Position numbers and translations under genes: made by a program. A stretch of 46,117 nucleotides of DNA from positions 1 through 46,117 of the forward strand of contig NZ_JAAHHT010000052.1 in the NCBI RefSeq assembly GCF_010672085.1, given 5' to 3'. How positions within the stretch are numbered: position 1 is the first letter of the stretch; each line of letters begins with the position of its first letter. Below the pieces are notes generated by a model, which was given only the letters and a program-made list of their open reading frames with translations, was not told the origin of the DNA and did no database searches. This document shows, one piece after another, positions 1-46,117 of the stretch. The stretch is from Okeania sp. SIO3I5 (GTDB lineage: Bacteria; Cyanobacteriota; Cyanobacteriia; Cyanobacteriales; Microcoleaceae).

Positions 1-215
1 TCTGTTAGTTTTCAGTATAGTAGGGGTTTGGTTACCAAACCCCTACTTATATCAAATTAATCCAACAATTTTACAAATAACGAGCTAAGATTAGAAACTC
101 TAAGAAAGAGATAATTTCTGAATAATAATGCTATTTTTGATTGCCATCTCCCCATCTCCCCATCTCCATACTCCCTAATCTAAAGAAAATTTAGCCAGAC
201 TTTTGAGATTTGGTA

Positions 216-2201
216 TTAGTTTAATAAACTAACTCTTGCTTGATAATCTTCTACAGATAATATTTGCCAATTAGCATTACCTGTTAATTCTAAAACTTGG
301 TGATGATATTTTAACAAACTTAAACGATGTCCGACACTAATAAATGTGGTTTTAGTTGTTTGTAATTGTTGATAAAGTTCAGCTTCATTTTCTAAGTCTA
401 AGGCACTTGTTGCTTCATCTAAAACCGCATAAGATGGTTGAGTCAATAATAGTCTGGCAAAAGCTAAACGTTGTTGTTCTCCTAAAGATAAAACATTTTC
501 CCATTGTAACTCTACATCAAAACCACCTAATCTATCTGGTAAATCTTCTAAGTTAACAACTTTCAAAATTTTTCTTAATTCACACTCATCAAACTCCTGA
601 TTAATTTTAGGGTATAACAACTGTTGTCTTAAACTTCCTAAAATCATATAAGGGCGCTGAGGCAAAAATAACATTTCCTCCAAATTAGGGCGCATTAAAC
701 AACCTGTACCCGATTTCCATAAACCTGCTATTGCTCTTAATAAAGAACTTTTACCAACTCCACTTTTACCAACAATTAATAATCCTTGACTAGGTTGTAA
801 TGCTACCGATAAATCTCTCACCAGAGTCTTTTGATTTTCATTTATATCTTCATAATTTAGGGGAGTATTGAGAGTAATATTTTCTAGTGCCAGTCGAGAA
901 TTTTCTCTAATATCAATTTCCCTACTTTCTATTTCAGGTAATTTTTGCGTATCTTTTAATGTGTCTCTAAATTTAGACAAACGATTAATACCAGCAGCAA
1001 AAGCAGTTAAATTGTCGATTTGACTAACTACTAAAGAAAAAGCTCCTAAAACTTGACTAAAAGCAAAACCTGCTTGAGTAATATCTCCATATTTAATATC
1101 ACCTGCAAAGTAAATAGGAGCCATTATTAAAGAAGGCAAAATTATGACTGCATATCGATAACTAGTAGTAAAGTAATCTACATTTCTCTGCCAACCAATG
1201 AGCAAATTAAAATTGCTAAAAACCCGAGCAAATCTTTGCTTAATTTGTAATGATTCTTGTTCTTCTCCTTGGTAAAAAGCAATTGATTCAGCATTGTCAC
1301 GAATATGTACTAATCCATAACGAAAATCTGCTTCTCGTCTAAGTTGGTTGAAATTTAAAGTAATTAATTTCTTCCCAAAAATTACTGCTATTAGTGTTCC
1401 TGTAACAGCATAAAAAATTAGAAATATTGAGAGTAATTTTGATATAGACCACAGAATTCCGGTGAAAGAAATCACATCAATTACTGAATTAAGAATTGTC
1501 AGCAGAAAAGACAAACTTTGGTTAGTGAAAGATTTAATATCTTCTGCAATTCTTTGGTCTGGGTTATCAATTTTTCCCTCTGAGTTTATTTGATAATAAG
1601 ACCTATTTTGTAAGTAGTTTTCGAGAAACTTATTTGTCATCCAATCTCGCCAATATAGTGCTAATTTTTGGCGTGTATAGGTGTAAACTACAACAATTGG
1701 AGTACCAAAAATAAACACTCCCGCATAAACAAATAGAAATCGCCAAAATGTGGATTGATCTTTTTCTGCTAGGGCAGTAGTAAAAAAGTTACCAACATAG
1801 CTAATAATTACATTTAAACCACTAACTGATAGAGATAATAATAAAAGTAAACTTAATAGTGCCCAAGGTTGCCAACGAGGTATAATTCGTCTTCTGCAGT
1901 ACCAAAAAGCACTACCAGGAATAACTATCATTAAAATAATTAAAAATATCCAGCGTGAATTAATTATATTTTTAATTGTATTGACTAAACCCGGAGCAAT
2001 ACTATTGAATGATTCGCCAAATATCGCTTCACTACCTAAGCAGACTAAGCTAACAATTATAAAAACAGCAGCAAATAAAAATATTAAAAGTAGGAATAAC
2101 AATCCTAAGAAAACTTTACTACCACCTCCTTCTAAAGGATAAAAATATGGTTGGGCAATCTGCAAAAAACTATGCCAAAGTTTTTGATTCAATTTATTCA
2201 T
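216..2201 (-). CDS. ABC transporter, fused permease and ATPase (SbmA/BacA/ABCD-like)
   Basis: A 661-residue half-transporter with the membrane domain first and the ATPase second. Hydrophobic segments lie near residues 28-55, 82-100, 112-140, 150-175 and 235-280. The tract with IRDNAESIAFYQGEEQE around residue 305 is typical of the ABC_membrane_2 family (SbmA, BacA, peroxisomal ABCD). The nucleotide-binding domain has Walker A GKSGVGKSS (about 477), signature LSLGEQQR (about 570), Walker B YAVLDEATS (about 592) and an H-loop in SVGHRLS (about 622). All ATPase motifs are intact, so it should be active as a homodimer in the inner or thylakoid membrane. Known relatives move peptides, cobalamin or acyl-CoA; the substrate here cannot be read from sequence. 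It stands alone and its start codon is the only ATG before the first membrane segment. Confidence 0.9.
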   Translation of the reverse strand: MNKLNQKLWHSFLQIAQPYFYPLEGGGSKVFLGLLFLLLIFLFAAVFIIVSLVCLGSEAIFGESFNSIAPGLVNTIKNIINSRWIFLIILMIVIPGSAFWYCRRRIIPRWQPWALLSLLLLLSLSVSGLNVIISYVGNFFTTALAEKDQSTFWRFLFVYAGVFIFGTPIVVVYTYTRQKLALYWRDWMTNKFLENYLQNRSYYQINSEGKIDNPDQRIAEDIKSFTNQSLSFLLTILNSVIDVISFTGILWSISKLLSIFLIFYAVTGTLIAVIFGKKLITLNFNQLRREADFRYGLVHIRDNAESIAFYQGEEQESLQIKQRFARVFSNFNLLIGWQRNVDYFTTSYRYAVIILPSLIMAPIYFAGDIKYGDITQAGFAFSQVLGAFSLVVSQIDNLTAFAAGINRLSKFRDTLKDTQKLPEIESREIDIRENSRLALENITLNTPLNYEDINENQKTLVRDLSVALQPSQGLLIVGKSGVGKSSLLRAIAGLWKSGTGCLMRPNLEEMLFLPQRPYMILGSLRQQLLYPKINQEFDECELRKILKVVNLEDLPDRLGGFDVELQWENVLSLGEQQRLAFARLLLTQPSYAVLDEATSALDLENEAELYQQLQTTKTTFISVGHRLSLLKYHHQVLELTGNANWQILSVEDYQARVSLLN

Positions 2202-3190
2202 TTTGATTTTTATAAAAATTCACAGTTTCGATAATAACCTATGTTTTTATATCTGTAAATATACAATAATTTTAGATATTAAAAAGCATGGTTCTTTATT
2301 ACTAATTTACATAACTTTGCCTAGACTATAGTAATTCCCATACTGGTGAGATACAAAATTCGTAATTTTTAGGGAGTAGAAACGTTGCATACAATTTACC
2401 TACTGAATAGGGAATAGTAATTCGGCTTTGGTGGGAATACCAAACAAAAAAAATAACTCTACTTCAGTAATTTGAGAAACCCTATATTATGATAAAGTTT
2501 AATACTAATATTTATTCCCTTTTTTACTATAGAGTTTTCCAAAAATTCCTCAAAGTTTGTAGTTCATCAACTGAAAAACTTATGTAAACTATAGATATTT
2601 TCTAAGATTACATCCGTTTAATTGCACTACCTAATCTAACGATATAAAACGCAACGATTTTGGTTACGATTCATAGTTATTGCCGCCTTTTCATGTCGGC
2701 GACACCCATTTTCGCTGCGCGACATATTTGCGGAGGATTCCCTATACGAAAAAGCGGAAGCTCTGCGTTAGCAAAACCTACCCTACGCCTGGATTTAATA
2801 TTCCTTTTACAAACAGTCTCCGATTTAGAATGAATAACCTAAGTATCATTAGACATCTCCAAAAATCAAAAATGAAATCAATTCAAGATATGAAATCAAC
2901 AATTTCATTCCCTCACAGGAGTGCGCATTCCCTCACAGGAGTGCGCATTCCCTCACAGGAGTGCGCATCCCCTTGCGCCTGTCGGCGGCGCGGGGTCGCA
3001 CCGCTTGCGACTATCGTCGTCGCGGGGTCGCACCGCTTGCGACTTGCCTCTTGCAGAGGAGCTTTGCTAAGGTCGTCGCGGGGTCGCACCGCTATTCCCT
3101 ATTCCCTCACAACTGCCACGAAGTCTATTATTCACAGCTTTATTTTGGCAACATATTACTTGAGCAATAAAATTTTATCCAATAAATAAT
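2202..3190. repeat. Spacer with G+C-rich short repeats
   Basis: No gene is supported. The first 440 bases are plain A+T-rich DNA. From about 2690 there are G+C-rich palindromic fragments of a dispersed family (GTCGGCGACA, GCGCGACAT, AAAAGCGGA). Then a 20-bp unit (CATTCCCTCACAGGAGTGCG) occurs three times head to tail at 2906-2965. A second unit, GCGGGGTCGCACCGCTTGCG, occurs at 2990 and 3022 and partly at 3077. Open frames across this stretch are by-products of the repeats. Confidence 0.7.
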
Positions 3191-3191
3191 A

Positions 3192-3841
3192 ATGGCTACA
3201 AAATTTACAAAAATTCTATTATCTTAGAAAAATTACAAACGGAAATTCATCATTACCGCAATCATCTAGACTATCTAGAAATTCGCCTCAAACAAAGTGA
3301 GATAACTACTATTTAATTCTGTGGTCTAAAGTTGAAAGTTAAATTCTGTTAATCGTCACTTTTCTTTTGCAGGTGGTATTCGCGCCCGCAATAAAGGAAG
3401 TTGGAGTTTCGTTACTTTCAACAATCTTTTAGAGCTATCAAATAGAACTCAAGAAGCAATTTCTCACACTAATTTAATCGGAAAAAAAACTACTCAACTA
3501 GCTCCTATTAGACCAGTCCAAGATTCTGTAAAAGTCAAATTAGGTCGCGCCCCCGTCCCATATCCTTAGAAGAAAAGCGACAATTAATTGAAAGTTATAA
3601 TCAATTATTGTTAAATTTTGACACCCGAATTCAGACCACAAATATTACTTATTATGATCGCTTCACTATTACTTATTTTGTTAATTCCATCGGCAGTTGC
3701 ATAGCACAGGAACGCCTAGACGTCAATGGCAAATTTAGAGCCATTGCCCGTGGAGAAGGGGATTTAGTTAAACAGGCAGTCCATTCTATCAGTTCTCGTT
3801 CTGATTATAACACCCTCTTTGACATCCTCCCCGGCGCTTAG
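3192..3841 (+). pseudogene. tldD/pmbA-like metalloprotease fragment (N-terminal part only)
   Basis: Remnant of the N-terminal third of a TldD/PmbA-family protease, the family that degrades or matures peptides such as microcin B17 and CcdA. Three blocks in different frames line up with cyanobacterial TldD proteins. Block one is LDYLEIRLKQSEITTI, near 3260-3315. Block two runs from GGIRARNKGSWSFVTFNN to APIRPVQDSVKVKLGRA, about 3372-3560. Block three runs from SLEEKRQLIESYNQLLLNFD to ISSRSDYNTLFDI, about 3562-3830. In-frame stops and a shift separate the blocks, and the residues joining one and two are missing. Everything after the third block, including the zinc-binding HExxH-like region, is gone, so it cannot be functional. 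Confidence 0.75.
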
Positions 3842-4851
3842 GCACCGGGAAACAAACGAGCTGTAGCTCCGATGCGAGTTGACGTCTCACAGCCTGCTGC
3901 TATTCATTAATGGATAATGGATAATGGATAATTACCTCTCCCTAAAAGGGAGAGGTAAGACGCGGTAGGGAAAAAAATAAATTTTTTCCCCTTGAAAGGG
4001 GAGACTTTAAACCTGAATTATTTAATTATTTAATTATTTAATTATTTCGGTAAGGGTAGGAGTCAGGAGACTCGAGACTTGAGACTGGAGGAATGCGGTA
4101 GGGACGTTGCTTGAGCATTAATGCGTTTTCCTAAGGTCATGCTCCTATTCCATGTCGCGTAGCGTTAACGTTTGCGGAGCATGACAAACGGAAAGTTGTG
4201 CCCCAGCTAAACGTCCCTACAGGAGGCAGGAGTCATAATTATCCCTTGATTTTTCTTCCTAAGTCAACCCTTTCATCCTCACTTTATGCAGCTCTTGATT
4301 AAGGAAAACCTTGTACTTTTTCAAGACTTAAAAAAGCTAAAACCTTTAGAAAGTCAATGCTTTGAGATTTAATCAGTAAGCCCTATAGAAGCCCTAAGTG
4401 TATCTCTAGAAAAGAGGGAGTAGGGGAGTAGGGGAGTAGAGGAGTAGGGGAGTAGGGGAGCGCTTGTGTAGGCATTGCTCATTCATTGTCGGAGCTAGAA
4501 TATTTACAACCCTACATTTTTTGAGTCCTGTACGGACTACACCTCCCAATAATAGATCCCAAATGGGTTCTATATAATAATACAGATTAATGGCCTAAAA
4601 ACATAGACATTGTGTAGATATTTGTCTAGGATAGTCCATGTTTTTAAGCTGATTCAAGCAACATTAAAAAAAATACTGCTAGATTAACTTCTTGTAGTAG
4701 CTGGGGTGATGTGGGGAGAGGTATACCCAATCTCAAAAATCTTGCTATATCTGATTAGGTAGGGAAGTGGAGGGACAGATTAAGAGTAGAAGTAATAATT
4801 ACTAACCGACTAACTAAATTGTCAAAAACAGAATTCTCTATTCTCATAAAT
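3842..4851. repeat. Spacer of dispersed and simple repeats
   Basis: No gene seen. Contains repeated TAATTATT tracts (about 4016-4046), the common GGATAATGGATAATTA motif, a palindromic CATGTCGCGTAGCGTTAACG element near 4152, and a G-rich run GGGGAGTAGGGGAGTAG at 4420-4462. A block at 4730-4840, beginning TCTCAAAAATCTTGCTATAT, recurs in diverged form at 28423-28620. Confidence 0.6.
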
Positions 4852-5493
4852 TTAGTTTTCTACAGCAGGAGTAAATTCTTTTTTAAGGTACTGCAAGACA
4901 AAATCAATTGTTTCTTGTTGCAGCCATCCTTTTTGTACTGCCACCTCTCCAAAGCGTAAATTTGTTTGATGCTGTTCGATCAAAATAGAATATATTTGTT
5001 CTTCATTCAATAAATTTGCTAATTTCAGATATTCACCAACTGGTTTTTTATGATTATCTATTATTAGTTGAGGAAATATGTCTACAAAAAAATCTACCGT
5101 TTCTTGCTTAATTATTCTCCACATGACAGCAATTTCTCCAAATTTTAAGTGACGATTACCTACTTGATATTTTAATATTTCTTCCACCTGATTGTCTGTC
5201 ATTAAACCAGCTTCTTGTAAAACCTCTCCTATGGGTTTGTGACACTGTTGCTCTTTTATCTGATTTTCTTGAGTTAATTCTCTTAAGTTAATAACCTTTT
5301 CTTCTTGGCTAATTCTTCTCATAATCCACAAAGGCCACAAAACAATAATTCCTAAATTTACTTGACTCGCTTGATTATTAACTACTTCTTTCTGTTTTTT
5401 AACATCTGCTTGATTTGCTAGGTAGCAAATTGAACCGGAAAAAAGATAAGACGTTGCTGAGTAGCACAGCATTATGAAAATTAGGGTAGTCAT
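4852..5493 (-). CDS. Protein with two GspE-N/MshEN-like repeats and an N-terminal membrane segment
   Basis: 213 residues. A hydrophobic N-terminus (residues 1-26) and a second hydrophobic stretch near 47-58 suggest membrane attachment. Two tandem repeats follow, at about 84-140 and 150-206. Each has the pattern (I/V)GE.L..A.L....QV/I..IL..Q....L.FGE.AV..... This resembles the N-terminal module of type II secretion and pilus ATPases (GspE_N/MshEN), which in MshE binds c-di-GMP. Stand-alone versions occur in cyanobacteria with no settled function. No ATPase or enzymatic motif is present. It could be a small adaptor or ligand-binding protein at the membrane; this role is inferred from the fold resemblance only. 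Confidence 0.65.
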   Translation of the reverse strand: MTTLIFIMLCYSATSYLFSGSICYLANQADVKKQKEVVNNQASQVNLGIIVLWPLWIMRRISQEEKVINLRELTQENQIKEQQCHKPIGEVLQEAGLMTDNQVEEILKYQVGNRHLKFGEIAVMWRIIKQETVDFFVDIFPQLIIDNHKKPVGEYLKLANLLNEEQIYSILIEQHQTNLRFGEVAVQKGWLQQETIDFVLQYLKKEFTPAVEN

Positions 5494-6801
5494 AGAATAG
5501 TATAACCATCTAGATTTTATACTATCTTACTCCGTATTTTTTGTGATGTCAACAAAAACTTTATTATTTAACCTTATAATTAACTGTAATTATACTTAAA
5601 ATTGTATATTTTTCACCATTTACCATTTATTGACTAATATTGATTACTATATACTTACTCTATAAATATAGAAACTATGTAAGCATTCAGCATTCAGCTT
5701 TTCCTTTAGCTGATAGCTGACGGCTGAATGCTTACGAAACTATACATAAATTATTAAAGATTAAATAAATAATACTTAGATTCAATGAAAAACATTTCTA
5801 CTCTACTTCCTGATTTTGTGAATCTTAACTTATACGAAAATATTACAAATTCAAATTTAACTTACATTAAACTTCAATAAAGATACTAGAATCAAAAAAT
5901 GTAGCTTTTTTTTGAATTACTCTACTTTAGATATAGAAATAAAGATACACAATAAACTACATTTTTGACTTGTTGAACAAGTTTTGTATCAATTTTATAG
6001 TCAAAATTGTGAAAAAAAAAGGATACAAATAGCAAAATTTAAGTATGAAATCAGAGACTTAATTATGCTTTAATCTTTTACTATGTGCTATGGTATGGAA
6101 AAGTACATTTTAATAATCTAAAAGTACATTTTAATAATCTAATGGACAATAAATAAGTACTAACTTCTGTTGATGGAAAAATCTAGAAAAACTTAGGACA
6201 CTATCTCTGTTTTTATTTCTCTTTCTATCTAGGAGTTAGATTTTTTTCCAGTATGAAAGTAAAGTTCAATAACTCCAGTAATTTACTTATATATATCTGA
6301 CTTAAAGTGGTAAAAAAGTTAAAACATTAGATGAGAATAATCATTTTAATTAAGTTGCGGGTAGGTATAAACCCAGGGAGGTGATTAATAAAAAAATCAA
6401 ACCACATCTACCAATCGTCATTTCAGTTATCAGTTATCAGTACCAACCGTTGAAGCTAGAAACTTGAAATACTGAAGTAGATTTTTATCATCCCCTGTTA
6501 AGGGGAGATTTGAGACTTGATTTTTTTATAAAATTCTAGGAAGTAGTTAAGTAAACAGATTAAAAACACATTTAATAATATTACTAATACTTCTTAATTA
6601 AAAGTCAAAAAAATATCAAGTAAATGAATTAAGAAAACTTGATTCATCAATTAAAATTGGGGTGCAGTCAGAAAAATTAATTTAGCTATCTCTAGATAGA
6701 GAAAAAGTTAAATAATTACGTTCTTAAAAACTGCGTAGTAGCCTCAACTGTTTGAAGAGATTAGTTATTTTTTTAATTAATAAAACAAGAAGGCTGAAAA
6801 A
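5494..6801. other. 1.3-kb A+T-rich spacer
   Basis: No gene supported. It holds a 57-bp inverted-repeat element (5679-5735, listed separately) and a perfect direct repeat of about 21 bp (AAAAGTACATTTTAATAATCT) near 6099 and 6120. A CAGTTATCAGTTATCAGTACC dispersed repeat lies near 6423. The rest shows only homopolymer-rich DNA. Confidence 0.6.
5679..5735. repeat. 57-bp palindromic MITE with 8-bp target duplication
   Basis: Perfect 13-bp terminal inverted repeats GTAAGCATTCAGC (5679-5691) and GCTGAATGCTTAC (5723-5735). An exact 8-bp direct repeat GAAACTAT flanks it (5671-5678 and 5736-5743), as left by transposition. The interior is partly palindromic (AGCTGATAGCTGA). The same end sequence recurs at 43209-43396 and, as a single end, near 43429. 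Confidence 0.75.
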
Positions 6802-7320
6802 ATGTCTAAAGAAATCTTGATTACTAGAGGAAAGGTAGTAATAGTCGATGAACAAGACTATGAAGAATTATCAAAATATAAATGGTATTTGATAGACGGG
6901 TTTGCTGCCAGAACAATCAAAAAAGATGACAAAAGAACCACTATCTATATGCACAGAGTTATAATGGATGCTCCTATGGGTGTATCTGTTTATCATATTA
7001 ATCACAACAAACTAGATAATCAGAGAGAAAATTTACGTCTAGTCAAAGGAAGTGCGCGAATGCATAGGAGACCTAGTGTTAAACATTCATCTAAATACCG
7101 AGGAGTGTATTGGTGTAAAGATAAACGCAAATGGATAGCGGAAATTAAAGTATACAAAAAACAAATACGTTTAGGTCGTTTTGAGGTAGAAAAAGATGCA
7201 GCTATTGCTTACGATGAAGCAGCAAGAAAGTATTATGGTTCTCTAGCTAGAACAAATTTTACTACAAACAATGTAGAAATAATAGAAGAACCTTCCCTGG
7301 AAGTTAATAGAGATTATTGA
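6802..7320 (+). CDS. HNH endonuclease with C-terminal AP2 DNA-binding domain
   Basis: 172 residues. An HNH region of the phage/homing type spans about 48-88: MHRVIM, then YHINHNKLDNQRENLRLV, matching the pattern HIdgN..dN...NLR. An AP2/ERF-type domain follows at about 98-152 (SKYRGVYWCKDKRKWIAEI, then LGRFEVEKDAAIAYDEAARKYYG). HNH-AP2 proteins are free-standing homing endonucleases that bind a target through AP2 and cut it, spreading their own gene. The residue before the first HNH histidine is Tyr where Asp is common; variation is known there, so loss of activity is not certain. Its stop codon lies 5 bases before the reductase ATG, suggesting insertion directly upstream of that gene and possible co-transcription. 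Confidence 0.85.
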   Translation: MSKEILITRGKVVIVDEQDYEELSKYKWYLIDGFAARTIKKDDKRTTIYMHRVIMDAPMGVSVYHINHNKLDNQRENLRLVKGSARMHRRPSVKHSSKYRGVYWCKDKRKWIAEIKVYKKQIRLGRFEVEKDAAIAYDEAARKYYGSLARTNFTTNNVEIIEEPSLEVNRDY

Positions 7321-7325
7321 GGATG

Positions 7326-8507
7326 ATGCAATATCGGCGCTTTGGACGAACAGAATTATCAATGCCAGTATTTTCCTGTGGTGGAATGAGGTATCAATAC
7401 CAATGGCAAGATGTTCCTAAAAATCAAATCCCACTAGACTATCAACAAAACTTAGAAAATACAATTCGTCGCTCCCTCGAATGTGGCATTAACCACATAG
7501 AAACTGCTCGTGGTTATGGCACATCTGAAATGCAACTAGGAGAAATTTTACCTAAACTACCACGGGAAAAACTTATTGTCCAAACAAAAGTTGGTCCAAG
7601 CGCCGACGCCCAAGCATTCCAAAGTAAGTTTGAGCAGTCTCTCCAATTTTTACAATTAGAACATATTGATTTGCTAGGCATACATGGGATTAACACATTA
7701 GAACTGTTAGACTACTCTCTTAGATCGGGAGGTTGTTTAGATGTAGCTAGAAAATTACAACGACAGGGAAAAGTCAGATTTATTGGTTTTTCTACTCATG
7801 GTCCTACTGATCTGATAATTAAAACTATAGAAACAAATCAATTTGACTATGTTAACCTACACTGGTACTACATTAATCAAGGTAATTGGCGAGCAATAGA
7901 AGTTGCTAAAGACTTTGATATGGGAGTATTTATTATTAGTCCTTCTGATAAGGGTGGTAAACTGTATCAACCACCACAGAAATTAATAGATTTATGCTAT
8001 CCACTTAGCCCTATGGTGTTTAACAATCTATTTTGTTTGAGTCATCCCGAAGTCCATACATTAAGTTTGGGAGCATCAAAACCGACAGATTTTGATGAAC
8101 ACTTAAAAACATTAGAATTTTTAGATAAGGCTGATGAGATTCTATCACCCATATTAATCGGACTAGAGCAAGAAGCGATCGCTCAACTAGGAGAAATTTG
8201 GTGCAAAACTTGGCATATTGGTTTGCCTACTCTAGAAAATACTCCTGGTAATATTAATATTCCGGTAATATTATGGTTAAGAAATTTAGCGATCGCTTAC
8301 GATATGTGGGAATATGCTAAAGGGCGCTATAATTTATTGGGTAATGGTAGTCATTGGTTTCCTGGTGCAAATGCTGAACAGGTAGAAAAATATGATTTGA
8401 GTAAATGTCTTGCTAAGAGTCCCCATGCTGATGAAATTCCAGATATTCTCCGAGATACTCATCAATTACTAGGAGGAATACCAGTGGAACGTTTGTCTAA
8501 AAGTTAA
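7326..8507 (+). CDS. Aldo/keto reductase
   Basis: 393 residues from ATG 7326; a TTG at 7317 and an ATG at 7323 are also in frame, but MQYRRFGRTELSMPVFSCGG is the usual N-terminus of this cyanobacterial group. NADPH-dependent oxidoreductase with a TIM barrel. Tetrad positions: HIETARGYGTSE carries the catalytic Tyr, with Glu in place of the usual Asp; Lys is in VQTKVG; His is in LLGIHGI. The C-terminal third (WCKTWHIGLPT to SPHADEIPDILRDTHQLLGG) is the extension that in related proteins carries an iron-sulfur cluster, but the cysteine cluster is absent. GAGG at 7319-7322 may serve as its ribosome site and overlaps the upstream stop. The substrate is unknown. Confidence 0.88.
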   Translation: MQYRRFGRTELSMPVFSCGGMRYQYQWQDVPKNQIPLDYQQNLENTIRRSLECGINHIETARGYGTSEMQLGEILPKLPREKLIVQTKVGPSADAQAFQSKFEQSLQFLQLEHIDLLGIHGINTLELLDYSLRSGGCLDVARKLQRQGKVRFIGFSTHGPTDLIIKTIETNQFDYVNLHWYYINQGNWRAIEVAKDFDMGVFIISPSDKGGKLYQPPQKLIDLCYPLSPMVFNNLFCLSHPEVHTLSLGASKPTDFDEHLKTLEFLDKADEILSPILIGLEQEAIAQLGEIWCKTWHIGLPTLENTPGNINIPVILWLRNLAIAYDMWEYAKGRYNLLGNGSHWFPGANAEQVEKYDLSKCLAKSPHADEIPDILRDTHQLLGGIPVERLSKS

Positions 8508-8860
8508 TCTGTTTATAGTATTTTTTTGATTGAATGAGTTAACTACTTCCAGCTTATTTACAAGCAAGAGAAAATAGTAAATATTCTCTAAAATGCTAAT
8601 TAACTCCTAGGAGGAAGACCTGTGAAACGTTTGTCTAAAAATTAATCTCTATTATAGCATTTTCTTGATTGGATAAGTTGACTACTTCCAGCTTATTTAC
8701 AAGTAAGGGAAAATTCTAAATATTCTCCAAGATACTCATCAATTACTAGGAGGAAAACCAGTGGAATGTTGGTCTAAAAGTTAATCTGTTTAGAGCATTT
8801 TTTTGAATTGTGATGAGTTAACTATTTCCAGCTTATTTACAAGCAAAGGAAAATTTTAAG
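8443..8860 (+). repeat. Three tandem 138/139-bp copies of the reductase 3' end
   Basis: Unit one (8443-8580) is the last 65 bases of the aldo/keto reductase plus 73 bases of trailing DNA. Units two (8581-8719) and three (8720-8860) repeat it with substitutions. Shared landmarks are ATATTCTC, CTAGGAGGAA, GTCTAAAA(G/A)TTAATCT, and TTCCAGCTTATTTACAAG. Copies two and three are non-coding. Confidence 0.85.
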
Positions 8861-8961
8861 ATTATAAGATACAAGTTAATAAATTCAGATACTTTTATTT
8901 CTTTCCCTAGGGAGTAAAAAATATATTTACAGGTAACAAAAAATTGGTATGAAATTTAACT

Positions 8962-9078
8962 TATTGCTTTGCCTACTCAAGAAAATGCTCTGATAAATAT
9001 TAATATTCTTGTGATTTTATGGTTAAAAAATTTAGCGATCGCCTAAAATAGTTTATTGGCTAATTATAGTCATTGATT
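8962..9078 (+). pseudogene. Decayed internal fragment of the aldo/keto reductase
   Basis: Bases from TTGCTTTGCCTACTCAAGAA through TTTAGCGATCGCCTA to ATAGTCATTGATTT match the reductase interior at about 8218-8360 (LPTLENTPGNINIPVILWLRNLAIAYD...) with point changes, and a deletion near 9048. It is not open. With the tandem copies just upstream it indicates repeated partial duplication of this gene. Confidence 0.7.
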
Positions 9079-9836
9079 TACTTTTTTAGAGTTAGATACT
9101 TTTAATAAACAGCTTAACTAGGAATAAGAAATAGATCAAAGAAATTAATTTGAAATTAAAAAATACAGCCTGGTTATTTCAGTTATCAGTTATCACTTAT
9201 CACTTATCAGTTATCAGTACCTCTAGCTGTTTGCGTAGCATTCCGTAGGAAAACTTCGGCATTGACATAAGGAATATTCTCTTTTTTTATCCCCTTAAAA
9301 AGAGAGGCTTTAAACCACAATCTTTCGGTAAGAATATTTATAATAAGTATTGTAGTTATTTTTGAGATAAATTTTAAGGATTACATACACAAAATAGTAA
9401 AAGTAGATTAAAATCTAAAGTGAGTTTTTATATTTTGCTGAAAAACATATTGCTCTCAACCAAGTTTTGTATAAAAATTTTGGCTTTAAGCAACACCTTA
9501 ACTGACAAAATGAGAAGATAAAGATTTGACTGATATAAAAATAGGATAAATTTCTGAATTAACTATTTTATATAGAGTAGTGCTAATTTATCCCTAGGTT
9601 TAAAATTAGTAAAAGTAGAGATTTTGGCTTATATAAAATAAAGGAGGAAAGATAGTTGATTATTAAAAATAATTTAATGTTATAGAAAAATTTATTTCTA
9701 ACCTTTCATTTTGAAAATACCAATTAAAAATACCAAAATGAAATAGATGTAGATAATTTATCTAGTTAATTTATTCTGACTTATTTCTTTAAAATTGTTG
9801 CTTAAATTAAAATTTCATAGCTGCAAAAAAAAATCT
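9079..9836. other. A+T-rich spacer with dispersed repeats
   Basis: No gene seen. A CAGTTATCAGTTATCACTTA-type repeat lies at about 9179-9222, followed by a GTTTGCGTAGCATTCCGTAGG fragment, a dispersed element also found near 24066 and 40505. The remainder is featureless. Confidence 0.55.
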
Positions 9837-10484
9837 ATGTCTTATGAAAATATTTTCAATAGTAAAGTAAAATGTTCTGAGAAACTAACCCCCAATGAAG
9901 CCATATTTGCTATTGGTTTAATGGTTATGGCAGTTGATGGTGATATTGATATGAACGAAGTAGAAATTATTGAGGGTTTTTTACTAAAAAAAGGATTCAC
10001 TGCTCAAGAAGTAGATGCAGCTAGAAAAAAGGTTTTAAGAATTATTACTCAAGAAAAAAATGAAGCATTATTTTATGCAGCTAAACAGGTGCTTCAAAAT
10101 GAGAAAGAAATAGAAACTGCTTTTGATTTGGCTGTTGAAGTAGCTATGGCAGATGATAAATTAACAGAAGAAGAAGATAGTTTTGTTATGGGTTTGGCTA
10201 AAACTTTAAAAATTAGTCAACAAAAGGTTGAGCAAAAATTTGCAGATGCCACAAAATATTGCCGTAATTCGGAAAGGTTAATTGAAAAAATTGAAGAAAT
10301 TTTATTAAAATTACCTATAGGTTCTAAATATGAAGGATATATTAATACTACTACAGGCTTAAGGTCTTTAAATCTTAAAATTCGTACTCCCAAAGATGAA
10401 TTGGTAATACTTAATATTGATGAAACTGGAGATATTAATCAAATAGAAATGGAATTAGAGTCAGCTCCACCATGGATGTCATAA
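9837..10484 (+). CDS. TerB-like domain protein
   Basis: 215 residues from ATG 9837 (MSYENIF); an upstream in-frame TTG at 9795 adds 14 Lys/Leu-rich residues and looks unlikely. Residues 17-135 are helical with two acidic turns: AVDGDIDMNEVE near residue 33 and AMADDKLTEEED near 100. These are the paired metal-binding-like motifs of the TerB/tellurite-resistance fold. The last 65 residues (LKLPIGSKYEGYINTTTG onward) are predicted beta-rich and unassigned. TerB proteins are linked to metal sensing and membrane-associated stress or phage responses, but cyanobacterial single copies are uncharacterised. No ter operon neighbours are present. Confidence 0.75.
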   Translation: MSYENIFNSKVKCSEKLTPNEAIFAIGLMVMAVDGDIDMNEVEIIEGFLLKKGFTAQEVDAARKKVLRIITQEKNEALFYAAKQVLQNEKEIETAFDLAVEVAMADDKLTEEEDSFVMGLAKTLKISQQKVEQKFADATKYCRNSERLIEKIEEILLKLPIGSKYEGYINTTTGLRSLNLKIRTPKDELVILNIDETGDINQIEMELESAPPWMS

Positions 10485-10487
10485 ATG

Positions 10488-10554
10488 GGATGATGGGGAG
10501 TGTGGGAGGTCTGGGAGGTCTGGGAGGTGTGGGGAGTGTGGGGAGTGTGGGGAG
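10488..10554 (+). repeat. G-rich short tandem repeat
   Basis: Units CTGGGAGGT and GTGGGGAGT repeat directly after the TerB-like stop codon. Many closely spaced runs of three or four G could form a quadruplex on this strand. A sister tract is at 45748-45810. Confidence 0.7.
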
Positions 10555-10559
10555 AAGTC

Positions 10560-11220
10560 CGCTTTTGATTAAAGACAGACAATTAAAAGCCATTAATACC
10601 TTTTATAATAAACAGCGCTCTTGTTGACAATCTCAATTAAAAACCAACCATAATCAAAGTAATTCTCCGAAGTGAAAAAAATTAACTCACAAACGAAATT
10701 GTCAAGTAGAAAATTATCTCCATACAGCAAGTAAAAGATTAATAGATTGGTATGTTAACCATGAAATAGGAACCTTAATTATTGGGGAGAATCAGACTGG
10801 GAAACAAGAGATAAAATTAGGGAAAAAGAACAATCAACAATTTGTGAATATCCCTCATTTTGTGAATATCCCTCATTATAGGTTAATAGAGATGTTGAGG
10901 TATAGAGCAAAACTAAGAGAAATAAAAATAATAATTACAGAAGAATCTTATATGTCTCAATAGAGCTGCTTTAGATGGGGATAATTTCCCAAAATATGGA
11001 TAAAAAAACCGAATTTTAGCAGAAAAAGAGTAAGAAGAGGGTTGTATAAAACAAGGGAAAATAAATTATTAATGCAGATTTCATTAATAAATAATGGATA
11101 ATGAAAACTATCTCTAATTATCAATTATCCATTATCCATTGGTTAAAGATGTCTTTTCCCCTGGGAATAAAGGGTTTACCGTTTAACCCTGTGGTGGTTA
11201 ATCCACTTGCGTTTAGCTGA
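10560..11220 (+). pseudogene. tnpB (IS200/IS605-type OrfB) remnant
   Basis: Broken remains of a TnpB RNA-guided nuclease gene. Recognisable pieces in order: INTFYNKQRS; ASKRLIDWYVNHEIGTLIIG then GKKNNQQFVNIPH; RLIEMLRYRAKLREIKIII and TEESY (RuvC region); after a stop and shift, ALDGDNFP; then FSRKRVRRGLYKTRENKLL; and at the end GLPFNPVVVNPLAFS followed by TGA at about 11218. An 18-bp duplication repeats FVNIPH in frame (about 10843-10878). A short palindrome (GGATAATG...ATTATCC, about 11096-11140) interrupts the C-terminal part. Multiple stops make it non-functional. No tnpA or clear element ends were found. Confidence 0.75.
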
Positions 11221-11330
11221 AATTTCAGGTTTTCTCGTTCAGTTTGAGTAAGTTTAGTTGAGCGGTAATGGAGTAATTGATTTAAGTATAGATAGATAGA
11301 ATTATAAACATATTTTTGAGGTAACTAATA

Positions 11331-12095
11331 ATGAATATTAATCGCCGTAATTTCTTGATTTCACTAAGTACAACTTTGGGGGTTATGACTCTAAATGGTT
11401 GTCAAATATCGGAAGATAATTCTTCTTCTTCAGTAACTCCATCTACTTCACCAAATGATACTAAATTAGCTGAAAATTTAGGGGGGTTTCAACTAACACC
11501 TTTACCTTATGAATATGACGCATTGGAACCTTATATTGATCAGGAAACTATGCAGTTTCATTATGGTAAGCATTATGCTGGTTATATTAAAAATTTGAAT
11601 GGGGCGATCGCTAAGTATCCTGAACTGAAAGATAAGAGTGCTGAGGATTTATTGGGTAGTTTGAATACTTTACCAAATGATATTCGTACTGCTGTACAAA
11701 ATAATGGTGGTGGTTATGTTAACCACAAAATGTTTTGGGAAATTATGACTCCTAATGGTGGGGGTAAACCTGAAGGGAAAATAGCTACTGCTATTGATGA
11801 AAGTTTTGGTAATTTTGATAGTTTTAAGGAAAATTTTAATGCTGCTGGTGGTAGTCGTTTTGGTAGTGGTTGGGTTTGGTTGGCTTTGGGTAAAGATAGA
11901 AAGTTAAAGGTTATTAGTACTGCTAATCAAGATAGTCCTTTTTTGACTGGAGATTATCCGATTATGGGTAATGATGTTTGGGAACACGCTTATTATTTGA
12001 ATTATCAAAATCGTCGTGGTGATTATTTGAATGCTTGGTGGAATGTTGTTAATTGGCCGGAAGTTAATCGCAGATATGAGCAGGCGGTTCGCTAA
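11331..12095 (+). CDS. sodA: Superoxide dismutase, Mn/Fe type, predicted exported lipoprotein
   Basis: 254 residues. The N-terminus has a twin-arginine motif (NRRNFL, R5-R6), a hydrophobic stretch, and a lipobox ending LNGC at Cys24. This predicts folded export by Tat and lipid anchoring. The mature protein has all four metal ligands: His in MQFHYGKHY, His in YVNHKMFW, and Asp and His in DVWEHAYY. The second-shell Tyr (HYAGY), RFGSGWVWL and SPFLTGDYP are present. [11 protein letters not shown] and [11 protein letters not shown] favour the manganese type. It converts superoxide to peroxide and oxygen, here probably in the periplasm or thylakoid lumen. GAGG lies upstream of the ATG. It is monocistronic. 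Confidence 0.93.
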
Positions 12096-12230
12096 TGGTT
12101 AATAGTTGGTAGTTATAGTTATTTCAAATAAGGATGAGAACTTTTCTTTGAACGCAAGGAACACTTCCTTAAAGTAAACTGAAATGACTATATTACTTTC
12201 ATTGCATTGACCTTTTTGATTAGTTTTATT

Positions 12231-12935
12231 GAATAAAAAGTCATGCGTATAGACGAGCAACCCCAGCTAATCTTGATGATATCAGAATTTTTGTAGGAAT
12301 GCAAGGGAAAATTCTTCGACGCGCGATTTTTTTTTCGGGAGCTTCAGAGAATGAAAATGTTAGTGCTTTTCTACTGAGGAGGGATAGATGGAAAGATTTT
12401 TGAAAAAACAGAGACATTATTTATAGGAAGCTCTCATAAAATGGAAATGTTTCTGCTATTGCTCCTGGGGAAAATTCTTAAATATTCGATTGTCTTTGAG
12501 CCAGAAAATTTAGTTGAATAAAAAGTCATGTGTATAGACGAGCGACTCCAGCTAATCTTTAGCTTATCAGAATTTTTGCGGGAATGCAAGGGGAAATTTT
12601 TCGACGCGCGATTTTTTTCGGGAGCTTCAAAGAATGAAAATGTTAGTGCTTTTCTACTGAGGAGGAAAGGATGGAGAGATTTTTGAAAAAACAGAGACAT
12701 TATTTATGGGAAGTTCTCATAAAATGGAAATGTTTCTGCTATTGTTCCTGGGGAAAATTCCTAAATATTTGATTGTCTTTGAGCTAGAAAAATTAGTTGA
12801 ATAAAAAGTCAGGCGTATAGACGAACAACCCCAGTTAATCTTGATAATATCAGAATTTTTGTAGGAATGCAAGGGAAAATTCTTTGACGCGCGATTTTTT
12901 CGGGAGCTTTAGAGAATGAAAATGTTTGTGTTTTT
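12231..12935. repeat. Tandem array, about 284-bp period, 2.5 copies
   Basis: Copies begin at 12231, 12516 and 12799 with GAATAAAAAGTCATGCG (AGGCG in the third). They contain GACGCGCGATTTTTT, TTCTACTGAGGAGG and GCTCCTGGGGAAAATTC. The third copy stops just before the small gene at 13000. The same landmarks recur in the array at 16958-18115 on the other side of the NACHT and Uma2 genes, in the same orientation. Open frames within it are not credible genes. Confidence 0.85.
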
Positions 12936-12999
12936 TTACTGGTGAGCGATGGATTTTAGGGATATCTAAGTAGCAATGTACCTAACTAATTGAAAGCTT

Positions 13000-13374
13000 A
13001 TGGAATCAAACGGAAATACTTACAACCAAAAAGGCTTAGTTGGAATAGGCAATCAAAGCATTGGTACTGTTAAAGGCAATGCTAAAGTTGCAGGGGTAAT
13101 TTATGAAGCTAAAGACCAAAATTTAGCTGAGGCACTGGCACAAGTTCAACAAATTTTACAACAGCTTTCTCAAAGCTATCCTACTAATACAACTACCGAA
13201 CAAATGATTGTCGCGACAGAGACTATTAAAAAGATAGAAAATGACCCTAATTTAAAACAAAAATTAATTAGTGCAGCTACATCAGGTGGGTTAGCAGCTT
13301 TTGAAAAAGCTTTGGATAATCCAGTAGGTGCTCTTGTTTTTGGTGCGATTAAAGGGTGGCAAGAAGCTAGTTAG
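13000..13374 (+). CDS. Small helical protein upstream of the NACHT gene
   Basis: 124 residues, no transmembrane segment. An N-terminal Gly/Asn-rich portion (GLVGIGNQSIGTVKGNAKVA, residues 13-32) is probably beta-stranded. Three or so helices follow: AEALAQVQQILQQLSQSYP (about 43-61), EQMIVATETIKKIENDP, and LKQKLISAATSGGLAAFEKA to FGAIKGWQEA. Similar small proteins are common in filamentous cyanobacteria, often near NACHT or other conflict-type NTPases; the function is unknown. VKGNAKVAGVIYE resembles VKDHGKVAAIINE at the start of the downstream NACHT protein, suggesting a shared interaction element. The gap to the NACHT ATG is 187 bases and includes a GGGTGAAT/ATTCGCCC hairpin near 13388. Confidence 0.75.
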   Translation: MESNGNTYNQKGLVGIGNQSIGTVKGNAKVAGVIYEAKDQNLAEALAQVQQILQQLSQSYPTNTTTEQMIVATETIKKIENDPNLKQKLISAATSGGLAAFEKALDNPVGALVFGAIKGWQEAS

Positions 13375-13561
13375 AGTTAGAAGTAGGGGTGAATGGCTAT
13401 TCGCCCTTACGCTTTTGCTGCAAATAAATTTGACAGTTTGAGAATATTCTAACTATTCTGGTGACTGTATAGATTAAGTTAGAAGTTAAATTTTTAAGGT
13501 ATAGTTAGCTAGTAAGGTTAACTATACTTTTTGGTTGAAATGGAGAAATTTTGAACTAACT

Positions 13562-16072
13562 ATGGGAAATAAAGATAAGTATCAAAATGATTCAGCTAAA
13601 ATTGATCGTCAAAATATTAGGGATGTTAAAGATCACGGTAAAGTTGCAGCTATTATCAATGAAAATGTAAATGTTAATAATTTTAATTTTGCCGATTTTA
13701 TTCAAGGTTTTCTGAATTTTTTTCGTCCGGAAGATCGGGAGGCAAAAGTTAGGTCAGAACTTCTGAAAGGAATTAAGGTTGAAGTTGTTCAACGACTGGA
13801 AGATTCTCTACAGCAAAATCAATTATTGGTAAATCAATATTTAGAATTACCGATGTTTTCCCAGAATGAAGCTGTTGGTAGATTTGAGAGAAAAAAGATA
13901 ATTTCTCTACCTCCTGAAACTAAGATTATTGATGTTTTTTATAGGCGGGATGTGGCGGGTAAGTTATTAATTCTGGGTAAACCTGGGGCGGGAAAAACTA
14001 CTACTTTATTGAGGTTGGCAAAGGAGTTAATTGAGGAGGCGGAAAATAATGTTGATGCTCCTGTTCCTGTGATTTTTGAATTGTCTAATTGGCAGCAGGA
14101 TAATTTATCTATTGGAGATTGGTTGATTGAGTATTTAAAAGATTTTTATGGGATGAGCGATCGCCGATTTAATAGAAGTTTTTTAAGTGGGAGAAAAATT
14201 CTGCCGTTGTTGGATGGTTTGGATGAGTTGGGATTAGTTCGGCAGCGACTTTGTATTGAGAAGATTAATAATTTTATTGGGGAGGATATTGGGACTTGTT
14301 TGGTTGTTTGTTGTCGGGATGAGGAATATCAAGAGGGAAATTTTAGGTTGGAAAAGTTGAATGGTGCTTATTGTTTGCAGTCTCCTGAAGAGGAGGAAAT
14401 TTATCGTTATTTGGAAGGTTTGGGTAAGGTTGATTTGTGGGAAGTGATTCAAAATAATTCTCAAATGTGGGAGTTGGCAAATATTCCTTTGTTTTTGAAT
14501 ATTATGGTTACTGTTTATCAGGGGGAGCCTATTTATAATGAGGAACAATTATTTGCAGCTTATATTGAAGAATGTTTACAACGAATGCCTACTGATGTGG
14601 AAAAACGTGAAAAGTTTTTCTCTTCTTATACTCAAGAGCAAACTTCTTATACTCAAGAGCAAACTAGGCATTGGTTAACTTTTTTAGCGAGGCAGTTAGA
14701 AGCTGAAAATAAAACTGAGTTTCTGATTGAAAATATGCAGCCTAGTTGGTTAGAAAACAATGTTCAAAAGCTGGCTTACAGAATTATTTTTGGGCTGGTT
14801 GTTGGACTGATTTTTGGGTTGATTTTTGGGTTGATTTTTGGGTTGATTTATGGGCTAATTTTTGGGTTGATTTTTGGGTTGATTTATGGGCTAATTTTTA
14901 GGGTAGAAAAAATTGAACCTAAACAAGCTTTCAGCTTTTCCTGGCAAAAAATTAAGAAAAATCTGATTTTACGGCTGATTGATGGGTTGATTGATGGGCT
15001 GACTTTTGGGTTGATTTTTGGGCTAATTTTTGGGCTAATTTCTGGGCTAATAGAGACACTGCTTTTCGGAATAATTGGTATTCTGATTGACGATCTGACT
15101 AATTTGCTGATTGATGGGCTGATTTTAGGACTTATTAGTGGGCTAATTTTAGGCTTAATTTATGGATTAAATACAGACATTAAATTAAAACATACTCCCA
15201 ACCAAGGAATTAAAGAATCTCTAAAAAATTCTCTATCTATTTCTATAATAACTACTCCGTTTTTTTTACTAATTTTCTACTTTTACAGTTTATTAGATAC
15301 AGGTCTAGGCATAAAACTTGCGCTAGATGAACCAGAATTTAGCTTATTTTTAGGAATAATAATAGGTTTACACAGTGGGGGCTTACCATCTATTAAACAC
15401 TTCAGCTTAAGACTGATTCTCTGGCAAAATAGATTAATCCCTTGGAACTATGCAAAATTTTTGAAATATTCTGCTCAGAGAAGATTAACTCAACAAGTTG
15501 GAGGTCGTTTTCGCTTTATCCATGATTCTCTGCGTAAACATTTTACTGGCAATAAACCAGTAACTTCTTTATCTCCTCAGCTAGACAAAAATTACTCGCT
15601 AAGAATTATTATTTTTTTGATTATTTTGACCATATTTATAAACATCACATCATGTATTTATCCAATCACTCCACAAGCAAAAATATTTACTCCAGCTATA
15701 CAAACAAACAACCTGGTTTTCAGTGATATAATTACTCACAAATGGCGTAACTTAGAAAGAGGCAATCTAATAGATTTTTGGGGTAACGAAGAAGAAGGTT
15801 TTCAACCTTACTGTACTTACATAATGCCAATTATTGCACTACCAGGAGAAACTTTAGAAATTCAGGAGGGAAAAGTTTTCATTAACAACCAACCTTTTAC
15901 AGCAGATTATATTGCCGACTTGCCGACTCAAGATTACGACGAAATAAAAGTAGAAGTACCAGAAAATTATTATCTAGTTTTAGCCAGACATCCAGACAAA
16001 AATAACCAGTTACTCCGAGGCTTAATTCATAAAAAAGAAATTATCGGGCAAGTATTGTTCAAGATTTGGTAA
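13562..16072 (+). CDS. NACHT NTPase with GLIF-repeat membrane region and signal-peptidase-I-like C-terminus
   Basis: 836 residues from ATG 13562; an in-frame TTG at 13535 is less likely. Residues 20-45 hold VKDHGKVAAIINENVNVNN, like the upstream small protein. The NACHT core has Walker A GKPGAGKT (139-146), Walker B LLDGLDEL (216-223) and sensor VVCCRDEEY. ANIPLFLNIMV and the motif ending MQPSWLEN are those of cyanobacterial NACHT proteins. From about 410 to 540 come clustered GLIF, GLIY, GLID and GLIS tetrads built from 12-bp DNA repeats, giving several membrane helices. RLIPWNYAKFL and GGRFRFIHDSLRKHF (about 625-660) are the usual family end. Here one more helix (about 680-697) is followed by LERGNLIDFW, IIALPGETLEIQEGKVFINN and a terminal IIGQVLFKIW, as in signal peptidase I. 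The expected catalytic Ser and Lys appear replaced (Ile and Met755). Probably a membrane-bound STAND defence or stress switch. Confidence 0.88.
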   Translation: MGNKDKYQNDSAKIDRQNIRDVKDHGKVAAIINENVNVNNFNFADFIQGFLNFFRPEDREAKVRSELLKGIKVEVVQRLEDSLQQNQLLVNQYLELPMFSQNEAVGRFERKKIISLPPETKIIDVFYRRDVAGKLLILGKPGAGKTTTLLRLAKELIEEAENNVDAPVPVIFELSNWQQDNLSIGDWLIEYLKDFYGMSDRRFNRSFLSGRKILPLLDGLDELGLVRQRLCIEKINNFIGEDIGTCLVVCCRDEEYQEGNFRLEKLNGAYCLQSPEEEEIYRYLEGLGKVDLWEVIQNNSQMWELANIPLFLNIMVTVYQGEPIYNEEQLFAAYIEECLQRMPTDVEKREKFFSSYTQEQTSYTQEQTRHWLTFLARQLEAENKTEFLIENMQPSWLENNVQKLAYRIIFGLVVGLIFGLIFGLIFGLIYGLIFGLIFGLIYGLIFRVEKIEPKQAFSFSWQKIKKNLILRLIDGLIDGLTFGLIFGLIFGLISGLIETLLFGIIGILIDDLTNLLIDGLILGLISGLILGLIYGLNTDIKLKHTPNQGIKESLKNSLSISIITTPFFLLIFYFYSLLDTGLGIKLALDEPEFSLFLGIIIGLHSGGLPSIKHFSLRLILWQNRLIPWNYAKFLKYSAQRRLTQQVGGRFRFIHDSLRKHFTGNKPVTSLSPQLDKNYSLRIIIFLIILTIFINITSCIYPITPQAKIFTPAIQTNNLVFSDIITHKWRNLERGNLIDFWGNEEEGFQPYCTYIMPIIALPGETLEIQEGKVFINNQPFTADYIADLPTQDYDEIKVEVPENYYLVLARHPDKNNQLLRGLIHKKEIIGQVLFKIW

Positions 16073-16282
16073 ATCACATATTAAATGATTAACAAAAGCC
16101 GAATAAACTTTTTGATAACTATTAGCTAGTTAGTGTTTATTATTTATGTTTGACCGAAAAATTCAGATGTAAAGTCTCTCCATTTATGGATAAAAAAGAA
16201 AAAAAGAATCTTTTGAAAAAATCCTCTTAATCATAAAGAAGAGGTAATTATTCATTATTCATTATTCATTATTCATTAAATT

Positions 16283-16843
16283 TCATCCCAAGATTTCATC
16301 CACTTGAATATTAATATCTGGAAACCGTTGAACAGACAAAATTTCACCACGCTCGAACTTTTTTACTTCCTTATAACCACCACCAATAGGTTGTCGATGC
16401 ACCTCCAAACATTCCTCATTAATATCTACCAACCAAACCTCAATTACATTATTTTCTGCATAAAGAGGAACCTTAACTTCACGGTCAAACTTAATCGTAC
16501 TATCCGCAACTTCAACTATCAAAAATAAATCCTCAGACTGGGGATGTCCGGACTTGTAAAAATCTGCCTTTAACTCCAACAAAGCTATATCTGGTTCTGG
16601 TTCAGAATAATCATTTAATTCAACCGGGTTTTGAACACTAACTAAAACTCGATCGCCTAACTTTTGAGAAAAAAGTCTAGTTAAACAGTTCACGCAAGCT
16701 GCATGGAGACGACCTACTGGGGACATTTTGAAAATTTCTCCTTGGATTAGTTCTACTCGCTCATCTTCTTTTAGGATGCCTACTTCAGGCATTTTGTTAT
16801 ATTCTTTGACGTTGAATTGTCGTTTTAGCAGTTGGAATGACAT
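16283..16843 (-). CDS. Uma2 family (DUF820) restriction-like endonuclease
   Basis: 186 residues, usual length for the family. Motifs of the PD-(D/E)XK fold appear in order: ERVELIQGEIFKMSP (about 28-42), PVELNDYSEPEPDIALL (metal-binding Asp, about 74-90), FLIVEVADSTIKFDREVKVPLYAE split as IVEVADST and the following basic stretch (about 106-130), then IEVWLVD. These proteins are extremely numerous in cyanobacteria and are thought to be nucleases linked to mobile DNA, though few have been tested. All acidic positions are kept, so it may be active. It converges with the NACHT gene and lies inside the same repeat-bracketed segment. Confidence 0.88.
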   Translation of the reverse strand: MSFQLLKRQFNVKEYNKMPEVGILKEDERVELIQGEIFKMSPVGRLHAACVNCLTRLFSQKLGDRVLVSVQNPVELNDYSEPEPDIALLELKADFYKSGHPQSEDLFLIVEVADSTIKFDREVKVPLYAENNVIEVWLVDINEECLEVHRQPIGGGYKEVKKFERGEILSVQRFPDINIQVDEILG

Positions 16844-16957
16844 GGCGCAAATTTATGAAAATCCTGAGATACATTGCTTATATGAGTCTCTGTTTCTCGC
16901 TCTCTACTGGAAGCGGAAGGTCGTCCTATCGCCCTGGAAACTCAACTTTTTTGGGTT

Positions 16958-18115
16958 GAATAAAAAGTCATGCGTATAGGCGAACGACTCCAGCTAAACT
17001 TTAGCTTATCACAAAAATTTTGAGGATGCAACCCAAAATTCTTTGACGCGCGGAATTTTTTAGGTGCTTCAGAGAATGACAATATTGGGAATTTTTCAGT
17101 GGGGAGAGTATAGATAGAAAGATTTGGGAAAAGTCAGTCGAGGTTTTGGGTGCTTCAGGCGATGAAAATATTTTGCCGTTCCTTCTAGGGAAAATTCGGG
17201 AAAATCTTTCAGCGCGCCGAACTTTCTGAGGCGCTTGCTGAAAATAGAAATCTTGGAGATTTTCCACTCAGGAGAGATAAATAGAAAGATTTGGGAAAAG
17301 TCAGTCGAGGTTTCGGGTGCTTCAGGCGATGAAAATATTTTGCCGTTCCTTCTAGGGAAAATTCGGGAAAATCTTTCGGCGCGCCGAACTTTCTGAGGCG
17401 CTTGCTGAAAATAGAAATCTTGGAGATTTTCCACTCAGGAGAATATAGATAGAAAGATTTGGGAAAAGTTAGCCGACCTTTCGGGTGCTTCGCGAGATGA
17501 AAAGATTCTGCCATTGCTTCTGGGGAAAATTTCTGAGAAAAATTCGACGCGCCGAGTTGTCCGGCAGCTCTCGGAGAATCAAAATATTGAGAATTTTTCA
17601 CTCGGAGGAATAGATAGAAAGATTTTCGGAAAAACCAGCCTCTGTTTCTGTGGGTGCTTCGCAAAATGAAAATATCTCTGCCATTGTTTCTTACGAAAAT
17701 TTCTGAGAAAAATTCGACGCGCCAAGTTTTCCGGCAGCTCTGAGAGAATCAGAATATTGGTAATTTTTCACTGGGAGAAATAGATGGAAAAGTTTTCAGA
17801 AAAACCAGCCGATCTTTCTGGGTGCTTCGCAAGATGAAAATTTCTCTGCCATTGCTCCTGGGGAAAATTTCTGAAAATCCTTGGACGCGCCGAGTTTTCC
17901 GGTAGCTCTCGGAGAATCAAAATATTGAGAATTTTTCACTCGGAGGAATAGATGGAAAGATTTTCGGAAAAACCAGCCGATCTTTCTGGGTGCTTCGCAA
18001 AATGAAAATTTCTCTGCCATTGCTCCTGGGGAAAATTTCTGAAAATCCTTGGACGCGCCGAATTTTTTAGGTGCTTCAGAGAATGAAAAAGTTGGTAATT
18101 TTTCACTGCCGAGAG
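16958..18115. repeat. Tandem array, about 167-bp period, six to seven units
   Basis: The landmark ATAGAAAGATT or ATGGAAAGATT occurs at 17114, 17281, 17449, 17614, 17784 and 17952 (spacings 167, 168, 165, 170, 168). Units share GACGCGCC, GGTGCTTC, and GAATTTTTCACTC. The two units around 17114-17449 are nearly identical, pointing to recent duplication. The left edge has GAATAAAAAGTCATGCG, the hallmark of the 12231-12935 array. Long minus-strand frames across it merely repeat with the DNA period and are not taken as genes. Confidence 0.85.
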
Positions 18116-18458
18116 ATAGTGAGAAAAAATTTGGCAGTTATCTATAATTTTTGAATTTTTGAGAAGTGGGAAAATTAGCTAATTTTTGGGAGGATGAGGA
18201 GCGATCGCCTCAACAAAGTCAGAAGTCAGAAGTTAAAAGTAAGAAGTTAGAAGTCAGATAGGGGGGAACTGTTGGATTAGCGACGTATGTTTTTGTAACC
18301 GGGATTAGAGCAACGCGACAAAAACATTTCCCCTTAAAAGGCGGGGTTTTAGACCCAATCCTGTTTGATAAAAAGAAACTTGAGCAATAAGCAATGGCAC
18401 TACAAATTTTGCTGATGACCGATAATTGATAACTGATAACTCATAACTCATAACTAAA
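18116..18458. other. Spacer upstream of uvrA
   Basis: HIP1 sites and short repeats (AGAAGTCAGAAGTTAAAAGT and GATAACTGATAACTCATAAC) run right up to the uvrA start codon. No Shine-Dalgarno sequence or convincing promoter is visible next to the ATG. Confidence 0.5.
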
Positions 18459-21437
18459 ATGACCAGTCCTGAAAATACCATCCGCATCCGAGGAGCAAGA
18501 CAACATAACCTCAAAAACATCGACCTAGAACTCCCACGCGATCGCCTCATAGTCTTCACAGGAGTTTCTGGCTCCGGCAAATCCTCCCTCGCCTTCGACA
18601 CAATCTTCGCCGAAGGGCAACGTCGCTACGTCGAATCCCTCAGCGCCTATGCCCGACAATTTCTCGGACAACTCGACAAACCAGACGTAGACTCCATCGA
18701 AGGATTAAGCCCCGCCATATCCATCGACCAAAAATCCACATCCCATAATCCCCGCTCCACAGTCGGCACCGTCACCGAAATTTACGACTATCTGAGATTA
18801 CTATTTGGTAGAGCAGGAGAACCCCATTGCCCAATTTGCCACCATAATATTGCCCCTCAAACCATTGATGAAATGTGCGACAGAATTATGGCTCTTCCAG
18901 ACCGGAGCAAATTTCATATCCTAGCTCCCGTGGTTCGAGGCAAAAAAGGGACTCATCAGAAACTTTTATCTAGTTTAGCTGCTCAAGGATTTGTTCGTTT
19001 GAGAGTTGATGGAGAGGTTGTAGAAATTGCTGAAAAAATCAAATTAGATAAAAATCGTACACATACTATAGAAATTGTTATTGACAGACTTATAAAAAAG
19101 CCAGGAATAGAGGAACGTTTAGCAGATTCTCTAAATACTTGTCTACGTCAATCTACTGGAATTGCTTTAATTAACGTATTAAATGACACATCGGTAAAGA
19201 TAGGGGCAGTGCCTACAAAAAATAAGTATAACCTAACTCCGGCAAAAATAGCAACTTCAGCTAATTCTAAATCTGACAATAATTCAGCTAATTCCAGTCA
19301 GGAACTAGAAGTAGAACTGGAAAATTCTCAGACTCAAATAGTCTTTTCCGAAAATTTTGCCTGTCCGGAACATGGAGCAGTAATGGAAGAATTGTCGCCC
19401 CGGCTCTTTTCTTTCAACTCCCCCTACGGTGCTTGTCCGACTTGTCACGGCTTGGGTAGTCTCAAACAATTTTCCCCAGAATTAATAGTACCCGACCCCA
19501 ATGCACCCTTATATTCAGCGATCGCTCCTTGGTCGAACAAGGAAAATCCCTATTATTTTTCTCTGCTTTATAGTTTGGCTGAAGCTTATGACTTTGAGAT
19601 AGAAACTCCCTGGAATAAATTGAGCAAGAAAGAACAAAAGTTAGTGCTAGAAGGTAGCGACGAACCTATCTGGATGGAAACGAAAAATGGAGAAGGAGAT
19701 TATCGTTACTATCCTGGAGTTATCCCCATTTTGGAAAAGCAATATGAGGAAACAGGTTCAGATTTAATCAAACAAAAATTAGAACAATATTTAGTCAATC
19801 AAACCTGCGAAACTTGTCAAGGAAAAAGATTAAAACCAGAAGCACTTGCCGTAGAAGTAGGGAAATATAAAATTACCGATTTTACAGAAGTTTCAATTCG
19901 AGAATGTTTGGAGAAAATTGATAATTTAGAATTGAGCGATCGCCAGGCAAAAATAGCAGAATTAGTATTGAGAGAAATTCGTGCAAGACTAAATTTTCTT
20001 TTGGATGTTGGCTTAGATTATCTAACATTAGACCGAGCAACAATGACACTTTCTGGAGGAGAAGCACAAAGAATTAGATTAGCAACACAAATTGGTTCTG
20101 GTCTAACAGGAGTTCTCTACGTTTTAGACGAACCAAGTATCGGTTTACATCAGAGAGATAACAATCGCCTCTTGCAAACTTTAACCAAACTTCGCGACTT
20201 AGGAAATACATTAATAGTTGTAGAACATGACGAAGAAACTATTAGAAAAGCCGACCATATTATTGATATAGGTTCGGGAGCAGGAGTGCATGGCGGACGA
20301 ATAATTTATCAGGGAAATTTCCAGACATTATTAGCAACAAAAGAATCACTAACAGGTGCTTACTTATCCGGCAAAAAAATTATAGCAACCCCATCAGAAA
20401 GAAGAACAGGAAACGGCAAATCTCTACTACTCAAAAATTGTCATCGAAACAATCTCAAAAATATAGATATAGAAATTCCTTTAGGAAAACTTGTCTGTAT
20501 TACCGGCGTTTCTGGTTCAGGAAAATCAACCTTAATGAACGAATTACTTTATCCAGCTTTGCAACATTATCTCAGTCGTAATATTCCCTTTCCCAAAAAC
20601 TTAGAAAAAATCAAAGGATTAAAAGCAATAGACAAAGTAATCGTAATCGACCAATCACCTATTGGCAGAACACCCCGTTCCAATCCAGCAACTTATACAG
20701 GAGTATTTGATGTAATCCGAGGAATATTTGCCGAAACCATAGAAGCAAAAGCCAGAGGTTATAAACCAGGGCAATTTTCTTTTAATGTCAAAGGCGGCAG
20801 ATGTGAAGCTTGTAGCGGACAAGGTGTAAATGTAATAGAAATGAACTTTCTCCCAGATGTTTATGTGCAATGTGAAGTTTGTAAAGGTGCAAGATATAGC
20901 AGAGAAACTTTGCAGGTCAAATATAAAGATCGGTCAATTGCTGATGTTTTGAATATGACTGTAGAAGAAAGTTTAGAAGTATTTAAAAATATTCCCAGAG
21001 CAGCCAATAGATTACAAACTTTAGTAGATGTAGGCTTAGGTTATATCAAATTAGGTCAATCCGCACCGACACTTTCCGGTGGAGAAGCACAAAGAGTAAA
21101 ACTAGCTTCCGAATTGTCTAAGCGAGCAACAGGAAAAACTATTTATTTAATAGATGAACCAACAACAGGTTTATCATTTTACGACGTTCATCAATTATTG
21201 AATGTTTTGCAAAGATTAGTAGACAAAGGAAATTCCATTGTAGTAATTGAGCATAATTTAGATGTAATTCGTTGTGCCGACTGGGTAATAGATTTAGGTC
21301 CGGAAGGAGGAGATAAAGGAGGAGAAATAATTGTTTGTGGAACGCCCGAAGAAGTGGCAGAAAATTTAGAGTCTTATACTGGGAAATATTTATGGGAAGT
21401 ATTAGAGAAATATCCGCCGAAAATTGAAGAAAATTGA
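18459..21437 (+). CDS. uvrA: Excinuclease ABC subunit A
   Basis: 992 residues, slightly longer than the usual 940-970. Damage-recognition ATPase of nucleotide excision repair; it loads UvrB at lesions. Two ABC modules: Walker A GVSGSGKSS (about 35) and GVSGSGKST (about 685). Signatures are LSGGEAQRIRLATQIGSG and LSGGEAQRVKLASELSKR; Walker B segments are VLDEPSIGL and LIDEPTTGL. Zinc-type cysteines occur in CPICHH, CPEHG, CPTCHG and, in the second half, CEACSGQG with CEVCKG. All key residues are present. Extra length comes from a low-complexity Asn/Ser-rich insert around residues 250-290 (SANSKSDNNSANSSQ), probably a flexible loop in the UvrB-binding region. The gene stands alone between two tandem repeat arrays. 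Confidence 0.97.
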   Translation: MTSPENTIRIRGARQHNLKNIDLELPRDRLIVFTGVSGSGKSSLAFDTIFAEGQRRYVESLSAYARQFLGQLDKPDVDSIEGLSPAISIDQKSTSHNPRSTVGTVTEIYDYLRLLFGRAGEPHCPICHHNIAPQTIDEMCDRIMALPDRSKFHILAPVVRGKKGTHQKLLSSLAAQGFVRLRVDGEVVEIAEKIKLDKNRTHTIEIVIDRLIKKPGIEERLADSLNTCLRQSTGIALINVLNDTSVKIGAVPTKNKYNLTPAKIATSANSKSDNNSANSSQELEVELENSQTQIVFSENFACPEHGAVMEELSPRLFSFNSPYGACPTCHGLGSLKQFSPELIVPDPNAPLYSAIAPWSNKENPYYFSLLYSLAEAYDFEIETPWNKLSKKEQKLVLEGSDEPIWMETKNGEGDYRYYPGVIPILEKQYEETGSDLIKQKLEQYLVNQTCETCQGKRLKPEALAVEVGKYKITDFTEVSIRECLEKIDNLELSDRQAKIAELVLREIRARLNFLLDVGLDYLTLDRATMTLSGGEAQRIRLATQIGSGLTGVLYVLDEPSIGLHQRDNNRLLQTLTKLRDLGNTLIVVEHDEETIRKADHIIDIGSGAGVHGGRIIYQGNFQTLLATKESLTGAYLSGKKIIATPSERRTGNGKSLLLKNCHRNNLKNIDIEIPLGKLVCITGVSGSGKSTLMNELLYPALQHYLSRNIPFPKNLEKIKGLKAIDKVIVIDQSPIGRTPRSNPATYTGVFDVIRGIFAETIEAKARGYKPGQFSFNVKGGRCEACSGQGVNVIEMNFLPDVYVQCEVCKGARYSRETLQVKYKDRSIADVLNMTVEESLEVFKNIPRAANRLQTLVDVGLGYIKLGQSAPTLSGGEAQRVKLASELSKRATGKTIYLIDEPTTGLSFYDVHQLLNVLQRLVDKGNSIVVIEHNLDVIRCADWVIDLGPEGGDKGGEIIVCGTPEEVAENLESYTGKYLWEVLEKYPPKIEEN

Positions 21438-21500
21438 AGTAAAGGAAGAAGGAAGAAGAAAGAAGGAAGAAGAAAGAAGGAAGAGGGAAGAAGGAAAAAA
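21433..21500 (+). repeat. Purine-rich GGAAGAA microsatellite
   Basis: Repeated GGAAGAAG and AAAGAAGG blocks begin at the uvrA stop codon and run for about 65 bases with no pyrimidines apart from those at the edges. A mirror-type purine tract could form triplex DNA; no function is evident. Confidence 0.6.
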
Positions 21501-21673
21501 AGCACATGAATCTATAGTATTAATAGTAAAGCGATCACCTCTTACCTCCCCTCAACTTTTTACCAGTTCTTCTCAGAGATAAAAATTGACAAAATAAATA
21601 ACTTCTCACTACAATAGTAATCAAATAATTCTAACTAAGAATTATCTAAATCCATTCTACAAAGGTTTTGAGT

Positions 21674-22045
21674 ATGAAAAAGTTATTAACAACATCCTTC
21701 TTAGCAGTTGGAATGATTGTTTTTGGGTCTAACACAGCTTATGGAATGACTTGCGGAGAAGCTATTTCTGTAGCAATGAGACAAATTTCTTCTAAGCAAA
21801 AAGCTTTTTTCTGGGCACAATCTAGTCAATTAGGTGGTCCAGCTTTCCGGGAAAGGCATGAGTTAAATCTGGCAATACAATTTGGTGAACGTGTTTTATA
21901 CGACAAAAATTGTGGTAGACTAGCAAACCAAACAAATCTTCCTCCAATAATTGAAAGCGCAAAGTATACACTAGGTAATGTTCGTAAACCTGCGAGTTTT
22001 CATCAACCTGAACCAATTATCACTCCTATACCCGCCCCCCGCTAA
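21674..22045 (+). CDS. Small secreted protein of unknown function
   Basis: 123 residues from ATG 21674, with AAAGG eight bases upstream; an in-frame TTG at 21668 is less likely. A clear signal peptide (MKKLLTTSFLAVGMIVFGSN, cleavage near TAYG-MT, about residue 26) predicts export. The mature part has two cysteines (TCGEA and KNCGRL), a likely disulfide, a central helical stretch (SVAMRQISSKQKAFFWAQSS), and a Pro-rich tail (PEPIITPIPAPR). No family recognised. A strong terminator follows about 165 bases downstream, which supports it as a real transcription unit. Confidence 0.65.
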   Translation: MKKLLTTSFLAVGMIVFGSNTAYGMTCGEAISVAMRQISSKQKAFFWAQSSQLGGPAFRERHELNLAIQFGERVLYDKNCGRLANQTNLPPIIESAKYTLGNVRKPASFHQPEPIITPIPAPR

Positions 22046-22208
22046 TGGAATTTACAGAGTAACAAGTTAACAAGTTAGCTATAAGGCATAAGACTAGAGG
22101 AGTTACCATTTAGTGTCAAGTAACTTTAGTAATCCTTTTACAGTCAGGACTTACGCAGAAACATTTCAAACAAGATTTATAAACTATAAAATGTGTAATC
22201 TGTTAATA

Positions 22209-22242
22209 ACAGAAGGCTCTGCAAATAGCCTTCTGTTTTTTT
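22209..22242 (+). terminator. Rho-independent terminator
   Basis: Perfect 10-bp stem ACAGAAGGCT / AGCCTTCTGT with an 8-base loop, followed by seven T. It probably ends the transcript of the small secreted protein gene. Confidence 0.85.
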
Positions 22243-22318
22243 AGGCAAAAGCGCTGATAATTTTTAATTTTTAATTGTGTTTAACCATTTCCCAAATAGA
22301 ATAAAACCTATTGAAATT

Positions 22319-23725
22319 AGATAGCCGAAAATTTGCTAGAAACTTTTCCCAGATATTTGTTATACCTAGAAGGAAGTAGATATTTTCTGAAGTTGAGGAA
22401 ATGCCTCTTGCCTCCTCTCGACTTTTTGCCAGTTTTATGAGCAGATGAAAATTTCACTTATCTATATAGATAGTCGAAAATTTATCAGAGACTTTTTCCA
22501 GATATCTCCTCTACCCAGAAGTAAGTAGATATTTTCTGAAGTAGAGCGATCGCCTCTTACTCCTCCTCAACTTTTTACCAGCTTTTCTCAGAGATAAAAA
22601 TTTCACTTCTATATATAGGTAGCCGAAAATTTTTCAGAGACTTTTCCCAGATATCTGCTCTTTCTAGAGATAAGTAGATATTTTTTAAAGAGGAGCGATC
22701 GCCTCTTGTCTCCCCTCAACTTTTTGCCAGTTCTCTGAGGAAATGAAAATTTCACTTCTATATATAGGTAGCCGAAAATTTTTCAGAGACTTTTCCCAGA
22801 TATCTGCTCTTTCTAGAGATAAGTAGATATTTTTTAAAGAGGAGCGATCGTCTCTTGTCTCCCCTCAACTTTTTGCCAGTTTTCTGAGGAGGTGAAAATT
22901 TCACTTATCTATATAGATAGCCGAAAATTTTTCAGAGACTTTTCCCAGATATCTGCTCTTTCTAGAGATAAGTAGATATTTTTTAAAGAGGAGCGATCGT
23001 CTCTTGTCTCCCCTCAACTTTTTGCCAGTTTTCTGAGGAGGTGAAAATTTCACTTATCTATATAGATAGCCGAAAATTTTTCAGAGACTTTTCCCAGATA
23101 TCTGCTCTTTCTAGAGATAAATAGATATTTTCTGAAGTGGAGCGATCGTCTCTTGTCTCCCCTCAACTTTTTGCCAGTTTTCTGAGGAGGTGAAAATTTC
23201 ACTTATCTATATAGATAGCCGAAAATTTTTCAGAGACTTTTCCCAGATATCTCCTCTACCTAGAAGGAAGTAGATATTTTTTGAAGTGGAGCGATCGCCT
23301 CTTGTCTCCCCCCGACTTTTTGCCAGTTCTCTGAGGAGATAAAAATTATATATATAGATAGCCGAAAATTTGCCAGAGAATTTCCCAGATATCTGCTGTT
23401 TCTACAGATAAGTAGATATTTTATGAAGTTGAGGAAATCCCTCTTGCCTCCTCTCGACTTTTTGCCATTTTTCTGAGGAAGTAAAAATTTCACTTTCATA
23501 TATAGGCAGTAGAAAATTTCTCAGAGACTTTTCCCAGATATCTCCTCTACCTAGAAGGAAATAGATATTTTATGAAGTTGAGGAAATCCCTCTTGTCTCC
23601 CCCCGACTTTTTGGCAGTTCTCTGAGGAGATAAAAATTTCACTCTTATATATATAGATAGCCGAAAATTTGCCAGAGAATTTCCCAGATATCTGCTGTTT
23701 CTAGAGATAAGTAGATATTTTATAT
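22319..23725. repeat. 149-bp tandem array, ten units
   Basis: The landmark (C/T)CGAAAATT occurs at 22325, 22474, 22623, 22772, 22921, 23070, 23219, 23362, (variant) 23511 and 23661. The spacing is 149 bases except one of 143 and one of 150. Each unit has CCCAGATATCT, AAGTAGATATTTT, a HIP1-like GCGATCG(C/T)CTC in the middle copies, CAACTTTTTGCCAG, TGAAAATTTCACT and a CTATATA palindrome. The central four units are nearly identical; outer units are diverged, as expected of an array homogenised from the middle. Confidence 0.93.
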
Positions 23726-24284
23726 AGTCTTTATATTAGATTTAACTCTGGAGAGTAAAGTCGTTGAAATAAAAAAATTATATTGTCAGGAATTGACATA
23801 TTTAAACATTGAAGTAGAGGTCAATTATCTAATTGAATAATATACAAATAATAGGGATATTTTTCCGCAAATATCTCCAAATATTTTTCCGTAGATACCC
23901 CATATAAATGACTAAATTCATAGAAAAAACAATCTCAGTGTTTGGGGTTATATCAAACCATAAATCCATAAATAATTAAACAACCATTCCTGTTTTCCTT
24001 GCTTGTTTAATACCCATTCCTGTTAATAATCTACCTGTAATAGTTTTGATTCCAATTCTTATTTTCCTACGGAATGCTACGCAAACATCTTCACACCAGT
24101 ATCTAACTTGATAATATATTAACTCTTGTTTTTCCTTAGAACAAAGTTCTATTGATAATTATCCAAACATAATATAAGCGATCGCTCCTCAACTAACGAA
24201 GATAAGCGATCGCCCTTCTTAAAATCCCTAATTAAAAAGGAAATTATGGGTAAAATTAATCCACCCTTTCTAATTGCCAGAGAA
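23726..24284. other. Spacer between the 149-bp array and the intron remnant
   Basis: No gene seen. Short direct repeats (ATATTTTTCCG and CCATTCCTGTT) and two neighbouring HIP1 sites near 24178-24214 are the only structure. Confidence 0.5.
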
Positions 24285-24614
24285 GTTAAACTAAGCAATT
24301 CTATCACCAGAACTACTCGTCTTCAAAACCGGACATGAGACTTTCACCTCATCCGGCTCCTCAGCGATTTGGTCCTAATTAAAAGAGTACCTCTGCTGCT
24401 ATTATTAGCAGTTTTCATATCATAGTAATGTCCATAAATTGCAGTGAGCACCTTGTATTTTTTAGGACTTAAACAGAAACCAAATAGATCCACTAAATTT
24501 CGTGAAAGCGAAAAATAATAATCAGAACAATAAACCCGGTTTCTTATTTAGTTAAGTAAGTCCTATTTTTATCTTTTGAGTGAGTTGAATATTTAGTACC
24601 CTTTGTTTGCTCCA

Positions 24615-24665
24615 TTGACATCCTCCCGACACTGCTCTAGGAGACAGCGGGGGATTCCCATCTAT
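24615..24665. other. Possible IS200/IS605-type element end
   Basis: GACATCCTCCCGACACTGCT and the following GGAGACAGCGGGGGATTCC form an imperfect hairpin like the ends of cyanobacterial IS200/IS605 elements. It lies in the intron remnant 3' of the RT frame. No transposase is attached, so this is a tentative call. Confidence 0.35.
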
Positions 24666-24977
24666 CATTCAAACAGACTGTAGTGGCGATTCGCGAATCG
24701 TCCCTACACTGAAGGACTCAGGGCGGTTTGACACCTCACTGGAAAATGCTGGCTTACCAGTCTAACGCTTCCTCCGTGTCCGATAAATAATCGACCAGTG
24801 CCCCTCGGCGACTTGATTTACTTGATTAAAAAGCGATATTACTTGATTAAAAAGCGATATTAGTTTCAACCTTGGTTTTTGGTTGAGTAACATTAGCATT
24901 TTAACATACTTATCTGTAAAACCGCAAGATTGATTGGTTTTCCCATAAGATGCTCCCATACGGGAGAGCGCGGGTCT

Positions 24978-26318
24978 TCAACCAAAGTTTTGATAAATCC
25001 AGTTGGCGTGCCTCAATAGTCTAACTTGATTACCATACTTGTCACCAGTAGAAAATACCCTCTTCTTTTCCCCTCTAGTTTGCCAATATCTTTGGCAAAT
25101 CCAACGATTATTTTTATTTGGGTGTCTTCTTTTTGCCCAACTCCAGAGTTTTTGGAATATCAAACTATCCAAATCCTGGAAAATTTTCTGATTCACCACT
25201 CCTGAGTAATAATTTACCCAAATTTTAATCAAAGAGTTAAGTTTTCTAATTAAGGCAACTTGTGGTGCAGACTTATGTCGATCTATCACCTCAGAAATTT
25301 GAGAATAATGACTTCTGATACTCTCCAAACTTGGTTTAATATTCGTTTTAAAACCTAGCTTACTTTGATTTTTACTCACCTCATATTGTCTAATATTAAA
25401 TCCCAAAAAATCAAAACCAAGTTCTTCTTCACCACATATATATAATGTGTGAGAAATTCTAATTTGACTTGGTTTTAATTCCAGAAATAACTCAGATAAA
25501 AACCCTGTAATTATATCTTGGCATTTTTGAACTACCTCAATATCTTCGTGAGCGATCGCCAAGTCACCTGCATAACGAATCAAACTTAAACCTTGACATT
25601 TTTCATTAAATGTTTCAGCGTAATGTTTGATTTGTGCTTCTATTTCATAGAAAACTATATTTGCCAGTAGTGGAAAAATTAATTCTTGTCTTAGGAACAA
25701 CTCTTTTCCATCCATCAGACCATCCTTTAACCAAACTCGAATTTGTTTACCTAAGTTTGGATAAGTATCTAATTGTTTTAAAAATTGTTCATAGTCGAGA
25801 CAGTCAAAGCATTTAGTTATGTCAGCTTTAAGTACATATTTAGGCTGAAACTTAACACAATTAACAATTGCTTTTATAGCATCCCGACATGATTCCCCTA
25901 GTCTAAACCCGTAACCATAAAGTTCAAACTTAGCTTCCCATTGTTTTTCTAGAGCTATCTTGACAAGTATTTGCAAAGCAAAGTCTTCAAAAGAGCTTTT
26001 TATAGGTTTAACCTTGCTATTTAGTTTTAATCCTTTAGCCAAGGCAAAACATTTTTCTGGAGACAATGATTGAACATCAATTATTCCTGCTGTTTTCTCA
26101 CCCTGGTTACTTTGACTAACCCTACGCACCGCCAATAACCTTCCATACCAGGATTTTATCAACGTTTTTTGGAGCTTACGAACTGCAATAACATCACCAC
26201 GTTGAGAGGCCATGTAGATTCTTTTCCGTAACTTGAAGACCCGACGCTCAACTTTTAACCAGTTAATCTCGCGCCATTCCTTCCATTCCCCCGTAGTCTT
26301 TAAACTCGTATTAGACAT
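24978..26318 (-). CDS. Group II intron reverse transcriptase/maturase, catalytically degenerate
   Basis: 446 residues, open throughout. It begins with the family N-terminus (WREINWLKVERRVFKLRKRI; LLAVRRVSQSNQGEKTAG) and keeps RT motif 3 with its Asp (VLKADITKCFDCLDY), HTLYICGEEELGFDFLGFNI and domain X (KLNSLIKIWVNYYSG). Compared with the intact ORF at 37601-39496, the IPKPG...KRPLGIPTM block is missing and TPQGGVISPLLANI has become RQELIFPLLANI. The active-site YADD is YAGD (residues 249-252, Gly codon 25566-25568). The C-terminal HNH domain is absent; the protein ends WIYQNFG. It cannot be an active polymerase. It may be decaying, or kept for RNA binding. Confidence 0.8.
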   Translation of the reverse strand: MSNTSLKTTGEWKEWREINWLKVERRVFKLRKRIYMASQRGDVIAVRKLQKTLIKSWYGRLLAVRRVSQSNQGEKTAGIIDVQSLSPEKCFALAKGLKLNSKVKPIKSSFEDFALQILVKIALEKQWEAKFELYGYGFRLGESCRDAIKAIVNCVKFQPKYVLKADITKCFDCLDYEQFLKQLDTYPNLGKQIRVWLKDGLMDGKELFLRQELIFPLLANIVFYEIEAQIKHYAETFNEKCQGLSLIRYAGDLAIAHEDIEVVQKCQDIITGFLSELFLELKPSQIRISHTLYICGEEELGFDFLGFNIRQYEVSKNQSKLGFKTNIKPSLESIRSHYSQISEVIDRHKSAPQVALIRKLNSLIKIWVNYYSGVVNQKIFQDLDSLIFQKLWSWAKRRHPNKNNRWICQRYWQTRGEKKRVFSTGDKYGNQVRLLRHANWIYQNFG

Positions 26319-26586
26319 CTATATTACTTACTCAAACTCTACATTCCAAATCACCGTGTGTCCGTCTGCATATCCCATTAAATTAACTAACGGGCCTTTG
26401 CTTCTGACACAATCCCTCCCAATCAAACATACGGTTAGCACCTACTTTTCAGTTAACAGTTATCAGTTATCAGTTATCAGCTTTTTCAGTTATTAGTTAT
26501 CAGTACCTCTTACTTTTAGATAGAGTAGACAGAGGCTTATGAAACTCTCAGGTCTCTCAAATATAGTCAAAAGAAGAATTTAACTT

Positions 26587-26632
<46 letters not shown>

Positions 26633-27166
26633 TTTCTATTCAAGAGTTTTTCATGGGTTACTTCGTTCCAAATGACCTTATTTATATACCTTTAGGATGA
26701 TGCTTTACGCCGGGTTTACGGGAAGTGCTTGTTAGTCGAACCAAATCTCGCTAACTCCCTATCCTTTGCCTTTTGGCCCCAGTGTCACAGCTTATTTCAC
26801 TGGCTGAACGTGACGACGCTTCACTCACATCTTCGCACTATAGCTATCCAATGGGTATTTTGCTCAATGGAAACCAACTTAAGCTGCTAGTTTTACCACC
26901 TTTTCACCCCGCTTTACGGATTGATGGCTAGTCGCTACCGTAGGGGTGATGCTGTCAACCCTGCACCTGGGTGGAAGGAATCTCACCTCCAAGGTCATTT
27001 AGTTATAAGGCTAATGGCCTTACTCTGCTCACATTTTGGCACTATAGCACTACCTGCAAGTCAAAATTCAAAATTCAAAATTCAAAATTCAAAAATAATC
27101 TCTGACTAAGTTTGAGGATTTATAAATGTCCTAACCTATTTTCGTAGCGCTATATGACCCTAACTT

Positions 27167-27427
27167 TTAGCAGAAACGAATCGCACTTTGGTTCCCTTCA
27201 CGACGGACTCTAGATACAACCCAGTTGCGCCATACCCAATGATCTCCACGGCTAGTAACTGCACTGGCATTGATATCCATTAAATCTGCCAGTTCAGAGC
27301 TAGTAATCAGATAGCCTTTACTGGCCACTTCATCAGCTATGTGCAAAGTTTCAATTAAGTTACGCAGTTGCCCAACTCTTTGCTCCCTGGGCATATTTTC
27401 TAGTAATTCGTTGGTTGTGTCATTCAT
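27167..27427 (-). CDS. Small helix-turn-helix-like cyanobacterial protein
   Basis: 86 residues, no signal peptide or membrane segment. The middle, ITSSELADLMDINASAVTSR (about 41-60), reads like a helix-turn-helix, and WVWRNWVVSRVRREGNQ follows as a basic, aromatic tail. The N-terminal half (LLENMPREQRVGQLRNLIET) is helical. I believe similar short proteins are conserved in filamentous cyanobacteria, but no function is known to me. It lies about 100 bases upstream of the degenerate intron in the same orientation. Confidence 0.65.
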   Translation of the reverse strand: MNDTTNELLENMPREQRVGQLRNLIETLHIADEVASKGYLITSSELADLMDINASAVTSRGDHWVWRNWVVSRVRREGNQSAIRFC

Positions 27428-28104
27428 AGTAATTTTCAGATTATATGGTTAGATACTACGGCTTATGATTCTATCGTTTTATCACAAATCTTGCTTAATT
27501 GGTTTTGTATATTATGGGCTAACTCTGGTTGAGAATTGCCGTTAGAAGTGAAAGATTGTTTTCTCCTCATACATTTTTTTAAGCTTAAGAGTGGTTGAGA
27601 TAGAGTATAAATTTATGTCTATAAATACAAGATGATTGTTCCTTTAAATTTATAAATATTAAGGTAAGTGCTATAGATTTTTACTTCTATATATCGTGTA
27701 GAACTTTATTTTGCTGTAAATATGTCCACATTTTTGTATTTACTCTATTTTGTAGATATTCTCTACAGGTCTTGAGAGTCAAAGGATGTTTGGCCTTTAT
27801 TTGTTAGTTTCCCTAACTACAGCTAAAATGTCTGATTTAGATGGAGACTGCACTCAACAACTTTGTTCAAAAAAGTATTGTAAAGTTTTGCCGAATCAAT
27901 AGAAAGATCTAGAGAAAGATCTAGAAATCTATCAACTTTTATCCATCTTTGACAAAGAAAAGGTTTATTAGATATAATAGTGCCTTACGGGTGTAAAACA
28001 TAAACTTGCCAACAGCCATTGACCTAATTTTAAATGGGTGAAAATCCTTTCTAGCGGAGGAAGACATAAGTCTATAGCCTCCCTCGTAGTTAAACCTATA
28101 AATC
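27428..28104. other. Spacer without recognised genes
   Basis: A+T-rich DNA with a duplicated GAAAGATCTAGA near 27902. A partial hairpin GCGGAGGAAGACATAAGTC...GCCTCCCTCG lies near 28054-28088, possibly part of the tnpB-derived segment that follows. Confidence 0.45.
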
Positions 28105-28228
28105 TAGAAAAGCAGAAGTAAAATTAGCGAGGTAATAACATTCGGCAGATCGTAAAGTAGTCCCAAACCCTATTAGCAATGGGATAGAGGGTGTTGTAGT
28201 TCATCCAAGATTAATTAATTTGGTCTGA
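28105..28228 (+). pseudogene. C-terminal tnpB fragment
   Basis: After a shift, the frame from 28157 reads VVPNPISNGIEGVVVHPRL and ends at TGA 28226, matching the extreme C-terminus of TnpB proteins (VVP..F..GIEGVVVHP). Just before it KAEVKLA and NIRQIV in other frames correspond to the NADVN..NI..(K) cysteine-free end of the RuvC region. Only this tail survives. Confidence 0.55.
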
Positions 28229-29663
28229 ACTGAATATTAGAATATTTTTCTATATATTTAGAAACTATAGTTACACTAAAATCGTCGGCAAAATAATTCA
28301 TTAAGATATTTCCAATCTACGGCTCCACCTAAGCTAAGACCTATTCAAAATGCCTCTTAGGAAGTCAGAAGTTCAGAATTAATAAGGGTTTTCCTTTTAA
28401 TGAGGCACACATAAAATCATACTAAATCTCAAAAATCTTGCTATATCTGATTGGGTGGAGAAGTGTGGGAAGAAAAAGAGGTACGGAAAGGTAGAAAGAT
28501 TTTGCAATGATACTTATCTAGAACATTTTTTCATACTGGAGCCGAAGAGATTTGATATTAAAAGTAGTAATAATAATTAATTACTGACCGACCAATAATT
28601 TAATTATCAAAAACATACTTTAAATCTTGGTAACTATTTGACTGTTGGAGTATCACATTAAGATATATAAATTGGTATTAGTTGTTTAAAGGTATTATAG
28701 ATTACTAAATAGCAATAAAATTAGTATAATAGTATTTCATAAAATTTATATTTTCTTGAATGAGTAGATATATGGATAACGGAGAGTAAAAACTATCTGT
28801 TAAATACTTGAAAAAAATTAATTTAGAACAGTTTTGATTGATATAAATTACCGAAAAATCAAGGTTTAAAGCCTCTTCTTTCAAGGATAAAAAAGCGGTC
28901 GTTTCGGCTGTCGCCGACATGAAAAGCGGAGCTTCCCGAAGGGTGGGATGGCGAGGTCTCCTTCCCTCCGGGACGCTACGCGTTTTCCTGACGGAATGCT
29001 CCGCAAACATGTCGCGTAGCGTTAACGTAGTTTTGCGCTAGCTAAACGCCATATCCAATCGACTAAGAGAAGAAAAAAATTTCCTTTTTAACCAATCCTA
29101 TTCTTTTCAAGAAGAGGTAATCATTAATAATTAACAATTAATAATTAACAATTAATAATTAATAATTAATAATTGAAAAGAGATGTATTTTTGACGAATT
29201 CGATAAGTTATGAAGTAACAATGACTAAGAAGTTATTCCCATACGACTCCTGAGTCCTGTACGTCGCCAATCCAACGACTCCCCTACCTGAAGACTAAAA
29301 AATCCCCTAACTATTTGTAGCAAACATTTATCAAACTGATATTAGATAGAATCCGGTTATACAGTATATGTTGATAATTCTATAATTTTCAGTATTCAAT
29401 CTCCCCTACTCCCCTACTCCCCTACTCCCAACTATACAATAACTATTCAACCGGATTTGATATTACTACTCCCTCCGACTTCCGACCTAAAAATTAGGAA
29501 TGTACATACCTCACGCTTTTTGCAAATTGCTATAAAAGTTTAATACTATACTAATGATTGAGGATTGTTATATGAGCTAAAATAACAAAAATCAAGTCAA
29601 ATAGAAGAAATTTCGTAGCAATTTTTGGCAACAATAATTTATGTTGCATATTTTACTGATAAA
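28229..29663. other. 1.4-kb spacer with repeat debris
   Basis: No gene supported. It includes a diverged copy (28423-28620) of the 4730-4840 repeat and a TAATTAATAATTAACAATTA run at 29120-29175. A tract of CCCCTACTCCCCTACTCC lies at 29401-29430. The G+C-rich block at 28895-29030 is listed separately. Confidence 0.5.
28895..29030. repeat. G+C-rich palindromic repeat block
   Basis: GTCGCCGACATGAAAAGCGG, CCCGAAGGGTGGGATGGCGA, GGACGCTACGCG and CATGTCGCGTAGCGTTAACG are stacked within 135 bases. The same modules appear near 2690-2770, 4150-4200, 34010-34140 and 45525-45620. They contrast sharply with the A+T-rich surroundings and create a false open frame on the minus strand. Confidence 0.65.
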
Positions 29664-29795
29664 TGAGGGAAACTATGGTGAAATTCCAAGGCTGTGCGGC
29701 AACTGTAAATCGATAAAAATAGCAAAGAGAAAAAATTAATAACTACTTGCTAATTCAAAAAAATATTGATGAGCCAGAACACCTAATTATCAGTT
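29664..29795 (+). promoter_or_regulatory. Cobalamin riboswitch
   Basis: The B12-box features appear in order: GAGGGAAACTATGGTGAAATTCC, split as GGGAA and TGGTGAAATTCC; then GGCTGTGCGGCAACTGTAAA with the core GCAACTGTAA; and after a variable arm, GATGAGCCAGAACACCTAAT. Just downstream, CCTGACACAGG (29813-29823) can pair and overlaps the AGGA that would serve as ribosome site for the ATG at 29838. This suggests translational control. It sits immediately upstream of the CbiX gene. Confidence 0.9.
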
Positions 29796-29837
29796 GTAAA
29801 CCCTAATTTTCTGCCTGACACAGGAAAAGTATAATTA

Positions 29838-30875
29838 ATGAAATATTCAACTAAAAACTCAGAAATAAAAACACAAGAAAATCTAACTTCAACAACAGAA
29901 AAAAGTCATTTATATACAAACTATAACTTACAGCCATTACCCCTACAAAGACCTTTGTTGTTGATAGGTCATGGTACAAGAGATGCTGAAGGAAAACAAA
30001 CTTTCTTAGACTTTGTTGCAGCTTATCAAAATTTAGATAAATCTCGACCTGTAATACCTTGTTTTTTGGAATTAACAGGACCAACTATTCAAGAGGGAGT
30101 AGATAAATGTGTAGAACAAGGTTACACAGAATTATCTGCTTTGCCAATTTTGTTATTTGCAGCTCGCCACAATAAATTTGATATTACTAATGAATTAGAC
30201 CGAGCAAAGCAACGACATCCTCAAATAAAATTCTATTATGGGCGACATTTTGGTATTACTCCAAAAATTATAGAATTGTGGCGATCGCGTCTTACAAAAT
30301 TAGACGAAACTAACTTTAAACGCTCCGAAACAGTCTTATTATTTGTAGGGCGAGGTTCGAGCGACCCCGATGCGAATGGAGATGTTTATAAACTAGCTCG
30401 AATGTTATGGGAAGGCAGTAATTATTTAACAGTTGAAGCCTGTTTTATTGGCATTACTCATCCTCGTTTAGAAGAAGGTTTTCGGCGAGCAAGGTTATAT
30501 CAACCGAAGCGAATTATTGTTTTGCCATACTTTTTATTTACTGGAGTTTTAGTCAAGAAAATATTTGATATTACTGCTCAACAACAAGAACAATATCCAG
30601 ATATTTCTATGACTTGTTTGCCAGAAATGGGAGCGCATCCAATATTATTAGAATTATTGCGAGAAAGAGAAATAGAGACACAATTAGCAGAAGTAAAAAT
30701 GAACTGTGAAATGTGTAAGTTTCGGTTAGCTGTTGTTAGTAATGGAGAACATTCTCATAGTCATCACGAACATTTTCACTCCCATCATCATCATAGTCAC
30801 AACCATAATCATTCTGTGGTTGATCCTTATGCTGAACCAGAACAATATCATCAACGTATTTGGCAAGTTCCTTAA
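29838..30875 (+). CDS. cbiX: Sirohydrochlorin cobaltochelatase, long CbiX with His-rich tail
   Basis: 345 residues with two CbiX-type halves. The first begins [18 protein letters not shown] (about 34-51) with the metal-binding His, and the second begins [16 protein letters not shown] (about 167-182). [16 protein letters not shown] and [18 protein letters not shown] are the matching second motifs. A C-terminal MNCEMC (288-293) fits the redox or Fe-S motif of long CbiX proteins. After it come 13 His within about 25 residues, a likely cobalt store or delivery tail. It inserts cobalt into sirohydrochlorin in anaerobic-type cobalamin synthesis in the cytoplasm; long forms could also serve siroheme-type chelation. 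Cobalamin feedback is expected through the upstream riboswitch. Confidence 0.92.
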
Positions 30876-30982
30876 TGATAATAAAAGCTAACTACTGAAT
30901 ATTTACTTTTAACTATTGCTATTATTTTGAAGGGGGAATATTAGGATTAATATTTTAGGGAAAACATTAATATTCCCCTTGG

Positions 30983-31076
30983 TAATTTTAATTGGTATTA
31001 GCCAGACAAATATATTAGGAACCTCTTGTTAATTTTAATTGGTATTAGCCAGACAAATATATTAGGGACTTCCAAA
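30983..31076 (+). repeat. 47-bp tandem duplication
   Basis: TAATTTTAATTGGTATTAGC and the following CAGACAAATATATTAGG occur twice, starting at 30983 and 31030. No coding role is apparent. Confidence 0.75.
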
Positions 31077-31264
31077 TCAAAAAATATACAATTACCCTGA
31101 ATTTAGGTAGTATGGAGTAGGGAGTAGGAAAATTAGGCAGCGAAACTTTCCAGATTTAGTTTAAAAATTGGATAATTTATTTTTTTCTATTGCCTTATTT
31201 AATTTTTCTGGTTTGATAATCAATTAATCAAGATAAATTCAAAGTTTTATAGAGTAGTAGTGAA

Positions 31265-32443
31265 ATGTCTTTTGATTCTACAAATCTCAACTTTTATAAT
31301 GACAATTCATGGCTTAAAGTCAAGATATATCAGTTATTATGCTACTTATACCCCTACGATATTTCTCCAGTTCACGAACAGAGAAAATCATTGCTTGACT
31401 TAATCAAAATTTTTTTTGTTTATGTTGAATTTCAGGAAATTGCAGATAGATTAGGTATAGAAAAAGAATTTATAAAAAGACAGGAAAAATATAAACGCGA
31501 TCCCTACAAAAGTATAACATTAGCAGATTTGTTACTTTTGCTTATTTCTGTTATTGTGGCTTTTATTCTTGCTCTATCATCTGCTCTTTTAATATTTTTT
31601 TCATACTCACTAATAAAAATTTTAATCCCTTTGATTCCAGAAAACACAACCTATGCTAATTTACTTTTTAATTCAATATCTTTGAGATTTTTAATATTAT
31701 TGATATTTTTGATAATTACAGCAGTAATATACCCTGTATATTTTTTTATATATTATAAATATTTAGTCAGTTTTGCAAACAATATAAACTATACATATTT
31801 TACATCTATTGGTAGATTGTCTTTTATGATTATAATTACAATAATATATCTTTTAGTAGAATTAAATCATGCTCAAGCTTTAGAAGATATGAATTTAAGG
31901 ATTAATATTCTTCAGCGTATGAAAAACTTAGTGCGACTTAATCGACTTTTATCAATAAAGATATCTAACCAAAATACAAGTTATCAAGAATGGATAAAAG
32001 AACATTTTAGAAAAATAGAGTTTTTTCTTTGGGAAAGAAGTCGATGGGCTATTGTTCCAATATCTTCTACTAGGGAAACCTTAGAAAAAGACTTTCGCTA
32101 TTTGCTAAACATTTATTTAACAGGTAGATATGGTGATTTTGTGTGGTCAGGAGATATTCCAAACAACTTTAATTCAGGAAACAAAATAGAAGAAAAATCT
32201 AGCAAAGATAGTTTATTCAATAAAATTGTAAATTTTGTGCTAGCAATTACACCTCTGATTATATTGTTGATTTTATTTATATTGATTGAAATAGAAATTA
32301 TAAAGAGTAGAGATATCCCACAAGATGTTATTTTTTTAATTGCTATATCTTGGCTTTTGCTTCTCATTGACAGAATTCTAAAACTGGGAATTATTGATTC
32401 GATAGTTAAGATTGCTCAAGGAATAAACGGTTTGAATAAGTAA
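31265..32443 (+). CDS. Unknown multi-pass membrane protein
   Basis: 392 residues; no family recognised. The N-terminal 80 residues are soluble and basic (EFQEIADRLGIEKEFIKRQE). Hydrophobic segments lie at about 85-123 (probably two helices), 140-165 and 180-200. A soluble part from about 205 to 320 contains RMKNLVRLNRLLSIKI, HFRKIEFFLWERSRWAIVPI and GRYGDFVWSGDIP. Two more helices lie at about 322-345 and 355-375. Six membrane passes with a central cytoplasmic or periplasmic domain is a fair model. Codon use is as A+T-rich as the neighbours. The next gene is a broken DUF29-like copy. Confidence 0.6.
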   Translation: MSFDSTNLNFYNDNSWLKVKIYQLLCYLYPYDISPVHEQRKSLLDLIKIFFVYVEFQEIADRLGIEKEFIKRQEKYKRDPYKSITLADLLLLLISVIVAFILALSSALLIFFSYSLIKILIPLIPENTTYANLLFNSISLRFLILLIFLIITAVIYPVYFFIYYKYLVSFANNINYTYFTSIGRLSFMIIITIIYLLVELNHAQALEDMNLRINILQRMKNLVRLNRLLSIKISNQNTSYQEWIKEHFRKIEFFLWERSRWAIVPISSTRETLEKDFRYLLNIYLTGRYGDFVWSGDIPNNFNSGNKIEEKSSKDSLFNKIVNFVLAITPLIILLILFILIEIEIIKSRDIPQDVIFLIAISWLLLLIDRILKLGIIDSIVKIAQGINGLNK

Positions 32444-32565
32444 TTTAGTAATTTAGGAAATAGTATTTCCAAGATAATTTCATCAGCAGTAACCATATAC
32501 TATCTCAAGATTTTTGATAAATTTAATGCTTATTATGATGGGGAAATTTCATATAAAAACAAACA

Positions 32566-32972
32566 ATGATTCAGGAATTAGAAGATTTAAAAAATAGTAT
32601 TTTAGAGCAACGCCACGAAGATCCTTTAGCTTTAATATATGAATTAGATGGAATGAGTCGGCAAACAAAAATTAATGCCATAGAATCTTTTGTAATTAGA
32701 ATGTTAATACACCTGATTAAAAATCAATTAGAGCAAAGGTTAACAAATTCTTGGGCAGCTTCTATTCGTGGTTCACTAATAGAAATTAAAAAAATTAATC
32801 TTCAGGATCATCGAAAATCTTATTACATTCAGCAAAACCAATGGCAATAAATATTAGAATAAACGATATAAATTGCAAGCTGAAAACTTGCTAAAATTAA
32901 CTTTTAATTACTCTAAAAAAGAATTACCAAAAGTTATTGATGATTTTTTAATTGAGTTACCTAGTGGGGAAG
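32566..32972 (+). pseudogene. DUF29-like protein, copy 1 (truncated)
   Basis: The first 94 codons are open (32566-32850): LALIYELDGMSRQTKINAIE, SFVIRMLIHLIKNQLEQR and NSWAASIRGSLIEIKK match DUF29-family helices. The frame then stops after QNQWQ. A decayed continuation follows without about 100 bases present in copy 2, ending in the equivalent of NYSKKELP...LIELPSG near 32970. It may make a short product but lacks the C-terminal third. DUF29 is a cyanobacterium-rich family of unknown function. Confidence 0.65.
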
Positions 32973-33051
32973 ACTGGAGGCAGGGATAGGAGTGTGGGAA
33001 GTGTGGTTTGTGAGTTAATTAGCAAGTCTAAATATTACAATAGTAATAGCA

Positions 33052-33599
33052 ATGATTCAGGAATTATAAGATTTAAAAAATAGTATTTTAGAACAACGCC
33101 ACGAAGATCCTTTAGCTTTAATATATGAATTAGATGGAATGAGTCGGCAAACAAAAATTTATGCCATTGAATCTTTTGTAATTAGAATGTTAATACACCT
33201 GATTAAAAATCAATTAGAGCAAAGGTTAACAAATTCTTGGGCAGCTTCTATTCGTGGTTCACTAATAGAAATTAAAAAAATCAATCTTCAGGATAATCTT
33301 CTATTCGTAGTTCACTAATAGAAATTAAAAAAATTAATCTTCAGGATAATCGAAAATCTTATTATATAAAGCAAGACCAATGGCAAACCATCTTAGAAGA
33401 AACGATAGAAATTGCAATTAGTGATGCTAGTGTAGAGGTATTTGATGGAACCTATACACCTTTTCAACTTTTAGATATGGTTGATAAAAATCAAGTAATA
33501 ACAATAGCTCAAAATCTACTGGCACTCACTTATAACTACTCTAAAAAAGAATTACCTACAATAGTTAATAACTTTTTGACTGAGTTGCCTGGTGGATAA
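33052..33599 (+). pseudogene. DUF29-like protein, copy 2 (early stop and internal duplication)
   Basis: Nearly identical to copy 1 over its first 240 bases, but the sixth codon is TAA (33067). About 50 bases around CACTAATAGAAATTAAAAAA are duplicated near 33256-33345, disrupting the frame. Unlike copy 1 it keeps the C-terminal portion: ILEETIEIAISDASVEVFDG and TIVNNFLTELPGG with a stop at 33597. The two copies are tandem and damaged in complementary places. Confidence 0.7.
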
Positions 33600-33660
33600 A
33601 ATTGGAGATTAGGAAAATAATTAGGGTTTGCTAAATAATTAATAATTAATAATTAATAAT

Positions 33661-34371
33661 GGCTTTGTTGCATGAAATTAGCCTTCTTAACATCCATTCT
33701 ACAGATTAATCAATCTTTTTCGCGATTATTGATTTTCTATTTATTGCTCTGCTGATTAAATCTGAAAGTGTTTACATTCTCAAGCTTTTAACCTTTTTCA
33801 ATATTGAAAAAGTGGGAGATTTTGAGTTGAAAAGGCTCAAAATGTTATTATTTTAGACCCATAGTTGGACAGAGAAATTGAGGAACAATTCTAACTCCTA
33901 GCTCCTCTGAATTCCTATTTCTACTGACTACTGACTACTACAAAGAGTAAAAATACTTTTTCAGCAAACCCTATTTATTTATTGTCCAATAGTTATTGCT
34001 CTGCTGAGAGAGCGTTTTTGCGCTCCGCAAAGCATTCTGAAGGAAAGTTATCTGGAGCGCAAAACGGCTAAGAGCTGACATAAAACGCAGAGCGACAGGT
34101 CAAGAGTCCCATTCCCTATATGAAAAGGCTCGCCTAGCGACAGCTTAATCACTCTCTTTCATGATTATTGATATCCTATTTACTATTGTCCAATAGTTAT
34201 TGCTCTACCGATCGACTCTCAAAACCTTTACAGGCAAAAGTTTCAACCTTTTGATTTCAAAGATTTATGTTCTATTTATCTATTGTCCAATAGTTAGAGC
34301 AGTTTCAGCGCGTTATTGTTGTAGATATGGGTCCCAAGTGTGGCAGCTATATACTTTCGTGCAACAAAGCC
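33661..34371. mobile_element. 711-bp IS-derived element with 9-bp target duplication
   Basis: Ends are GGCTTTGTTGCATGAAA (33661) and TTCGTGCAACAAAGCC (ending 34371), inverted repeats of about 17 bp with one mismatch. ATTAATAAT flanks it exactly on both sides (33652-33660, 34372-34380). End sequence and 9-bp duplication fit the IS5 family, IS903 group. No transposase frame remains. The interior holds three copies of TTGTCCAATAGTTA, a nested MITE-like piece (33743-33972) and a G+C-rich palindrome (GCTCCGCAAAGCATTC). Confidence 0.8.
33743..33972. repeat. MITE-like element, copy A (nested)
   Basis: Starts ATTGCTCTGCTGATTAAAT and ends CTTTTTCAGCAAACCCT. It shares the same interior order as copies at 34382-34646 and 43504-43745: CTTTTAACC or equivalent, then GGGCA or GGACAGA, then CTCTGAATTCC. 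It lies within the 711-bp element. Confidence 0.5.
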
Positions 34372-34381
34372 ATTAATAATT

Positions 34382-34646
34382 AGGGCTTGCTGATTAATTA
34401 TCAAAGCATTTATAGGTAAAGATTTGAGCCTTTTTTGATTCCCAAAAAGTGCGCTTGTTTCAACTCTTCACGCTCAAAAAGTTAGTATTTTGGGCAAACT
34501 AAGGACAGAAAAATTGGTGGACAATTCTTACTTCTACTTCCTCTAAATTCCCTATTTCTCCTGTAGGGGCGAGCAAGCGAATCGCCCCTACTACTCCTGA
34601 CTCCTGACTCCTACCCCTACTAAAAGACTTTATTCAGCAGAGCAAT
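34382..34646. repeat. MITE-like element, copy B
   Basis: Left end AGGGCTTGCTGATTAATTAT, right end TTATTCAGCAGAGCAAT. The interior includes AAAGATTTGAGCC, CTCAAAAAGTTAG, GGACAGAAAAATT and a CCTGACTCCTGACTCC tract. Starts one base after the target duplication of the 711-bp element. Confidence 0.5.
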
Positions 34647-34819
<173 letters not shown>

Positions 34820-37444
34820 CTAATTATCTTCCGCCTTTGACTTTGTAGACTTCCTACCACGACCAGACTTTTTACTACTAGCCTTAGCCTGCAAAAGTTC
34901 CAGAGCCTTCTCCAAAGTCACATCCTCAACAGACATATCCTTCGGCAAAGAAGCATTTACCTTACCATGCTTTACATAAGGTCCATAGCGACCATCATAA
35001 ATACCCACTGCTTCCCCATCCTCAGGATGTTTACCCAAATCTTTCAGTGGAGGTGCAGCCTTAGCACTACCCCGTCTTGATTTTTTAGGTTGAGCCAATA
35101 ACTCCAAAGCACGTTCCAAAGTAATAGTCACAGGATCATCCCCAGCTTTCAAAGAACGATAATCCTTACCACCCTCCTTTCCCTGGTCGTGAACAACGTA
35201 GGGACCAAAACGTCCCAAATTACTTTGAATTTTACAACCTGTTTCTGGGTGAACCCCCAAAGTACGAGGCAGAGATAATAACCCGATCGCCATATCCAAA
35301 GTTACATCCTCCATATTTACACCCTTCGGCAAAGAGGCTCGCTTTGGCTTCTTCTTACTACCTTCAGACTCATCACCCAACTGCACATAAGGACCATAAC
35401 GACCAGTCATTATATAGATAGGTTTATCTTCTTCTGGATGGATTCCTAACTCCTCCGGACCTTCTGTTTTTTGCTTAAGAATTTTCTCTATTTGTTCTGG
35501 GTCTAAATCTGATGGGGTTAAATCTTCAGGAATAGAAGCTTTAACTATACCTTCATCATTTTCTGCCTCAATATAAGCACCAAACTTACCGACACAGATA
35601 CGATAATTCATATCTGAATCAGTATTCAAATTTTCTAATTCAATAGTACGAGCTAACTTGGGGTCAATATACTCTTCCTGTTCCTTAATTTGAGTATCAA
35701 GCCCAGTTTCTCCAGAATAAAATTCTCGTAAATATGGCAACCATTGAGCTTCACCCGTAGAAATATCATCCAGAGTCTGTTCCATACGAGCCGTAAACTT
35801 AACATCCACAAATTCTGGAAAGTGCTTTTCCAATAGACTTGTCACGCCAAAAGCAGTAAAAGTAGGAATCAAAGCATTACTCTGAAGTTTGCCATAACCA
35901 CGGTCAACAATAGTACCAATAACAGTAGCATAGGTACTCGGACGACCAATACCTTCACTTTCCAAAGTTTTTACCAGAGACGCTTCCGTAAACCTAGCAG
36001 GTGGCTGAGTTTCATGCCCCACTACATCTATTTCTGTGCAAGTAGGATGGTCTCCCTGTTTCAGAGGAGGCAAAGGTACTTCTTGATTTTCCAAAGCGGC
36101 CTCTGGGTCATCAGAACCTTCAACATAAGCCCGGAGGAACCCAGGAAAATCTATCCGTTTCCCATTAGAACGAAAACCTGCATCTTCCACTTGTAAATTA
36201 ACCGTAATATGAGTTTGGCGAGAGTCAGCCATTTGACAAGCAACCGTTCTTTTCCATATCAAATCATAAAGAGCAAATTCTTGATCCTTCAATCCTGTTT
36301 CCTGGGGAGTGCGGAAAGTTTTACCCGCAGGACGAATAGCTTCGTGAGCCTCCTGAGCCCCTTTACTTTTAGTAGTGTATTGTCTAGGTTCAGGACTTAG
36401 ATATTCCGAGCCATACATTTTCTCAACACAACTCCGAGCAGCAGCGATCGCTTCATCGGACAAATGTACTGAGTCAGTCCGCATATAGGTAATAAAACCC
36501 TGTTCATATAAACTTTGGGCAGTCCGCATAGTTTGCCTAGCACCCATTCGTAATTTGCGGTTAGATTCCTGTTGTAAAGTAGAAGTAGTAAAAGGTGGAG
36601 ATGGTTTACGTCTAACAGCCCGTTCATCAACACTATTAACAGTCCAAGGTTTATCTTCTAGTCGTTCTTTGAGAGCTTCTGCCTGAGCTTCATCTAACAA
36701 AATAACATTACGACCCTCAGCTATTTTGCCCGTATTTTCATCAAAGTCACTACCAGTAGCTATTTTTGTACCCCCAAGGGTGACAAGTTTAGACTCAAAG
36801 GGAGTTTTTTCTTGTTCTAAACTGGCCTTTAAATCCCAATAACCCCCTTGTTTAAAAGCCTGACGTTGACGTTCTCGCTGAACTAATAGTCTGACTGCTA
36901 CTGACTGTACTCTACCTGCAGAAAGACCCCAGGCAATTTTTTTCCAAAGTACAGGAGAGAGAGTATAACCATAGAGTCGGTCTAAAATCCGACGAGTTTC
37001 TTGCGCCCTAACTAACTGTTCATCTATATTTCGACAATTTGCAATTGCCTTGCGGATAGCTTCAGGAGTAATTTCATGGAATACCATCCGTTTAGTAGGA
37101 ACTTTCGGCTTTAGTAGTTGCAATAAATGCCAACTTATGCTTTCCCCTTCCCGGTCTTCATCTGTAGCCAATACTAATTCATCAGCTTCTTTCAGAGCAT
37201 CTTTAAGTTCTTTAACAGTTTTCTTTTTGTCTTTAGGGACAACATAGATTGGTTCAAAATCGGATTCTACATTTACACCTAGATGTGCCCACTTTTCTCC
37301 TTTGAATTTTTCTGGTATTTCCTCGGCAGAAGGTGGTAGGTCACGGACGTGACCCATGGATGCCTCCACGCGGTAGTCGGAGGGTAGATAATTGCGAATA
37401 GTACGGGCTTTAGTCGGAGATTCAACAATAACAAGAGTTGACAT
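34820..37444 (-). CDS. topA: DNA topoisomerase I (type IA)
   Basis: 874 residues. It relaxes negative supercoils by single-strand passage. The Toprim domain comes first ([20 protein letters not shown], about residues 4-100), then the core with [12 protein letters not shown] and the catalytic Tyr320 in FITYMRTDS. The [18 protein letters not shown] tract is intact. In place of classical Cys4 zinc fingers, the C-terminus has four repeats with G(R/K)(F/Y)G.Y(V/I) ([32 protein letters not shown]), then a Lys/Arg/Ser-rich tail, as in other cyanobacterial TopA. AAGG precedes the ATG, and a TATAAT lies 17 bases upstream of it. The group II intron ends only 75 bases upstream, so the promoter lies between intron and gene. 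Confidence 0.97.
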
Positions 37445-37460
37445 AAGACCTTATATTAGG

Positions 37461-37466
37461 ATTATA
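37461..37466 (-). promoter_or_regulatory. Putative -10 box of topA
   Basis: TATAAT on the minus strand, preceded by TTTG, 16 bases from the topA ATG. A matching -35 hexamer is weak. It lies within the 74 bases between topA and the intron 3' end. Confidence 0.45.
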
Positions 37467-37518
37467 CAAACTGCAATTTTTGTATGTTAGATAGATAAAT
37501 AGTTCAGGGGGGCGAGTT

Positions 37519-40222
37519 GTTAAACTAAGCCAGTTTGTTACCAAACTGACTCGTCTTCAGAACCGGACGTGAGACTTTCACCTCATCAACGGCTCCTATC
37601 CTAAACGTCCTTTGTCATAGGTACATCCTGTTTCAGAGTTAACATATCGTCAATCCATACATAATTATCAGGTAAATCCTGGGGTTTAAATTTTGGATAT
37701 GTCCTTTTGTCTTTCGCAGTTTTCGTGTCGTGGCAATGTCGGTGCAACAGTTGTTTGTTCTTTAGTGTGTTGTCACCACCAAATGACCGTGGTTTTATAT
37801 GGTCTACTGACCTAAGGTCTGTCGGTCTAAAGGTTAGTCCGCAAAATGCGCATTTATTCTTTTGTCGCTTTAAGAGCGTTGTGACTTCTTTCCTTACGCC
37901 TGGATATTTACCGATTCTATTGCTCCAATAAGTCCAGTTGCCGTCATAGGGGGATTTATTACCTTTAACTTTGATGTGCCTTATAATAGGTACATCTGAG
38001 TGTAGGTTTAGTATATATCCATTGTCGTTAAGTTCCCATTTTCTGGTATTCTTAATTGTGGGGAAATACTTTTTCTTTACCCATTTAGCCGATTTATTTG
38101 GATGCTTTCTACTTGCCCATCTCCATAATCTCTTATATAAAAGCATATCCAACTTACTGAATATCTTTTTACTTACTACAGTGGAAAAGTAGTTAGCCCA
38201 TCCCCTAATTACCGGATTTAATTTAGCTATTAGAGCCTTTGTAGAGGCGGTTTTGTTTTTATTACATATATCCGCCAATTTCCGATAATGAGTCTTGATA
38301 CTCTTAGAGGACGGTTTAATCAGCGTTTTAAATCCTTGTCCGGTTGACTTGGCCTCATATTGCCTAACATTAAATCCTAGAAAGTCAAATCCGGGTTTAT
38401 TTCCTTCATATTCTTCCAAGGTGTGGGCAATTCTGGTTTTTTCAGGTTTTAGTTCTAATCCTACCTGGTTTAACCATTCCTGTATTACGGATTTTGCTTT
38501 TAACACTACTTTGATGTCTTCATGTAGGATAACAAAGTCGTCAGCATAGCGCACAAGGGATAATGCTTGTTTCTTATCACGCTTACTCCCTGGCAGGGTT
38601 TGCGCGAATTTATCTAAACACTTTTCCATACCGTGTAGGGCGATGTTTGCTAGTAAGGGTGATATGACCCCTCCCTGTGGTGTACCTTCCACAGTGTTTG
38701 AGAATTGTTTGTTGTCAAATACTCCAGACTTTAACCATTGTTTGATTAGTCGTCTGTAAGGTGATTGGCCAACTTTTCCCAACAGTGCCTCGTGGTTAAT
38801 TCGGTCAAAACATTTTGATATATCAGCATCTAGCACATATTTTGGCTTTTTATTAATGCTGGCGTATATCGCTCCAACAGCATCATGTGTTGACCGCCCT
38901 GGTCTGAAACCATAGCTATTAGGTTCAAAGCGTGCCTCCCACTCTGGTTCCATACCCAACTTAACCAAGGCTTGTAAGGCTCTATCATACATAGTAGGTA
39001 TGCCTAAAGGGCGTTTTTCATCCCTACCTGGTTTTGGTATCCAGACTCTACGGGTAGGACTTGCCTTGAGGTATCGCGTGTTTAATAAATCAACCAAGTT
39101 CAGTCTCTGCATTGGTGGTAAATTTTTAATACCATCCACACCAGCAGTTTTCTTACCCTGATTATCCTGAGTCACGCGCCTAACAGCTAGCAACCTTGCG
39201 TAATAACTTTTGGTCAGAAGTCTTTGGTATTTACGCATCTTACGGATTTCGCCACGGCTGGATGCTTTGTAAATTAACTTTTGCAACTTAAATACATTCT
39301 TCTCCACCCGTCTCCAGTTGATATCTCTCCATTTTAAATTTGGATTAATACTTACTGGATTTGGTATATCGTCTGTATCCCATGCCACGCTTAAAAAGCG
39401 AGTGCGTAATTCTGAGGTCTCCTCAGAATGTAAGACGCACTCAAGAGAGCGCTTTGGATTACCCAATCTTCTTTTTAGTGTTTTAGCTTTATTCATCGCT
39501 AATTATTACTTTACATTACGTCTAACAGTGGGTACGTCAGCAATGAATAATGAATAATGAACCATGAATAATTATTAGAGTTTAGGGAAAACTAAGCAAT
39601 TCAGATACTGAATATTTACTCTTATTCGTCCGCTCTTAATTATTAATTATTAATTATTAATTATTAATTAGTATGCTTCTTACCCAATCCTACTCTCCCT
39701 AAGACCTGCAACCATAGTGCAGATTGACCTTGAATGGCTTGCCTTCGATTCGACCTATATTCTTGGGTGTCTTAGAGAGGTTTCCTCGTTCTCTTATTCC
39801 TTTATTACGGCTGATTTAGTGGGGTAAAATCTCCCGAAGGGTTCGGTATGGTTGTTGACAACCTCATATAGATAGGTTATCCATTGACCCTCTGACTTTC
39901 GTCCTACATCCCACAGTTACCTTTGGGATGGCTTACAATTACGAGAGTTTTATTACCTTCCTCTTCGTCCACTTGTCAGCCTTTGCTTGCGGTATCGTTC
40001 CTGGTAACTGGTATTGTCCCGCTTTTAAACCAGCTTCGGAGATTGATGTTCAGTCGCTACTCCGTGGTCTATGCTGTCAACCCAACAACAGGGCGGGTGG
40101 AATTTCACCACCAAGGTAATAAGAGTTTTCCGGTAGCCAGATGTTTAACCTCCTTTAAGATTAGCTACGGAAGGCCAGATATGCCTGCCTTTCAGCAGTT
40201 TTGACTAACCAACGAGTCGCAC
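37519..40222 (-). mobile_element. Intact group II intron, 2704 bp
   Basis: On the minus strand it begins GTGCGACTCGTTGG at 40222 and ends GGCTTAGTTTAAC at 37519. Domain V (37545-37590) runs from GAGCCG through GGTGAAAGTCTCACG to CCGGTTCTGAAG, containing the AGC triad. Domain VI follows. Domains I-III lie at about 39500-40222 and the maturase gene is in domain IV. All expected landmarks are present, so it is likely mobile and self-splicing with its maturase. It is inserted directly upstream of topA in the same orientation. Confidence 0.9.
37601..39496 (-). CDS. ltrA: Group II intron-encoded RT/maturase/HNH endonuclease
   Basis: 631 residues. The N-terminal RT domain has GKKTAGVDG, WIPKPGRDEKRPLGIPTM, YVLDADISKCFDRINHE, TPQGGVISPLLANI, and the active site YADD (317-320). 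Domain X (maturase) includes ADICNKNKTASTKALIAKLN and NPVIRGWANYF with W..R. The HNH endonuclease at the C-terminus has CAFCGLTF, SVDHIKPRSFGGDN and LHRHCHDTK, with all four Cys/His pairs. It binds the intron RNA, helps it splice, and drives target-primed retrohoming. Every catalytic motif is intact, unlike the related frame at 24978-26318, which it could perhaps help in trans. The first ATG (40222 side) at 39496 gives a normal-length family N-terminus. Confidence 0.96.
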   Translation of the reverse strand: MNKAKTLKRRLGNPKRSLECVLHSEETSELRTRFLSVAWDTDDIPNPVSINPNLKWRDINWRRVEKNVFKLQKLIYKASSRGEIRKMRKYQRLLTKSYYARLLAVRRVTQDNQGKKTAGVDGIKNLPPMQRLNLVDLLNTRYLKASPTRRVWIPKPGRDEKRPLGIPTMYDRALQALVKLGMEPEWEARFEPNSYGFRPGRSTHDAVGAIYASINKKPKYVLDADISKCFDRINHEALLGKVGQSPYRRLIKQWLKSGVFDNKQFSNTVEGTPQGGVISPLLANIALHGMEKCLDKFAQTLPGSKRDKKQALSLVRYADDFVILHEDIKVVLKAKSVIQEWLNQVGLELKPEKTRIAHTLEEYEGNKPGFDFLGFNVRQYEAKSTGQGFKTLIKPSSKSIKTHYRKLADICNKNKTASTKALIAKLNPVIRGWANYFSTVVSKKIFSKLDMLLYKRLWRWASRKHPNKSAKWVKKKYFPTIKNTRKWELNDNGYILNLHSDVPIIRHIKVKGNKSPYDGNWTYWSNRIGKYPGVRKEVTTLLKRQKNKCAFCGLTFRPTDLRSVDHIKPRSFGGDNTLKNKQLLHRHCHDTKTAKDKRTYPKFKPQDLPDNYVWIDDMLTLKQDVPMTKDV

Positions 40223-40242
40223 CTATATATTTGTAATGATAT

Positions 40243-40268
40243 CTATGCTTTACAGCATAGAGTTTTTT
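40243..40268 (+). terminator. Possible rho-independent terminator next to the intron 5' junction
   Basis: Perfect 7-bp stem CTATGCT / AGCATAG with a TTAC loop, followed by AGTTTTTTT on the plus strand. It lies 20 bases from the intron 5' splice site. The gene it once served is not evident; it may mark the original insertion target. Confidence 0.5.
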
Positions 40269-40545
40269 TATTTCAGCCAATCTTAATTTTTTCTTTTTGA
40301 CAAAATCTATGTTTGATGGACATTAACTTTATAGCTATCCTTATTAAGATTTGCTAGCATAATCAATCTTTAATGTCAATAGTATGGAAATATTGTTGCT
40401 CAAATCAAAATTTAGGAATATATTTATGGATATAATAGACGCAACTATTAACCAAAAATTGTTAAACCTATCCATTTCCTTGATTTTTGAGATTTTGAAC
40501 GTTTCCTGCGGAATGCTGCGTAAACAAAAATAGTCCTAAATCTGG

Positions 40546-40551
40546 TATAAT
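40546..40551 (+). promoter_or_regulatory. Extended -10 promoter element
   Basis: TCTGGTATAATATAGG: TGGTATAAT matches an extended -10 (TGnTATAAT). It would start transcription near 40557, at the first base of the predicted structured RNA. Confidence 0.5.
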
Positions 40552-40555
40552 ATAG

Positions 40556-40745
40556 GAAACGGTGCCTTTTGGAAACAGTTCGGTAGATTTTAGCTGCCAG
40601 GCGAAGTGAGCTAGGATACCAGCACTACTATCAGTGAAAACAATTCTTCTGTTATCACTCGTAGAAGAAAGGTAATAACACCCTAGTCCTTTAAGGATTA
40701 GCTTTGCTAGACTAGGCGAACAGCCTTTACCGTTATGGTAATGCC
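40556..40745 (+). ncRNA. Candidate structured RNA, unassigned
   Basis: Non-coding stretch starting GGAAACGGTGCC, with a second GGAAACA 19 bases on. Stems visible: AGTGAAAACA / TGTTATCACT with one mismatch (about 40634-40663); CCTAGTC / GACTAGG (about 40682-40717) enclosing a smaller CCTTTAAGG hairpin; TTACC / GGTAA near 40728-40742. The 5' AACGGT can also close with ACCGTT near 40730. Paired GGAAAC motifs recall the Yfr2 (Cyano-1) sRNA family, but the length and extra stems do not clearly fit. It could instead be a leader of the gene at 40924. Confidence 0.4.
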
Positions 40746-40923
40746 ATACTATTATCAGGGATATTCAGTGATGAATAGATTTGATAAGGTTAAATGTTGC
40801 ACTACTTTAACTATCTTAAAATTTTAAAAAAATATTTTTGCTTGAATGACAAAAATATTTTTTTAATTTTTGATTACACACTTTGTTATAATAGAGATAT
40901 AAAAAAACTCAGACGTTATAGTT

Positions 40924-41454
40924 ATGACTATCTCATATGTAAGTACAACAGAAGCGGCTTTTTTGTTAAATATTTCCACAGGTAGATTAAGAACCCTACT
41001 GAATCAAGACCGCGTTCGAGGCGCTCGTAAAATCAAAAGACTTTGGAAAATTCCGCTCAACCATCGAGGAATGCCAGGCATTAAACCAGGTCGTCGCGGT
41101 CCTCAAGGAACTTGGAATACATTTCAACGGGAAGCTAAGACTATAGTTCATGTTCTGCGAAAGACTATTGACTATAACCGAGACAATGGAACTTCTTATC
41201 CAGCAGTAGCCGTAAAAGTAGGCGGTAAAAAAGATTATTGCCACGCTTTGAAAATTCATGGTTTTTGTCAAATCGTTTATCAACCCCATCAACCGAATAA
41301 AAGTCAAGCCGGGGGTGCCCGTCTGTGGATTGAAGTGGAACCTGGAAATAGAGTAGAACGAGTATACTTCAGTGATGGAGATTATGGTCCGCCACCAGAA
41401 GTGGTTCAGCAACGAGTCAAAAATAAAAAGCAAAGGTCAAAGATTAAAGGTTAG
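40924..41454 (+). CDS. HTH (excisionase/MerR-like) domain protein
   Basis: 176 residues. Residues 5-45 (VSTTEAAFLLNISTGRLRTL, then NQDRVRGARKIKRLWKIPL) match the helix-turn-helix of excisionase-type DNA-binding proteins. A basic linker follows (GIKPGRRGPQGTW). Residues 70-160 form an unassigned domain with GTSYPAVAVKVGGKKDYCHA and ARLWIEVEPGNRVERVYF, predicted alpha/beta. No integrase neighbour is present, so a stand-alone DNA-binding regulator is a better guess than an excisionase. A TTGTTATAAT sequence about 40 bases upstream may be its promoter. Confidence 0.65.
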   Translation: MTISYVSTTEAAFLLNISTGRLRTLLNQDRVRGARKIKRLWKIPLNHRGMPGIKPGRRGPQGTWNTFQREAKTIVHVLRKTIDYNRDNGTSYPAVAVKVGGKKDYCHALKIHGFCQIVYQPHQPNKSQAGGARLWIEVEPGNRVERVYFSDGDYGPPPEVVQQRVKNKKQRSKIKG

Positions 41455-41956
41455 GATAAACACCGAGGAAAATGCTGTCTAAAACTTAACAGTTAGCTTG
41501 GAAAAAATAATTAGAGTAACAGTGCTTTTGTTCTGTTCTATCTTGAGCTGCCTATAAATCAATACAGTTCAGTTAAGTTTTTTTTGCAGTTTTGTAATTT
41601 CAAAGACTCATCTACATAATTCTACAGCTTATGAGTTTTAGTCTTATAGACATAGGCGTGAAAAAGATATAGACTTTTTGTAAAAGCAGGGAACAGGGAA
41701 TAGGGAACACTTAACTGGGAAGATATTTTTACTGAAAAGGTACGGAAAATGATGTTTTGAGTAAATTTTACAACTCTAGTTTATAGTAAAAAAAGTGCAA
41801 ATTTATTTTCAGGAGATGTCTTATATGAACCGTATTGTTCTATATCTATAATGATCAAGTAAATCAAGTCTAGTAAAGTTTCCATATTTTCATAAACCAT
41901 AGATTGATAGTGGCAAAAAGCCGTCACTCTATAAAAAAATTACATTTCACTAAAAG
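41455..41956. other. Spacer without recognised genes
   Basis: Contains a short GGGAACAGGGAATAGGGAAC simple repeat near 41690. Nothing else identified. Confidence 0.5.
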
Positions 41957-42688
41957 ATGCAGATAATAATCATGATAAAACTATTCAATCTTAAAAATCT
42001 TCAAACTTTAATAGTATCTCTACTATTACTAATTTTGGCCACTATCATCCCAGTATCCTCTACATTTGCAACTGGAGTTTATCAAATGCCCAGTCTAGTG
42101 GCAGGCGATCGTACATTTATTGTTGATGATGCAGATATTCTCAGTCGGGTTACCAAAAGTAAACTAAACAAGACTTTAGAAAATTTGGTTAATTTGACTG
42201 GGAATGAAGTTAGATTCGTTACTATCCGTCGCCTAGATTATGGTGAGACTATCGATAGTTTTACTGAAAAATTATTTGACAAATGGTTCCCCACTCCAGA
42301 AGCAAAAACTCATCAAACTTTATTGGTACTAGATACTCTCACCAATAATGATGCAATTCGTATCGGTGATGCAGTTAAAGAGCTTATGTCTAATGAGATT
42401 ACTCAGAGTTTAGTTGATGAAACTATTCAAGTACCTATTAAAGATGGCAATAAATATAATCAAGCTTTCTTGGCAGCTAGCGATCGCCTAACTGCTGTAT
42501 TATCTGGAGAACCCGATCCAGGTCCTCCGGAAGTTAAAGATGAGCTTTCAGCACAAGTAGCAGCTACTTTTAAATCAGCAGAGGAAACTGACGATCAAAG
42601 TGCAACTATTTTAGTGGTTGTATTATTAGTTATTGCTACAATTGTACCCATGGCTACTTATTTCTGGTATCAAAGCTTTTCTGGCTAG
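41957..42688 (+). CDS. Psb32-like TPM-domain protein, photosystem II repair
   Basis: 243 residues; an alternative ATG at 41972 gives MIKLFNLKNL and may be the true start. N-terminal signal or anchor segment (about 14-37, ending in SSTFA). The TPM domain spans about 50-185: TFIVDDADILSRVTKSKLNK, NEVRFVTIRRLDYGETIDSF, HQTLLVLDTLTNNDAIRIGD. A C-terminal transmembrane helix (about 215-237, ILVVVLLVIATIVPMATYF) is near the end. This layout matches Psb32, a thylakoid lumenal TPM protein that protects and helps repair photosystem II. The acidic metal-site residues (VDDAD) are present. Monocistronic. Confidence 0.85.
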   Translation: MQIIIMIKLFNLKNLQTLIVSLLLLILATIIPVSSTFATGVYQMPSLVAGDRTFIVDDADILSRVTKSKLNKTLENLVNLTGNEVRFVTIRRLDYGETIDSFTEKLFDKWFPTPEAKTHQTLLVLDTLTNNDAIRIGDAVKELMSNEITQSLVDETIQVPIKDGNKYNQAFLAASDRLTAVLSGEPDPGPPEVKDELSAQVAATFKSAEETDDQSATILVVVLLVIATIVPMATYFWYQSFSG

Positions 42689-42740
42689 TAATTCAAGAAA
42701 ATAGCATAAATTTTATTTCTAGTTCCATTTGTTAATTGAA

Positions 42741-43124
42741 TTAATCTTGAATATATTCTTTGCCATTTAATAAGGCAATTTCAGCACGTACAAATTCCCG
42801 TCCTAAATAAGCAGCATGATCTAACATTGTGACGTGACAAGGATGGGTTTCTTCAAATATTTTGACACACATTTCTTTGGCGGTTCTCGCAGTAAATGTT
42901 GTAGTTTCCTGACGTTCTACTTTACCTTTAGCAGGAATAGGTTTTCCTGTTTCTGGATCGATAGCTAAACCTCGGTCATCAATAATATTAGTAAAGTGTT
43001 TTGCAAAAATAAGACCTGCTTCTGGGTCAATAAAAATAATAAAATAACCATTAGGATCAAGGTCTATGTGACGTTTAGAAAGCTTTTCATCAATTGTGGT
43101 TAGTTCTTCAAATGTGATATTCAT
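42741..43124 (-). CDS. DUF4346-like cyanobacterial protein
   Basis: 127 residues, soluble. GYFIIFIDPEAGLIFAKHFT (about 27-46) and HVTMLDHAAYLGREFVRAEI with ALLNGKEYIQD at the C-terminus match the DUF4346 pattern, in which the H.AYLGRE..RAE..L..G..Y.QD end is the most conserved part. The family is found mainly in cyanobacteria and also fused to other domains; its role is not known. It converges with the Psb32-like gene, with 52 bases between the stop codons. Confidence 0.7.
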   Translation of the reverse strand: MNITFEELTTIDEKLSKRHIDLDPNGYFIIFIDPEAGLIFAKHFTNIIDDRGLAIDPETGKPIPAKGKVERQETTTFTARTAKEMCVKIFEETHPCHVTMLDHAAYLGREFVRAEIALLNGKEYIQD

Positions 43125-43208
43125 AGTTCAAATAAAGAAATTGCCTGTATTTTATTCTACATTTTTCTTGGTTGTTTAACTGACATATTGTATCTGAAAA
43201 TTTCTACA

Positions 43209-43396
43209 TAAGCATTCAGCGGTCAGCTATCAGCTATCAGCTTCATTACCCTTAAAAGAGGAAAAAGCAGTTGATATGTTTCAAAGAATTAAAAGTTACT
43301 GTAAAAGTCTATCAGCTAATCTTAATAAGTCTAGTCTATCGAACCAAATTGTTTATTAAAAAGCTGAGAGCTGACTGCTAATAGCTGAATGCTTAC
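43209..43396. repeat. MITE-like element with AAGCATTCAGC ends
   Basis: Left end TAAGCATTCAGC (43209-43220), right end GCTGAATGCTTAC (43384-43396), the same inverted ends as the 57-bp element at 5679. Interior GTCAGCTATCAGCTATCAGC and AAGCTGAGAGCTGACTGC. A single left end recurs at about 43427. No target duplication could be recognised here. Confidence 0.55.
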
Positions 43397-43503
43397 AATA
43401 GTTAAATGAGAGAAATTAACCTTATAAGCATTCAGCGGAGAGAAATCAATTTTTGTCCTTTTTGGTCAATCCTCCCCCTAAAATGGAGAAGTAATTATTA
43501 ATT

Positions 43504-43745
43504 AGGGCTTGCTGATTAAATATCAAAGAATTTACAGATAAAGGTTTTAGGCTTTTTAGAGTGAAAAAAAGGTGCGACTTTTTAAGCTTGAGTAAGCAAA
43601 AAATTTGGGACAGTGGCAGAATAATTGCAGAAAAATCAAGGGATAAAATATCTAACTACCTTCTCTAAATTCCCAGTTTCTCCTGACTCCTGACTCCTGA
43701 CTTCTGACTCCTCCCGAAGCCACGCATACTTTTTCAGCAAGCCCT
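43504..43745. repeat. MITE-like element, copy C
   Basis: Ends AGGGCTTGCTGATTAAAT and TTTTTCAGCAAGCCCT form a nearly perfect inverted repeat of 12 or more bases. Flanks are TAATTATTAATT on the left and AATTATTAATTATT on the right. Same family as 33743-33972 and 34382-34646. Confidence 0.65.
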
Positions 43746-43811
43746 AATTATTAATTATTAATTATTAATTGCTGAAAAATACATCTACCAAAAATCGGAC
43801 GAGAAGTATAT

Positions 43812-44111
43812 TTACTTAGCTAAGACCTGAGCGATCGCCTCTTCTAAGTCTTCTTGACTTAAACTCGTTAACATAAACACTTCTTGAACAGTCTTTCCCT
43901 GTCTAGCGATAAGTTTAAAACCACCGCGAATAGGAACTGATATTTTTAGCTTCATCTGGGGAATATGACTTCTGGAGTTGCCTATTTCCCCTGGAGTAAC
44001 AGTTTCAATACCCTGATGTTGGGTTAGTTTCTCTAAAATTGGGATTAAACCTTTGATATGGGTTGAATGATTCCAAACCAGACGACCTTTAGATTTAGAT
44101 GATTTTTTCAT
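43812..44111 (-). CDS. DUF2103 family protein (predicted metal-binding)
   Basis: 99 residues. GRLVWNHSTHIKGLIPILEK (about 9-28), ETVTPGEI, and SVPIRGGFKLIARQGKTVQE with VFMLTSL follow the DUF2103 pattern, a small family in cyanobacteria and some archaea called metal-binding on the strength of its conserved His and acidic residues (the HSTH motif is kept). Function is untested. Its upstream spacer carries no clear promoter. Confidence 0.8.
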   Translation of the reverse strand: MKKSSKSKGRLVWNHSTHIKGLIPILEKLTQHQGIETVTPGEIGNSRSHIPQMKLKISVPIRGGFKLIARQGKTVQEVFMLTSLSQEDLEEAIAQVLAK

Positions 44112-44644
44112 GTTTATTTTCTCCTTCTCTACATACCCAGTCTACTTGAAGGGAAAGACTAGAGGAAAAAATGGCTTGTTACGGGAGTAAGGAAAAAAGA
44201 AAACCTAAGTTGGAATAAGGTCTAATATCGAATCTAGTAATATTGGTATAATTCATACTTAGTAAGGGTTTAGTGACTCAAGCTGAATCCTACGCTTAAG
44301 TTTTTACCTCTGGAATGAATATCCCAACTCTCAAGTAAGCGGACATAAATGATATGAAAGAAGGAAAAATCTTAAACATATAGTAGATATTTCCTCAGAT
44401 TTTATAGGAGACTATACCAATGGACATGATATGAGCTGCCTTCAATAATTAATAATTAATAATTAATAATTAACAATTAACAATTAATAATTACCTCTTC
44501 TTTATTTATAAGAAGAGGATTGGTTTAAAAGGAATTTTTTTCTTCTCAAGGGAAGATTGGATATGCTTAGGTAACCTATCCATCCCAACCTAGGTCATGG
44601 TCTGCTTGCCGACCGCTTTTTTCTCCATGAATGGAGAGGCTTTA
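44112..44644. other. Spacer with AATTAATAATTAAT tracts
   Basis: No gene seen. A tract of alternating TAATTAATAATTAAC lies at 44446-44495. A block following it (TACCTCTTCTTTATTTATAA to TTCTCAAGGGAAGATTGGAT) recurs near 45450-45520. Confidence 0.5.
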
Positions 44645-44785
44645 TATAGCAATGAGCGCTGGTGTGTTTACATGGTACAAGCACTACATCAGTAGTATGC
44701 CTGAAAATGTTGATAATGGCAGTAGAATTTTACACTACATTAATTACAAGAGTAGTATGTAAATATGCAAGCGCTCATTGCTATA
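44645..44785. repeat. 141-bp MITE with perfect 16-bp inverted ends
   Basis: TATAGCAATGAGCGCT (44645-44660) and its exact complement AGCGCTCATTGCTATA (44770-44785). The ends begin with TATA, which suggests insertion at TA as for IS630/mariner-type elements. The interior has scattered AGTAGTATG repeats and no frame. Confidence 0.75.
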
Positions 44786-44975
44786 CCTTAATTTTTAGGT
44801 AAAAAAGACATTGAAATAAGGTTTTTTAACTAGCTATAAACTAAAAAAATCTGTTTAGAGACTTTGTAGAAAAGTCCGTCTCTGAAAGTTCGGTTGCACT
44901 GACTGGAGTAGCCGGGAGATATCTTGTTAGTATGTAACTAATCTTAAATAACTCTACTTATCGGAGGTAAATATT

Positions 44976-45296
44976 ATGAATAATCTTCCTGGCAATCCTT
45001 CTGAAAACTTTGCCAACAAATCAAATAGTAATAATTTACTGTGGCAATATGTTCAATCTATGAATCCAGAAACTGTTGCTCAACTTTCTAAACCAGATCC
45101 AGAAGTAGCTCAAATTATGGAACAAAATTTAAGAGGTATGTTGGGAAATTTACCACCAGAACATTTTTCTGTGGCGATAACTACTAACAGAGAAAACCTT
45201 GGTCAACTTCTGGCTTCTGCAATGATGAGCGGTTACTTTTTAAATCAAGCTAAACAAAGAATGGAACTTGACAAATCTCTTCATTCTTTACATTAA
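44976..45296 (+). CDS. DUF760 family protein
   Basis: 106 residues, helical and soluble. LLWQYVQSMNPETVAQLSKP, then DPEVAQIMEQNLRGMLGNLP, HFSVAITTNRENLGQLLASA and MMSGYFLNQAKQRMELD fit the DUF760 pattern. The family is common to cyanobacteria and chloroplasts; plant members are reported as chloroplast proteins, but a biochemical role is not settled. GGAGG at 44962-44966, 10 bases before the ATG, is the strongest ribosome site in this part of the window. Confidence 0.85.
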   Translation: MNNLPGNPSENFANKSNSNNLLWQYVQSMNPETVAQLSKPDPEVAQIMEQNLRGMLGNLPPEHFSVAITTNRENLGQLLASAMMSGYFLNQAKQRMELDKSLHSLH

Positions 45297-46117
45297 GGGT
45301 GAGGATAGATAAATCTTTACTTAATAGTGATGATTATCTCAATTTTAATTTTGGTATGAATAGAGACTTACTTAGTTGAAAACTTACCTCATAAAGCGTT
45401 ATTATGTAATAATTTTTCAAAGTAAGAAAGTGTTCAATAATTAATAATTAATAATTACCTCTTCTGTAATAGAAGAATTGGTTAAAAGGAATTTTTTCTT
45501 CTCAAGGGAAGATTGGATATGGTGTTTTGCGTTCCGCAAAACTTTCCTAGGTCATGCGAGCAAACATTAATGCTTTGGGATATGAAAAGCGGAGCGACTC
45601 TGCAAAAGCGAGAAACTTCGCCATCTCACCCTTCGAGAAACTTTCCTTACCGAAATAATTAATAATTAAACAATTAAATAATTAGTGAATTCAGGTTTAA
45701 AGCCTCCCCAATAAAGCTATCCCTTATAAGGAACTTCTGAAAATCTTGTGGGGAGGGTGAGGAGGATGGGGAGGATGGGGAGGATGGGGAGGTGTGGGGA
45801 GTGTGGGGAGCAAGAATCTTCAAAAAAACATCTAAATTCAATACACTTTTCTGATGAAAAAGTCTCTTAAACGACTTATCCATAACTTCTCATTTTTGTC
45901 AATTTTTATGTTAAGAAAAATGTTTATAAAGCATAGCCAATAAAGGGGAAAAAAATAAGTTTTTTCCTTTTAGCCAATCCTCTCCCTAAAAGGGAGAGGT
46001 AATTATCCATTAATTAATGAAGGAATGCTATCGCAAAGGTTAACGACCGCTTTTCCTCCTGGAAAGGAGAGGCTTTAAACCTTCTTTTTTCGGTAAAAAT
46101 CTTATTGGAGATTTCAA
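45297..46117. other. Repeat-rich right end of the window
   Basis: No gene seen. Repeats present: AATTAATAATTAATAATTAC (about 45438-45458), a block like 44497-44570, the G+C-rich palindrome family (45525-45620) and a G-rich tract (45748-45810). CTCTCCCTAAAAGGGAGAGG (about 45981-46000) is a palindrome found also near 3940. Confidence 0.55.
45748..45810 (+). repeat. G-rich tandem repeat
   Basis: GAGGATGGG units followed by GTGTGGGGAGTGTGGGGAG. Closely spaced G runs could form a quadruplex. Same composition and end motif as 10488-10554. Confidence 0.7.

What the first reader, a model, noticed from the sequence alone, without database searches (positions are those of the whole stretch)
13562..16072. 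NACHT NTPase fused to a signal-peptidase-I-like domain that has lost its catalytic residues
Seen: an intact NACHT core (GKPGAGKT, LLDGLDEL), a GLIF-repeat membrane region, the usual family end (GGRFRFIHDSLRKHF), then an extra helix and about 130 residues. These contain LERGNLIDFW, IIALPGETLEIQEGKVFINN and IIGQVLFKIW, in the order and spacing of signal peptidase I boxes C, D and E after its membrane anchor. Known: SPase I uses Ser in SGSMxPTL and Lys in VKRVIGLPGD. Here the matching segments read KIFTPAI and IMPIIALPGE, so Ser and Lys are lost. Inference: a dead peptidase fold used as a sensor or binding platform for exported proteins or signal peptides, wired to a STAND ATPase. I do not know of a described system of this type.
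Basis: partly seen in the sequence, partly recalled or inferred. Interest (0 to 1): 0.85.

Follow-up and report, generated by a model that had tools for sequence, protein, structure and literature searches.

The report
Immune-type receptor with dead signal peptidase
A cyanobacterial NACHT (immune-type switch) protein carries a complete signal-peptidase domain that has lost its catalytic residues, and the same fusion recurs in other filamentous cyanobacteria with the nucleophile always missing, which suggests that a dead secretion enzyme was reused as a receptor part.

Summary
Gene 13562..16072 (+) encodes a NACHT ATPase, a glycine-rich membrane region and a signal peptidase I domain (PF10502 E 1.5e-12; TIGR02227 above cut-off). 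The 23 best PDB fold matches are all SPase I or its dead homologue SipA. It is no assembly artefact: I collected 24 such loci, 19 with NACHT and tail in one open frame. The nucleophilic Ser is absent in 24 of 24 and the Lys in 19 of 24; 29 of 29 ordinary cyanobacterial SPases keep both. 23 of 24 tails form one clade, under purifying selection. Charge bias favours placement outside the membrane in 17 of 24. In the window's clade a small upstream partner shares an N-terminal motif with the NACHT protein. Two Okeania relatives keep an open NACHT frame but only tail remnants. Best reading: a membrane NACHT receptor whose dead SPase is the outward sensor or decoy. Fold, loss of catalysis and conservation are shown; topology, sensing and defence are inferred. 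My searches found no published description.

The parts
13000..13374 (+). 124-aa partner gene: N-terminal motif resembling that of the NACHT protein, then a small domain found in 19 places of this genome
   Evidence: homologues directly upstream of the three Moorena-type fusions, E 8e-24 to 3.5e-22; 79-82% identical partners in Okeania L121, L122, L131 and Trichodesmium L119; 19 places in own genome, itself included; no Pfam family
13562..16072 (+). NACHT - membrane region - dead SPase I gene, 836 aa (frame open from 13535)
13562..13700 (+). N-terminal motif shared with the partner (about residues 1-46)
   Evidence: window pair: 1 of 300 shuffles as good (an unrelated ORF at L079 also reached 1 of 300, so weak alone). 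Stronger: window partner residues 4-37 match the NACHT N-terminus of Okeania L122 at 53%, E 7e-6; 0 of 300 in each of three Moorena-type loci
13967..14245 (+). NACHT domain (GKPGAGKT Walker A, LLDGLDEL Walker B)
   Evidence: PF05729 residues 145-237 of the 845-aa frame
14768..15295 (+). GLIF-repeat membrane region
   Evidence: hydropathy segments in residues 403-578; helices in the full-length model, low confidence
15449..15547 (+). family end IPWNY..GGRFRFIHDSLRKHF, helix-hairpin-helix, near which tail-less paralogues stop
15593..15649 (+). single membrane helix before the S26 domain
   Evidence: model helix 678-696, hydropathy 2.59
15608..16069 (+). Peptidase_S26 (signal peptidase I) domain, catalytic residues lost
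   Evidence: PF10502, TIGR02227, fold
15683..15685 (+). codon at the catalytic Ser position: Ile
15824..15826 (+). codon at the catalytic Lys position: Met

Best explanation
A membrane-embedded NACHT switch of filamentous cyanobacteria in which a whole SPase I (anchor helix plus domain) was joined to the C-terminus, lost catalysis and was kept as a recognition domain. SHOWN: S26 fold, loss of the nucleophile in every member examined, one main clade, purifying selection, and a partner gene with a shared N-terminal motif in the window's clade. INFERRED: the NACHT domain is in the cytosol and the dead SPase is outside, near the export machinery; an event there (a foreign protein that binds or blocks SPase I, or abnormal exported proteins) is read by the dead SPase as receptor or integrated decoy; the NACHT domain then switches with ATP and assembles; the signal leaves through the N-terminus, by homotypic contact with the small partner in this clade and by N-terminal membrane helices in most others, leading to growth arrest or death of the infected cell. 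About 0.45 for the dead SPase as the sensing or decoy part; the ligand is unknown.
For: Fold and family. Ser lost in 24 of 24, Lys in 19 of 24, both kept in 29 of 29 SPases. One clade of 23 tails, 100/100. Tail dN/dS 0.24-0.64 in 11 pairs. The tail sits where other members of the same NACHT family carry TPR-, WD40- or zinc-ribbon-like extensions (by eye) or nothing. The same genome keeps two ordinary SPases with the dyad as possible guarded targets. Topology: summed over 24 members, K+R 71 and D+E 52 on the N side of the last helix, 35 and 72 on the C side; the N side is the more positive in 17 of 24, equal in 4, less in 3. Partner and shared motif. Precedents: inactive enzyme copies in conflict systems of multicellular prokaryotes, with decoy action cited from eukaryotic immunity (PMC7159879 section 35, part 1 read); SipA, a dead SPase with a non-catalytic role (PMC4049620, passages); guard-like indirect sensing by bNACHT25 (PMC12169576, abstract and outline).
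Against: No functional data; nothing recognised as a defence gene among the ten further window proteins scanned with Pfam. Cleft columns are relaxed more than the rest, against a simple signal-peptide receptor. The tail is broken or lost in relatives: remnants after an open NACHT frame in Okeania L121 and L122; no remnant found in Trichodesmium L119, whose NACHT frame is open; remnants beside an interrupted NACHT frame in Okeania L131; stops between NACHT and tail in L076 and L088; a disrupted copy in Spirulina L113. So it is dispensable in some lineages. The partner gene was found in only 4 of 24 loci, and the window pair's own motif match is weak alone (1 of 300 shuffles; an unrelated ORF at L079 did as well). 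Topology rests on charge bias that 7 of 24 members do not show and on a low-confidence full-length model (mean pLDDT 63.9).
Confidence: 0.45

Rival explanations
1. The dead SPase is the effector: on activation it competes with the cell's real SPase at the export machinery (dominant negative) and stops secretion.
For: [quoted passage not shown] the own genome keeps two SPases with the dyad; anchor and domain are kept together.
Against: In this NACHT family the C-terminus can carry repeat-like extensions typical of recognition (by eye), while the N-terminus carries the partner motif or hydrophobic segments. Cleft columns needed to hold substrate are relaxed.
Confidence: 0.2
2. The tail is a structural part: it positions or stabilises the receptor in the membrane or at the export machinery, without recognising a trigger.
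For: Other SPase-invariant columns are kept better than cleft columns; SipA is proposed in its paper to act as a scaffold or in recognition (PMC4049620, passages); the tail can be lost while the NACHT frame stays open (L121, L122).
Against: The membrane region already anchors the protein; tail-less paralogues exist in the same genome, so the tail is not needed for the core architecture.
Confidence: 0.2
3. The tail is an evolutionary passenger, already decaying.
For: Broken tails in Okeania, L076 and L088 and Spirulina.
Against: dN/dS below 1 in 11 of 11 pairs, 19 of 24 loci with one long open frame, in seven family codes, and 17 columns conserved in at least 20 of 23 tails.
Confidence: 0.1
4. 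The tail is still a peptidase using other residues.
For: Three members have Thr at the Ser position, five keep Lys.
Against: No member of the 24 has both a Ser/Thr at the nucleophile position and the Lys; box E is degraded too. The Thr members have Met at Lys and the Lys members have Gly at Ser.
Confidence: 0.03

Closest known systems
Type I signal peptidase (S26 family; PF10502, TIGR02227)
   Same: Fold, anchor helix, order of boxes; both family models score above their cut-offs
   Different: No Ser nucleophile, mostly no Lys, degraded box E; fused to NACHT; separate clade for 23 of 24
SipA of S. pyogenes (dead SPase I homologue, PDB 4n31)
   Same: SPase I fold without the dyad, membrane-anchored, non-catalytic role
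   Different: Stand-alone pilus assembly factor with a conserved peptide cleft; not joined to an ATPase
Bacterial NACHT / NLR-related proteins (STAND ATPases), e.g. bNACHT25
   Same: NACHT core between an N-terminal part and a variable C-terminus
   Different: Internal multi-helix membrane region and a dead SPase as the C-terminal module; no phage test was made
Inactive-enzyme modules of multicellular-prokaryote conflict systems (Kaur et al. 2020, PMC7159879)
   Same: Dead copy of an enzyme whose active version is in the same cell, tied to an NTPase switch
   Different: 'signal peptidase' has 0 occurrences in that paper's main text; there the inactive copies are treated as effectors
Plant NLRs with integrated decoys (concept; paper PMC4246468 seen in the search listing only)
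   Same: A copy of a host target built into an NLR
   Different: Unrelated lineage; decoy role here is untested

Membership tests
Signal peptidase I (as fold/homology family) | Family model score above curated cut-off and S26 fold | tested here: met
   PF10502 48.2 bits vs 22.9; TIGR02227 59.3 vs 47; Foldseek top hits E 4.9e-6, TM by query 0.43 (the model includes junction and anchor)
Signal peptidase I (as active enzyme) | Ser-Lys dyad | tested here: not met
   Ile and Met in the window; Ser in 0 of 24 fusions
NACHT STAND ATPase | NACHT P-loop and Walker B | tested here: met
   PF05729 29.9 bits vs 26.7; GKPGAGKT, LLDGLDEL
Bacterial anti-phage NACHT (bNACHT) system | Protection against phage | not testable with these tools
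   no experiment; PADLOC best E 1.8e-4, 17.8 bits, over the ATPase part
Amyloid-signalling NLR pair (BASS) | NLR N-terminal motif matching a motif in an adjacent effector | tested here: inconclusive
   shared motif found, but it lies at the partner's N-terminus in this clade, whereas BASS motifs are described at Bell C-termini and NLR N-termini (PMC8086366, passages); no BASS models were run
Integrated-decoy NLR | Module is a copy of a host protein present in the cell | tested here: met
   two SPase I genes in the same genome
Integrated-decoy NLR | A foreign factor that targets the host protein binds the decoy | not testable with these tools
   none

The most novel reading that the evidence does not exclude
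A bacterial NLR-type receptor with an extracytoplasmic sensor: a dead SPase I outside the membrane guards the export pathway as an integrated decoy and signals inward through a membrane-embedded NACHT switch to a small partner.
Probability: 0.3. Interest if true: 0.85.

Novelty: new variant of a known kind. Interest (0 to 1): 0.62.

Why it matters
If right, bacteria use the plant-like trick of building a dead copy of a housekeeping target into an NLR, and they place it outside the membrane so that a cytosolic switch can read events at the export machinery. This gives a testable candidate for what some cyanobacterial NACHT proteins, which are numerous and mostly without known triggers (recalled), actually watch.

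Tried and rejected
Assembly or frameshift join at the boundary: rejected, since the same junction is in other genomes. Plasmid carriage: tblastn of junction plus tail against PLSDB, no match at 1e-12. A viral structural relative: BFVD gave one match under 1e-3, with rmsd 14.7; weaker ones include annotated viral SPases. PADLOC defence families: only weak matches to the ATPase part. Full-length model: too weak (mean pLDDT 63.9) to argue domain contacts. The first class-wide search with the raw tail mostly found ordinary SPases; a junction-plus-tail profile separated the fusions. The genome-contig scan used one peptide pattern (the NACHT family end), so fusions to other STAND types or in other phyla could have been missed. 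In some searches at most 7 or 8 candidates per genome were scored and the match lists were cut, so counts are lower bounds.

Rows dropped: the short SodX-like SPase of the own genome (L004/L005) was left out of the 29-SPase set. The NACHT tree used 19 of 24 fusions (5 without an in-frame core or junction) and 19 of the 30 loci L114-L143, plus 2 own paralogues; one 'tail-less' row, L114, ends at its contig end, so its label is unsafe. A third own NACHT relative (C67) was not examined. Moorena SIO3H5 (L112) is a further fusion seen, not counted in the 24. Chance level of the motif test: several upstream ORFs per locus were tried, and an unrelated 448-aa ORF at L079 reached 1 of 300 shuffles, the same as the window's partner.

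Full report
WHAT IS THERE. The frame 13535-16072 (+) is open without interruption; ATG 13562 gives 836 aa. hmmscan finds NACHT (PF05729, 29.9 bits, cut-off 26.7) and Peptidase_S26 (PF10502, 48.2 bits, cut-off 22.9, residues 692-845 of the 845-aa frame), and NCBIfam's signal peptidase I model TIGR02227 at 59.3 bits against 47. The tail alone finds S. aureus SpsB in PDB at 4.2e-6 by sequence. AlphaFold2 on a 12-sequence alignment gives a model of junction plus tail with mean pLDDT 78.1; Foldseek's first 23 PDB matches are all SPase I or SipA, best E 4.9e-6, TM by query 0.43. The S26 homology is therefore secure.

DEAD SITE. I aligned the tails of 24 fusion loci with 29 ordinary cyanobacterial SPases: the two SPases of the own genome and the 27 SPase loci returned, not chosen by active site. 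At the catalytic Ser the fusions have A 8, G 6, M 5, T 3, Y 1, I 1, never Ser; the SPases have Ser in 29 of 29. At the catalytic Lys the fusions have R 15, K 5, M 4; the SPases have Lys in 29 of 29. So the nucleophile is lost in 24 of 24 and the Lys in 19 of 24; the five that keep Lys have Gly for Ser, and the three with Thr have Met for Lys. Box E is degraded as well. The window has Ile (15683-15685) and Met (15824-15826).

HOW WIDESPREAD. Among the listed matches (388 genomes drawn from the class) two further long-frame fusions appeared, G022 and G082. With a junction-plus-tail profile, 22 of 388 genomes drawn from the order (own genome included, 23 loci) hold a match across nearly the whole profile; with a larger profile at E <= 1e-45, 3 of 388 of the class sample, own genome included. 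With G082 that makes 24 loci in eight family codes. 19 have one open frame of 801-977 aa holding P-loop and tail, in seven family codes; three are cut by a contig edge or a masked run or start beside a contig end; two (L076, L088) have a stop between NACHT and tail. The 85k-species genome scan names carriers such as Oscillatoria, Laspinema, Roseofilum, Geitlerinema and Moorena; identity with the unnamed loci is my inference from equal contig lengths. The carriers found are cyanobacteria, but that scan rests on one peptide pattern and the other searches stayed within the class.

ORIGIN AND SELECTION. On a tree of the S26 domain with the catalytic columns left out, 23 of 24 fusion tails form one clade (100/100); G082's stands with the SPases on a long branch and may be a separate capture; the window groups with the three Moorena-type tails (100/97). 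On a quick NACHT tree fusions and tail-less relatives mix, needing 6 changes, at least 5 forced by starred branches. The window's NACHT is nearest to tail-less Okeania and Trichodesmium proteins (80% over 472 columns with L122). Downstream of the NACHT region in Okeania L121, L122 and L131 lie recognisable remnants of the S26 tail; the NACHT frame is open in L121, L122 and in Trichodesmium L119 (which shows no remnant) but interrupted in L131 and L128. The plain reading is an old fusion with repeated loss. Tail dN/dS is 0.24-0.64 in 11 pairs, that of NACHT plus membrane region 0.26-0.71 in 10 pairs (simple NG86 counts). Among columns invariant in SPases, catalytic and cleft-box columns are kept in 29% of cells of the 23-tail clade (22 columns), the others in 49% (29 columns); 17 columns are conserved in at least 20 of 23 tails, only one of them in those boxes (box limits set by me).

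ARCHITECTURE. NACHT is followed by glycine-rich hydrophobic repeats, by the family end near which two tail-less paralogues of the same genome stop, by one helix, then by S26. Relatives of the same NACHT family carry TPR-, WD40- or zinc-ribbon-like extensions at that point (named by eye, not by a family search). Summed over 24 members, the 25 residues before the last helix hold 71 K+R and 52 D+E, those after it 35 and 72; the N side is the more positive in 17 of 24, equal in 4, less in 3 (in L076 and L088 the N side is cut by the stop). The positive-inside rule (recalled) thus favours S26 outside, as in SPase I. The full-length model is weak.

PARTNER. A 124-aa gene lies upstream at 13000-13374. 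Homologues lie directly upstream of the three Moorena-type fusions (E 8e-24 to 3.5e-22) and were not found at the other 20 fusion loci in the stretches held. In those three loci the partner and the NACHT protein share an N-terminal motif better than any of 300 shuffles; in the window 1 of 300 shuffles did as well, no better than one unrelated ORF at L079. The firmer evidence for the window's clade is that its partner's residues 4-37 match the NACHT N-terminus of Okeania L122 at 53%, E 7e-6, and that of L119 at 31% over 90 residues, E 8e-8. The partner's domain is in 19 places of the own genome, one beside another ATPase-type protein (by eye) with the same kind of shared N-terminus (0 of 1000 shuffles). 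G082's fusion has a different small upstream gene with a weaker shared motif (5 of 300). This recalls the homotypic wiring of effector-associated domains (PMC8195603, passages) or amyloid-signalling pairs (PMC8086366, passages); membership in either is not shown. Of the other 15 loci with full frames, 13 start with hydrophobic segments instead (by eye).

MECHANISM. I commit to a membrane NACHT receptor whose dead SPase faces outward and acts as sensor or integrated decoy. Shown: fold, dead site, conservation, partner. Inferred: topology, ligand, ATP-driven assembly, signalling through the N-terminus, defence. Kaur et al. (PMC7159879, section 35 part 1 read) describe inactive enzyme copies as effectors in conflict systems of multicellular prokaryotes and cite decoy action in eukaryotic immunity; SipA (PMC4049620, passages) shows that a dead SPase can have an essential non-catalytic role. 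The relaxed cleft argues against a plain signal-peptide receptor. Rivals are a dominant-negative effector, a scaffold and a passenger.

NOVELTY. Searches for NACHT with signal peptidase or Peptidase_S26 and for signal peptidase in phage defence or inactive homologues gave no paper on such a protein, as judged from the listings (0 papers; the first 20 of 1,660, one of which holds both words but by its abstract concerns 2A-like signal sequences; 7 of 7; 10 of 57). Subscription papers and preprints are mostly not in that library. I rate it a new variant of a known kind: an NLR-type ATPase with a built-in dead host enzyme, the enzyme being new.

Noticed in passing
window 24978-26318 (-) and 37601-39496 (-): Two group II intron reverse transcriptase/maturase genes (RVT_N, RVT_1, GIIM; the second also with an HNH domain).
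   Followed up: no
L145, L146, L147 (own genome contigs C77, C543, C75): The partner's small domain also lies at the C-terminus of longer open frames of 580-718 aa that look (by eye) like multi-pass membrane proteins, after a similar motif.
   Followed up: partly
L149 (own genome C34): A partner-domain gene beside an ATPase-type protein (by eye) whose first 32 residues match the partner's N-terminus (0 of 1000 shuffles), which suggests that motif-sharing pairs are a more general wiring in this genome.
   Followed up: partly
L121, L122, L131: Okeania relatives carry broken S26 remnants after the NACHT region; the NACHT frame is open in L121 and L122, interrupted in L131.
   Followed up: yes
L037 8092-8523: Upstream of the G082 fusion, touching its frame, a small gene with a different layout whose C-terminus resembles the NACHT N-terminus (5 of 300 shuffles).
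   Followed up: partly
L090 (own genome C41): A tail-less NACHT paralogue carries what looks (by eye) like a nucleotide-cyclase-type N-terminal domain.
   Followed up: no
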